DNA from: an uncultured Methanomicrobiales archaeon
Lineage (GTDB): Archaea; Halobacteriota; Methanomicrobia; Methanomicrobiales; Methanospirillaceae
Direction of reading: 5' to 3'
Assembly: GCA_903926075.1 (NCBI GenBank)
Contig: CAIYHQ010000020.1
Span: 1-48,730, forward strand
Length of the DNA stretch: 48,730 nt
The notes under the pieces were generated by a model that saw nothing but the letters and a program-made list of their open reading frames with translations, did not search any database and was not told the DNA's origin. Positions 1 through 48,730 of this stretch are shown in pieces. The position numbers were made by a program, and so were the translations under genes. Within the stretch, counting starts at the first letter, position 1. Every line of letters begins with the position of its first letter.

Positions 1-1
1 C

Positions 2-106
2 CATCGAATAGACACACTCGATGAAATAATGCTTGATGAACTCAGCTTGGCAATCCTTGATATGCAACAACTTGATGACCTGAAGAAATTTTTCCCTGTT
101 TCCTGA
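2..106 (+). CDS. C-terminal fragment of an unidentified protein (5' cut by window edge)
   Basis: The frame beginning at base 2 is open to a TGA at 104-106 and encodes 34 residues rich in acidic and leucine residues (LDELSLAILDMQQLDDL). The text resembles the short helical C-terminal tail of DUF4351/Rpn-type proteins, in which a leucine-rich ALLD-type segment precedes an LDDL motif. That is a weak resemblance from memory. No start is visible because the gene enters from the left. Confidence 0.35.
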   Translation, partial: HRIDTLDEIMLDELSLAILDMQQLDDLKKFFPVS

Positions 107-246
107 ATTTTTCGGGGTCATGGTTCACTGATACCCCCTTTATTATCAACCTCTTGAATAAAATAGGTCTTCCCATTTCATATGGTCAAGAGGTGATGGG
201 CAAACCATAAGGTGTTGCCGTTTTAGAGATTCTAAAGTAAACCCGC
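107..246. other. Intergenic stretch with a 9-bp inverted repeat
   Basis: No open frame of note lies here. A perfect 9-bp inverted repeat, ACCTCTTGA at 149-157 and TCAAGAGGT at 186-194, flanks 28 bases. It could be an RNA hairpin at the 3' side of the two convergent genes (the fragment ending at 106 and the acylphosphatase ending at 247) or the trace of a small element. Function is unknown. Confidence 0.3.
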
Positions 247-906
247 TTATCCAGTGCCAATATGACCTGGCGTAATTACTCCAGCTTTGATTAGTTCATT
301 TCGCATATCCCTTACTTCAGTGCGTAGCTCTGACAACTCCTGCATAAAAGTATTTGAAACCGTAGATTTTACTGCACGTATCTCATTTAAGGTTTCATTC
401 TGGATAGAAACTGAATTTTCCTGAAGTTCAATAGTATGTTCCTGAAGTTCAATAGTATGTTCCTGAAGTTCTATAGTATGCTTTTGTAACCCGAGTGTTT
501 CCTTTTGTAATTCAATCATTACGTCCTGCTTACCAAGCATCTGGTCCTGCTTTGTATCTATACTGTGGAGATAAAAGATAGCGGTGTCAAACCGTTCAGC
601 GAGTTCTTCTATTGGTTCACCACGAAGGATTGTAAAGTCCTCATATGTCCCCAAAACCGGTCGCTCTTCAATATTAATTGTTGAAACCATGACTGGCAAT
701 TCACATTTCTGTAAGGCCGCACAAAAATTTTTGAGGTCTGAATCCAATCCTTCTGCTACAATACTTACTTCACGGGTTTTAATATTTTGGACATAACCCT
801 TTATCCCGTGCTCAATCGCGAGATCCTCGACTTTATCACGAAATCCAACCCTTTGAACCTTCCCGGTTACAGTGATAATATATTGCTTGGAAGAGTTATC
901 TGTCAT
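247..906 (-). CDS. Acylphosphatase with C-terminal coiled coil
   Basis: This 219-residue protein has an acylphosphatase domain in about residues 8-98 and a long helical tail. The acylphosphate-binding loop reads VQRVGFR, with Arg23, and the catalytic Asn41 sits in GYVQN; both fall at the positions used in classical acylphosphatases. The loop carries Arg where most enzymes have Gly (VQGV). Classical enzymes are only about 90-100 residues and hydrolyse carboxyl-phosphate bonds. Here residues 100-219 form a heptad-rich segment with three near-identical HTIELQE repeats, which should give a coiled coil and oligomerisation. The ATG at 906 was chosen because longer starts run into the divergent gene at 1021 and add sequence before the conserved domain; an ATG at 939 is the main alternative. 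A role beyond phosphatase activity, such as scaffolding, is inference. Confidence 0.75.
   Translation of the reverse strand: MTDNSSKQYIITVTGKVQRVGFRDKVEDLAIEHGIKGYVQNIKTREVSIVAEGLDSDLKNFCAALQKCELPVMVSTINIEERPVLGTYEDFTILRGEPIEELAERFDTAIFYLHSIDTKQDQMLGKQDVMIELQKETLGLQKHTIELQEHTIELQEHTIELQENSVSIQNETLNEIRAVKSTVSNTFMQELSELRTEVRDMRNELIKAGVITPGHIGTG
418..480 (-). repeat. Three tandem 21-bp units encoding coiled-coil heptads
   Basis: Three head-to-tail 21-bp units lie at 418-438, 439-459 and 460-480. The first two are identical (TTCCTGAAGTTCAATAGTAT plus G) and the third differs by one base. Each encodes the heptad HTIELQE of the acylphosphatase coiled coil. The near-identity at DNA level points to recent slippage expansion rather than selection on protein sequence alone. 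Confidence 0.9.
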
Positions 907-1020
907 TTTAATACTGCAGCATAATCTGCACGGTTCCATAATTAATTCTTTTCTATGCAGAACACGAAAGTAATAATTAAGACAAGTAATATAAAGAGAA
1001 AAATCGCTAGGTAAATTATC

Positions 1021-1314
1021 ATGAATCATCTCAACATCGTAGTATCCGGTGAGGTACAGCGTGTGGGGTACCGGGATCGGGTGACCAAAATAGCCAGAAA
1101 GTGTCATATTACGGGCATTGTCAAGAATTGTGAAGGTTATGATGTGGAGATTTTCGCTGAAGGCAGGGAAGAAGATCTGAAGGAATTTATCGTAGGCTTT
1201 ATACTCATTCTCAACATCAAACGTGAAATCTATCGGATCTGGAAATTCCGGGGCATACTACTCCTTAAAAGCATGGTAGTATATACGGTCATTAATAGAA
1301 ACATAAAATATTGA
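1021..1314 (+). pseudogene. Decayed acylphosphatase paralogue
   Basis: The first 57 or so residues match the acylphosphatase at 247-906: VQRVGYRDRV, GIVKN with the catalytic Asn, and the EEDLKEF helix. After that the frame turns into unrelated text ending at a TGA. In the +1 frame from about 1202 the residues NVKSI and SGAYYSLKAW resemble the missing C-terminal strands (the sister copy has VSTI and LGTYEDF), followed soon by a stop. This suggests a frameshift near 1190-1200. The copy is divergent from its intact sister, with 114 bp between their starts. It is read as a pseudogene; a shortened functional protein cannot be excluded. Confidence 0.6.
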
Positions 1315-1335
1315 AATAATGCCCTATAATAAAAA

Positions 1336-1737
1336 TTAAAGGTAATTTCTCACTTTTTCAAGTACAAGGTCAGTAAGTCGTAATGCCTCGATTGCCGATT
1401 TTCGAGTAAATACCCTCGCGGGTATGCTGTCAGGAAGACCGTTGGGATACCTTGTCGGAATGTACAAACCGTCCAGCGGGGCAACCTCTTCTCTCAATCT
1501 CTCAAATTCCGGATTGTACTCACTACACCATGCCGCAAGTGTTTCGACAGAATGCCCTGTCACTATCTGCTCACCTTTGGAGTACAAAAATGCTTTTAAT
1601 GCCTTTTCTGCTACCTGCTGGGCAATAAAACAGGCAAGATGGAAACTTCCTCCTTCAAAGAGTATCTCTGCTCCATCTCTGTCAGCAATAGCTTGCATAA
1701 GCCACCTGCTACCTTCGTCACTACTTTCTTTTCTCAT
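1336..1737 (-). CDS. HEPN domain protein of a HEPN/MNT pair
   Basis: This 133-residue all-helical protein shows typical HEPN text: an N-terminal helix with AIADRDGAEILFE, then FIAQQVAEKALKAFL, GHSVETLAAW and the conserved YIPTRYPNGLPD segment. HEPN proteins paired with minimal nucleotidyltransferases are often RNases whose activity is switched off by the partner. I do not see the catalytic R-x4-6-H motif of RNase-type HEPN toxins, so it may be a non-nuclease member. The gene overlaps the upstream nucleotidyltransferase by 17 bp and sits last in a minus-strand run after a polysaccharide permease. Confidence 0.85.
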   Translation of the reverse strand: MRKESSDEGSRWLMQAIADRDGAEILFEGGSFHLACFIAQQVAEKALKAFLYSKGEQIVTGHSVETLAAWCSEYNPEFERLREEVAPLDGLYIPTRYPNGLPDSIPARVFTRKSAIEALRLTDLVLEKVRNYL

Positions 1738-2092
1738 ACAGCATCACGGCATCATTCAGGATATTTTTCATGAATGATCTTTTTTTTATTTCCTGAAACT
1801 CATTAGGTGAATATACTAGCATATCTGCTGCTACCTTCGGACATACAGTTTTATACAACATTTCAGTCCGAGAAAGATAGTCCAATTGATTATCCCAGAT
1901 AACAACAAAGTCAAGGTCTTGCGGGTTTTTTTCACCTCTTGCATATGACCCGAATAGAAATACTTTCTCAACACCAAGAGCAATAAGAGCACAGAGAATT
2001 CTCTCTTTCTCTTTTGCGAGAGAATCCTCATACCTCATTTTTCGCTGTTTTAATCTATCTCGTATATCAGAGTCATTTGTTTTGGATATCAT
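1721..2092 (-). CDS. Minimal nucleotidyltransferase (MNT), partner of HEPN
   Basis: A 123-residue protein with the Pol beta-type nucleotidyltransferase signature FGSYARGE followed by DLDFVVI, giving the metal-binding Asp pair. In HEPN/MNT modules this protein typically acts as antitoxin by modifying its HEPN partner, for example by adding AMP. The ATG overlaps the stop of the upstream ABC permease (ATGA at 2089-2092), so the pair is translationally coupled to an export gene rather than standing alone. The N-terminal 35 residues are basic and helical. The family is secure; the target is not. Confidence 0.85.
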   Translation of the reverse strand: MISKTNDSDIRDRLKQRKMRYEDSLAKEKERILCALIALGVEKVFLFGSYARGEKNPQDLDFVVIWDNQLDYLSRTEMLYKTVCPKVAADMLVYSPNEFQEIKKRSFMKNILNDAVMLYEKRK

Positions 2093-2931
2093 ACGATATC
2101 TGCAAAGTACTGCTCAACACTCCTGAAGAAGAATAACCCTGATATGAACATCACTATCACAACCCCAAGAGAGATGAATATAGACGGGCCCGGAGCAGCA
2201 GTCCCAAGAAATGCCCATCTGAAGCCGTCAATAATTCCTGCCATCGGGTTAAGGCTGTACAGGAATTTCATTGAAGGAGGCAGTATTGTAACCGGGTAAA
2301 TTACAGGTGAGACAAAAAAACCTATCTGGATAAGAAATGGAACCGCATGAATTATATCCCTATATTTAACTGCAAAAGACGCAAGCCAAAGCCCTAGAGA
2401 GAGAGCTGTGAAAACTGTGAACGCAATAAATAACGGTACTGCAACAACGTTCACGGTTGGAACATAATGAAAGAGCGGCATTATCAGTATGAAGATAACA
2501 AGAGCAACGAAAAAATCAACAACAGGAGATATTACACTCGCAATCGGCAGGATTAACCGCGGGATATATACCTTTGTCAGAATCCCTGCATTTTCAAGCA
2601 TACTCCCTGTAGATCGCCCCAGTCCATCGGCAAAGAGGTTCCAGGGAAGAATTCCTGCAAATGAAAATAGGGCATATGGGACACCATCTGAGGGTACTTT
2701 CAGTACGTTTCCAAAAAAAAGTGTGAAAACAACCATTGAGAAAAATGGTTTAATTACAACCCATGAGACCCCTATGGCAGTCTGTTTATACCGGACTTTC
2801 AGGTCACGCCAGACAAAGAAATAGAGTAATTCGCGATACTCCCAAATCTCTCTCCAGTTCACCGGCACCCAGCGTTTTGGAGGTTCTATTATTATTGTGG
2901 GTACAGGGTCTTTTGTTATCGTTTCAGACAT
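2089..2931 (-). CDS. Polysaccharide ABC transporter permease (Wzm/TagG type)
   Basis: The 280-residue protein has the ABC-2 permease layout: a cytoplasmic N-terminus with NWREIWEYRELLYFFVWRDL, the WRDLKVRYKQT amphipathic motif, and about six membrane segments. Conserved points include GVSWVVIKPFF, AGILPWNLFADGL and, near the end, LNPMAGIIDGFRW. Such permeases export lipid-linked O-antigen-like glycans with a separate ATPase (Wzt) normally encoded directly downstream. Here the downstream position holds an MNT/HEPN pair and no ATPase is present in the window. It lies 47 bp after the GDP-fucose synthase gene, fitting a surface-glycan locus. Confidence 0.9.
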   Translation of the reverse strand: MSETITKDPVPTIIIEPPKRWVPVNWREIWEYRELLYFFVWRDLKVRYKQTAIGVSWVVIKPFFSMVVFTLFFGNVLKVPSDGVPYALFSFAGILPWNLFADGLGRSTGSMLENAGILTKVYIPRLILPIASVISPVVDFFVALVIFILIMPLFHYVPTVNVVAVPLFIAFTVFTALSLGLWLASFAVKYRDIIHAVPFLIQIGFFVSPVIYPVTILPPSMKFLYSLNPMAGIIDGFRWAFLGTAAPGPSIFISLGVVIVMFISGLFFFRSVEQYFADIV

Positions 2932-2978
2932 TTATCAGTATTAATATATTGCAGTTGAGACTTATTATGTTGTTTAAG

Positions 2979-3932
2979 TCACCTGATGACACCCTCAATT
3001 CTCGCCTTTTCAAACCACTCTATTGTCTTCTCAAGCCCTGCTTCAAATGATACCTGAGCTTCAAATCCAAACTCCCGCTTGGCACGTGAAGTGTCAAGCG
3101 AGCGGCGTGGCTGGCCGTCAGGACGCGTAGTATCCCAGAAGATATCTCCCTGAAACCCGGTTTTCGCTTTTATCATCTCTGCAAGGTCCTTTATCTTAAT
3201 TTCCTTTCCCGCCCCCAGGTTTACAGGATCGGATTTATTGTAGTGTTCGGTTGCGAGAACTATTGCCGTTGCAGCATCTTCACTGAAAAGGAACTCTCGT
3301 GATGCATTCCCGGTCCCCCAGACTGAAACTATTTTATTCCCTGCATCGCGTGCTTCGATAAATTTCCTGATTAATGCGGGTATTACATGGGAACTTTCAG
3401 GATTGAAATTATCCCGGGGTCCATAGAGGTTCACAGGGAGTAAAAATATTGAGTTGTATCCATATTGTTCACGGTATGACTGTGACTGTACTAGGAGCAT
3501 CTTCTTTGCAAGACCATATGGGGCATTTGTCTCTTCAGGGTAACCATCCCAGATATCATCTTCATGAAATGGAACTTTAGTAAATTTTGGGTAAGCACAC
3601 ACAGTCCCAAGCATCACACATTTAGGTACTCCTTCCTGCCTCGCCGCTTCCAATATCTGAACCCCCATCATCAGGTTATCATAAAAAAGTGAAGCCGGAT
3701 TCTTTTGGTTAAACCCTATACCACCCACCTTTGCAGCCAGGTGAATGACAAGGTCTACCCCTTTGACTGACTCAACACAATTCTCCCACTTCCGAAGGTC
3801 AGTCTCATTACTACGTGGAATTTTTATATCTTCTATTAAAACCCCTTTCTTCAAAAGAAGCGCTATAATGTGTGAACCCAGAAATCCTGCTCCTCCTGTG
3901 AGTAAAATTTTTTTATCCTGCCAAAAACCCAT
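2979..3932 (-). CDS. fcl: GDP-L-fucose synthase (NAD(P)-dependent epimerase/reductase)
   Basis: An extended short-chain dehydrogenase of 317 residues. It has the Rossmann motif [10 protein letters not shown] near the start, the catalytic Y-x3-K in YGLAKK, and the family text LGTVCAYPK and [24 protein letters not shown] that marks GDP-fucose synthases. The enzyme converts GDP-4-keto-6-deoxymannose to GDP-L-fucose. The partner dehydratase (gmd) is not in the window. The start is placed at the ATG at 3932; an in-frame GTG at 3950, with GGAGG only 3 nt upstream, is the alternative. It is followed by a glycan permease. Confidence 0.87.
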
Positions 3933-4050
3933 TGCCCCTAAAGCCTCCACTTTCCTCCAATTTTGTGTACTTCTCTATCGTTTTTGTTCCAATATCATAA
4001 TAACGGAAAAGAGAGTTTATTGTGACAAATAAACAAATGTACTTGTTGAC

Positions 4051-5322
4051 ATGAATGTCTCAGTAATCGGCGGCGGATATGTTGGACTCGTTACAGGGGC
4101 CTGTCTTTCAGAACTCGGCCATAATATTGAAATTGTTGAACTGGATGAGACAAAAGTTGCACGTATTAACAAACGTGACTCCCCAATTTATGAAGAGGGC
4201 TTATCCGATATACTAAACCGCCATACAGGTAAGAGGTTGATTGCACGTTCCGACTATAATGGAATACCTGATTCACTTATCACTTTTATCTGTGTCGGGA
4301 CTCCAGAGTCAGAGGACGGAAGTGCAAACCTCAATTACATTATTTCTGCCTCCCAATCAATTGGAAAAGCCCTGAAAGGTTCTAAAAAGCCTCACACAAT
4401 CATAGTAAAAAGCACTGTCCCACCTGGAACTACTGAAAATATTGTTGCCCCTGAAGTAATTGCTCATTCAGGTAGACCAGAGGGTACAATCAGATTTGGA
4501 ATGAACCCTGAATTTTTAAGGGAAGGAAGAGCTGTTTATGATTTTTTTCACCCTGACCGGATTGTTATTGGAACAAATGACGCGCGTACATTTAACGAGA
4601 TTAAGGAACTATATGCCGACTTGAAAGCTCCAATACTCCACACAAGTCTGGTGGCAGCTGAGATGATAAAATACACCTCGAATGCCTTTCTTGCGACAAA
4701 AATTTCATTCTCAAATGAAATCGGCAATATCTGCAAAAAACTTGGAATTGATGTATATGAAGTAATGGAGGGTGTCGGACTAGATTCCCGGATTGGACCA
4801 CTATTCCTGAATGCGGGGGCAGGTTTTGGTGGCTCGTGTTTTCCAAAGGATGTATCAGCTCTTATAAGACTCGCAAAATCACTCGGTTATGAACCTGATA
4901 TTCTTAGCGCGGTCATGAAAGTTAATGAGGCGCAGCCAGAACGACTTATCGAAATCCTGAAGAAACATCTGAGTAACCTGAAAAATAAACGTATTTGTAT
5001 CCTGGGACTCGCTTTTAAAGATAATACTGACGATATCAGGGAGTCAAGGGCACTCGTAATAATCAGGCTCCTGTTAAAGGAATCTGCTGAAATAATTGCA
5101 TTTGACCCACTTGCGATGGACGCAACAAGGGCAGTCTTCCCTGAAATCGAGTATGCACAATCTGCAGCTGAAGCCCTCAATAATGCAGATGCCTGCTTAA
5201 TTATGACTGAATGGCCTGAATTCAGCTCCCTCAATAGCGAGTTTGAAAAAATGAAGACCAAAGTAATAATTGAAGGAAGAAAGGTCCTCAAACGTAAGGA
5301 CATTGAAGGGATCTGCTGGTGA
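4051..5322 (+). CDS. ugd: UDP-glucose 6-dehydrogenase
   Basis: A 423-residue nucleotide-sugar dehydrogenase. The N-terminal NAD-binding fold has VIGGGYVGLVTGACLSELGH; the middle contains KSTVPPGTT and TSNAFLATKISFSNE; the catalytic Cys lies in GGSCFPKD; the C-terminal domain has LGLAFKDNTDDIRESRAL. The length and the N-terminal text match UDP-glucose rather than UDP-ManNAc dehydrogenases. It oxidises UDP-glucose to UDP-glucuronate. It is first in a three-gene operon with galU 4 bp downstream. The start ATG lies 118 bp from the divergent fucose synthase start, so a shared promoter region is likely. Confidence 0.92.
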   Translation: MNVSVIGGGYVGLVTGACLSELGHNIEIVELDETKVARINKRDSPIYEEGLSDILNRHTGKRLIARSDYNGIPDSLITFICVGTPESEDGSANLNYIISASQSIGKALKGSKKPHTIIVKSTVPPGTTENIVAPEVIAHSGRPEGTIRFGMNPEFLREGRAVYDFFHPDRIVIGTNDARTFNEIKELYADLKAPILHTSLVAAEMIKYTSNAFLATKISFSNEIGNICKKLGIDVYEVMEGVGLDSRIGPLFLNAGAGFGGSCFPKDVSALIRLAKSLGYEPDILSAVMKVNEAQPERLIEILKKHLSNLKNKRICILGLAFKDNTDDIRESRALVIIRLLLKESAEIIAFDPLAMDATRAVFPEIEYAQSAAEALNNADACLIMTEWPEFSSLNSEFEKMKTKVIIEGRKVLKRKDIEGICW

Positions 5323-5326
5323 CACG

Positions 5327-6226
5327 ATGAGTACCAATAATGGAATCAGAAAAGTCGTCATCCCTGCAGCAGGACTTGGGACGCGTTTTCTCCCGATAAC
5401 TAAAGCTCAGCCAAAAGAGATGCTGCCCGTCGTTGACAAACCCGTCATCCAGTACGTTGTTGAAGAAGCGGTTAAGTCGGGTTTTGATGACATTATAATT
5501 ATTACGGGACGCAATAAACGCTCAATCGAGGACCATTTCGACAGATGCCACGAGCTGGAAGAACGTTTGTCAGGGCAAAACGGCACTGAACCTTATGCAA
5601 AAGCATTTTTTGCTCTTGAGGAGATCCCAGAAATTCATTATATCCGACAGCGCGAACAGAAAGGGCTTGGAGACGCAGTCCTACTTGCAGAAAAACATTG
5701 TGACGATGAACCTTTTGCAGTCCTGCTTGGTGACACTATCACAATAGAACCAATCGGATGCGAGACCTGCACTTCCCAGATGAATGAGGTATTCAAAAAG
5801 TACGGAAAGTCAGTTGTTGCAGTCGAAGAAGTTCCAGATTACAAATTAAAGGATTACGGCATAATTGATGGTGAATTGGCAGCCCCCAATATATATGTAA
5901 TAAATTCAATAATTGAGAAACCTGCACCTGAAATTGCTCCTTCAAACCTTGGAGCAATAGGTCGTTATATCTTTACTTCAGAAATTTTTGACTGCATTCA
6001 CAAGGTCAGGCCCGGTTATGGAGGGGAAATTCAGCTCACCGATGCAATCCGGATGCTCGACCACCCACTTGGTCTTGTGACAAACTGTATAAGATACGAT
6101 ATCGGTGATAAACCTGGCTGGATGAAGGCATGGATTGAACTCACCCTCGGGCGTGAAGAGTTCCATGATGATATCCTTTGTTTTATGCAGGAACTTTTGA
6201 AAAAAGAGGAGATGAGAGTATCATGA
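5327..6226 (+). CDS. galU: UTP-glucose-1-phosphate uridylyltransferase
   Basis: This 299-residue nucleotidyltransferase opens with VVIPAAGLGTRFLPITKAQPKEMLPVVDKP, matching the GalU nucleotide-binding loop (cited here only as family text GLGTRFLP and KEMLP). Further motifs are IQYVVEEA, RQREQKGLGDAV, LLGDT and GRYIF. It makes UDP-glucose from UTP and glucose-1-phosphate. The ATG at 5327 was chosen because GGTGA (5318-5322) lies 4 nt upstream and the conserved domain begins at once; a longer frame from 5270 overlaps ugd. The next gene overlaps its stop by ATGA. Confidence 0.93.
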   Translation: MSTNNGIRKVVIPAAGLGTRFLPITKAQPKEMLPVVDKPVIQYVVEEAVKSGFDDIIIITGRNKRSIEDHFDRCHELEERLSGQNGTEPYAKAFFALEEIPEIHYIRQREQKGLGDAVLLAEKHCDDEPFAVLLGDTITIEPIGCETCTSQMNEVFKKYGKSVVAVEEVPDYKLKDYGIIDGELAAPNIYVINSIIEKPAPEIAPSNLGAIGRYIFTSEIFDCIHKVRPGYGGEIQLTDAIRMLDHPLGLVTNCIRYDIGDKPGWMKAWIELTLGREEFHDDILCFMQELLKKEEMRVS

Positions 6227-7239
6227 AATATTCATTTGAAGAGGACTTGCAGATAATTTCAGACCATATAACTAAGTTTGACATACAAATCTCTCACGCC
6301 CTGGTATTAGGAGGAGCTGGTTTTCTTGGTTCATGGATGTGCGATGCACTCGTCCGAACCGGGTCACAGGTGACCTGTGTTGATAATTTTGCAAGTGGCC
6401 TTCCTGTTACCATTAAAAACCTTACTGGTAATCCCCTCTTCCAGTTCATTGAACACGATGTCTCCAATCCGTTTAATCCTGAAGGTCCTTTTGATCTTGT
6501 TATTCACATGGCAAGCCGTGCCTCCCCTTTTGAATTTGCTCACCACCCGGTAGAGATCCTGGACGCTAATACCAGAGGGGTAAGAAATGCATTGACAATC
6601 GCAAGAGAAAATGACGCAAAATTTCTTTTTACTTCGACTAGTGAAATTTATGGGGACCCTTTTACTGTTCCCACGCCTGAGACCTATCGAGGTAATGTTA
6701 ACACAATAGGGCCACGTGGCTGTTATGATGAAGCGAAACGATGCGGAGAAGCCTATGTTACAGCATTTCACCGGCAATTTGGCCTAGATACACGCATTGT
6801 CCGTATCTTTAACACATACGGGCCCCGTATGCGTATGGATGGAATTTACGGGAGGGTTATACCCAGGTTTGTCAGTCAGTCACTGAATAATGAACCAATA
6901 TCGATATTTGGAGACGGTTTACAGACCCGGAGTTTCTGTTATGTTACTGATCAGATACGTGGCCTTCTGACTTTTGCAACACGAGATGGCCTTTCAGGCG
7001 AGGTAATCAACATCGGCAATAATAGTGAGATAACAATATTTGAACTTGCAAACCTGGTACGACGGCTAACAGGTTCCTCCTCTGAACTAAAGTTTGAGCT
7101 ACTTCCAGAAGATGACCCATTGAGGCGAAACCCTGTAATCACAAAAGCTAATAGATTACTGTCATGGGAACCTGAAATTGCTCTTGAAGCAGGACTGAAA
7201 AAGATGGTTGAATGGGTGAGAGGAACATCACTACAGTGA
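6223..7239 (+). CDS. uxs: UDP-glucuronate decarboxylase (UDP-xylose synthase)
   Basis: A 338-residue extended SDR enzyme with a 28-residue N-terminal extension before the Rossmann motif GGAGFLGS. The text TSEIYGDP, GNVNTIGPRGCYDEAKR (with catalytic Tyr and Lys) and RIFNTYGPRM is the signature of UDP-xylose synthases, which decarboxylate UDP-glucuronate. The start is the ATG at 6223, which overlaps the galU stop and has GAGGAGATGA just upstream (6207-6214). With galU and ugd it completes glucose-1-P to UDP-glucose to UDP-glucuronate to UDP-xylose. Use of the product for pentose-containing surface glycans is inference. Its 3' end overlaps the convergent RPA-associated gene by 9 bp. Confidence 0.85.
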   Translation: MKYSFEEDLQIISDHITKFDIQISHALVLGGAGFLGSWMCDALVRTGSQVTCVDNFASGLPVTIKNLTGNPLFQFIEHDVSNPFNPEGPFDLVIHMASRASPFEFAHHPVEILDANTRGVRNALTIARENDAKFLFTSTSEIYGDPFTVPTPETYRGNVNTIGPRGCYDEAKRCGEAYVTAFHRQFGLDTRIVRIFNTYGPRMRMDGIYGRVIPRFVSQSLNNEPISIFGDGLQTRSFCYVTDQIRGLLTFATRDGLSGEVINIGNNSEITIFELANLVRRLTGSSSELKFELLPEDDPLRRNPVITKANRLLSWEPEIALEAGLKKMVEWVRGTSLQ

Positions 7240-7800
7240 TATGAGGGCTTCCTGTACCATTTGCTTATAGGTTTTCGGATCTCTTCTGTAATGATTTGCC
7301 GCTAGATCCTGGTTTTGTCCGCTCCCTTTTATCCTGTCAAGGGTCCTTCTTGCAGTCTCTAAAATCCAAAGATCGCGGGTTTCCTTGTCAACAATAGTGA
7401 CTGATTCGGCCCTTACAGAGACAAATTTCTGGCCATCGTCCCTCTCATAGACATTTGGTTTTCCAACAACCGCAACAAAGTTCGGGGGTTCAATCTTTGC
7501 TATCTGTGCCATAGCTTCGGGCTGATAACTGCCTGCCATTATAAAGAATGTGCCGGTAGGGTCTGATATCCTGGCCCTGTATATGACATTCTGCTCACCC
7601 TGTTTCTGTTTCTCGGTTAGTGTACCTACGATAAATATGCGGTTACAAAGTTCTCCGGTAGGGAGAAGTACGTATGTCGGGCTTTTCTCATCCTTCTCAT
7701 CCCCACGCATCTGATGATCTGCATCGCGGAATTCAGCAGCAAAAACCCTGCGTGCCGGTTCACGTACATATTGGCGCTGGAACCGCCCATTCTCCATCAT
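7231..7800 (-). CDS. RPA-associated OB-fold protein (COG3390 type)
   Basis: A 189-residue protein that starts with the typical GRFQRQYVREPARRVFAAEF segment and continues as an OB fold (RIFIVGTLTEKQKQ, YRARISDPTGTFF, VVGKPNVYE). In haloarchaea and methanogens this family is encoded with replication protein A and binds it, supporting single-stranded DNA protection in replication and repair. Here the first ATG overlaps the RPA stop by ATGA, confirming a two-gene operon. The C-terminal 40 residues are helical and basic. Confidence 0.85.
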   Translation of the reverse strand: MMENGRFQRQYVREPARRVFAAEFRDADHQMRGDEKDEKSPTYVLLPTGELCNRIFIVGTLTEKQKQGEQNVIYRARISDPTGTFFIMAGSYQPEAMAQIAKIEPPNFVAVVGKPNVYERDDGQKFVSVRAESVTIVDKETRDLWILETARRTLDRIKGSGQNQDLAANHYRRDPKTYKQMVQEALISL

Positions 7801-9026
7801 TCTTTTCCCTCCTGTAATTCGACAAGCATAAGTGCCTTGTCACCAGTCTTCAATGAAATAGGATGACATTGCTCTGTGACCATCCTCCCTTCAATCAGGA
7901 ATCCTGTACATGTGACATATCGGCCAAGCATTTTCTCCTTTATCTGGTAATACAACTCATCCATACCAAGTGGGCTCGTTTCTGCGGTTTCTTTTGCAGC
8001 ATCGAGTGTGATACCCGTAAATGCCTCGACTCCTTTACGTTTTACGAGGAGGTCATATGCCTTGATACCATCATCCAGCCAGCCTTTAATTCTGAGATCA
8101 TAAACGAAATCGGGTTGATATTCATGGACAGGGCAGTAATTCTGCCGTGAAAGTACACGCTTACACCCCTCTACAGGGCACCTCTTGACAAGTCCGGAGC
8201 CGGTTGAGACCTGGACAATAACTCCTTCAACAGTAGTATCCCTGCTTGTGATAGGTGAAAATTCTTCATTGAGGGGCGTTATCATGCAGCCCGAGATATT
8301 TATTGAGAGCCTCTCATTGTATTCATCAACTGTTGCATAGTAAATGCCGTATACAATATCAGGCTTCAGGGGCTCTGCACCGGCCTCTTTCCATATTACA
8401 AATTTAATCGGGCCGCTTTCATCTGCAATGAGACCGGTCTGGAGCATACGGTCATGATTTACTTCCCACTCCTGCACGAGTTTGACTTTTACAGAATGGA
8501 CTCCGGGTTTAAGTTCCTGGATCTGAGTGAAGGACGGGATATAAGAGATGTCGTTCTCTACTGGAACTATTGTTGTTCCGCTGTGCATCTTCAGGCTTAA
8601 TGCACCTTTGTATTCATCAACAATTGCTGATTCGATGCAGTAATATTTATCCAGTTCTACCCTTTTTTGTGGTCCTTTAACCCATATAACAAATTTAATC
8701 GGCCCTGTCTCGTCAGCAATAATTCCACTCTGCGCTATTGATGGATGGTTCGAACCTGAAAGGCTCACTACCTTCCCTTCGATAGTCGCCCAGTCCCCTG
8801 CTTTCAAATCTGTAATCTTTTTAGTTTCAGAGGGCCCGGAAATAACGTTATCTATGCCATAATCGCGGGCAAATTCATTCATTACACTCCTTTCGGCTTC
8901 AGTCAGCGGGACACTGAACTCATTAATGTACCTTTTCAGTTTGGCTTCAATTATCTGAGGATCTGAAGTTATCCCTTTACTTTCCAATTTCCTGGAGATT
9001 CTTTCAACTGTATCCTGTAATGTCAT
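7797..9026 (-). CDS. rpa: Replication factor A (single-stranded DNA-binding protein, multi-OB with zinc finger)
   Basis: The 409-residue protein contains an N-terminal helical region (1-60), OB folds at roughly 70-155 and 175-250 with paired text ADETGPIKFVIW and ADESGPIKFVIW, and a third OB region from about 262 that carries a zinc site (Cys283, Cys288, Cys298, His301). It coats single-stranded DNA during replication, repair and recombination. The near-identical repeats between the first two OB folds indicate internal duplication. It is followed by the RPA-associated protein gene with ATGA overlap. It is divergent from the DUF1858 gene across 119 bp. Confidence 0.9.
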   Translation of the reverse strand: MTLQDTVERISRKLESKGITSDPQIIEAKLKRYINEFSVPLTEAERSVMNEFARDYGIDNVISGPSETKKITDLKAGDWATIEGKVVSLSGSNHPSIAQSGIIADETGPIKFVIWVKGPQKRVELDKYYCIESAIVDEYKGALSLKMHSGTTIVPVENDISYIPSFTQIQELKPGVHSVKVKLVQEWEVNHDRMLQTGLIADESGPIKFVIWKEAGAEPLKPDIVYGIYYATVDEYNERLSINISGCMITPLNEEFSPITSRDTTVEGVIVQVSTGSGLVKRCPVEGCKRVLSRQNYCPVHEYQPDFVYDLRIKGWLDDGIKAYDLLVKRKGVEAFTGITLDAAKETAETSPLGMDELYYQIKEKMLGRYVTCTGFLIEGRMVTEQCHPISLKTGDKALMLVELQEGKE

Positions 9027-9081
9027 TTTCTATCTCCGCTTTCAATATTAATTTTTATTTTGCTTATAGACCTTATCATTG

Positions 9082-9094
9082 CACGGGCTCCGTG
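9082..9094. other. Small hairpin between divergent genes
   Basis: CACGG (9082-9086) and CCGTG (9090-9094) form a perfect 5-bp inverted repeat around GCT in the 119-bp space between the RPA gene and the DUF1858 gene. It could be a regulator site or a 5' hairpin. The A/T-rich stretch ATTTTAATATTAAGG (9129-9143) just before the DUF1858 ATG is the more likely promoter and RBS zone. Confidence 0.25.
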
Positions 9095-9145
9095 AAAGTG
9101 AATAACTTCTCTAGCTTTAAGTAATGAAAATTTTAATATTAAGGT

Positions 9146-9337
9146 ATGGCGATTACCGGCGATAGTACGATTTATGACCTTCTGCAGGAAAAACCCGAGT
9201 CCAGCGATGTCCTGTTCTCATTTGGAATGGGTTGCATCGGTTGTGCAATAGCAAGAGGAGAGACGATAAAACAGGCTGCAGATGCCCACGGAATCCCTGT
9301 TGCGGAACTACTCACTGCCCTGGGGATTGAAGAGTAA
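9146..9337 (+). CDS. DUF1858 domain protein with CxxC motif
   Basis: A 63-residue protein that fits the DUF1858 family (PF08984) along its whole length: IYDLLQEKPESSDVLFSFGMGCIGCAIARGETI then helices. The CxxC (Cys-Ile-Gly-Cys) follows the GM motif typical of this family, related to the N-terminal domain of ScdA/hybrid-cluster-associated proteins. Redox or Fe-S related functions are proposed for the family but unproven. Its 3' end overlaps the convergent cysteine-rich gene by 26 bp. Confidence 0.8.
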   Translation: MAITGDSTIYDLLQEKPESSDVLFSFGMGCIGCAIARGETIKQAADAHGIPVAELLTALGIEE

Positions 9338-10139
9338 AACTTTTTCCCCTGACTTTTTTTAGTTCAGACAGACCTGCACATGGATTTTTCTTAAGGTACT
9401 CTGCTACAGGAGGTTCATGAAGCAATGTGCAGTTACTGCAGTTCCAGACCTGGTTCTTTGTATGTCCCTCCACCCACTGTCCAAGCGAAGTATCCTTACA
9501 TGGGTAATATGGGCAATAGCAGTAATCGCACCTCTGTCCTTTGAAATGGCAGGGATAGAACCTGCAGTGACCACGGTCCCATCTGACCCATTCTCCTCCT
9601 GAAAGCCGGCTGTAAATGAAGAATAAGTCATTTTCAGGGGGTTTTAACATCTCTGCCACCCCTTTCTTTATCGAAGCACAGACAATGTCAGGATTAAACC
9701 TTTTAAAATCGCCCTGTCCTTCCATTGCAACGATAAAATCACCAGGTATGATATCACTTCGGTGTTCTTCTCCCAGAGTTATCCCCGCGCAGTAACTGGT
9801 TTTAGTAAGAACTGACAAAAGAGCTGCATCTTCGAGGGACTCCCTTATCGCAACAATAATAGACAGGCGGGAATTTCCATTTTTAATAAAAGTAGTAACT
9901 GTATCTATCTGACAAATGCAGATTGGGCCAGGAAAAGAGAGAAAACCAACATAATCGTGAAAAATCCCTTCTTTTGAGGCTAATATTGCAAGATCTTTTT
10001 CTTCCCGTTCATCTTCTGATGCCACCCCGGCCCCAAGAATTATAGAGGAGAAATCCCTTAAACCGGAACCAGGGACTGTTGACGCAACCCTGAAACGGCC
10101 ATGAATAAAGAGGCTACTGTCCTTCCGATAATACCTCAT
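9312..10139 (-). CDS. CbiZ-like domain fused to COG2158 cysteine-rich domain
   Basis: Residues 180-275 form a cysteine-rich module: Cys192, 197, 204, 207, 209, 214, 234, 237 and 254, in text [22 protein letters not shown] and NCSNCTLLH. This matches the Cysteine-rich small domain family (COG2158/PF04071), common in methanogens. Residues 10-165 resemble adenosylcobinamide amidohydrolase CbiZ in layout ([15 protein letters not shown], the internal ITLGEEH and [16 protein letters not shown]). That assignment is weaker. CbiZ salvages cobinamides for B12-type cofactors, which methanogens need for methyl transfer. The gene is coupled by ATGA to the upstream zinc/glycyl-radical gene. Confidence 0.6.
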
Positions 10140-10498
10140 ACAATGGTATACCTTACCCGGTCCTTCAGTTCCTGCTGTTTTCCTGCATTCCAGCCTGATA
10201 CGTCCTGAAGATAACCCGTGACCCTGCTTATCTGGACAACGTCATGAGAACCGCAGTCCGGGCAGACTGCTGCATTGCAAAGAGGGCAGTAATCTATACC
10301 TGCAGATATCTCATGGTGACAATGGCAATGGTCCAGAGGGCACATTACTTTCAGGTTAACTTCCCCGCATTTCGGGCATGGACTTTCATCGACAATAAGA
10401 TGGCAGGTGAAACACTTGTATTTGCGCTCATTTGAGGGAATATCTTCAATTGACGGGTAATTTTCGAGAATTGCTTTCTGCTCGTTTGACAACTGCAT
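10136..10498 (-). CDS. Free-standing NrdD C-terminal zinc/glycyl-radical domain protein
   Basis: The 120-residue protein carries a string of Cys/His pairs ([38 protein letters not shown]) and then [20 protein letters not shown]. The last segment matches the extreme C-terminus of class III anaerobic ribonucleotide reductase, where the Gly of R-V-x-G-Y holds the radical and four Cys bind zinc. The 500+ residue catalytic barrel of NrdD is absent. It may be a replacement radical domain, as GrcA is for pyruvate formate-lyase, or a subunit of a split reductase. It is followed by the CbiZ-like gene with ATGA overlap. Confidence 0.65.
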
Positions 10499-10524
10499 AG
10501 TATCAGGTCAGGAAGTGATAGGGG

Positions 10525-11184
10525 TTAATTTTTGGGTTCATTGCATGCAGATTTGAGGATATTCCTGTAGTATGCTGAACGTACCCCCGGTTCAGCATTT
10601 TCGTAAATATCACGTCCGACAATAATGCTATCGACAAAAGGTGCAACGGACACTATATCTCCTCCCTGCGCTCCAATTCCGGGTGATAATATCTTCTTAC
10701 TGCCTATTATCTCCCTCAAAGCTGCAACATGCGGGGGCCTGGTGGCAGGAGCGATTATTCCATCAGCATCATATTGAACAGACATATGTGCTATAGATTC
10801 AGTGGTATCTTTCTGAAAAAACCTGGTGGCCCCGGGGTGGCTCATTTCAGCTACAACATAACAATCTCCACCATATGCATGTGCAGTACTGACACAGGCT
10901 TCAAGCGAGTCTTCTCCTGTGAATCCATGACATATTATCGCTGAAAACCCGGAAGAAAAGACTGATTCCAAAATTAATTTGTCTGTTGAGGGGATATCTG
11001 CAACTTTAAAATCCGCAATAAGGGGAAGTCCTGTATCTGCGAGCTCACGAGCTATGGACATTCCGGTATTAAGTACCAATGGATACCCTAACTTTATTCC
11101 ATCAATATACGGTGCACATGATGTGCTTATCGATAATGCCTTTTTACGGGTGACGACATCGAGAGCAAGTATCAATCCGGTCAT
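10525..11184 (-). CDS. pyrF: Orotidine 5'-phosphate decarboxylase
   Basis: The 219-residue TIM-barrel protein has the ODCase signatures LALDV, DGIKLGYPL with the catalytic Lys, and ADFKVADIPST with the D-x-K-x2-D tetrad. Near the end are SPGIGAQGG and IIVGRDIY, the phosphate-binding loop. It performs the last step of UMP synthesis. The ATG overlaps the stop of the deoxyhypusine synthase gene (tcat at 11181-11184), so the two form an operon although their pathways are unrelated. Confidence 0.93.
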   Translation of the reverse strand: MTGLILALDVVTRKKALSISTSCAPYIDGIKLGYPLVLNTGMSIARELADTGLPLIADFKVADIPSTDKLILESVFSSGFSAIICHGFTGEDSLEACVSTAHAYGGDCYVVAEMSHPGATRFFQKDTTESIAHMSVQYDADGIIAPATRPPHVAALREIIGSKKILSPGIGAQGGDIVSVAPFVDSIIVGRDIYENAEPGVRSAYYRNILKSACNEPKN

Positions 11185-12110
11185 TTCTCAAGCCTCTCAT
11201 ACACTGCCGCAACAAGCAACGGTAATGTAATTGTAGCGTCCGCATAGACCGTCACCGCCTTTGCTTCAGGTGTAACCTTACCCCATGATCTGGCCTCATC
11301 CAGGGTGGCACCGGACAGGCCACCAAGGTCAGGCCGATCTCCGGTGAGTTGAACCGCATAATCAAACCCGTTAGGTGTCATGAGCATGCTTTGAAGTATG
11401 AAGTTTTTTGGAACCCCGCCCCCTATAATAAAAACACCGGCTTTTTTTGCATTAAAACAACTGTCAAGAAGCTCGTTCATGTCAGTGAAGGCATCTATCT
11501 TCAGTTTCCCAGCCTGTTTATAGAGCCAGTACTGCAGGCCTATCATGGAGTCTGAAAGCGCAGGACAAAATACGGGAATGTTTTTTTTAGAAGCTGACGC
11601 GAGTATGCCGTTTGGCAGCCGTTTTCCTATCTCATTTAGAATCTGAAGGATGCTGTAAGGTGAATCGTCTGAAAGTGACGAGAAGAGGTCCTGCATAAAA
11701 GTTTCGAATACGAGGAATGCATCATTAGGGAGAAATACATCATATATACGGTTTATTTCGTCTTTCCTCAGATCGACATCAGAAACACATGAACTGCCAT
11801 GGTAATGGTGGCAGCCGAGTGCCTCAATTATATCATGTGTCAGGTTTGCACCGGTTGAAACGAGGATGTCAATTAATCCTTTATCAATCATATCTGAAAC
11901 AATTGCGCGCATACCTGCCGGAACCATTGCCCCTGCAAACCCGAAAAACTTCAGGACCTCTTTATCAATATACATTGTTTGGAGGATATCACAAGCCCTT
12001 GCAAGGGCACCTCCATTGTAAGCCCCTGCCCCTTTAAACTCAGAAAAAAGCTCACCAACGGTCATTCCCGCCTTTAACCTGATATGTCTGACTTCCTCAC
12101 CGCATTCCAT
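11181..12110 (-). CDS. dys: Deoxyhypusine synthase
   Basis: This 309-residue protein transfers the aminobutyl group of spermidine to a lysine of aIF5A. Recognised text includes YNGGALARACDILQ, STGANLTHD, GGGVPKNFILQ, NGFDYAVQLT and the catalytic lysine in ARSWGK, followed by VTVYADATITLPLLV. The length is normal for the archaeal enzyme. It leads a two-gene unit with pyrF. Confidence 0.92.
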   Translation of the reverse strand: MECGEEVRHIRLKAGMTVGELFSEFKGAGAYNGGALARACDILQTMYIDKEVLKFFGFAGAMVPAGMRAIVSDMIDKGLIDILVSTGANLTHDIIEALGCHHYHGSSCVSDVDLRKDEINRIYDVFLPNDAFLVFETFMQDLFSSLSDDSPYSILQILNEIGKRLPNGILASASKKNIPVFCPALSDSMIGLQYWLYKQAGKLKIDAFTDMNELLDSCFNAKKAGVFIIGGGVPKNFILQSMLMTPNGFDYAVQLTGDRPDLGGLSGATLDEARSWGKVTPEAKAVTVYADATITLPLLVAAVYERLEK

Positions 12111-12151
12111 TCTAGTATAATTGGTTGAATGCTATTATGGCCTTTTTCAAT

Positions 12152-13399
12152 TCATTCTTTTTTCAGGACTCCTATGGCAGTACCTTCCTGGAACCTTGCA
12201 AGTGGTTTTGCAAGGTGGCGTCTGGCTATGGAAGGAACTTCATACCAGCCTGGTGTGAGTTCGCGGGGAGTAATTGTTTTTTCAGAATCCATTGTCTTTT
12301 CATGGCAGGTCCGGCACTTGTATCCTTTCTTTATTCCAGCACTTTTCATTCGTTTTGAACACTTCTGACAGACAGGCGGACGTATTTTGAGATTTTCTGC
12401 AAGCTGTGCAACATAAACTTTTTCAAGGTTCAGGCTCCCGTTCTTATAACTTCCAAAGACAACTATTGAATCTCCTGGAATAAGTGCCCTGATTACATCA
12501 CGGAATTTTTTTGTGGGTTCATATGCCATGCAGACGATGGATAGATGATCACTTTCAATCCTTACCGATACATGCCCCCCTGTACCTGTTTGTGGCATGC
12601 CTGAAACTGTTCCATTAAACCTGTAAGAGTGCCCTTCGATAAGTCCTCCATCTTTGTAAATAAGGATGTGTCCGTCTGTGCCCTGGTTTGTAACAAACAT
12701 CTGTTCAATTCCCACAGGTTCAGACTTGACTGCAGATCTTGCAAGTTGTATCCATTCAGGACTTTCACCGCGAATTCCAAAAAGGACCGGGTCAGGTGTG
12801 TGAGGGACACAGACAACAACATCATTTTCGCTATCAACCGAGTCCCATGTATGGGGAAATGTCAATAATTCAGCTGAAAATAGTGAATTTTTGTCAACAG
12901 ACCGTATTGTGCCAAAAGAACCAGCGAGGCGGTAAGTCAGAAGCTCGAAAGTCCAGTCATCATTTTCTGCTGCAACAGCAGCAGTTGCTCCGATTAGACC
13001 ACGACCAAGTTTATACCCTTTAAAAATTGCTTTGTTCGAATCCAGGATTTTTACAGCTTCCTCAATGGTACAGAAAGAAGTAAGGGCTTTTCTATAAAAT
13101 TCAACCGGAAGTTGTTCTTCAGTTACAACAACGCCAGGGTGCGTATTAGGTGCATTCAACATTCCTAGTTCTTCAACAGACCTGCAGGTGAGTTCAAATG
13201 CCTCATTCGGGTCCCCTTCAACCAGAATCGCTATCGCAGCATTTCCTCGTGTCTTCTCCCTGACATTCGGATTCAACCTGACAAGTCTTGCTTCCCTGAC
13301 TGGAAATCCTTGTTTCTCTAATCTTTTAATCAGAACTGATGCAAGATACGTTGTGCACATCCCTTCCGGAGAATCTGTATCATCAATCCCAATACGCAT
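12152..13399 (-). CDS. tiaS: tRNA(Ile2) 2-agmatinylcytidine synthetase
   Basis: The 415-residue protein begins RIGIDDTDSPEGMCTTYLA, the TiaS hallmark with the Asp-rich kinase-like site. It later has an OB-type nucleic-acid-binding region and, near the C-terminus, a zinc ribbon CQKCSKRM...CRTCHEK. TiaS attaches agmatine to cytidine 34 of tRNA-Ile2 so that it reads AUA. The ATG at 13399 was chosen because the conserved domain starts there; an in-frame start at 13417 adds six residues. It is divergent from the regulator at 13443. Confidence 0.92.
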   Translation of the reverse strand: MRIGIDDTDSPEGMCTTYLASVLIKRLEKQGFPVREARLVRLNPNVREKTRGNAAIAILVEGDPNEAFELTCRSVEELGMLNAPNTHPGVVVTEEQLPVEFYRKALTSFCTIEEAVKILDSNKAIFKGYKLGRGLIGATAAVAAENDDWTFELLTYRLAGSFGTIRSVDKNSLFSAELLTFPHTWDSVDSENDVVVCVPHTPDPVLFGIRGESPEWIQLARSAVKSEPVGIEQMFVTNQGTDGHILIYKDGGLIEGHSYRFNGTVSGMPQTGTGGHVSVRIESDHLSIVCMAYEPTKKFRDVIRALIPGDSIVVFGSYKNGSLNLEKVYVAQLAENLKIRPPVCQKCSKRMKSAGIKKGYKCRTCHEKTMDSEKTITPRELTPGWYEVPSIARRHLAKPLARFQEGTAIGVLKKE

Positions 13400-13442
13400 G
13401 CTTAATTTTATTAACATCAGCCACCGATAATCCTCACCGAGG

Positions 13443-14357
13443 ATGACTCAGGAGCGGCTTCTCCAGAAAGTCGCGAGCGTAATGCTCATTGCAGACTTTG
13501 AGGTCTCAGACAGGTTCAGCATGAGACCTAGAAGTTTTGATATGATAGCAAGAAGGGGTACGACAATAATTGTCATAAAAGTCGTATCACACATCGATAG
13601 CGCAAGTGATGAACTGGCGGCCGACCTGGACCAGGTCGCCATATCCCTGAAAGGTTCGCCACTCATCATTGGTGAGAGGGCCCGTGACGGAGACCTCGAA
13701 CGTGGGACAGTTTACCTAAGATATGGAATTTACGCAGTAAGCATCTCTACACTGCATGACTTTTTTGTTGAAAACGTTCCACCTCTTATTTATGCGTCTC
13801 CAGGCGGCCTTTATGTCAATATCGGCGGGAATGCACTAAGAGAAGCACGTGAAGCACATAACCTGTCATTAGGAGATCTGGGCCAGCTGCTGGGTGTTTC
13901 CCGAAGGGCAATAAGCAAGTATGAGAGTGGAATGAGCACTTCTGTAGATATAGCCATAAGATTAGAGGAAATCTTTGAGCAGGAAGTTATCGAGCCAATA
14001 GACCTTCTTAGATACTCTTCGCGTCTAAGGCCCGGGGAAAAAGAGACCCTTTCAAATGGAACCATGGCATTTTTGTGTGAGATAGGCGTAGAACTCCAGA
14101 GAGTAAGACGGGCACCATTTCAGGTCCTTATTACATGGAGAAACCATGCCATACTTACTGCATATGGGACATCACAGAAGGTAGTAAAGCGCGCTACTCT
14201 GATCGGAAACCTTTCTAAAATTACAAAAACCCATGCCATGTGTGTGACTACGGATGAGGTGATCCGAAAGCGCATCGGCCAGACCCTTGTTGTCTGGGAG
14301 GAGCAGCTCCACGAGATTGAAGATGGAGACGCATTGATAGCAATGGTCGATGAGTAG
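13443..14357 (+). CDS. HTH transcriptional regulator (COG1395 type)
   Basis: The 304-residue protein has an N-terminal domain with a restriction-endonuclease-like look ([29 protein letters not shown]), then a Cro/C1-type HTH at about residues 129-185 ([31 protein letters not shown]), and a C-terminal domain. This archaeal family is annotated as a putative HTH-type transcriptional regulator. The ATG at 13443 is preceded by GAGG. It is 50 bp upstream of and co-directional with the thermosome gene, but the latter has its own TATA box, so a regulatory link is only suggestive. Confidence 0.85.
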
Positions 14358-14360
14358 CTA

Positions 14361-14370
14361 TTATATATAG
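14361..14370 (+). promoter_or_regulatory. TATA box of the thermosome gene
   Basis: TTATATATAG lies 38-47 bp upstream of the thermosome ATG at 14408. This leaves room for a leader of about 15-20 nt carrying GGTGA (14399-14403) 4-5 nt before the start. It sits just past the stop of the upstream regulator, so the chaperonin gene likely has its own promoter. Confidence 0.6.
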
Positions 14371-14407
14371 AACTACTAACCACCCTTTCTGCACAACGGT
14401 GATACAT

Positions 14408-16054
14408 ATGTCTACACAACTCGGCGGACAGCCAATATTAATCCTTAAAGAAGGAAGTTCCAGAACCCGTGGGCGGGATGCACAGAGTATGAACATTGCA
14501 GCAGCAAAAGCAGTTGCAAGTGCAGTAAGAACGACCCTCGGACCAAAAGGCATGGACAAGATGCTCGTTGACACCCTCGGTGATGTTGTAATCACAAATG
14601 ATGGTGTTACAATCCTGAAAGAAATGGATATCGAGCATCCTGCAGCAAAAATGATGGTAGAGGTCGCAAAGACCCAGGATGACGAAGTCGGAGACGGGAC
14701 CACAACTGCAGTAGTTATTGCAGGTGAACTCCTCAAGCGCTCTGAAGACCTCCTTGAACAGGACGTACACCCGACAGTAATCGCGCAGGGATACAGGGAA
14801 GCAGCAGAGAAGGCACAGGCAATTCTTAAAGATATAGCAATAGATGTTAAAGCTAATGACACTGTTCTTTTAAAGAAGATAGCCGAGACTGCAATGACAG
14901 GAAAAGGCGCAGAGGCCGCAAAGGACAAACTCTGTGACCTTGTTGTGAAAGCTGTGATGATGGTTGCAGATGAAGACGGAACCGTCGACACTGACAATAT
15001 CAAGATAGAGAAGAAGGTCGGAGGGTCAATCGAAGACTCTGAGATAATTGAGGGGATGCTCATCGATAAGGAACGTGTGCACCCTTCAATGCCAAAAATC
15101 GTAAAGAATGCAAAGATCCTCCTCCTCAATGCAGCAGTTGAGTTCAAAAAGACAGAAGTCGATGCTGAGATTAATATCACAAGCCCTGACCAGCTCCAGG
15201 CATTTCTTGACGAGGAAGAGCGCATGATAAAGTCGATTGTCGACAAAATCGTTGCAAGTGGCGCAAATGTTCTCTTCTGCCAGAAGGGTATTGATGACAT
15301 CGCACAACACTTCCTTGCAAAGGCCGGAGTTTTTGCAACCCGCAGAGTCAAGAAAAGTGATATGGAGAAGCTTGCTCGTGCAACAGGTGCGAGCCTTGTC
15401 TCAAGCATTGACGCAATATCGAAACAGGAACTCGGCCATGCGGGACTTGTTGAAGAGCGCAAGGTATCCGGCGAAGAGATGATCTTTGTCGAGCAATGTA
15501 AAAACCCAAAAGCGGTCTCAATTATTGTCCGCGGCGGGACCGAGCACGTTGTTGATGAACTGGAGCGTGCAATTGACGATGCATACTCAGTCGTATCTGT
15601 TGTCCTTGAAGACAAGAAATACGTCCCTGGCGGCGGTGCACCTGAAATAGAACTCTCACTCAGACTCCGTGAATATGCAGCAAGTGTTGGTGGCAGGGCT
15701 CAGCTTGCTATTGAAGCATTTGCAACAGCACTCGAGATAATTCCAAGGACCCTTGCAGAGAACGCAGGCCTTGACCCTATTGACATGCTTGTTGAGCTCC
15801 GCTCAGCACACGAGAAAGGAAAGAAGACAGTAGGACTTGATGTATTCGAAGGAAAAGCAGTAGACATGCTGAAAGCAGGCGTTGTCGAGCCGCTCCGTGT
15901 CAAGACCCAGGCAATTGCATCTGCAGCTGAAGCTGCAGTCATGATTCTGAGGATTGACGATGTTATCGCATCATCCAAATCTGCAGCACCACCAGCAGGA
16001 GGACCTGGAGGAATGGGCGGCATGGGTGACATGGGCGGTATGGGTGACTATTAA
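14408..16054 (+). CDS. thsA: Thermosome subunit (group II chaperonin)
   Basis: A 548-residue ATP-dependent chaperonin subunit. Motifs are [16 protein letters not shown], the nucleotide-binding [10 protein letters not shown], the helical-protrusion region, [26 protein letters not shown] and the Gly-Met-rich tail [12 protein letters not shown]. The start at 14408 follows GGTGA at normal spacing; a GTG at 14399 in the same frame lacks this. Subunits form double eight- or nine-membered rings that fold cytosolic proteins. Only one subunit gene is in the window. T-rich tracts follow the stop. Confidence 0.95.
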
Positions 16055-16080
16055 ATCCACTCTTCAACTTCTCACGAATC

Positions 16081-16100
16081 TATTTTTAAAATCTGTTTTT
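16081..16100 (+). terminator. Oligo-T terminator after thermosome gene
   Basis: Two runs of five T (16083-16087 and 16096-16100) follow the stop at 16054 within 50 bases, matching the U-rich intrinsic terminators typical of archaea. Confidence 0.45.
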
Positions 16101-16146
16101 CAAAAATTTCCGAAAGTCATTTATCCTCTCCATAGTATCATATTCC

Positions 16147-16515
16147 ATGGAAGAGCGGTTCATCGCAACTAAGTACAGGACAGACTGTTATCAATGCAAA
16201 AATATTACTGACCAGGCGATCAGGGCAGTTCCGTACCAGGCAAAAGTTGTCTGTTCCTCATGTGGGGGCACCAGGGTATTTATACCAAAAAATGAGGACA
16301 TTGCAAAACCCGGCCAGTTTATGAAGCCTGACTGTTACCCGGTCTGGAGCCTGTCAGAAGAGGCATTATGCCGGAATTGCGGTAAGAGAGGACCTCATGA
16401 ACTTTCTATAGGATGCAGAGTCTTTACGGTCAGGTGTGAAAACTGTGGATTTACACACTTTTACAAGTTTGACCTGGAATATATTGCAGAATCGATTGCT
16501 GATGAACTGGTCTAA
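16147..16515 (+). CDS. Zinc-ribbon protein of unknown function
   Basis: This 122-residue protein has four Cys pairs: CYQCKN (residues 14-17), CSSCGG, CRNCGK and CENCGF, spaced as two or more treble-clef/zinc ribbons with a short hydrophobic C-terminal helix. I do not recognise a named family. It stands alone between the thermosome gene (co-directional, own short intergenic region) and a convergent potassium channel gene. The Cys pattern suggests nucleic acid or protein binding, which is inference. Confidence 0.65.
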   Translation: MEERFIATKYRTDCYQCKNITDQAIRAVPYQAKVVCSSCGGTRVFIPKNEDIAKPGQFMKPDCYPVWSLSEEALCRNCGKRGPHELSIGCRVFTVRCENCGFTHFYKFDLEYIAESIADELV

Positions 16516-16542
16516 TTTTTTAACAATATTGCGAATAAGGAA

Positions 16543-17421
16543 TTAACTTTCCTTATCTGCATCAACCATGGATTCATCAGTCAGAATATTTTTTCTTCCG
16601 CAATATATACAGAAAAATTCATGATTTTCCTCTTTTGCAGGGTTATTATCATTGCACTTCACATTTCGTCTCCGCTTTTGCAATTCCTCGACATATCCAG
16701 AAGCTATTACACCAGATGGGAATGCAAAGACAAGTACACCACATAACGCGGTGAGACCTCCTAGTAATTTTCCCAGAGGGGTTAGGGGGAATATATCACC
16801 ATACCCAACAGTCGTGAGCGTTATAACTGACCACCACATCGCAGCCGGAATACTGGAAAATTTCAAGGGTTGTGCAGTCCGTTCGACATAGTACATCCCT
16901 GTTGATGAGATAGTCAGGATTATCACGATAAAGAAGAGTGAGAGAATGATATCTGCCTTTTTTTCACGAAACACTGCGAAAAGAATATCAAGAGAATGGG
17001 AATAACGTCCGATCTCAAGAAGGAACAGGACGCGGAACAATCTCACAAACCAGAGAAATCTGAATTCTGGGTAGATTATTGGCGTATAAAAGCTTAACAG
17101 GACAATTAAGTCAATTAGAGGATAAATTGTAAATATATAACGTATTCTTCCTCTAACTGGGTCTTTATAGCGAGGATTTGCAGTACATGACCATATCCGC
17201 AGAATATATTCGATTGTAAATACAACAAGCGAAAAAAACCAGATAATATAAAATACAGGCAAATATATTCTAAATATCGAAATATCTGTCCTTAATATGC
17301 CTAATAGAATATTAATCGAAATAAGGATGATGAAAAAATAATTCAGATATGAAGTATTTTTTGAAGAAGATCTGCCAGGCGAAAGCAGTTTATAGATATT
17401 ACACTTCAGATCTCTGGCCAT
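16543..17421 (-). CDS. Voltage-gated-type potassium channel
   Basis: The 292-residue membrane protein has six hydrophobic helices in the Kv arrangement. An Arg-bearing S4-like helix (FVRLFRVLFLLEIGRY, about 125-140) precedes S5, and the pore loop carries the K+ filter TVGYGD at residues 204-209. After S6 comes a basic stretch (LQKRRRNVKC) and a C-terminal FFCIYCGRKN with a CxxC pair that may bind metal. The S4 has only a few arginines, so strong voltage sensing is uncertain. It lies 31 bp after the por operon on the same strand. Confidence 0.9.
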   Translation of the reverse strand: MARDLKCNIYKLLSPGRSSSKNTSYLNYFFIILISINILLGILRTDISIFRIYLPVFYIIWFFSLVVFTIEYILRIWSCTANPRYKDPVRGRIRYIFTIYPLIDLIVLLSFYTPIIYPEFRFLWFVRLFRVLFLLEIGRYSHSLDILFAVFREKKADIILSLFFIVIILTISSTGMYYVERTAQPLKFSSIPAAMWWSVITLTTVGYGDIFPLTPLGKLLGGLTALCGVLVFAFPSGVIASGYVEELQKRRRNVKCNDNNPAKEENHEFFCIYCGRKNILTDESMVDADKES

Positions 17422-17452
17422 AAGGAAAAATTGATTTTATGGGATTATCTCC

Positions 17453-17701
17453 TCACTTATCCTCACGTTCCATCTTTATCGCCCCTTTTGGACATTCGTT
17501 TGCACAGATGCCACAACCCTTACAAAATTCGAGGTCAACCACAGTATCTTCACTAATGACTCCGTCAGGGCAGAACATGGAACAGTTCCCGCACTGGTTA
17601 CATGCCTCCCTGTCTATAACTGGTTTAAAGACCCGCCAGGAACCTGTCTTTCCAGTGGCGCCTTTTACAGGTCTGCTTATTGCAAGAATGTCCTCGTTCA
17701 T
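17453..17701 (-). CDS. porD: Pyruvate:ferredoxin oxidoreductase delta subunit
   Basis: An 82-residue ferredoxin with two [4Fe-4S] motifs: C-x2-C-x2-C-x3-C in CNQCGNCSMFCPDG and CKGCGICANECPKG. It passes electrons from the TPP site to ferredoxin. Its start overlaps the gamma stop by ATGA. It is last in the order beta-alpha-gamma-delta. Confidence 0.88.
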   Translation of the reverse strand: MNEDILAISRPVKGATGKTGSWRVFKPVIDREACNQCGNCSMFCPDGVISEDTVVDLEFCKGCGICANECPKGAIKMEREDK

Positions 17702-18225
17702 ATATTTACCTCGCTGAATGCAAGAGAAGCCGCACTGATATTTCTTTCATCTGAAAACATCTCCTTTATTGCCTGCTTTGCAGACTCAAAAGAGATGGTC
17801 CCCATCTTTGCAAGGGCCCCGATAACCGCAGTATTCAGGACCGGGCTCCCTGCTACTACCAGCCCTACATTCAGGGCAATCCCGGTTAGATCCACAGTAG
17901 ATGCTTTTTTTCCTCCGACCTCGAGAGGATATGCGGAATTGACTATAATTTTCCCGTCTGGCTTCAGGCCGTGCATGACGTCAACTGTCTCCATAACACT
18001 GCTGTCAAGTACGATAACAAGGTCAGGCTTCTCTATCATGCTATATACACGGATCTGTCTGTCATCAATTCGGACAAATGACACAACCGGCGCTCCGCGC
18101 CTTTCAGCTCCATAAAATGGGAAAGCTGTAGCATATTTCCCGTCCCTGAAGGCTGCAAGAGCAAGCAGGCGTGCTGCCGTGACCCCACCTTGACCTCCAC
18201 GCGAATGAATCCGTATTTCATACAT
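17698..18225 (-). CDS. porC: Pyruvate:ferredoxin oxidoreductase gamma subunit
   Basis: The 175-residue subunit starts EIRIHSRGGQGGVTAARLLA, the standard gamma-domain motif, with FPFYGAERRGAPVVSF and NTAVIGALAKMG later. It bridges the alpha and beta subunits and may contact CoA. It overlaps the alpha gene by 8 bp, and its stop overlaps the delta start. Confidence 0.9.
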   Translation of the reverse strand: MYEIRIHSRGGQGGVTAARLLALAAFRDGKYATAFPFYGAERRGAPVVSFVRIDDRQIRVYSMIEKPDLVIVLDSSVMETVDVMHGLKPDGKIIVNSAYPLEVGGKKASTVDLTGIALNVGLVVAGSPVLNTAVIGALAKMGTISFESAKQAIKEMFSDERNISAASLAFSEVNI

Positions 18226-19330
18226 TGGCTTTCACCCCAAACCAGTATTCAGTTCCAAGCCTGCGATCCCTGACAAAGCTGGCAATATCCCCAAAAGTCA
18301 CTTCCTGGCCACCGATTCCTGCAATGACGCTAAATACATCGGTTTTGTACTTTGCTTTTATTTCGTTCGCCAGGATCCCGCCAAATCCGAATGAGTAATC
18401 ACGGTCGATAACAACCAACTCTTTTCCAGAAATATTGAGGGAAGGAAACGGACGCAGCCACCTGACTCGTAGTGAACCTGCCTTAATCCCCTCACTTCGA
18501 AGAAGATCAACAGCCACTTCAGCCTCTTTTCCGAGAGTTCCAAGAGAAATTACAATTACATCAGCATCATCACAAAGATACTCGTCCACTTTACCATATT
18601 CGCGTCCGAATCTCTTTTTAAACTCTATCTGTGCATCATCTATTACAGGTCGCGCAGCCCTCATTGACCTTTCAATTGCCCATCTGAATTTGAAGTGGGT
18701 TTCAGGCCCGGTCAATGTTCCGTATCCCAGTGGTGCTTTGGTATCAATCATATGCGGGAGAGAAAACGGAGGGATGTAGTCTTCAATATGAACGGTTTCA
18801 AGAGACTGGAAAATGTGTGACAGCAGAAAACCATCAAGGTTTATCATTACCGGCAACAGGACATCTGCATGCTCGGCGATACGGAATGCCATCAGGGTTG
18901 TATCATAAGCCTCCTGGACAGTGCTGACATAGACCTGAAGCCACCCGGTATCACGCTCCTGCAGTGAGTCAGTGTGTTCAGCCCAAATATTCCAGCCTGG
19001 TCCCGGAGCCCTGTTAACGTTTGCCATCACAATCGGGAGTCTCGCTCCGGCAGCCCAGTTCAGCATCTCATGCATGTAAAGGAGGCCGTGTGAGCTTGTA
19101 GCTGTGAATGTCCTTACACCACTAACGCTTGCTCCAATGCAGGCTGCCATTGCACTGTGTTCGCTCTCGACCATGATGTATTCGCACCCGATTTTTCCTT
19201 CGGCAACATAGGTCGCAATCTGCTCAACAATCTCGGTCTGGGGCGTAATTGGATATGCTGCAATTACCCCGGGTTCCGCTTGGGAGACTGCTTCTGCAAC
19301 TGCTTTGTTACCTGTTGAACCGGTCAGCAT
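18218..19330 (-). CDS. porA: Pyruvate:ferredoxin oxidoreductase alpha subunit
   Basis: The 370-residue subunit has the pyrimidine-binding TPP domain: GNKAVAEAVSQAEPGVIAAYPITPQTEIVE, MVESEHSAMAACIGAS, ATSSHGL. PITPQT and the overall text suit pyruvate rather than 2-oxoglutarate or indolepyruvate. In methanogens the enzyme mainly works in the direction acetyl-CoA + CO2 to pyruvate for biosynthesis. The start overlaps the beta gene by 7 bp. Confidence 0.9.
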   Translation of the reverse strand: MLTGSTGNKAVAEAVSQAEPGVIAAYPITPQTEIVEQIATYVAEGKIGCEYIMVESEHSAMAACIGASVSGVRTFTATSSHGLLYMHEMLNWAAGARLPIVMANVNRAPGPGWNIWAEHTDSLQERDTGWLQVYVSTVQEAYDTTLMAFRIAEHADVLLPVMINLDGFLLSHIFQSLETVHIEDYIPPFSLPHMIDTKAPLGYGTLTGPETHFKFRWAIERSMRAARPVIDDAQIEFKKRFGREYGKVDEYLCDDADVIVISLGTLGKEAEVAVDLLRSEGIKAGSLRVRWLRPFPSLNISGKELVVIDRDYSFGFGGILANEIKAKYKTDVFSVIAGIGGQEVTFGDIASFVRDRRLGTEYWFGVKANV

Positions 19331-20202
19331 ATCCCCTTCTCCTCAAGAGCGAGCCTATTTTGATTGGCTAAAATTCTCTGTTCCATTTTCGAAATCTGCT
19401 CAGCTTCGGCTGTTTTAAACCGTCCCTGCATTTTTATATAATCAGACAGCGGGGATGGTTTTATAATTGCAGCCTTTGAAGGCCCATTTATAGTTAGTTT
19501 TCCATATTCACGTTCATAGAGGACCCATACACCTGACTTGACTGCAAGTTTCCCTATTTCAACAGATTTTTCTGTCGGGTATCTCCAACCAGGAGGACAG
19601 GGTGCAAGGATATGAATAAATTTTGGCCCTTTTATTGAAAGTGCCTTTTTTACCTTGTTAAAAAGGTCTTTAGGATATGCACTGCATGCGGTCGCCAAGT
19701 ATGGAGGGTTATGGGCTTCAACTATCCGGTCAAGATCTTTCTTCCATTCATTCTTACCAGCAGGCGTTGTTGTTGTCGCCGCGCCGAGTGGAGTCGCCCC
19801 CGACCTTTGCATTCCTGTATTTCCATACGCCTCGTTGTCATAACAGATGTATAAAAAATCAGTCCCTCTCTCAAAAGCGCCAGACATCGCCTGAATACCG
19901 ATATCAACAGTCCCGCCGTCTCCAGCAAATACTACAACTTTTGTATTCTTTTTCTGTTTGCGAAAACCGGCGATCATTCCGGAAGCACAGGCGGCCGCCG
20001 AAGCAAATGCGATGTTATAAACTGGAACATTGAATGCAGTATTAGGGTAGATCCCCTGAATAACACTTGTGCAACAGGCAGGGACAACAAGTGCGATATC
20101 AGGTCCGCAGGCTTTGAGGACATACCGCAGTGCAAGTGAGGCGCTGCAGCCTGCACATGCAGATGTACATCTCAAAATGTACTCCTCTTTTGGGATTTCC
20201 AT
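19324..20202 (-). CDS. porB: Pyruvate:ferredoxin oxidoreductase beta subunit
   Basis: The 292-residue subunit binds the pyrophosphate of TPP through FAGDGGTVDIG and CYDNEAYGNTG. Early and mid Cys residues (CTSACAGC, ACCTS, and later APCPPGW) fit the [4Fe-4S] of PorB. QRSGATPLGAATTTTP is the PorB text following the TPP loop. It is the first gene here, so the order is B-A-C-D rather than the C-D-A-B order known from several other methanogens. Confidence 0.9.
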   Translation of the reverse strand: MEIPKEEYILRCTSACAGCSASLALRYVLKACGPDIALVVPACCTSVIQGIYPNTAFNVPVYNIAFASAAACASGMIAGFRKQKKNTKVVVFAGDGGTVDIGIQAMSGAFERGTDFLYICYDNEAYGNTGMQRSGATPLGAATTTTPAGKNEWKKDLDRIVEAHNPPYLATACSAYPKDLFNKVKKALSIKGPKFIHILAPCPPGWRYPTEKSVEIGKLAVKSGVWVLYEREYGKLTINGPSKAAIIKPSPLSDYIKMQGRFKTAEAEQISKMEQRILANQNRLALEEKGIC

Positions 20203-20279
20203 GGATAATCTGACTAATTTTTATATTGTGCATTATTTATAATGCTCTTATTCAGGATTATATCAGGGAGACCTATAAG

Positions 20280-20798
20280 GTGGACAAACAACATTACACT
20301 ATGACTCAGTTGGATACCCAGGTTGAGAAAGGGCATCAGAATCTTGTTATTTTGATAATTGCAGTCATTATTTTAATTGTGATACTTGCGGTTGCCGGAT
20401 GGTCGACACTCTCACTTTCAGCTACTGCTATCTCAGATAATGCTTCTCTTTACCCATATACTGTCACGTACGATGTCCTGATGCCGGAAGGAGAGCCGGT
20501 CTCTATCGGAGGTACTGATCTTATCTTCCTTACAGCCGGAAATGAAGCGCTTATGAAAATTGGCGACAACCGTGAAAAACTAAATCCTGACGAAGTCCGG
20601 ACAATAACAAAGCGAAAGGCAGTTATCAAGACTTTGGGGGTTCCGGTAATCGAGACAAATTATCAGGTCGATGTCAGGTACCTCGGAATAAAAGATGGAA
20701 AAGCGCACTTTTTAATGAAAGTCATGACTTCACGCCAGGTGCCTGAGTTACTTCTTGCAAAAGTGCTTCCTTCATCCATAAAAGCAGTGCCTGTCTGA
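20280..20798 (+). CDS. Membrane-anchored protein of unknown function
   Basis: I do not recognise the family. A single strong transmembrane segment (LVILIIAVIILIVILAVAGW) follows a short polar N-terminus. The rest, about 120 residues, looks like an extracytoplasmic beta-rich domain. The GTG at 20280 is preferred because GGGAG lies about 9-10 nt upstream; an ATG at 20301 and a longer frame from 20226 lack a good RBS. It diverges from porB with under 80 bp between starts. Confidence 0.6.
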   Translation: MDKQHYTMTQLDTQVEKGHQNLVILIIAVIILIVILAVAGWSTLSLSATAISDNASLYPYTVTYDVLMPEGEPVSIGGTDLIFLTAGNEALMKIGDNREKLNPDEVRTITKRKAVIKTLGVPVIETNYQVDVRYLGIKDGKAHFLMKVMTSRQVPELLLAKVLPSSIKAVPV

Positions 20799-20815
20799 CA
20801 GGTATATATACCTGA

Positions 20816-21100
20816 TTATTTTGTTTTTTTACAGATGAAATTTTTACAGGTAACAGGTCTTGAAGCATAAATTGTACAGATTTCTTCTTCTTTCTCATTT
20901 TTTCTCAGAAATACGCATGCTCCGGGTATGGTTTCAGAAAGAAAGAGTTGCTTCATATTGCGCTCTAAATACGCATTAAAATTGCTTTTTGAAAGGATAT
21001 CATTACAAAGAAATTCTGTTTGACCTTTATGTCGCACTATTTTTATGTAGGGCCCCAGGCTTCTGCAGCATTTTCCACAGAATGTACATTCATCTGTCAA
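20816..21100 (-). CDS. YkgJ-family cysteine cluster protein
   Basis: This 94-residue protein shows the UPF0153/YkgJ pattern: CTFCGKCC at the N-terminus, ACVFL, then CTIYASRPVTCKNFIC. These eight or so Cys likely bind zinc or an iron-sulfur cluster. The function of the family is not established. It overlaps the truA stop region by 11 bp and follows it on the same strand. Confidence 0.8.
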   Translation of the reverse strand: MTDECTFCGKCCRSLGPYIKIVRHKGQTEFLCNDILSKSNFNAYLERNMKQLFLSETIPGACVFLRKNEKEEEICTIYASRPVTCKNFICKKTK

Positions 21101-21893
21101 TTGGGACCTCGTCCGGTGTCCCGAAAAGCACTGAACTTACGGCTCTCTGCCACATGATACAGCCTTCGCGCTGGTACTGCTTACCTTTTGTCTGATAGAC
21201 CGGAGTAAACCCGACTCCGCACTCAACATGGGAGAGGACCAGCCCTTCTGCGGATGCAGGGTCTATAGGTTCACTACCTGGCAAAAGAAGTCTGTCACGG
21301 ATGCTTTCGGGTTTACGCAAATCCCCCCCGATTTCATATAGGGCCTGTGCAATGCAGCGTACCATCCGCCAAAGAAAACTTTTCGCGGTTATCGTAAGTA
21401 CAGGATATCCATTCTCCCTGCTGACCACTGCAGAGATAACATTTCTCACAGGGTTTTTCCCGTCCAGCTTTGCAAATGATGAAAAGTCGTGCTCACCGCA
21501 GAAATAGCGGGCTCCCTCCTGCATTAAATTAATGTCAAGGTCACACCTCCCGAAATAATACTGGTATGTACGTGATATGGCAGCAAATCTCGGGTTAAAG
21601 TCAACACCTACTTCATCACAGCCTGTTATCCAGCAATCGAGAGGGAGAAGAGGATTTAGTCCCTTTTTCGCCCTTTCCGGGTCATCGGTCGTGAAAGCAA
21701 AGATCTGCCCAAGGGCGTGAACGCCGCTGTCTGTCCTCCCGGCCATTCCAAAACCTGCTTCTTTTCCGTTAGAGAATAGGTTCAGGGTGATGCATGACTT
21801 CAGGACCTCCCCTTCAACTGTCCTTGCATCTGGCTGGTATTGTGAGCCCGAGAAGCCGGACCCAATGTAGCAAAGTCTGAATGCAAGCCTTAC
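21090..21893 (-). CDS. truA: tRNA pseudouridine synthase A with apparent GTA start
   Basis: The protein modifies uridines 38-40 of the anticodon arm. The catalytic Asp lies in AGRTDSGVHALG, followed by FNPRFAAISRTYQYYF. No ATG/GTG/TTG precedes the conserved N-terminus RLAFRLCYIGSGFSGSQYQ in frame; the first Met is at 21746, inside the catalytic core. A GTA codon (21891-21893) directly before RLAF overlaps the PHP stop TAA and lies 7 nt after GGTGA (21901-21905). Starting there gives 267 residues, the usual size. A single G-to-A change in an ancestral GTGA overlap would explain this. An upstream CTG (in PHP) is another possible start. Confidence 0.8.
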   Translation of the reverse strand, partial: VRLAFRLCYIGSGFSGSQYQPDARTVEGEVLKSCITLNLFSNGKEAGFGMAGRTDSGVHALGQIFAFTTDDPERAKKGLNPLLPLDCWITGCDEVGVDFNPRFAAISRTYQYYFGRCDLDINLMQEGARYFCGEHDFSSFAKLDGKNPVRNVISAVVSRENGYPVLTITAKSFLWRMVRCIAQALYEIGGDLRKPESIRDRLLLPGSEPIDPASAEGLVLSHVECGVGFTPVYQTKGKQYQREGCIMWQRAVSSVLFGTPDEVPIDR

Positions 21894-22570
21894 CGTCGAA
21901 TCACCTTTTTTTTCACCCTCTTCCAGCTGCTCCTTACAGACTGGCGGGTATAGGATTTGACTGGAGTTTTTCTGCCTCCGGCCTCAGTTTTCCCATCCCT
22001 TATTGCCTGAAGTATGCTGCCTGTATCCGGCTCTGAATCTATGTGGGTCCAGCCAAAGCCCAGAAATTTAGTTTCATGCGCGTCACTCCCGCCAGTACAC
22101 GGCTTTCCGAGAATTTTTGCTCCTTTCTTTGCTTTTTTATTCGCAGAACCTATAATGTATCGGCTGTTGAAAATCTCAATTGCGTCAACTGCCCTAAACG
22201 CATCTCTCCAGTTGACACCTTTCCGGACTGCGACACCATGGCGCATCATATGAAACGGATGCGGAAGTATTGCCACGCCGCCCAGTTCATGCACTGTTGC
22301 AACAGTCTCAAAAAAATCTTTTCCTTTTGGAATTACTTCACTAACACCAAGGATAATAAGATGGCCTTCATGTGTTGTGACTTCAATACCCGGGATTATA
22401 ATGAGATCTGTCCTGAAACTTTCTGCTTCAACAACGCCGCTGATGGTATCATGATCTGTTATTGCAATAGCATCAAGTCCAAGATATTCTGCCCTTTTTA
22501 TCATCTCAAGAACGCTACTCGTCCCGTCCCGCGAATGGTTGGTATGGACATGGAGGTCACAGGTTAGCAT
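21890..22570 (-). CDS. PHP-domain phosphoesterase
   Basis: The 226-residue protein opens TCDLHVHTNHSRDG, the first metal motif of PHP enzymes, then AITDHDTISG, IPGIEVTTHEGH, LPHPFH and GGSDAHE. These motifs form the trinuclear metal site. The type resembles RNase AM/nucleoside 3',5'-bisphosphate phosphatases, but substrate is not assigned. The ATG at 22570 is 6 nt after GTGAT; 22576 is possible. It ends in a basic tail (SWKRVKKKVIRR). Its stop overlaps the truA start region. Confidence 0.85.
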   Translation of the reverse strand: MLTCDLHVHTNHSRDGTSSVLEMIKRAEYLGLDAIAITDHDTISGVVEAESFRTDLIIIPGIEVTTHEGHLIILGVSEVIPKGKDFFETVATVHELGGVAILPHPFHMMRHGVAVRKGVNWRDAFRAVDAIEIFNSRYIIGSANKKAKKGAKILGKPCTGGSDAHETKFLGFGWTHIDSEPDTGSILQAIRDGKTEAGGRKTPVKSYTRQSVRSSWKRVKKKVIRR

Positions 22571-22605
22571 GAGCATATCACTGTTTGTGTCAAATGGTAT
22601 TATTG

Positions 22606-24018
22606 ATGCGGATTCTCCTTCCAACAGGTTCAATCACCTATAAACTTGTAAAAGAGGCTGCAGAAGGTTATCCTGCGGATATCGTTGTTATTGGAGAAGT
22701 GGCTTCATTTCTAAGTCCTGATACACTGCGTCAACTTCTCGCCCAGGGTGATTATGATATCGCCCTTGTATCAGGGATGTGTACAGCATCTTTCCAGGAA
22801 GTAGAGAGAGAGACAAATGTTCCTGTCTATCTCGGACCAAGACATGCCTCAGACCTGGGTCTCATTCTCCCTCTCCTTGGGAAAATTGACCTCTCACGCA
22901 CAATTCCTGCGGATGAATTTATTGCAATAATGAAAGAGAAAGAGGCGTCCTCAAAGATCAAAGAGTATGAAGAGAATTCAGACTGGGATTATTGCATAAG
23001 AGGGGTCAAGATCGGGGGAAACGCAAGGATTAAAGTCCTTGCAGAGATAATGGACGCACATAAAGTTCCTGACCTTCCCTTAAAAGTAAAGGAATTCTTT
23101 TTCAATGGGGCAGATATCGTGGACCTTGGGTTTGGGTTCGATGCATCGCCTGATGATGTAAAACGCTGTTTCTATGATATTGCAGATGTAAGCGGGCCAT
23201 TGGCGGTGGATACACAAGACCCAGATCTTATCATTGCTTCGCTTTTCCGATCTGATATCATCCTTTCACTTCATGAGGAGAATATACCCGTAATAGGAAG
23301 TATTGTCGCAGAAGCCGGAGTTGCAGCGGTGGTAATCCCTTATAAAAACACATTACTGGAAAATATCGCTCTCGCTGAAGATGCTGGAATCAGGTGTATT
23401 ATAGCCGACCCTGTTATTCCACCAGTCGGGTCTGGATTTACAAGTGCTTTGAAAAAATTTGGGGGTCTAAAATACCCTCTGTTTTTTGGAGCCGGGAATG
23501 TTGTCGAACTCGTGGATGCAGACTCACAGGGAATGAATGCCTTACTTGCAGGTATAGCTCACGAGCTTTTGGCATCAATCATCTTTACAAGTGAACATAG
23601 TGATAAGACAAGAGGATCTGTCTCAGAGATGAGACGCGCGACAGAGATGATGTTGCTTATGAAGGGCAGACATTATCCAAAAGACCTGGGTCGGGATTTA
23701 TTAATAATTAAAGAGAAGAGAAGGCGCAGAGAGCCGGTGATTGAGGCTGATTCAGTGATTATAACTGACCCTGCCGGCGGCCGGATTGAATTTGACCCAT
23801 GTGGCAATTTCAGGATTGGAATAGATGATGAGTTTATAGTTGCCGAAATACATGGAGAGGTTATCAGGGGGAGACACTGGGATGATATATTTTCCAGGAT
23901 AATCACTGATAAACACGTCTCAAAGCTTGATCACGCCGCATATCTGGGAAAAGAACTTTATAAAGCCGAACTTGCCATAAGGTTCAACAGAAGTTTTGAA
24001 CAGGACGGAGAATTTTAA
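22606..24018 (+). CDS. Dihydropteroate synthase-related protein (TIGR00284 type)
   Basis: The 470-residue protein has an N-terminal domain (MRILLPTGSITYKLVKEA), a central TIM-barrel portion with DHPS-like text (NGADIVDLGFGFDASP, GPLAVDTQDPDLI) at about residues 160-330, and a C-terminal DUF4346-like segment (ITDPAGGRIEFDPCGNFRIGID). This methanogen family is thought to act in tetrahydromethanopterin synthesis or one-carbon metabolism; the exact reaction is uncertain. The ATG at 22606 was chosen because it begins the conserved text; the frame from 22585 overlaps the divergent PHP gene's upstream space. Only 35 bp separates the two starts. Confidence 0.8.
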   Translation: MRILLPTGSITYKLVKEAAEGYPADIVVIGEVASFLSPDTLRQLLAQGDYDIALVSGMCTASFQEVERETNVPVYLGPRHASDLGLILPLLGKIDLSRTIPADEFIAIMKEKEASSKIKEYEENSDWDYCIRGVKIGGNARIKVLAEIMDAHKVPDLPLKVKEFFFNGADIVDLGFGFDASPDDVKRCFYDIADVSGPLAVDTQDPDLIIASLFRSDIILSLHEENIPVIGSIVAEAGVAAVVIPYKNTLLENIALAEDAGIRCIIADPVIPPVGSGFTSALKKFGGLKYPLFFGAGNVVELVDADSQGMNALLAGIAHELLASIIFTSEHSDKTRGSVSEMRRATEMMLLMKGRHYPKDLGRDLLIIKEKRRRREPVIEADSVIITDPAGGRIEFDPCGNFRIGIDDEFIVAEIHGEVIRGRHWDDIFSRIITDKHVSKLDHAAYLGKELYKAELAIRFNRSFEQDGEF

Positions 24019-24032
24019 TAAAAGGATTAAAC

Positions 24033-24986
24033 ATGAAGTATGTAATAACCGGCGGTGCAGGGTTCATAGGTTCGCATATTGCTGACGCACTTGCACCCGA
24101 CAATGAAGTCATAATTCTTGACGACCTTTTCAGCGGGTCAAAAAAGAATATTACGAGATCTATTGAAAGCGGTGCAGAATTCAGGCAGGGGAGTATAAAT
24201 GATCCGGCAATACTTGGTGAAATTCTCTCAGGGGCAGACGGTGTATTTCATGAAGCTGCCATTGCATCAGTTCCAAGATCTGTCTCTGAACCAATTCCCT
24301 CAAATGAGGTGAATATCACAGGTACTCTCAGGGTTCTTTTGGCTGCGCGTGATGCAGGAGTAAAAAAGGTTGTAACGGCTTCTTCTTCATCCGTGTATGG
24401 AGAGACCCCCGAACTTCCGAAACTCGAATCTATGAAACCTTCTCCAATATCCCCTTATGGCGTATCAAAGTATGCTGCAGAAGAATATGGAAGAGTCTTC
24501 TCACTTCTCTATGGGATGCCGGTAATCTCCCTTCGCTACTTTAACGTGTTTGGCCCAAGGCAGGACCCTGACTCCCAGTATGCAGCAGTAGTACCGATAT
24601 TCATCACTGCTGCACTTAGCAGGAAGCCTATAACCATCAATGGCGACGGTGAACAGACCCGTGACTTCTCATTCGTGGCTGATGTTGTACAGGCAAATCT
24701 CAAAGCCATGGAGAGAGGGAATGCAGGGGTTTACAATATTGCAGGAGGTTATCAGATCACGATAAATCAACTTGCAGACATAATAATGAAAGAGACGGGT
24801 TCAATTGTGCCGCCTGTCCATTTACCTGAACGAAAAGGGGATATCAGAGATTCCCTTGCTGAAATATCACGCGCAAACCGTGAATTTGGTTTTGCACCCC
24901 GGTATACGGTCCAGAAAGGTATAAGGGAAACAGTAGACTGGTTCAGAGAGCAACGTATTGCTGATAAAAATGATATATTAAGGTAA
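24033..24986 (+). CDS. UDP-sugar 4-epimerase (GalE/WbpP-like)
   Basis: A 317-residue extended SDR with TGGAGFIGSHIADAL, ASSSSVYGE, catalytic Tyr/Lys in SPYGVSKYAAEEY, RYFNVFGPRQDPDSQYAAVVP and INGDGEQTRDFSFV. The QYAAVVP text resembles WbpP-type UDP-GlcNAc/UDP-glucose 4-epimerases. It interconverts UDP-glucose and UDP-galactose or their N-acetyl forms. It lies 14 bp after the DHPS-related gene, but a functional link to it is not clear. Confidence 0.85.
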   Translation: MKYVITGGAGFIGSHIADALAPDNEVIILDDLFSGSKKNITRSIESGAEFRQGSINDPAILGEILSGADGVFHEAAIASVPRSVSEPIPSNEVNITGTLRVLLAARDAGVKKVVTASSSSVYGETPELPKLESMKPSPISPYGVSKYAAEEYGRVFSLLYGMPVISLRYFNVFGPRQDPDSQYAAVVPIFITAALSRKPITINGDGEQTRDFSFVADVVQANLKAMERGNAGVYNIAGGYQITINQLADIIMKETGSIVPPVHLPERKGDIRDSLAEISRANREFGFAPRYTVQKGIRETVDWFREQRIADKNDILR

Positions 24987-24990
24987 TTTG

Positions 24991-26169
24991 ATGTATGAGA
25001 ACCAGCAACTTGTCGGAATCGCCAGATGTCACTCATATGATATACAGGAAGTCGACACTGCAATAAAAAAATCGGTTGAGGAAACAGGCGGGATAGAGCA
25101 GTTTATTAAACCCGGCTCAAAAGTCCTTGTTAAACCAAACCTTTTAATGGGACAGGCCCCAGAAAAGGTCGTTACTACAAACCCTTCTGTGGTCCGTTCT
25201 GTCGTAAAACTGCTTACTTCGATTGACTGCAAAGTGATTATTGGCGACAGCCCTGGTGCTGGTCTTATTTATAGTAAAAATAACCTTGAGAAGGTTTACC
25301 GTTCTACCGGACTCCTGGATTTGGCAGAAGAACTTGGTGTCCCTCTAAATTATGATGTCTCTTATAAGGAGGTATCGTGTCCGGACTCAAGGACAATGAA
25401 AATGTTTCCTATAATCACCCCTGCACTTGACGTTGACTCAATCGTTGTCATATCAAAGGCAAAGACCCATTCTTTTACGAGATATTCAGGTGCTGCAAAG
25501 AACCTTTTTGGGTTGATACCGGGCCTTGAAAAACCTGCTTTCCATGCAAGGTTTCAGACCCCGGCTGAATTTGCAGAAATGCTTATTGATCTAAACCTCC
25601 TGATACGGCCGGCACTTGAGATTATGGATGCTGTCACCGGCATGGAAGGAGAAGGGCCAATGGCAGGGAATCCACGCGGGATAGGAGCAGTGCTCGCAAG
25701 TCCTGATTTCACAGCGATTGATATCGTCACTGCAACCCTGATGGGATTTGACCCATTTGAAATAGATACAATTAAGGAAGCAGTTAAACGCGGAATTGTT
25801 TCAAATGACCTCTCTCAAATCAACACAGACTGGGATTTGGTCTCACAACTCGTTGTAAAAGACTTTAAGAAACCACCCGGGTATTTCAGCGGTAACGAGG
25901 GTCTAAAACAGTGGCTCTTTTTATTTTTGATGACCCGGCTAGGCAGGGTATATCCTCTTTACCCTGAACCAGACGGTGATAGATGCACAGGCTGCGCAAA
26001 ATGTGTCAGGGCATGCCCGGTTCACGCAATAAAAATGGAGAGAACAAAAGCAAAAGTAAACCTGAAACTTTGCATGCGCTGTTACTGCTGCCATGAAATG
26101 TGTGATTCACGTGCGATTGATCTCAAATCAACACTAATACGCCATATTTTGAACAGGCTAGCAGGATAA
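24991..26169 (+). CDS. DUF362 domain protein with C-terminal 2x[4Fe-4S] ferredoxin
   Basis: The 392-residue protein has a DUF362 domain (KVLVKPNLLMGQAPEKVVTTNP, IGDSPGAG, KAKTHSFTRYSGAAKNLFGLIPG) followed after residue 320 by two cluster motifs, CTGCAKCVRACPV and CMRCYCCHEMC. The second has the unusual C-x2-C-x2-C-x3-C with adjacent aromatic residues. DUF362 proteins are common in methanogens; their electron partners are unknown. The ATG at 24991 is preceded by AGGTAA; TTG at 24988 is possible. It follows galE by 4 bp. Confidence 0.88.
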   Translation: MYENQQLVGIARCHSYDIQEVDTAIKKSVEETGGIEQFIKPGSKVLVKPNLLMGQAPEKVVTTNPSVVRSVVKLLTSIDCKVIIGDSPGAGLIYSKNNLEKVYRSTGLLDLAEELGVPLNYDVSYKEVSCPDSRTMKMFPIITPALDVDSIVVISKAKTHSFTRYSGAAKNLFGLIPGLEKPAFHARFQTPAEFAEMLIDLNLLIRPALEIMDAVTGMEGEGPMAGNPRGIGAVLASPDFTAIDIVTATLMGFDPFEIDTIKEAVKRGIVSNDLSQINTDWDLVSQLVVKDFKKPPGYFSGNEGLKQWLFLFLMTRLGRVYPLYPEPDGDRCTGCAKCVRACPVHAIKMERTKAKVNLKLCMRCYCCHEMCDSRAIDLKSTLIRHILNRLAG

Positions 26170-26172
26170 TTT

Positions 26173-26694
26173 TCAATTCTTTGAGAGTGTTACATCTACA
26201 TCGACAGTTCCAAAGCTATCAGGTGCTTCAGTGAACAAGCCTTCAACAGTCTTGTAACCAGGATAGGTTACTTTATAACTGCTGTATTGAGTTGTTGCAG
26301 GATATACCTGGACAACGAGCCCGTAATTTTTGGTGCTCCCCATATATTTCCCATCGAAATAGACCTTTGCTCCATTCAGAATTGTCCTGATGACATACCA
26401 GCCTGTAGCACGTCCTTGATAATTGGATTTTATTAGCATTGCATCAAGGTGCACAATTCCACCATTCACTGGAGTCTTTGATATATCGCCATAATACGGT
26501 TCGTAGCCATTCATTTCAACACCGTAAGATTGGTACTGTGCAGATGTCGTCTTAAGAGAAAAACCGTTATTTTTTATAATGCCTTTTAGTTTGTCATCAA
26601 AATAGATCTTTGCTCCATTGACATTCGAATGAACTGCATAGTAACCATTTGGCTTGGAACTCCCTCCCTTTGTGAGGGTTACAGAAAGAGAAGT
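26173..26694 (-). repeat. 522-bp repeat, copy A (3' end of PEGA 1)
   Basis: This stretch aligns without any insertion or deletion to 27531-28052, at a constant offset of 1358 bases from stop codon to the end of the shared GGTTACAGAAAGAGA motif. The encoded C-termini differ at about a dozen of 170 residues. It marks recent tandem duplication or gene conversion. Confidence 0.85.
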
Positions 26695-27483
26695 TTCTGT
26701 CCTTGGTGAGACCGATACACCGGTCTGCCATGTGTTATAACCACTTAGTCTGAGTTCCAGGTTATGATTTCCTATATGGACAGATGACAGAGTAACAGGA
26801 GTTATTCCGGAGTACTGGCCGTCAAGAGAGACTGAAGCACCAGGTGGGGCGGATTGTATCGTGATAGCCCCAAAATCTGAAATAGTCGGGTTGGTAGTGG
26901 GGTTAATGGTAGGGATTATTGTAACAGGTATTGATGTCGGGTGGGGTGTGAAAAGTGAGGGTATCATCGTTACATAGACCGTATTGTCAGCATTATTGGT
27001 TGAGAAATAGGTGTTATAATTCCAGTAACCCGCTTTTTTGAGAGTAAGGTAATGACTTCCAGGGAAAACATTTGTTAATGTTATCGGAGTAACCCCGGTG
27101 TATATATCATCAATATAGACATCGGCACCTGTTGGGTTTGAAACAATATTCACAACTTTTGAGAAAGGTTCAAGCGTCGCTTTCACGAGTGCCGGTTCAG
27201 TATCTTTAACGTTTACTGTCCCCTGCCAGTTTTTATATCCCTCTTTTATGAGCATTATCGGGTGCGTCCCATTCGAAACCGATTGTAGGTAAACCGGGGT
27301 TATACCTTCTAACACTTGGTCGAGATACATTTGTGCACCGGACGGACACGAGAGAACAGTAAGTGACCCACCACCCATAGTTGAACCAGGGTAACCCTGT
27401 TCACTAAAACAATCAGCACCAACAAAGGGCAATAAAAAAGCGCTGATAATTGCGATGACTATAAATTTCAATAACGGATTCAT
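26173..27483 (-). CDS. Secreted PEGA-domain protein 1
   Basis: The 436-residue protein starts with a signal peptide (residues 1-23) and then Cys25 and Cys46, the latter in LSCPSG of the first PEGA repeat. Three PEGA repeats follow (about 40-110, 112-175, 205-270), each with text like GAxVYxDxxYxGxTPVTL and GY at the end. A Thr/Pro linker lies at 180-205. The last 165 residues are two longer PEGA-like modules with NGAKIYFDDK and NGAKVYFDGK. PEGA domains are surface beta-sandwich modules likely binding sugars or proteins. The 3' 522 bp is shared with the next gene. Confidence 0.88.
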   Translation of the reverse strand: MNPLLKFIVIAIISAFLLPFVGADCFSEQGYPGSTMGGGSLTVLSCPSGAQMYLDQVLEGITPVYLQSVSNGTHPIMLIKEGYKNWQGTVNVKDTEPALVKATLEPFSKVVNIVSNPTGADVYIDDIYTGVTPITLTNVFPGSHYLTLKKAGYWNYNTYFSTNNADNTVYVTMIPSLFTPHPTSIPVTIIPTINPTTNPTISDFGAITIQSAPPGASVSLDGQYSGITPVTLSSVHIGNHNLELRLSGYNTWQTGVSVSPRTETSLSVTLTKGGSSKPNGYYAVHSNVNGAKIYFDDKLKGIIKNNGFSLKTTSAQYQSYGVEMNGYEPYYGDISKTPVNGGIVHLDAMLIKSNYQGRATGWYVIRTILNGAKVYFDGKYMGSTKNYGLVVQVYPATTQYSSYKVTYPGYKTVEGLFTEAPDSFGTVDVDVTLSKN

Positions 27484-27530
27484 ATTAACTTCACACTGGG
27501 AAAAAATTTTTATGGTTCAGATTGTAACTT

Positions 27531-28052
27531 TCAGTTCTTAGCGAGTGTTACATCCACATCGACAGTTCCGAAGCTATCGGGTGCTTCAGTGAAAAGATTT
27601 TCAACGGTCTTGTAACCAGGATAGGTTACTTTATAGCTACTGTATTGAGTTGTCGCAGGGTATACCTGAACAACGAGCCCGTAATTCTGGGTAGTCCCCA
27701 TGTATTTCCCATCGAAATATACCTTTGCTCCATTTAGGTTTGTCCTGATAACATACCAGCCTATATCACGCCCATAATAGTTGGTTTTTATCAGCATTGC
27801 ATCAAGATGGACGATGCCGCCGTTCTGCGGAGTATCTGATATATCGCCATAATACGGTTCATAGCCATTCATTTCAACACCGTATGATTGGTACTGTGCA
27901 GATGTCGTCTTAAGCGAAAAACCGTTATTTTTTATTGTACCTTTCAGTTTGTCATCGAAATAGACCTTTGCTCCATTGACATTCGAATGAACTGAATAGT
28001 AACCATTTGGCTTGGAACTCCCTCCCTTCGTGAGGGTTACAGAAAGAGACAT
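27531..28052 (-). repeat. 522-bp repeat, copy B (3' end of PEGA 2)
   Basis: Collinear partner of 26173-26694. Similarity falls off sharply upstream, where the two genes carry different numbers of PEGA repeats. Confidence 0.85.
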
Positions 28053-29150
28053 GTCAGTTGTTGGTGTGAAAGATATTCCGGTCTTCCAGTCAGTATATCC
28101 GAACAACTTCAAGGTCACCTGATGGTTTCCAGTTGAAATGCCAGTGATTGTTACCGGTGTGAGTCCTTTATATGAGCTGTCTATGTATACCTGGGCACCC
28201 GAAGGAACAGAGGAAACAGATAATTTTCCACCTGATGTGGACCCGGTTGGTGTTAGAGTTGCAGTGAGAGTAGTACTTCCCTGACTCGACACCGAAATAC
28301 CAGTCTGCCATGTGTTATAACCACTTAGTCTGAGCTCCAGATTATGATTTCCCGGTTGTACAGATGAAAGCGTTACAGGTGTTATTCCAGAATACTGGTT
28401 GTCAAGGTAGACTGAAGCGCCCGATGGCACAGAATTTACATTTATTGAACCCGTGACAGGTGTAGGGTTTACAGTTGGGATAATAGTAGGAACAACCGTT
28501 GGTGCCAATGGAGTCAGCTGGACAATAATAGAAGAAACACTTACCTGGCTTACTGTAATTGTATACAGATAGTCATTGTAACCGGAATATCGCATGACAA
28601 TCTGATGAGTCCCTGGGTTTACCTGGGATATTGTCATCGGAGTTACACCCATATATGTGCCATCCAAAAACACAGATGCACCTGGTGGTGTTGTTGAGAT
28701 ATAGATCTGGTTCTGAGGCCATGGATAATATGTCGGAAAGTATGTCGGAAAGAATGTTGGGAAAGTAACTGTAGGCCAGGGATTAAATTTGGGGATAAGA
28801 ACTGCCTTCACAATTTGAGGATTGTCAGAACTCACTGTAACTGACTGCTGATAATTATTGTACCCTGTCTTTTTGATCTGCACATTATATGTCCCGTTTG
28901 GAATGGATTGTATCTGAAGCGGCGTAGTTCCTGCATTAAAACCGTCCAGATACACTGAGCCACCGGTCGGACATGAGAGGACGAGAAGACTTCCCCCCCC
29001 GCCACCCATTGACGTGACTGCTGCTATACCTGCATCTGAAAAACAGGTCGGGTCCGTCGATGATGGGTCTATCGCACTTACCTGGGAAAAAAACCACAGT
29101 AATAGCAAAAATACTGGAATACTGATGAGATATTGTCTTTTTAAAGTCAT
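27531..29150 (-). CDS. Secreted PEGA-domain protein 2
   Basis: The 539-residue protein has a signal peptide (about 1-26), Cys36 and Cys60 (LSCPTG), and four PEGA repeats before the C-terminal double module shared with PEGA 1. A Pro/Tyr/aromatic-rich linker (FNPWPTVTFPTFF, PTYFPTYYPWP) follows the first repeat and a VPTIIPTVNPTP linker follows the second. It has one PEGA repeat more than PEGA 1. A TATA box lies 50-60 bp upstream and GAGGGATC just before the ATG, so it has its own promoter. Confidence 0.88.
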   Translation of the reverse strand: MTLKRQYLISIPVFLLLLWFFSQVSAIDPSSTDPTCFSDAGIAAVTSMGGGGGSLLVLSCPTGGSVYLDGFNAGTTPLQIQSIPNGTYNVQIKKTGYNNYQQSVTVSSDNPQIVKAVLIPKFNPWPTVTFPTFFPTYFPTYYPWPQNQIYISTTPPGASVFLDGTYMGVTPMTISQVNPGTHQIVMRYSGYNDYLYTITVSQVSVSSIIVQLTPLAPTVVPTIIPTVNPTPVTGSINVNSVPSGASVYLDNQYSGITPVTLSSVQPGNHNLELRLSGYNTWQTGISVSSQGSTTLTATLTPTGSTSGGKLSVSSVPSGAQVYIDSSYKGLTPVTITGISTGNHQVTLKLFGYTDWKTGISFTPTTDMSLSVTLTKGGSSKPNGYYSVHSNVNGAKVYFDDKLKGTIKNNGFSLKTTSAQYQSYGVEMNGYEPYYGDISDTPQNGGIVHLDAMLIKTNYYGRDIGWYVIRTNLNGAKVYFDGKYMGTTQNYGLVVQVYPATTQYSSYKVTYPGYKTVENLFTEAPDSFGTVDVDVTLAKN

Positions 29151-29200
29151 AAAGATCCCTCGGTTGCATTAACCTTTGTAAAGGCTCATTTATGCACTTA

Positions 29201-29210
29201 TGATATAATA
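29201..29210 (-). promoter_or_regulatory. TATA box of PEGA 2
   Basis: On the minus strand TATTATATCA lies about 51-60 bp upstream of the ATG at 29150, leaving a leader of about 25-30 nt with GAGGGATC at 29153-29160 as ribosome binding site. Confidence 0.5.
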
Positions 29211-29228
29211 GGTTTGAGGGATCCTTTT

Positions 29229-30890
29229 TTAGGATCTTAACTGATCAAATTCAATCTCATGAATCAGATCCTGTGAGAGAGTAAATAAATTTCGAAGTTT
29301 CTGCCCTGATACAGGGTCAGAAAAAGAGCTTAACATGTTCTTTTGCGCTGACTCCACTTCTTCTTTTGCCCTCATATAACCCGCTTTGGCACCGGCTTTG
29401 TTACCCCTCGCTGCAAGTTTATCTGAAGATGAAAGGTCAGATTTTGCTATCATGACCTGCTGTAACGGAAGGTTGTATTTTTTATATCCAGTCTCAATTC
29501 CGGTTGAATTTTGTATTAGGGACCTGAACCCTATAAGGGCTGTGTTTGAGTCAGTATTTATGACTGGTTTTTTAATTCTATCAATAAACATTTTTGCTCG
29601 TGAAAATTTGTCTTCTGATGATTTCAAAAGATCAGACGCCCTGACAGCAATATCGTGACTTCCTGTTTCATTTATCTTATCTACTGATTCCGTAGTTTTT
29701 ATGACTGAATCTGACAAAAGAGAAAGGCCTAGTGAGATTTCAGTTCCAGCAGCGATTAAATCTTTCATCTGTTCAATTTCAATCTTTTGTGATGAGTCAG
29801 CTCCCTCTATTGAATCAAATTGTTTTCCTGAGTTAGCAAGTCCAGCTTTGACTTTCTCAAGCCGGGTTTTCAGGTCAGTATTCTCAAGAACAAGCATTTC
29901 AGGAGAAAGGTCTTTGTCAATTGAAAGAAGATCTGAAAGTGACAATAACGTCTGGTAACGTGCATTTTCTATTTTATCTGCTGGTGTAGAACCATTATTT
30001 ACAACAAGCGGGGGTATTTTTATGACCCTGATTAAATGAACAGTCAGATTTGTCTCTATCCCAGGACTAACTTTGAAATTCTGCACCCAGTCCTTGTATC
30101 CTTCTGATTTTAGATTGAGGTTGTAAGGACCTGGGTCTATCGGTGAAATCCGGAGAGGTGTAACTCCTTTTGACTCTCCATTGATAACAACTTCTGCACC
30201 TGCAGGATAAGAAGTCAGGTTTAATGATGCACTGACTACAGGAGGAGGAGTTACTGTTAGATGGGTTTCTATTGCTGTGACAGAAGAACTGACTTTGGGA
30301 TAAAGCATTGTATCTATGGTAACAACACTTGTCACTGTCATCGGGATATCCATCTCCCAGTCCATATAGCCATCACGAGTGAGTAAAATTTTATGAGTGC
30401 CTGGTTGTAGATTTGTAAATTCTGTAGGGGTTGTACCTACTTCATTTCCATCAATAAATATCCGTGCTCCCCCCGGATTTGTCTTAATTATAAGGTTATT
30501 CAGGATACTCGTCTCCTTATTAGGATCATACGAATCTGTCGGAGATGTCAGGAATATGGTCATTTCACCTGTTTTTCCACTAATGACAGTTGCAGTCCCT
30601 AAGTAATCGAGATAACCCTCTTTTTTCAGCTGGACATTATAGCTGCCTGCCTGAACTTTTTCTATTCGAATCGGGGTTCTCCCTACATTTTTTGAGTTGA
30701 TTAAAACAGCTGCATCAGGAGGACAGGAGTAGATTAAAAGAGTTCCATTACCAGTTTGAAACGAGAATAAGGACGGAGTCGCATTCTTTATTGAATTACA
30801 AGGGCCCGTGTCGATAGAACATACAGGGAAAATATTTATTAAAACCGTGATAGTAATGACTATCACCAACTGATATGTATATAATCTCAT
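29229..30890 (-). CDS. Secreted PEGA-domain protein 3 with helical C-terminus
   Basis: The 553-residue protein has a signal peptide (1-25), Cys31 and Cys56 (YSCPPD) and three PEGA repeats, at about 48-112, 130-195 and 213-290. It lacks the C-terminal double module of its neighbours; instead residues 305-553 are helical and rich in Lys/Asp/Ser/Glu (for example KTRLEKVKAGLANS, AGAKAGYMRAKEEVESAQKN), resembling a coiled-coil or four-helix stalk. GGGGGT lies 4 nt before the ATG. It is first in the PEGA tandem. Confidence 0.85.
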   Translation of the reverse strand: MRLYTYQLVIVITITVLINIFPVCSIDTGPCNSIKNATPSLFSFQTGNGTLLIYSCPPDAAVLINSKNVGRTPIRIEKVQAGSYNVQLKKEGYLDYLGTATVISGKTGEMTIFLTSPTDSYDPNKETSILNNLIIKTNPGGARIFIDGNEVGTTPTEFTNLQPGTHKILLTRDGYMDWEMDIPMTVTSVVTIDTMLYPKVSSSVTAIETHLTVTPPPVVSASLNLTSYPAGAEVVINGESKGVTPLRISPIDPGPYNLNLKSEGYKDWVQNFKVSPGIETNLTVHLIRVIKIPPLVVNNGSTPADKIENARYQTLLSLSDLLSIDKDLSPEMLVLENTDLKTRLEKVKAGLANSGKQFDSIEGADSSQKIEIEQMKDLIAAGTEISLGLSLLSDSVIKTTESVDKINETGSHDIAVRASDLLKSSEDKFSRAKMFIDRIKKPVINTDSNTALIGFRSLIQNSTGIETGYKKYNLPLQQVMIAKSDLSSSDKLAARGNKAGAKAGYMRAKEEVESAQKNMLSSFSDPVSGQKLRNLFTLSQDLIHEIEFDQLRS

Positions 30891-30944
30891 TATACCCCCT
30901 ATTTTTATTGATGGCGATAATCTGTCTATCTAAACTGATGGTTC

Positions 30945-31628
30945 TTATAGTTTTCCATCGTGTTTCCATTTATTAAAATATTTCACGACTTCCTCACCTT
31001 CGATAAATACAAGTCCATGCTTCTCTGCATATAACAGGGCCTCCTCTTTCGAAAGTGCATATCCATTAAAATTATCGAGCATTTCACATACTGCAACAGC
31101 AGGAACAATTTCTGCCATCAATGCAAGGGCAATCGAGAGCTCTGTCTGGCCACGTCTATCATCAAGCAGGTTCTGCGCTGCCCTTAGGATAGGTACATGT
31201 CCAGGTGTCCTGAACTCATTTTGAAATTCGACATCTCCACCATTAAGAGATCTTTTCACAACATTTGCAATTTCCTGAATGGTCTTTGAGCGGTCCCTGT
31301 CAGTTATTCCCGTAAATGTATCCCTGTGGTTAACCCAGAGTGAGAAAGCTGAGTGATTTTTACGATCATATTTGATGTCACCAGACTTTTCGACAGCATT
31401 ACACGCAGAGAGAATTTCAGTTGCATATGGTAACCCTATCCTTTCTGCAGCGAGTGGATGAACAGCAGTACATAAAAGGCCGCCCCCATCATTTCGCATT
31501 GTACATATATCCTGGTAAGTGACAGCTGACGCGGCAATAGTGAGGTCTGTTTCACGTTCCCTGTCATCAAAGTCATATAAGAGAATAAATTTTCCTTCTT
31601 TTAGTGCCTGAATTGCTTCGTGAATCAT
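30945..31628 (-). CDS. ribB: 3,4-dihydroxy-2-butanone 4-phosphate synthase
   Basis: The 227-residue enzyme has YDFDDRERETDLTIAA with the metal-binding acidic residues, MRNDGGGLLCTA, and later RTPGHVPILRAA and GQTELSIALALMA. It makes the four-carbon precursor of riboflavin from ribulose 5-phosphate. The ATG overlaps the stop of the riboflavin kinase gene (31625-31628), forming a two-gene flavin operon. Confidence 0.93.
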   Translation of the reverse strand: MIHEAIQALKEGKFILLYDFDDRERETDLTIAASAVTYQDICTMRNDGGGLLCTAVHPLAAERIGLPYATEILSACNAVEKSGDIKYDRKNHSAFSLWVNHRDTFTGITDRDRSKTIQEIANVVKRSLNGGDVEFQNEFRTPGHVPILRAAQNLLDDRRGQTELSIALALMAEIVPAVAVCEMLDNFNGYALSKEEALLYAEKHGLVFIEGEEVVKYFNKWKHDGKL

Positions 31629-32290
31629 TCCGGAACCTCAATTATGACCTGAGAATTATCCTGTTTACCTGTTACCTCACGTAATGCAACAGGGGCTAAT
31701 ACTTCAATAATATCCTCAGGATAATGACTTCGCCCTGGGACTATGATTGCGCACTCAATATCCTCGATTTTGCAGGGGATGCACCTGGCATCACCAAATG
31801 TCCTTCCTTCAGCAGTAAACCCTCTGATAGTTATCCATGGAAGTGTCTCAATCTTTTTTCGGACCTGTTGACTCATCGACAGGATCTGAATATTAAAAGT
31901 GCCGGGATATGGGACGAAACCTAGCTTATCCAGAAACTGCGTTTTATATGGCTCAAGGCTGACGTAATACCTGCCTTCCCCAAGGCCGCTTACTAACTTC
32001 CCATGCAGGATGTATCTATCTTTGGTTTCCTGAAAAAGTCTCTCGTATTCTGCATATTCCTTCCTAAGAACCTTCTCTCCTTCGCTTGTAAGTGTTATAT
32101 ACTGACCCTCAGATCTCATTGACCGTACTATGAGTCCCTGGTCTTCAAGTGACTTTAACCTTCTTGAAACAGTTTGAGGGCTGATTTCAAGAACCTCACT
32201 CAGTTGCTGGGTTGGGAGAAGTGTTGATGATTTCAGGGCCCCCCCGCGGGCAACTTCACGGAGGCATATTACATCATCAGCCTGGAACAT
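31625..32290 (-). CDS. ribK: CTP-dependent riboflavin kinase with HTH domain (RbkR type)
   Basis: The 221-residue protein has an N-terminal winged HTH (about 18-90; LSEVLEISPQTVSRRLKSLEDQGLI) and a C-terminal archaeal riboflavin kinase domain (SGLGEGRYYVSLEPYKTQFLDKLGF, YPGTFNIQI, and GRSHYPEDIIEVLAP). The kinase makes FMN with CTP. Fusions of this kind (RbkR) are known to regulate flavin genes in archaea. It leads the operon with ribB and could bind its own promoter, where a palindrome lies. Confidence 0.9.
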   Translation of the reverse strand: MFQADDVICLREVARGGALKSSTLLPTQQLSEVLEISPQTVSRRLKSLEDQGLIVRSMRSEGQYITLTSEGEKVLRKEYAEYERLFQETKDRYILHGKLVSGLGEGRYYVSLEPYKTQFLDKLGFVPYPGTFNIQILSMSQQVRKKIETLPWITIRGFTAEGRTFGDARCIPCKIEDIECAIIVPGRSHYPEDIIEVLAPVALREVTGKQDNSQVIIEVPE

Positions 32291-32337
32291 TATATCAGAT
32301 CTGGGATGCTTACTATTTATGGATATAGTCTAAAATT

Positions 32338-32357
32338 AATTCGTGAATTGTCGAATT
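32338..32357. promoter_or_regulatory. Candidate operator palindrome between ribK and the mevalonate regulator
   Basis: AATTCG (32338-32343) and CGAATT (32352-32357) form a perfect 6-bp inverted repeat with an 8-bp spacer, about 48 bp upstream of the ribK start. The spacing and location fit an operator for a dimeric winged-HTH protein such as the RbkR-type RibK next door. It also lies 46 bp ahead of the divergent regulator gene. Confidence 0.4.
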
Positions 32358-32368
32358 TTAATACGCTA

Positions 32369-32377
32369 ATTATATAA
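32369..32377 (+). promoter_or_regulatory. TATA box of the mevalonate operon
   Basis: The sequence ATTATATAA lies 26-34 bp upstream of the ATG at 32403, placing the expected transcription start within a few bases of the start codon. The mRNA is probably leaderless or nearly so. Confidence 0.5.
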
Positions 32378-32402
32378 GATAAACGATCTCACATTTAGAG
32401 GC

Positions 32403-33110
32403 ATGCATCCCGACCACCGGCGTGCGCTCGCAGAAAAAATTGCGGGCGAGGTGACAATATCCGATAATCCAGGAATTGCTCTCAAACGCTGGCGTCTGAA
32501 CTTCCATATTTCACAGGTCGACCTGGCAGTCCGTCTTCCAATATCAGCGTCTGCAGTAAGTGATTACGAAAGTGGCAGGCGGAAGAGCCCTGGGACAAAC
32601 TTTGTGAAAAGGGTTATAGAAACTCTCCTTTTAATGGATGAAGAGAAAGGAGGAATTTATAGTGCTACTTATGCATCATTCCTTAAGCCAGGGCCTGATG
32701 AAGAGACAATTGTCGACATGTTCGAATTTGGAAGTCCGGTGCCACTCGGGATGATAGTTGAAATGCTGGATGCTCACATGATCGTGGGAGAAAGTAACTC
32801 GGTTGTCTATGGGTATACCATTGTTGACAGTCTGAAGGCAATATTAAAGCTCCCTTCTTATGAATTCCAGAGAATTTACGGCTGGAGTGCGGAAAGGGTT
32901 CTTATCTTCACAAATGTTTCCAATGGAAAATCGCCTATGGTAGCAATACGGGTAACACCGATCAAACCCAGGTGTGTAGTTTTACATGGAATACACATTT
33001 CAGAAGTTCACCCGCTTGTGCCAATGATGGCTGAAACTGATCACGTCACTGTTCTATGTACGACTAAACCGGTTAATGAAATAATTGCAAATATGAGGCA
33101 TGAAAAATGA
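32403..33110 (+). CDS. XRE-type regulator of the mevalonate operon
   Basis: The 235-residue protein has a Cro/C1-type HTH at about residues 22-80 ([33 protein letters not shown]) and a C-terminal domain of the kind found in archaeal COG1709 regulators. Its stop overlaps the start of HMG-CoA synthase by ATGA, so it is translated with it. A role in controlling isoprenoid lipid synthesis is inferred from that position. Confidence 0.85.
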
Positions 33111-34159
33111 CAGGAATCATGACCTATGGGGTATATATCCCAAGGTACCGGATAAAGATCGAGGAAATTACAAAGGTATGGGGTGGGAACCCTGATGAGA
33201 TACGAAATGGATTAGGTGTATTTGAGAAGTCTGTTCCTGATCTTGATGAAGACGCGGCAACGATTGCAGTGGAAGCCGCAAGGAATGCTCTTATGCGACG
33301 ACACTTATCCCCGCATGAAATCGGAGCGGTCTATGTAGGAAGTGAATCCCACCCATATGCAGTAAAACCAACTGCATGCACAGTTGGTGAAGCAATTAGC
33401 GCAACACCTATGATGACCGCAGCAGATTATGAATTTGCATGCAAAGCAGGGACTGCTGCCATTCAAACCTGTATGGGCCTTGTAAAGAGTGGGATGATCA
33501 AATATGGGCTTGCCATCGGGTCTGACGTTTCACAGGGTGCACCCAGTGATGCACTTGAGTATACGGCTGCCGCAGGTGGTGCTGCCTTTTTTATCGGGAA
33601 TGATGACCCAATAGCCGCGATACACCATACCTGCTCATACACAACTGACACCCCGGATTTCTGGCGTCGTGAAGGTCAGGATTATCCAAGACACGGGGGC
33701 AGATTTACCGGTGAACCCGGATATTTCCGCCATGTGCAGGGCGCTGTGAACCGAATCTTTCAGGAAACGGGAAAATCGCCAAAGGATTATACCTATGCAG
33801 TCTTTCACCAACCAAATGCCAAATTCCCCCAGCGGGTTGCAAAAATTCTTGGATTCAGTCCTGAACAGATTAAACCAGGCCTTGTTGTCCCACATCTTGG
33901 AAATACCTACAGTGGTTCGTCTATGATCGGTCTCGCAGCAACACTTGACATCGCAAAACCGGGTGAAAGGATATTTGTGTGTTCGTTTGGGTCAGGTGCA
34001 GGTAGTGATGCTTTCGATATCGAGGTTACTGATGCAATAGAAGGACCAGATTTTAAATTATCAGCTGGACCTTCAGTACAGGACTTACTGAAAAACCCGG
34101 TATACCTGGAATACGCACTATATGCAAAACATAAGGGGAAAATAGTGATGCAGAGATGA
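33107..34159 (+). CDS. Hydroxymethylglutaryl-CoA synthase
   Basis: The 350-residue enzyme has Glu80 in VGSES, the nucleophile Cys112 in [10 protein letters not shown], and the catalytic His in [13 protein letters not shown]. It condenses acetoacetyl-CoA with acetyl-CoA to HMG-CoA. In methanogens it works in a complex with thiolase and a DUF35 protein that channels the intermediate. All three genes follow one another here with ATGA overlap or 1-bp gap. Confidence 0.93.
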
Positions 34160-35319
34160 GAGACGTTGCTGTAATTGGAATAGGTTGTACCAACTTTGGT
34201 GAGGTATGGGAGAGTTCTTTTCGTGACCTTTTTGTGACAGCCGGAGCGCTTGCCCTTGAAGATGCCGGACTATCAGGTGAAACAATAGACGCAATGTATG
34301 TTGGAAATATGAGTGCAGGCAGGTTTATCGAGCAGGAACATATTGGAGCCCTTATCGCAGATTACGCAGGCCTGACCACAACGCATATCCCGTCGACACG
34401 GGTTGAAGCTGCATGTGCATCGGGAGGACTTGCATTCCGGCAGGCCGTCATCGCTGTTGCTAGTGGAATGGAAGATATTGTTGTTGCGGCAGGAGTAGAG
34501 AAGATGACGGATGTCGAACCCGGTGCGAGTACCGATGCCCTTACGGGTGCAGCTGACCGTGAATGGGAAGGATTTATTGGAGCAACGTTTCCAGGCCTAT
34601 ATGCAATGATAGCGACTGACTACATGAATCGTTATCCGCTTACCCGCGAGGACCTTGCACTGGTCCCGGTAAAAAACCATAAAAATGGTGCAAATAACCC
34701 CATTGCACAGTTCAGGCAGGAAATTACAGTTGATACAGTCCTCAACTCAACTCTTGTCGCAGACCCTCTCCGGCTCTTTGACTGCTCGCCAATTACAGAT
34801 GGTGCCGCGGCAGTAATTGTTGCACCCCTTGAAAGGGCCAGAGAATTTACCGATACTCCGATAAAAATTCTTGCGACAGCCCAGGCAAGCGATACAATTG
34901 CTCTGCATGACCGTCGGGATATCTCAACTCTGGACGCAACAATAGCTGCAGGGGAAAGGGCTTTTCGAATGGCCAGAGTTGAACACAAAGATATCGACCT
35001 TGTCGAAGTCCATGACTGTTTCAGTATTGCCGAGATCTGTGCCATCGAAGACCTTGGTTTTTGCAGAAAGGGTGAAGCAGGCTGGTTTACAAGAGAGGGA
35101 GAGACGCAGATTGGAGGAAAAATCCCGGTTAACACTAGTGGCGGGCTCAAATCATGCGGCCATCCTGTTGGAGCGACAGGAATAAAACAGGTCTGCGAAG
35201 TTGTCCAGCAGCTCAGGGGTGAAGCAGGAAAGCGCCAGGTAAATGGAGCAAAGATAGGAATGACTCATAATGTAGGTGGTACTGGAGCTACCGTCGCAGT
35301 ACATATCCTGGGGGTGTAA
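34156..35319 (+). CDS. Acetoacetyl-CoA thiolase (acetyl-CoA C-acetyltransferase)
   Basis: The 387-residue thiolase has nucleophile Cys87 in [18 protein letters not shown], and the C-terminal [14 protein letters not shown] with the catalytic Cys and His. It supplies acetoacetyl-CoA to HMG-CoA synthase. It belongs to the archaeal SCP-x-like branch. The start overlaps the HMG-CoA synthase stop by ATGA. Confidence 0.92.
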
Positions 35320-35320
35320 A

Positions 35321-35710
35321 ATGTCAGTAGCCAGGTTCTGGAGAAAGATCCCGCAAAGGTATAACCTGATTGGGACGAAATGTCTCACTTGCGGCAGGTA
35401 TTTTTATCCCCCGAGAACATTTTGTCCCCTTTGCAGGAGAGACGGGAAGATAGTGGAACATGAGTTTTCCGGACGAGGCAAAGTTATCACATTTACGGTT
35501 ATCAGAAGCTCAAGCGACCAGTTTGAGCACCTCACACCCTATGTCCTTGCAATTATTGAACTGGAGGAAGGATCACGTGTGACTGCACAGGTAGTTACCT
35601 CTCCCGAAGAGATAAAGATTGGAATGCAGGTGAAGCGGATATTTCGTAAAATCAGCACAGATGGTGAAAGTGGTGTCATTCACTATGGGACTAAGTTTAC
35701 ACCTCTTTAA
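35321..35710 (+). CDS. DUF35 OB-fold/zinc-ribbon protein of the thiolase-HMGCS complex
   Basis: This 129-residue protein has a rubredoxin-like zinc finger (Cys21, Cys24, Cys35, Cys38: CLTCGRYF...CPLC) and an OB fold with GRGKVITFTVIRSS. In methanogens the DUF35 protein bridges thiolase and HMG-CoA synthase. The ATG at 35321 is 1 bp past the thiolase stop; longer readings run through the thiolase gene. Confidence 0.9.
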   Translation: MSVARFWRKIPQRYNLIGTKCLTCGRYFYPPRTFCPLCRRDGKIVEHEFSGRGKVITFTVIRSSSDQFEHLTPYVLAIIELEEGSRVTAQVVTSPEEIKIGMQVKRIFRKISTDGESGVIHYGTKFTPL

Positions 35711-35742
35711 GAAGGGATCAACCTGAAGTAGGCTGGAAAATT

Positions 35743-35895
35743 TTTTATAGTTTTAGATGTAACCAGTTCATCATATAGGAACGGTGATGTATTGATACAA
35801 CGAACGCAATGCAGATTTCCATAGATCTCCTACAAACTCTTCTTGTCATGGAAGAGGCCTTCATGCGATCTCATAAGTGGGGTTGTTCCCCAAGA
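35743..35895 (+). ncRNA. Possible small RNA with two hairpins
   Basis: The 189-bp gap between the DUF35 gene and trm5 has no convincing open frame. TTTTATAG at 35743-35750 could be a TATA box. Downstream are two hairpins, CATG-g-AAG...CTTCATG at 35847-35865 (one bulge) and TGGGG-TTGTT-CCCCA at 35878-35892, just before the trm5 stop. It could also be the 3' untranslated region of the two convergent genes. No known RNA family was recognised. Confidence 0.22.
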
Positions 35896-35899
35896 ATAT

Positions 35900-36841
35900 T
35901 TATACAACAACAATATCATAAACAACATGCCAACGGCCAGGAGCATAGGATCTAACCCTGTGTTCTCGAATCTTTTTTACAGGAAATTTTTCTAATACAG
36001 GTATCAACATCCCTTCTTTGGAAACGACTGCATACCAGTGAATCGTCCCACCTGATTTTATAAGACGGAATGCAAAAGGCAGGAAACATGTTGCTCCATG
36101 AGGGAGGTTCATGACGATTCTATCAAACCCTTTCTCAAGAATAAGGTCAAGGTGTCGTGCATCAGCTAAAAAAGGGAGAACGTTGCTAATTTTATTAAGT
36201 TTTATATTCTGCTCTATCAAAGTCACGGCGGAAGGGTTTAATTCACTTGCAATAACCTTCCCTGCCCTTTTTGCGAGAACAATTGCAAAAGGGCCTACCC
36301 CTGCAAACATATCAAGAACCGTTTCACCATTCTCTACCATCTGAAGAACGCGTTGTCTTTCTGTCACAAGTCTCGAGGAGAAGAATGCTTTTTCCAGGTC
36401 AATTAGAAACTTCTGCCCATGCTCCATGCAGACAGTTTTTCTTGTATCTTCACCTGCAAGAAGGCTCCAGCGTCTTGTGCGGAATTCCCCTTCTACTTCA
36501 CTTTCAGCAAATAAAACGGTATGAATTGATCTTCGCTGGGCAAGCAACAATTCAGCGCCGGCCGTATCCGGTTCAGCCATTACTGCAATGCCACCTATAA
36601 GATCATGGCGCGGCAGCGAGGGGATTGTTTCTATCATGTCGAAAAAAAATTCTTCTGCACCAAAAAGAGGGGATTCAACAGGAAACAGAACATATTCCCC
36701 TTCTATGCGAGGTTTTAAGCGTTTTGAGAGAACTTTTTGCTGAATTAAGGCTCTACGGGTTAATTCAGCCTCCTCACGCGGGACCCGTACTCCATAACCT
36801 GGTGCTTCCAAAACCAATCCCTCATTTAATATTGCTGCCAA
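35900..36841 (-). CDS. trm5: tRNA (guanine(37)-N1)-methyltransferase Trm5-like
   Basis: The 313-residue enzyme has the archaeal D1 region near the start (GYGVRVPREEAELTRRAL, KRLKPRIEGEYVLFPV) and a Rossmann methyltransferase domain: VLDMFAGVGPFAIVLAK, ASELNPSAVTLIEQN, and the NLPHGATCFLPFAF motif in the place of the NPPY motif. It methylates G37 next to the anticodon to keep frame. The start is a TTG at 36841 because no ATG precedes the D1 domain. It is 8 bp from the divergent hmgA start, so promoters sit inside the other gene. Confidence 0.88.
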   Translation of the reverse strand: MAAILNEGLVLEAPGYGVRVPREEAELTRRALIQQKVLSKRLKPRIEGEYVLFPVESPLFGAEEFFFDMIETIPSLPRHDLIGGIAVMAEPDTAGAELLLAQRRSIHTVLFAESEVEGEFRTRRWSLLAGEDTRKTVCMEHGQKFLIDLEKAFFSSRLVTERQRVLQMVENGETVLDMFAGVGPFAIVLAKRAGKVIASELNPSAVTLIEQNIKLNKISNVLPFLADARHLDLILEKGFDRIVMNLPHGATCFLPFAFRLIKSGGTIHWYAVVSKEGMLIPVLEKFPVKKIREHRVRSYAPGRWHVVYDIVVV

Positions 36842-36849
36842 TTCTCATC

Positions 36850-38076
36850 ATGGATGAGTACCTCAACCGGTTAAAGAGTGGTGCACTGAAGCTCTACGCA
36901 CTTGAACAGGAGCTCCCCCCTGATGAAGCGGTGAAGGTCAGGCGGACGTTTATTGAACGTGAAACACGAACAAGTCTTGAATCTGTTGGATCGTATACTA
37001 TTCCCATAATAGATGCGGTAAAGAAGAACTGTGAAAACATGATAGGGACTGTCCAGGTCCCCATTGGGGTCGCAGGGCCCCTCACTGTAAACGGGAGTTA
37101 TGCAAAAGGGCAATACTACATCCCCCTTGCCACGACAGAAGGGGCGCTTGTGGCTTCCGTAAACCGGGGATGCAATGCAATTACGCAGTCCGGGGGCGCA
37201 GAGGTCCGGGTCCTGCACGATGGCATGACACGTGCACCTGTATTTTCAGCGGTTTCAATAATCGAGGCGGCGGATGCAGCATTATGGGTAGAGTCTCATT
37301 TCAATGATTTAAAAAATAAAGCCGAAGAGACAACACGCCATGGCGTACTGAATGGAGCAATGACTGCAGTAGTAGGGACAAACCTGTTTGTAAGGCTGGA
37401 ATTTGACACAAAAGATGCAATGGGGATGAATATGGTTACCATTGCATCACAGAATATCGCAGACCTTATTGTACAGAATACCGGAGTACGCCTGGTATCA
37501 CTCTCCGGGAATTTCTGCACTGACAAGAAACCCGCTGCAATCAATATGATTCTAGGGAGGGGACGGAGCGTTACAGCCGGAGTTTTTTTGGGGAGTACAC
37601 TTGTCAAAGATGTGATGAAGACTGATATCGACTCTTTTATTGAAGTAAATACCCGTAAGAACCTTATCGGCTCAGCGAGGGCGGGATCACTAGGCATGAA
37701 TGCCCATGCTGCAAATATTATCGCAGCGCTCTTCATAGCATGCGGCCAGGACCCGGCTCATACTGTCGAAGGGAGTCTGACAATTACTACCGCCGATAAG
37801 CAGGAGGACGGAGTTTATGTTGCAGTAACCATCCCGGCACTCCCTGTAGGAACCGTGGGCGGAGGCACAGGACTTGCAACGCAGAAAGAGTGCTTACAAT
37901 TGCTTGGGGTAGCCGGAGGAGGGGACCCCCCTGGATCAAACGCAAAAACTTTTGCTGAGATAGTTGCAGCCGCAGTACTGGCAGGTGAAATTTCACTGAT
38001 TGGGGCCCAGTCTGCACAGCACCTTGCGCGTGCTCACCGTGAGCTGGGAAGAGGGGAGGGAAGAGTTAAAATCTAA
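36850..38076 (+). CDS. hmgA: Hydroxymethylglutaryl-CoA reductase (class I)
   Basis: The 408-residue enzyme reduces HMG-CoA to mevalonate for the ether-lipid isoprenoids. Catalytic residues are visible as Glu in NCENMIGTVQVP, Lys in TDKKPAAIN, Asp in GQDPAH and His in LARAHRELG. Other motifs are DAMGMNM and GTVGGGTGLATQ. The ATG at 36850 begins the protein; the longer frame from 36625 is antisense to trm5. Its 3' end overlaps rimI by 11 bp. It lies 1.1 kb from the HMG-CoA synthase cluster. Confidence 0.93.
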   Translation: MDEYLNRLKSGALKLYALEQELPPDEAVKVRRTFIERETRTSLESVGSYTIPIIDAVKKNCENMIGTVQVPIGVAGPLTVNGSYAKGQYYIPLATTEGALVASVNRGCNAITQSGGAEVRVLHDGMTRAPVFSAVSIIEAADAALWVESHFNDLKNKAEETTRHGVLNGAMTAVVGTNLFVRLEFDTKDAMGMNMVTIASQNIADLIVQNTGVRLVSLSGNFCTDKKPAAINMILGRGRSVTAGVFLGSTLVKDVMKTDIDSFIEVNTRKNLIGSARAGSLGMNAHAANIIAALFIACGQDPAHTVEGSLTITTADKQEDGVYVAVTIPALPVGTVGGGTGLATQKECLQLLGVAGGGDPPGSNAKTFAEIVAAAVLAGEISLIGAQSAQHLARAHRELGRGEGRVKI

Positions 38077-38530
38077 ACCATTTTATCATGACAAGCGCGT
38101 CTTCACCGTTTGCATAATACCTCGCAATCTGGAAGACATCACGGTATCCAAGTTTCGAGTAAAATTTATGGGCGTTTTTATTCGAAAGGCGTACTTCAAG
38201 CTGGATGCCTGATGCACACATGATGAGAAATTCATGTTCTACTCTCTGTACAAGCATCCTTCCGATCCCTTTTTTCTGTATTCGCTTTTCTACTGCAAGG
38301 TTGCAGATATGGCCATAGGTCTCTTCGCCTGTAAATTCAGTCCCGCTCAAAACAAATCCAACTACTTTCCTGTCCTTCGTTGCCACAAAGAACGTAGTGG
38401 GAAAAAGATAAAGTGCTTCCTCGAAGATATGAGTCTCCCAAGGGTCAGGAAATGCCTCTTTTTCAATTCGGTCAATTTCGTCAAGATCAGCAGGTAGAGC
38501 TCTCCTTATTTTGATCTGACTGGTCTCCAT
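38066..38530 (-). CDS. rimI: GNAT N-acetyltransferase (RimI type)
   Basis: The 154-residue protein has GNAT layout: IRRALPADLDEIDRIEKEAFPDPW, GFVLSGTEF, the acetyl-CoA loop VEKRIQKKGIGRMLVQRV, and LEVRLSNKNAHKFYSKLGYRDV. These features are those of archaeal RimI/Ard1-like protein N-terminal acetyltransferases. It converges with hmgA and is divergent from the DUF1015 gene. Confidence 0.88.
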   Translation of the reverse strand: METSQIKIRRALPADLDEIDRIEKEAFPDPWETHIFEEALYLFPTTFFVATKDRKVVGFVLSGTEFTGEETYGHICNLAVEKRIQKKGIGRMLVQRVEHEFLIMCASGIQLEVRLSNKNAHKFYSKLGYRDVFQIARYYANGEDALVMIKWFRF

Positions 38531-38605
38531 ATTTTGCAGTTACTAATATTCGATTCACTGCTATAATATACATTCAATGAACACATTTAAGAGAGAGAAG
38601 CCCTG

Positions 38606-39859
38606 ATGGTGAAAATATACCCGTTTTCTGCACTTCACCCGCCTTCGATGGATGGAGACATAGTACCTTCCGTTCCATACGATGTTATCAGCCGTGAGGC
38701 CGCAAAAAAAGTTATTGGTGTAAACCCTTTCTCTTTTTTAAGAGTCACCCGGCCTGATGCGGAACTGACGGAATTACGCCCGTCTGACCCTGCAATGTAT
38801 GAGAGTGCAAGGTGCAATTTCCAGAGACTCATTAGTGAAGGCCATCTTGTCAGGGACGGGGAGCCGTTCTATTATGTCTATAAAATTTTTCAGAACGGAA
38901 AAATTTTTTACGGGTTGTGTTCTTCACTTTCGGTAGACGATTATATTGCAAACAGGATACGAAAGCATGAACTGACAACCTATGACAAGGAAGAAGACCG
39001 GACCCGTCATATCAGGGCACTGAAAGCACACGCGGGCCCGGTAGTACTCGTCTTTCGTGACAATCCGGGTATCCATCCAATTCTGACTACAGCAGCAAAC
39101 AATTTTTCATCACTTCTGGTGCGCTCCAACCAGCCTGATGGTTCTATTCACGAGATCTATACTCTCAATAGCTTACTTAATTCCGAATTAACAGAGAAGT
39201 TCTCTCAAATAGATTCATTATATATCGCAGACGGACATCACAGAGCAAAATCAGCAGTTAACGTAGCCCTTGAACAAAGGATTAATGGTGAACGCGGGGA
39301 AGAAGGACAGCGTTTTCTTGGTGTTCTATTTCCTGACACCGGTATTGATGTCTATGCCTATCACCGTTTGATAGCTGATATCGGCAAAAGAACACCTGAT
39401 GGATTTTTAATGGAACTCTCCTCCCATTTTGAAATTGTTCCTTACAAAGGCCAGGTCAACAATTTATCTGTAATTCCTCCACTCACTAACTCAGATAATT
39501 ACCATGTTTTTCATCTCTATATCAAATCTTTCTGGTACGAATGCAGGAGATTAAAGGACCAGGGTGCAGACCGGATAAGCGGCCTTGACGTGTCAGTTAT
39601 TCAGTCAGTGGTCTTTGAAGGTATGCTTGGAATAACTGATCCGCGCGGGGACCAAAGACTTAGATATATCGGGGGTGTACATCCTCTGATAGTCCTTGAA
39701 AAAGCGGTAGATAATGGTGAATTTATACTTGGATTTGCAATGCAACCTATAAAGGTCTCTGATGTTATCGGTATTTCTGACGATGGAGACATTATGCCAC
39801 CAAAATCAACCTGGTTCGAGCCCAAACTTCTTTGCGGTCTGATTATTCATACTTTTTAG
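38606..39859 (+). CDS. DUF1015 family protein
   Basis: The 417-residue protein matches DUF1015: YPFSALHPP, VPSVPYDVISREAA near the start, ITYDKEEDRTRHI-like text (ELTTYDKEEDRTRHIRALKA), IADGHHRAKSA, and FPDTGIDVYAYHRL. Related proteins are SpoIID-independent ParB/sulfiredoxin-like enzymes, and some relatives are serine kinases, so a phosphotransfer role is possible. The ATG follows AGAGAGAAG, and a TATA-like TATAATATA lies at 38563-38571. Confidence 0.82.
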   Translation: MVKIYPFSALHPPSMDGDIVPSVPYDVISREAAKKVIGVNPFSFLRVTRPDAELTELRPSDPAMYESARCNFQRLISEGHLVRDGEPFYYVYKIFQNGKIFYGLCSSLSVDDYIANRIRKHELTTYDKEEDRTRHIRALKAHAGPVVLVFRDNPGIHPILTTAANNFSSLLVRSNQPDGSIHEIYTLNSLLNSELTEKFSQIDSLYIADGHHRAKSAVNVALEQRINGERGEEGQRFLGVLFPDTGIDVYAYHRLIADIGKRTPDGFLMELSSHFEIVPYKGQVNNLSVIPPLTNSDNYHVFHLYIKSFWYECRRLKDQGADRISGLDVSVIQSVVFEGMLGITDPRGDQRLRYIGGVHPLIVLEKAVDNGEFILGFAMQPIKVSDVIGISDDGDIMPPKSTWFEPKLLCGLIIHTF

Positions 39860-40023
39860 CCTATTTTTTCAATTATATACTCAATAATCGGCCTCTGGAT
39901 CCTTATTTTATATCAGTTACTGAAACCACTCCCTTTAAGGTCGATTAGATCCTAAATAAAATTGAGCAACTAATTTATATTTAACATTATTGTTTGATGA
40001 ATGACATAAAGATAGGAAATTAT
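39860..40023. other. Intergenic region before the pilin-like operon
   Basis: No open frame stands out. AATTTATATTTAACATT at 39971-39987 is a likely A/T-rich promoter element, and AGGA about 6-8 nt before the ATG at 40024 is a likely RBS. Confidence 0.35.
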
Positions 40024-40902
40024 ATGCACATCGATAGGTTTGAAAGGGCTGGAACTTCAATTGATTTTTTATTGGGGTTCTCGATCCTTATTGTTACTTG
40101 GGCCTACTCGATAATCTGGATTCAAAACCTCACAGGCACCGAAACCTTAATCTCTTGTACATATACCCTGACAGCCCTACAAGTCATAAGTCAGCTTTCT
40201 GATTCCCCTGGTGTCCCTTCTAACTGGGAAAAAATTGGAAGCATTGAGGTATATGGGTTACATGACCCTGTGGAATCGGGAAATGTCCTTGATCCCGAAA
40301 AAATAGATTCTTTTTTTTCCTCTCCTGAATTAGATAAAAAAGCATTTGCGCGATTGACATCCGGAAGAAGGATGAATATTTCACTCCTTGTAGAAGGGGA
40401 AACTACAGATCTTTCAACAGGGCCACCAGTTCCAAAAGATTCCACAAAAGTTACGCGAATAGTTTCAATTCCTTCTCCTCACCATGGAACAGTTGATTCT
40501 CTTTTGTATTTAGGGGATTCTCCATCCCTTAAATTCCAGATAAACCTTACGCCTGACAGTAAGAAAAATTCTCCCGACCTTAGACCCGGAGATAAGGTAA
40601 CACTCGCCGGACTGGCGGATGCAAGAATTAACCCGGACCTCCCTGTGAAGGTTTTGAATGTGACATACTTCGACCGGGCTGTCAGCACTCCTGTTGATGT
40701 CGTACTCGATAATTCAGTTGTCAAAGCCGGTATCCCATTTACTGCTGATGATAGTATTACTCTAACGATTCCGGATACTGGTTCAAACGAAAGAGGGGAG
40801 TTTGATCTTGCCTTCGCAGATGGACTTACCAGGCTACATGGCACTGCACATGTTCAAGAATACCTCAAATCTCCAGGTATACTTTCATTGGAGGTATGGT
40901 GA
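40024..40902 (+). CDS. Pilin-like membrane protein 1 (DUF7287-like)
   Basis: The 292-residue protein has a short basic N-terminus, RAGTSIDFLLGFSILIVTWAYSII, then a long extracytoplasmic domain of about 260 residues. A hydrophobic helix right after a Gly/Ala-x site is the class III signal peptide layout of archaeal pilins. The ATG at 40024 was chosen because GATAGGAAATT sits before it; 39997 (ATG) is the alternative. The resemblance to haloarchaeal DUF7287 is from memory. First of five overlapping genes. Confidence 0.6.
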   Translation: MHIDRFERAGTSIDFLLGFSILIVTWAYSIIWIQNLTGTETLISCTYTLTALQVISQLSDSPGVPSNWEKIGSIEVYGLHDPVESGNVLDPEKIDSFFSSPELDKKAFARLTSGRRMNISLLVEGETTDLSTGPPVPKDSTKVTRIVSIPSPHHGTVDSLLYLGDSPSLKFQINLTPDSKKNSPDLRPGDKVTLAGLADARINPDLPVKVLNVTYFDRAVSTPVDVVLDNSVVKAGIPFTADDSITLTIPDTGSNERGEFDLAFADGLTRLHGTAHVQEYLKSPGILSLEVW

Positions 40903-41393
40903 GAGAATCGGGACAGTTTTTCACTTTAGAGGGCATTACTGCATCGCTCATACTCCTCTCAACTGTAATATTTATCGTGAAAAGCGGCTTATTGACTCCA
41001 TTCTCCCACAATAACCAGGGAAGACTTGATGATGAACAGATAGCATATGATGCGCTTGTTGTTCTCGACTCACTTCCACAAGAGGAAGAATCTCTTACAG
41101 GAGCTGTCTCACTTTGGAACGGGACTGGTTTCAGGGCGGAATACCTGAGACTGCTCAAGGAGGCGGGCCTTAATGACTATCTCCTGTCAGCAAGGGTTGT
41201 TTATCCTGTTTTACAGGGGACCGGGTCCTCATATCTCATCGGCGAACCTGGAGGCATTTATTCAACTCCAATACTCTCTGCATCCAGGTTGGTTGTACTA
41301 CCGGATTCATTCAGAAAGAAAGTCAATCATCCTCCTGCAATGAGGGACGGGAGACAGGTCGTAAGACTGGAGGTCCGGTTATGGAGAGTCTGA
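40896..41393 (+). CDS. Pilin-like membrane protein 2 (DUF7288-like)
   Basis: The 165-residue protein begins RESGQFFTLEGITASLILLSTVIFIV, a short head with a helix as in type IV minor pilins. Haloarchaeal DUF7288 proteins have GQAYTLEG-type text at the same place. The ATG directly abuts GGAGGT, so the GTG at 40899, three bases on, may be the real start. It overlaps its neighbours on both sides. Confidence 0.62.
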   Translation: MVRESGQFFTLEGITASLILLSTVIFIVKSGLLTPFSHNNQGRLDDEQIAYDALVVLDSLPQEEESLTGAVSLWNGTGFRAEYLRLLKEAGLNDYLLSARVVYPVLQGTGSSYLIGEPGGIYSTPILSASRLVVLPDSFRKKVNHPPAMRDGRQVVRLEVRLWRV

Positions 41394-41719
41394 CGAATGA
41401 TGCGCAATGGATAGTCCTTCTGGGGTTCCTGATGAGTATCGGATTAATCAGCGCAGCGATTCTCACACCCGCCCCCTTATGTCCTGATCCGCGCGCTGTT
41501 TCGGTAATAGGGAGTAATATTTTAATAAGTGATGTTCGGGACTGTGTCATAAAAATAGCAAAACAGGGAGACAGCTCTCTCCTGCATTCTGACATCAGTT
41601 CGGTAATGCTTGCAGAAACTCATGCATCAGTTGGGTATGAATTGAAAACACAGAATAGAAGTCTGTCATTCTCTTTTCAAAACGGCATTGTCAACTATGA
41701 AGAGAACCGGAAGATCTAA
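41381..41719 (+). CDS. Pilin-like membrane protein 3 (DUF7261-like)
   Basis: A 112-residue protein with NDAQWIVLLGFLMSIGLISAAIL as its N-terminal helix and a small extracellular domain. AQ-x-VLLG at the helix start recalls haloarchaeal DUF7261 pilin-like proteins. GGAGG lies 7 nt upstream. It overlaps both neighbours. Confidence 0.58.
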   Translation: MESLTNDAQWIVLLGFLMSIGLISAAILTPAPLCPDPRAVSVIGSNILISDVRDCVIKIAKQGDSSLLHSDISSVMLAETHASVGYELKTQNRSLSFSFQNGIVNYEENRKI

Positions 41720-42125
41720 AAGAGAAAATTGGGAAATGGCTGTTGCAGTAGTCAGTGAATACCTGATAATAACGGGTATTGCTGTCACTGTAACCATTAT
41801 TTTCATGGCAACCAGGGGAGGAGAAAGTGTTTATTTCCCGTCTGCAGGCTTTGCAGACTCAGAATCAGCTTCAGCAAATCTTGTACTCACGAGACTTATT
41901 CCGAATTCAGAATCAGTACTGAGTTCATCATATGATATCCTCTATATCCATGACAATAATTGCCAGGTTTTTATTTCTCAAATGGATAAACGAACTACCC
42001 TCGAGCTGAACTACAGGGGGGAAGAGCGGAGCATTGAGATTTATAATGAAATGCCCGTCAGAATTGTCAGTTTGCCTGGTAACGAATGGTACAGGATTAC
42101 AACAGGAGAGGTTGTTACTCCATGA
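41697..42125 (+). CDS. Pilin-like membrane protein 4
   Basis: The 142-residue protein has a basic head (MKRTGRSKRENWEM) and a helix AVAVVSEYLIITGIAVTVTIIFM, then a domain of about 100 residues. Basic head and helix are suited to class III signal peptides. The ATG at 41697 overlaps the previous gene by 23 bp; an ATG at 41736 would give a shorter head. The stop overlaps the next start (ATGA). Confidence 0.55.
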   Translation: MKRTGRSKRENWEMAVAVVSEYLIITGIAVTVTIIFMATRGGESVYFPSAGFADSESASANLVLTRLIPNSESVLSSSYDILYIHDNNCQVFISQMDKRTTLELNYRGEERSIEIYNEMPVRIVSLPGNEWYRITTGEVVTP

Positions 42126-42868
42126 AATTATCTTATGATGCTGTATCTGAATCAATTGGGTACGTTTTAATCCTTGGAATCGTTCTCTCGGGATCAGCCA
42201 TTGTAGGACTCTATGGATATCCGCTTATTGAGGAGAAAAAACAGGATCTGATAATAAATATCCTTATTCACGAGATGACACGGGTCACAAGTGATATGAA
42301 CGACCTTACAGAAACACGAGAGCCAGTCGTATACGAGGAATTTCATGTAGAGGAAGGATCATTATTTCTTGAAGACTCAGGGGCCGATATAGGGACATTT
42401 TTTCTGTGGCAGGGAGGAAAGATGATCTTTTCATACCACCCGGGAGCATTGCATTATTTGAGTAATACTGAAGGGAATGAAGTAATTATTGAGAACGGGG
42501 CCTGTATAGAGAGAAAGTCTGCTGAACCCTTTACTATGGTCTTACAGCCGAGGGCATATTACGACACCGCAAAGAAGGCCCTGGTCCTTCCCATGATACG
42601 CCTTCTTTCCGAAGACATGCGTACAACAAGCGGATACGGCCGGATTATTCTGAAGCTGAACGGAACTCCGTCACTTTACGAGTTTTCAAATTCTCCTGAT
42701 AAAGTGACAGTTTCGTATAGTGGTCCTGCAGAGCATGATACGAGCCAGTGCTGGAAGGATTATTTTCAATATTCCCTGCGTATGAAGGAGTACCCGCGTG
42801 GATTTGCACGGGACGATGCAGAAAAGGTAATTTTGCTCCTTTATACTCTTACAGTAGCCAGAGGTTAG
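42122..42868 (+). CDS. Pilin-like membrane protein 5 (DUF7289-like)
   Basis: The 248-residue protein begins SYDAVSESIGYVLILGIVLSGSAIVGLYG. AVSESIGYVLILGI closely matches the archaeal type IV pilin N-terminal helix (AVSPVIGVILM). The rest is an extracytoplasmic domain. It closes the operon and overlaps the convergent aIF1A gene by 4 bp. Confidence 0.68.
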   Translation: MKLSYDAVSESIGYVLILGIVLSGSAIVGLYGYPLIEEKKQDLIINILIHEMTRVTSDMNDLTETREPVVYEEFHVEEGSLFLEDSGADIGTFFLWQGGKMIFSYHPGALHYLSNTEGNEVIIENGACIERKSAEPFTMVLQPRAYYDTAKKALVLPMIRLLSEDMRTTSGYGRIILKLNGTPSLYEFSNSPDKVTVSYSGPAEHDTSQCWKDYFQYSLRMKEYPRGFARDDAEKVILLLYTLTVARG

Positions 42869-43200
42869 AGATAGTTATTTTTCCTTAGCCATTCGACCTG
42901 GGGCCCGGTATAACGGTATATAATATCGGCCTTGTCATCCTGAAAGTTCCAAGGGACAACTATGAGAATGTCGCCTTCACGTATCCATACTTTCTTTTTT
43001 ATCTTTCCTTTTATTCGTCCGAGCCTGGTATTTCCATCCACACATTTTATCCTGATATGATTAGCACCCATCATCAGTTCCGCAATCGCAAATATCTCCC
43101 TGTTTCTCTTTTGCGGCAACCGGACACGGATAACTTCATCGCCCGGCTGACTCCCACCATGGGGCGAGATATATGTCAGTCCACCATCTCCATACCGCAC
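42865..43200 (-). CDS. eif1A: Translation initiation factor 1A
   Basis: The 111-residue protein has the S1-like OB fold of aIF1A: EVIRVRLPQKRNREIFAIAELMMGANHIRIKC, DGNTRLGRIKGKIKKKVWI, GDILIVVPW. It helps scan and stabilise initiator tRNA. The start is GTG at 43200; the residues before EVIRVRLP (about 21) are longer than usual and do not match the typical basic tail. A TATA-like element 21-30 bp upstream suggests a leaderless mRNA. Confidence 0.92.
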   Translation of the reverse strand: MRYGDGGLTYISPHGGSQPGDEVIRVRLPQKRNREIFAIAELMMGANHIRIKCVDGNTRLGRIKGKIKKKVWIREGDILIVVPWNFQDDKADIIYRYTGPQVEWLRKNNYL

Positions 43201-43220
43201 AAGCTAGCGCATTTCATGAA

Positions 43221-43230
43221 TATATCAAAT
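43221..43230 (-). promoter_or_regulatory. TATA box of aIF1A gene
   Basis: On the minus strand ATTTGATATA is centred about 25 bp upstream of the GTG at 43200. This places transcription start at or very near the start codon. Confidence 0.5.
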
Positions 43231-43283
43231 AAATTAGGAGGGATCAGTATATCAATACTGGTGTCCTTTTTGAAAGGTGTATT

Positions 43284-43892
43284 TTAGTTTATTTCAATAA
43301 GTTCAGCTTCTGTGATATCAATTGAGTCATCGAGACCGTCTTCGATTGCTCGCGTTGTCATCTGTTCGGTCAGGTCACGGTCCAGCATCACATCCTTTAT
43401 TCTTTCAAGATACTTTTCAAGGGTCTGGTCCTCTGATTGCTCAATGACATGACGGTATTCACGAAGTGTTGAAGGGCTCACCCCAAGTTCTTTACTTACA
43501 TCCTTCAGTGTGAGTCCAGTAGTTAGAAGTTTCTCCATCTTCTCCCTGTCAAACGGCATATGAAAATCAAGGTCACGATATAGTTTCAGCCTGACTCTGG
43601 CCCTTGCAACGGTCTTTGATAACTTTTCATCACCAAGAGCCCGTGCAATTTCCGTATCGTTCTTCTTTGCATAGTATGAGGAGACAAGTTTTGCGAGTTG
43701 AATGGGGGAAAGAGAGGTCTTAAAGTAGCCTAAATCGAGAATTTCACGGATTACAAGTGCAATTTCCCTTTCTACTGCATCACTGTCCCTCAGGGTTCCA
43801 TGCGTCTTCTTCATTGGTTCGACTATCTTCTTCTTGTTCGTCATCCCTGAGAAGAGCTGGAGCAAATGCATCTTTCGTTGGAATTCTGGCAT
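43284..43892 (-). CDS. Conditioned-medium-induced protein 4-like HTH protein
   Basis: The 202-residue protein matches the archaeal Cmi4 family in layout: a basic N-terminus, a central helical region, and an HTH with LTTGLTLKDVSKELGVSPSTLREYRHVI at about residues 135-165. The name stems from a haloarchaeal gene induced in spent medium; function is unknown. GTG at 43904 could extend it by four residues, but the ATG at 43892 has GGTGG 8 nt upstream. The C-terminal tail is acidic. Confidence 0.72.
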   Translation of the reverse strand: MPEFQRKMHLLQLFSGMTNKKKIVEPMKKTHGTLRDSDAVEREIALVIREILDLGYFKTSLSPIQLAKLVSSYYAKKNDTEIARALGDEKLSKTVARARVRLKLYRDLDFHMPFDREKMEKLLTTGLTLKDVSKELGVSPSTLREYRHVIEQSEDQTLEKYLERIKDVMLDRDLTEQMTTRAIEDGLDDSIDITEAELIEIN

Positions 43893-43983
43893 GTAAACAT
43901 CCACCGATTAAAAACACATATTCATTTTCCGGTTCCTATAAATAAGTTGCTGTTGTAATGTCAATCTGGATAGAGGTTGCACA

Positions 43984-45426
43984 ATGGAGAATGCAAGGAT
44001 CCTTATTGTCGAAGACAGCCCGACAATACGGGAAGTAATAAAGCACAGTCTTCTTAATGCAGGTTATCTCGTAACAGGGTTTGCGGACAGGGGGGATGAT
44101 GCAGTTAGAATCGCAGGAGACGAGAGACCTGACATTGTACTTATGGATATTGTGCTCAAAGACGGCTCCACCGGGATAAATGCTGCAAAAGAGATAGCTC
44201 TTCAGTTCTTTATACCTGTCATTTATCTTACGGCAATATCGGATGAGGAGGAGATAGATGAAGCACTAAAATCTGCCCCATACGGTTATCTTGTAAAACC
44301 GGTTGAAGAAAGGACTTTGAGGGCCACAATAGAGATGGCCCGGTCAAAACACGAGCTTGACCTTAAACTCCGTGAAAGTGAAGAAAGGCTTAAGAATGCC
44401 CTTTCAAGCGTAGTCGAGGAGAAAGCTTTATGGGAACTGACATTTGATGCAGTTCCGGATTTAATTGCAATTTTGAGTCCTAACCAGAAGATAATCAAAG
44501 TCAATCGCCCAATGGCTGAACGCCTTGGAATATCTCAGGAACAAGCTGTCGGGATGTACTGTTTTAAGGCTGTGCATGCGAGAGATGCTCCAATTGAATA
44601 TTGTCCGCATATTGCACTGATTGGCGACAATAAAGAACATGTCAGTCTTATCCATGAAGAAAGACTCGGAGGTTATTTCATTGTCAGCGTTTCACCGATT
44701 ATTGACGAGACCGGAAAAAATATGGGATCAGTTCATGTCGCAAGGGATGTCACTGAACAAAAACGGATGGAAGACGCACTCAGGCGGGCCCATACACAGG
44801 TAAACCTTCTATCGAGTATCACGAGACATGATATATTAAACTCGGTAACTGCAATCCTTGGTTACATTTTTCTTGCAAAAACTGAAAACCTAAGTGAGAG
44901 GACAAAAAACCTTGTTGAGAAACTTGAGGTCCTGACTCATAAAATACAGCGCCAGATTGAATTCACAAAAGAGTACCAGGATTTGGGAATCCATGAACCT
45001 GTCTGGAGTCCACTCTCTACTATTGTAAAGAACTCATCCAGGACATTTGAAAATTCACCACTGAAGATTGTTTATGAGGGAGGACCAGTTGAAATCCTTG
45101 CAGACCCGCTCATAGAGAAAGTTTTTTCAAATCTTATTGACAATTCTCTTCGCCATGGAGAACATGCAGATACTATCCGGATATATTGTACAAAAGGGGA
45201 GTCTGGACTCATGATAATATATGAAGATAATGGCGCCGGAATTCCAAACGATATAAAAAATAGCATTTTTAAAAGAGGTTTTGGTAAAAACACCGGTCTT
45301 GGACTTTATCTTGTGCGTGAAGTGCTTGGCATAACCGGGATGCAGATTGACGAAACCGGTATTCCCGGCAGGGGTGCAAGATTTGAGATTTCGGTACCCA
45401 GGGAAGTGATCAGGGATTATTTGTAA
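43984..45426 (+). CDS. Receiver-PAS-histidine kinase
   Basis: The 480-residue cytosolic protein has a receiver domain (1-120) with Asp11, phospho-acceptor Asp55 and Lys105 in YLVKP, a coiled linker, a PAS domain (about 150-255) ending in the PAC-like HVARDVTEQKRMED, the H-box SSITRHDILNSV with His282, and an ATPase domain with NLIDNSLRHGE, DNGAGIP and TGLGLYLVREVLG. An N-terminal receiver fused to a kinase and no membrane anchor suggests an intracellular phosphorelay member. The partner is not in the window. Confidence 0.92.
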   Translation: MENARILIVEDSPTIREVIKHSLLNAGYLVTGFADRGDDAVRIAGDERPDIVLMDIVLKDGSTGINAAKEIALQFFIPVIYLTAISDEEEIDEALKSAPYGYLVKPVEERTLRATIEMARSKHELDLKLRESEERLKNALSSVVEEKALWELTFDAVPDLIAILSPNQKIIKVNRPMAERLGISQEQAVGMYCFKAVHARDAPIEYCPHIALIGDNKEHVSLIHEERLGGYFIVSVSPIIDETGKNMGSVHVARDVTEQKRMEDALRRAHTQVNLLSSITRHDILNSVTAILGYIFLAKTENLSERTKNLVEKLEVLTHKIQRQIEFTKEYQDLGIHEPVWSPLSTIVKNSSRTFENSPLKIVYEGGPVEILADPLIEKVFSNLIDNSLRHGEHADTIRIYCTKGESGLMIIYEDNGAGIPNDIKNSIFKRGFGKNTGLGLYLVREVLGITGMQIDETGIPGRGARFEISVPREVIRDYL

Positions 45427-45492
45427 CTAATTTATAAGCCTTTTTTTCCTGAAACTGAAGATTTAATAATTTAAGAAATCCATTATTTTCAT

Positions 45493-46260
45493 ATGAAACG
45501 AGCTTTTAATATCCTGTTTTCTGACCGAGATCATTCTATAAATAAATCGCATAAAGTGCCTTATCAAAATCACGTAAAAATTTCATTCGTCCTGCTTATG
45601 ATATTTGTATCAAGCCTATTTTTTGCAATACCTGTCCTTGCGTCAGAATGTGGGGCATGCAGTGTCGATAGCGGCAGTTCAGGTTCAGGAAGCTCTGGCA
45701 GTTCAGTAGATTCAGCCATTATCCTTATGGATAAAGCGAAATCAGAAGCTAAACTGGGTCATGCAAATGCGTCCCTGCTCCTTTATGAGAATGCAACAAA
45801 TGCAGACCAGTATTATACCCAGGCGTGGGTAGCGTATTCTGACGCACTAAATTCTACCGGAAACATTACTGGATCGATAAGTGCCATTGGCAGGGCAATA
45901 GAACTCAGTCCAGGAGATGCCGATTTATTGGTGAAGAGAGGAGACCTGTTCGCTAGCCTTGGAAATATAACACTGGCAGGTGAAGCATATAAAAAAGCTG
46001 AATCCATGAACCCTAACATAGCCGGTATTCAGGATAAAATCGGTAATCTTTCAGTAAATTCAGTTACAACATCTGTTCCGGAGGTATTCCCGGCAAATGC
46101 TACAACTGAGGCTACCACTTCACCACCTCAAATTGAGACACCTAAGTCAACACAGATCCAGATCCCAACGACTACAAAAAGTCCCTTGTCAATATATTCC
46201 ATTGTTATTTCAATTGTAGCCGGGTTTGGTATCGCGGCCTACGTGAAAAGGAGAGAGTAA
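45493..46260 (+). CDS. Secreted TPR protein with C-terminal membrane anchor
   Basis: The 255-residue protein has an N-terminal signal or anchor (about 30-50: FVLLMIFVSSLFFAIPVLA) after a long polar head, a SECGACSVDSGSSGSGSSGSS linker, TPR-like helices at 70-170 (KAKSEAKLGHANASLLLYENAT, AYSDALNSTGNITGSISAIGRAIEL), a Thr/Pro-rich stalk (200-230), and a C-terminal helix IYSIVISIVAGFGIAAYVKRRE. Several N-x-S/T sites are present. It likely sits on the cell surface. Confidence 0.7.
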   Translation: MKRAFNILFSDRDHSINKSHKVPYQNHVKISFVLLMIFVSSLFFAIPVLASECGACSVDSGSSGSGSSGSSVDSAIILMDKAKSEAKLGHANASLLLYENATNADQYYTQAWVAYSDALNSTGNITGSISAIGRAIELSPGDADLLVKRGDLFASLGNITLAGEAYKKAESMNPNIAGIQDKIGNLSVNSVTTSVPEVFPANATTEATTSPPQIETPKSTQIQIPTTTKSPLSIYSIVISIVAGFGIAAYVKRRE

Positions 46261-46280
46261 TTTTTATATCAATTACTATA

Positions 46281-46310
46281 TATACCACCCAGGTAGTATA
46301 GGGTAGTATG
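46281..46310 (+). promoter_or_regulatory. Phased repeat operator before the HicBA-like pair
   Basis: GGTAGTATA-type units lie at 46291-46300 and 46301-46310 with a 10-bp period, and TATACCACCC at 46281-46290 is their inverted counterpart (8 of 10 match). The last unit overlaps the ATG at 46308. A TATA-like CTATATATAC (46277-46286) comes before. The layout suggests autoregulation of the toxin-antitoxin pair. Confidence 0.45.
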
Positions 46311-46724
46311 TCCGGGACGTCATCAATCAAGATCTCTAATACGCTAAAAGAAACACTGAGTGACCTTAAGGAACATCCCAGGGAGACCTATAGCGAAGTA
46401 ATTGAACGCCTGGCAAACCATACCCGGGAAGGAGTCCTTCAGGGTAATATTCCCCTTCAGTATGTGAAGTTGAAAGGAAATATCAGGGAGCTTCATTGTC
46501 CAATTTATCTCTCTATCGAAGTTGAAGATGGGGAGTATGTCATATATAATAATGAATACCATCTCCTTGTAGTTGCACCTGACCTGGGAGAAGGACTAAA
46601 AGAGATTAATCTGCAATTTGAAGAAAACTGGATTGATTATGTTGAAAAAAAGGAGAGTGAACTTACCCAGGGTACAATCCGGTTCAGGAAGTCTCTCGTT
46701 TCCCTATTTAATGAGACGATATGA
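46308..46724 (+). CDS. Putative antitoxin: DUF7557-like DNA-binding head and HicB-like domain
   Basis: The 138-residue protein has an N-terminal segment SSIKISNTLKETLSDLKEHPRETYSEVIERL, like archaeal ribbon-helix-helix antitoxin proteins. Residues 65-115 (LSIEVEDGEYVIYNNEYHLLVVAPDLGEGLKE) recall the HicB partial RNase H fold. It sits upstream of a HicA-like gene that overlaps its stop by ATGA. Identification of the second domain is inference. Confidence 0.6.
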   Translation: MSGTSSIKISNTLKETLSDLKEHPRETYSEVIERLANHTREGVLQGNIPLQYVKLKGNIRELHCPIYLSIEVEDGEYVIYNNEYHLLVVAPDLGEGLKEINLQFEENWIDYVEKKESELTQGTIRFRKSLVSLFNETI

Positions 46725-47002
46725 TGGCATCACGAAAAAACCACAACATTCAAAAATCTCTGACAAGGAAGGGATTTTCTTCAAAGATGTCAGGACATAT
46801 CAAGATGACATTCAGATATAAAGGAAGGGATACTGCAATTCGCACCTGGATAAGTCATGGAAAGAAAGAGATAAGCGACAAGCTACTTGGTATCATGGCA
46901 GAGCAACTTAATCTCTCGCGACTTCAGTTAGATAATCTGGTAGACTGCCCACTTGGTGAGAGTGAACTGATAGCACTGTACGAGGAGAAGGGGCTGCTAT
47001 GA
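46721..47002 (+). CDS. Putative HicA-like toxin
   Basis: The 93-residue basic protein has SLTRKGFSSKMSGHIKMTFRYKGRDTAIRTWISHG, with the KGF and SGHIK-type His of HicA (dsRBD fold mRNA interferase), then helices MAEQLNLSRLQLDNLVDCPLGESELI. The latter tail is not part of classical HicA. ATG at 46721 overlaps the antitoxin stop; ATG at 46724 is also possible. Confidence 0.6.
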   Translation: MMASRKNHNIQKSLTRKGFSSKMSGHIKMTFRYKGRDTAIRTWISHGKKEISDKLLGIMAEQLNLSRLQLDNLVDCPLGESELIALYEEKGLL

Positions 47003-47088
47003 ACAGTTCAATGAGAGTGTATTAAATAAATTTCACATAGTGAACTTTGAAAATTGGAAGAATTGTACTCATTGGTGCTTATTTTTCT

Positions 47089-47517
47089 TTACTGTTCGAA
47101 TACATAATCCCGAAGTGATACTCTCTTAACTTCATTTATTTTATCAAAATCTGAATCTTCTGATAGTATGGTTTCACAACCAGCCTTCATTGCTGAAGCG
47201 AGATGAATAGCATCGCGTGGCCGTATTGAATACCGTCCAATTAAATCCTGAGCGATTTTTAATATTTCCTGGTCTGCCGGAATCATCTTTAAATTAGGAA
47301 ACATCAGTAGTTTTTCACCAGTAAGGACGCTCGCAGTCTGTCCGGCTTTTTTCATTACGACATAGACTACTTCATCCCAGGTTAATGTGGAGGTAAATGC
47401 CAGGATTTTCTGCCCAATAATATGATTGAGAATAACCCGGGAGATTTTGGCCTCATGAATCACTTCATCATCATAAAGGAGGGCAAAGATGAAGACATTG
47501 GAGTCGAGATATATCAT
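47089..47517 (-). CDS. vapC: PIN-domain toxin VapC
   Basis: The 142-residue PIN protein has Asp5 in YLDSNVF, Glu49, Asp102 in RPRDAIHLA and Asp121/123 in SEDSDFD, which supply the acidic metal site. PIN toxins cleave tRNA or rRNA. The start overlaps the VapB stop by ATGA. Confidence 0.88.
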   Translation of the reverse strand: MIYLDSNVFIFALLYDDEVIHEAKISRVILNHIIGQKILAFTSTLTWDEVVYVVMKKAGQTASVLTGEKLLMFPNLKMIPADQEILKIAQDLIGRYSIRPRDAIHLASAMKAGCETILSEDSDFDKINEVKRVSLRDYVFEQ

Positions 47518-47771
47518 CTGAAAGTTCTCTCTTCTATCTCTTCATCAAATAATTCTTTCAACTGGACCGGCTCCCTTATTTTTTCATGTACTACAGAGAG
47601 GAATTCTTCGAGAAATGTGTCAGAGTAATGAGGAGTAATAATTATCCTGTTATTATTAACCTCGAAAAAGAGACGGGTCCCAGAGGTCAGATGAAACATG
47701 TCCCTGATCTCTTTAGGTATTACCACCTGGCCCTTATCACCTATAGGACGGATATGAGAAATTCCTACCAC
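47514..47771 (-). CDS. vapB: AbrB/MazE-type antitoxin VapB
   Basis: The protein has the swapped-hairpin motif IGDKGQVVIPKEIRDMFHLTSGTRLFFEVNNNRIII and a C-terminal helix that should bind VapC. The frame runs open to an ATG at 47864, but only the part from GTG at 47771 matches the family length (85 residues). The TATA box at 47794-47801 lies about 26 bp upstream of that GTG, which supports the short, near-leaderless form. Confidence 0.82.
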   Translation of the reverse strand: MVGISHIRPIGDKGQVVIPKEIRDMFHLTSGTRLFFEVNNNRIIITPHYSDTFLEEFLSVVHEKIREPVQLKELFDEEIEERTFR

Positions 47772-47793
47772 CTGGTATGAATATGCATAATTA

Positions 47794-47801
47794 GTATATA
47801 A
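47794..47801 (-). promoter_or_regulatory. TATA box of vapBC
   Basis: On the minus strand the sequence CTTATATAC is centred 26 bp upstream of GTG 47771. If this is the promoter, the upstream ATG (47864) would not be transcribed. Confidence 0.4.
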
Positions 47802-47864
47802 GTTTCTCGTATCCGAAAAATGGTCAATAATCCAACTCCTATAACAGGACTTCATCCCTGACAA

Positions 47865-48085
47865 AAGAGGATTCGGGTGTTTGTGGGTGACTTAGTGACA
47901 GGGTGTTGCGAAGATGCTCTATATCTTATTGATTTACCTTGATTATTAAGACCAGGGGGCAGATTAACCGAATTTATAATTTTTTTCAAACCTTGCCTAA
48001 TCAATATCAATTTGGAGTCTAATCTCAAAATAAGACCCGATTTCGACAATTTTTTTGATGATATATTATCTTACTAGGGTAATCC
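47865..48085. other. Gene-free stretch before the toxin-antitoxin remnants
   Basis: No frame here looks coding on either strand and no repeat stands out. It is A/T-rich, especially from 47950, and may be decayed sequence like its right neighbour. Together with the non-coding part of the vapB upstream frame it is over 300 bp. Confidence 0.4.
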
Positions 48086-48272
48086 ATGATAGACGATGAA
48101 CCATTGAGTGAAAAACCCTGATTACAATTGATGAAGGCCTTGAGGATTACAAAGTCAGTCGATGTATCCCACTTGAGGATGTATTGCGAGAGAAAGGGAT
48201 TTGATGAATGATGCACGTTACTATTCAGTAAAATTTTCCAGTTCTGCAAAAAGGGATTTAGAAAAGATGTAA
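48086..48272 (+). pseudogene. Remnant of a RelBE-like toxin-antitoxin module
   Basis: An antitoxin frame starts at 48086 (MIDDEPLSEK) and, after a shift in the AAAAACCC run near 48111-48118, continues as LITIDEGLEDYKVSRCIPLEDVLREKGI to a TGA at 48202-48204. That tail is typical of small archaeal RelB-type antitoxins. The toxin start (48204-48206) overlaps this stop (TGATG) and reads ARYYSVKFSSSAKRDLEKM before a TAA at 48270, which is only the first 22 residues of a RelE-type toxin. Both parts are broken. Confidence 0.6.
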
Positions 48273-48350
48273 AGAAAATATCAATAGAATCTCAACTTTG
48301 AACTCTTTGTCAAGGGTGAAATTTTTTTTTTGACCTCACATCTTCAAACA

Positions 48351-48545
48351 TCAGAGATTTTCCAAGGCCATAAATTCATCGTTTTCAAGAATTGTATTCC
48401 ACCGTTCATCAAGATTTTACATTCCGGCTTTGTGAATTACACGGCGAATTATTGAATCGTAAGTTTCACCCTTTTCACCGAGTCTCCTTATCATCTCTTT
48501 TGTCTCTAAAGAGATTGCAATTGTTGTTGAACCGGATTGTAACAT
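48351..48545 (-). pseudogene. Ribbon-helix-helix antitoxin interrupted by a stop
   Basis: From ATG 48545 the frame reads TTIAISLETKEMIRRLGEKGETYDSIIRRVIHKAG, an archaeal antitoxin (VapB/DUF7557-like) text, then hits TAA at 48417-48419. The same frame continues for 21 residues (LDERWNTILENDEFMALENL) to TGA at 48351-48353, matching the normal tail of the family. A single nonsense change explains it. No intact toxin follows; downstream lies the RelBE remnant on the other strand. Confidence 0.6.
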
Positions 48546-48615
48546 ATATATTGGATATAATAGTTATGACAATTATAACTTTTTTCATTCCCGATTTGAA
48601 CATTCTTTAGGAGTT

Positions 48616-48730
48616 ATGGAATTGGCTAGCAGGGTGTATGACACCATAACCAATCCAGAATATAGAAATGATACAATTGACAATTTTTTTTCAGATAAAT
48701 TCGATCATACAGATAATAGACATTATTGGA
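48616..48730 (+). CDS. Start of an unidentified gene (3' cut by window edge)
   Basis: An ATG at 48616 opens a frame through the end of the window (38 codons, ELASRVYDTITNPEYRNDT and so on). AGGAG at 48609-48613 is only 2 nt upstream. Not recognised. Confidence 0.3.
   Translation, partial: MELASRVYDTITNPEYRNDTIDNFFSDKFDHTDNRHYW

Follow-up and report, generated by a model that had tools for sequence, protein, structure and literature searches.

Where does translation of truA begin in this genome, when no ATG, GTG or TTG precedes the conserved N-terminus of its product? The window, a stretch of 48,730 nucleotides from an uncultured Methanomicrobiales archaeon, carries truA on the minus strand, downstream of and overlapping a gene for a PHP metallohydrolase (Table 1). 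As originally predicted, the truA frame holds no ATG, GTG or TTG from 21983 down to the ATG at 21746. This ATG encodes residue 50 (Met50), counted from the valine at 21893 (V1) with which the conserved protein begins; the protein runs from V1 to the stop at 21092–21090 and comprises 267 residues. A mechanical ORF call puts the start at 21746, as had been expected of automated annotation, which would shorten TruA by 49 residues. Such a long lead is uncommon: of 348 long ORFs (from 477 kb of this genome), the first canonical start is preceded by at least 45 codons in 14, and in truA by 79.

Judged by alignment, the stretch ahead of Met50 is conserved protein. All 96 listed matches to TruA of relatives (39–56% identity) begin their alignment at residue 1 or 2. 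Met50 lies five residues ahead of the Asp in AGRTDSG, within the sequence AGRTDSGVHA (residues 51–60). This is a GRTDxGVHA-type motif, which we take to be the one that holds the TruA catalytic Asp. Given this conservation of residues 1–49, a translation start ahead of Met50 is expected. The protein scores 160.1 bits against the whole-protein model TIGR00071 (hisT_truA; cut-off 142.85) and also exceeds the cut-off of PF01416; a second TruA model, NF000622, remained under its cut-off (116 versus 308). It thus resembles TruA, the tRNA pseudouridine(38–40) synthase, as a full-length conserved protein that passes the cut-offs of both TIGR00071 and PF01416, and differs in that no ATG, GTG or TTG precedes its conserved N-terminus. 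The absence of canonical starts and the conservation of the protein are both observed here. The gene is probably intact and has lost its canonical starts, with sequencing error still a rival explanation.

Table 1 Features of the truA–PHP junction (positions in the window).
Feature	Position	Strand	Remark
PHP / CehA-McbA-like metallohydrolase gene	21890..22570	-	Start read by us as ATG 22570; stop TAA 21892-21890
truA open frame, stop to stop	21090..21983	-	ORF reading; TIGR00071 and PF01416 matches
AAGGAG ahead of S1	21930..21935	-	3 nt from CTG, a poor spacing; also PHP coding
CTG at site S1, 11 codons ahead of V1	21924..21926	-	Homologous to relatives' ATG
A-AAA-AAG heptamer in PHP frame	21905..21911	-	Within A8 run 21913-21906
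AGGTGAT, 7-nt exact Shine-Dalgarno match ahead of S2	21900..21906	-	Longest exact match in 150 loci
ACG codon directly ahead of V1	21894..21896	-	Likeliest start candidate; SD spacing 8
GTA at site S2, the old start position	21891..21893	-	Start candidate of the original prediction; encodes valine in 48 family relatives
First canonical in-frame ATG (Met50)	21744..21746	-	Start here would drop the conserved N-terminus

The original prediction had placed the start at the GTA that encodes V1, and its coordinates were borne out: this codon lies 7 nt after GGTGA (21905–21901) and overlaps the PHP stop TAA. Between the upstream stop and V1, the in-frame codons one base off ATG are AGG (−28), ATC (−21), AAG (−14), CTG (−11) and ACG (−1). 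The PHP frame is intact across the overlap and reads Trp, ten residues and stop, the same as in relatives with an 11-codon spacing, so no indel is evident. The TG of the CTG is part of the PHP Trp codon TGG, and both AGGTGAT and ACG are also PHP coding sequence (KKKVIRR). Translationally coupled overlapping gene pairs with ATGA or GTGA junctions (PMC10666635) resemble the present locus, where the stop of PHP and the old start of truA overlap; the differences are that the junction here is GTAA, that ACG lies ahead of it and that a canonical start codon is absent.

The locus was set against 149 further truA loci from its order, of which 95 belong to the same family and 54 to five other families. 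The family comprises 108 genomes, 95 of which have truA; 96 of 97 matches were used, including the locus studied here, and a second truA fragment (G031:C68) was left out. Outside the family, 54 of 116 matching genomes were examined, made up of the 14 best matches and 40 that we selected from a range of families. Where the alignment started one codon late, as in five loci of the family and five of families f2–f5, the position was shifted by one codon.

Two sites recur in these loci. The first, S2, is the position of the GTA. Among the 96 family loci, including this one, it reads GTA in 49, ATG in 22, GTG in 20, CTG in 3 and ATA in 2. The PHP stop begins one base into the S2 codon in all 96 family loci and in 48 of the 54 loci of other families; in the remaining six, PHP ends 2 bases, or 5 to 40 bases, ahead of S2. 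The identity of the PHP stop codon (TGA or TAA) determines whether the old start of truA is possible. The second site, S1, lies 10–15 codons upstream of S2. In all 96 family loci its codon takes its TG from TGG, a Trp codon of PHP; it reads ATG in 81, CTG in 10 and GTG in 5. A canonical codon is present in each of the 149 other loci, either at one of the two sites or in frame upstream. This genome alone combines CTG with GTA.

The two sites vary together. ATG occupies S1 in all 53 family relatives that lack a start at S2, versus 28 of the 42 that have one (Fisher p 2.6e-6, indicative only since relatives are not independent), and in one of these 28 (L042) S1 is blocked by an in-frame stop. Conversely, S2 is a canonical start in all 14 other family loci whose S1 is not ATG. 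The first base of S1 is also read in PHP, as the third position of a codon (ACA or TCA where S1 is ATG), so that selection acting on the start of truA is the best explanation for its constancy in relatives without an S2 start.

In families f2–f5, S2 is ATG in 41 of 45 loci and GTG in the other four, with GTA in none; five of these starts lie one codon ahead of the aligned place. This use of S2 implies that TruA works without the upstream extension. In family f6, two of nine loci have GTA at S2, both with ATG 13 codons upstream. From this distribution S2 looks like the older start site and S1 like a later gain, and GTA at S2 looks like a remnant left after S1 took over and the PHP stop was TAA. 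Relatives of the gene pair thus show a start site on the move, from S2 only, through S1 and S2 together, to S1 only, and this genome has neither.

These comparisons bear on the proposal that one G-to-A change, which would turn truA's GTG into GTA and the PHP stop TGA into TAA, had removed the truA start. GTA does sit at the old start position (ATG or GTG at S2 in 45 of 45 f2–f5 loci), and swaps between GTGA and GTAA look frequent at the junction, given the spread of S2 codons in the family (GTA 49, ATG 22, GTG 20, other 5). Comparison with the 149 loci of the order thus upheld the position and the junction, but GTA itself proved ordinary there, and the idea that a single change at S2 removed the start found no support: the 48 family relatives with GTA at S2 all have ATG at S1, and the two f6 loci likewise have an upstream ATG. 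GTA at S2 would usually be a plain valine codon set by the PHP stop. Unique to this genome is the additional loss of S1.

A tree of truA and PHP (98 loci) groups this genome with genera g3 and g13 (support 0.9), both of which have ATG at S1, and puts its TruA/PHP on a long branch. Thermosome and concatenated trees, built from the 30 best thermosome matches only and with g3, g12, g13 and g15 absent, place it beside g5 (0.873) or g6 (0.18) and nest it, with partly weak support, among lineages with ATG at S1. Among the thermosome matches listed, identity is 90% to g16, 89% to g6, g4 and g2, 87–89% to g17, 85–88% to most other genera, 85–87% (one 77%) to g13, 85% to g3 and g12 and 83–84% to g15. 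Under either placement, loss of the ATG at S1 would be the simplest unique event. Against this, the PHP codon at S1 is AGC in this genome, which is a single step away from ACC (a CTG state) but two steps away from ACA. Given also the frequent variation of S2 and the long lineage of this genome, the lineage may instead never have had ATG at S1, with S2 changing from GTG to GTA as originally proposed.

We next asked whether the codons that remain are accompanied by a Shine-Dalgarno (SD) sequence. SD matches were scored against a generic anti-SD and not one from the host's own 16S rRNA, for which a search found no archaeal match in this 97%-complete assembly (G000). For calibration we used 174 unambiguous ORF starts in 477,404 bases of the same genome, of which 37 have an SD match of at least 5 nt to this anti-SD. 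Spacings of 6–12 nt account for 28 of the 37 (control, about 6), with a peak at 8–9 nt (14 of 37; control, about 0.8 and 0.9). AGGTGAT stands 8 nt from ACG, the commonest spacing in the genome, and 11 nt from GTA, a spacing found in 3 of the 37 (control, 1.0). A putative SD at the usual spacing is thus found before a near-cognate codon. Exact 7-nt matches are rare, occurring in 2 of the 174 start regions and 6 of 1,740 internal 25-mers. Among the 150 loci, this one alone has such a match within 22 nt of S2, followed by four loci with 5 nt. This locus is also the only one of the 150 with ACG directly ahead of S2. By pairing energy at S2 it ranks second of 96 (−10.2 kcal/mol), behind a locus (L084; −12.0 kcal/mol) that has ATG at S1.

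The reading we prefer, to which we give a little less than an even chance, is non-canonical initiation beside the PHP stop, at ACG before GTA. Ribosomes ending PHP, or 30S subunits recruited by AGGTGAT, would initiate next to the stop at a near-cognate codon, most likely ACG and less likely GTA, yielding a product that would begin Met-Val-Arg-Leu-Ala or Met-Arg-Leu-Ala and resemble TruA of the lineages that start at S2. GTA is a possible start, but not the best candidate: it is two positions off AUG, and its distance from the SD core is 11 nt, versus 8 nt for ACG. The longest SD match occurs in the sole genome without either start, which suggests that the SD compensates for the lost starts; the argument is made post hoc from one genome, the SD and the ACG having been spotted only afterwards. 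We infer both the codon used and any coupling to PHP from these features. The fuller claim is put forward tentatively: having lost both ancestral start codons, a housekeeping gene of an archaeon would use ACG (or GTA), which lies outside the set of start codons accepted for archaea, with a new 7-nt SD compensating beside the upstream stop; if true, it would offer a clear natural example of a lost start codon offset by a strong SD.

In line with such compensation, according to the accessible part of one survey, GUG and UUG starts are tied to stronger SD sequences, but in Archaea the effect is significant only for UUG, and individual start-codon switches show no significant link to SD changes (PMC5622118). 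Efficient re-initiation at native overlaps is described for Haloferax volcanii in the available text of another study (PMC10666635). Near-cognate starts known from prokaryotes (CUG, AUU and others, in the accessible sections of PMC5622118 and PMC11456600) are alike in that CTG and ACG here are one base off AUG near an SD-like sequence; the difference is that the portions of the literature on ACG and CUG starts in archaea that were available contain no direct precedent, and no archaeal housekeeping gene started at ACG or GTA.

The strongest competitor is initiation at the CTG of S1, inherited from an ATG that changed to CTG, with ACG and GTA as ordinary internal codons. TruA would then carry an 11-residue extension (M-EEGEKKGDST) and have the N-terminus (M)EEGEKKGDSTVR. 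The CTG aligns with the relatives' ATG at an identical 11-codon distance, and the invariant ATG at S1 in relatives without an S2 start, like the nesting of this genome among S1-ATG lineages in the partly weakly supported thermosome and concatenated trees, points the same way. CTG is a near-cognate codon and is better regarded as a start codon than ACG or GTA; in E. coli, ACG and GTA are reportedly weaker starts than CUG. AAGGAG gives the strongest pairing energy at S1 among the 96 loci (with the generic anti-SD), but at 3 nt it is too close to the CTG, a spacing seen in none of the 37 own-genome matches. The CTG also falls in a predicted hairpin stem, whose fold is no stronger than that of shuffled sequences (z 0.44). 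In addition, a decayed S1 is usually accompanied by a working S2, as in the 14 other family loci whose S1 is not ATG. In the available part of a Ribo-seq study of Methanosarcina mazei, about 5% of starts among unannotated small ORFs are CTG, which supports CTG initiation in archaea (PMC11456600), but switches from AUG to CUG are rare, at 2 of 61,358 in the accessible part of the survey (PMC5622118). On balance, we regard a start at CTG as less likely than initiation beside the PHP stop.

A sequencing or consensus error, with a canonical codon at S1 or S2 in the real cells, seems improbable to us. A single wrong base at either site would suffice, the bases rest on one assembly of 134 contigs, and the closest truA relative is 53% identical, with no near genome confirming them. 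In the sampled 15% of the genome, two other genes likewise have no start in frame and seem to differ in length by 1 nt. In truA, however, the differences are substitutions, PHP remains intact and the window is tiled by long ORFs. When ORFs of two other genomes (G095 and G073) were compared with this one, the 83 query–contig hits yielded one flagged frameshift-like case, which we read as the antisense shadow of a neighbouring gene. An ortholog screen for start-less genes was noisy since antisense frames align as well, and known cases had partly guided the choice of G073 stretches; we draw no rate from it.

That truA is a dying gene whose translation has ceased is highly improbable: the missing canonical start and the long branch of TruA/PHP would fit decay, but the frame keeps 267 codons without a stop, passes the TIGR00071 cut-off and is the sole truA match in a genome whose family has truA in 58 of 59 good genomes. 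The least probable explanation is a PHP–TruA fusion made by programmed −1 frameshifting, or A8 slippage, at A-AAA-AAG near the end of PHP; the heptamer is in the right phase, a −1 shift leads exactly into the truA frame, and there is an archaeal precedent in fucA1 (A-AAA-AAT in a 40-base overlap, in the available part of PMC8211752), which is alike in having an A-AAA-AAN heptamer in a gene overlap in the correct phase, but here two unrelated enzymes would be joined, structure downstream is not beyond chance (z 0.26) and the site is not conserved, since an A run of at least 7 in the 45 nt ahead of S2 occurs in none of the 95 other family loci and in 2 of 54 other-family loci, there at a different position and with ATG at S2, and none of the 150 loci has a fused frame, every PHP stop falling no later than S2+1.

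Several other genes with odd starts were seen. In the same genome, a CxxCxxCC-domain gene (L123:462-1160, minus strand) has no ATG, GTG or TTG ahead of its conserved Cys motif. A GTG lies in frame at least four codons ahead of a conserved Ser in 17 of 20 loci, L123 among the 20, which led us to reject an ATT start common to these relatives; in L123 the GTG is out of frame and ATT precedes the Ser, with AGGAAGTGA, one mismatch from an SD, ahead of it. In many of the 19 relatives shown, a conserved gene with no Pfam match (L138:17670-18194, plus strand, same genome) overlaps the gene ahead of it and starts within an ATGA; here the junction is GTTTAA, with no canonical start and, by our reading, a net 1-nt length difference. 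Also in this genome, a PAS/His-kinase ORF (L130:1271-2773) starts inside PAS-like sequence directly after a stop, with its first canonical start at codon 78, and may be a broken gene. In genome G095, a gene presumably encoding the GTP cyclohydrolase MptA (L189:9404-10378; 78% identity to a G073 protein) lacks a canonical start in frame ahead of its conserved part, and the ATG that is present is offset from the frame by one base.
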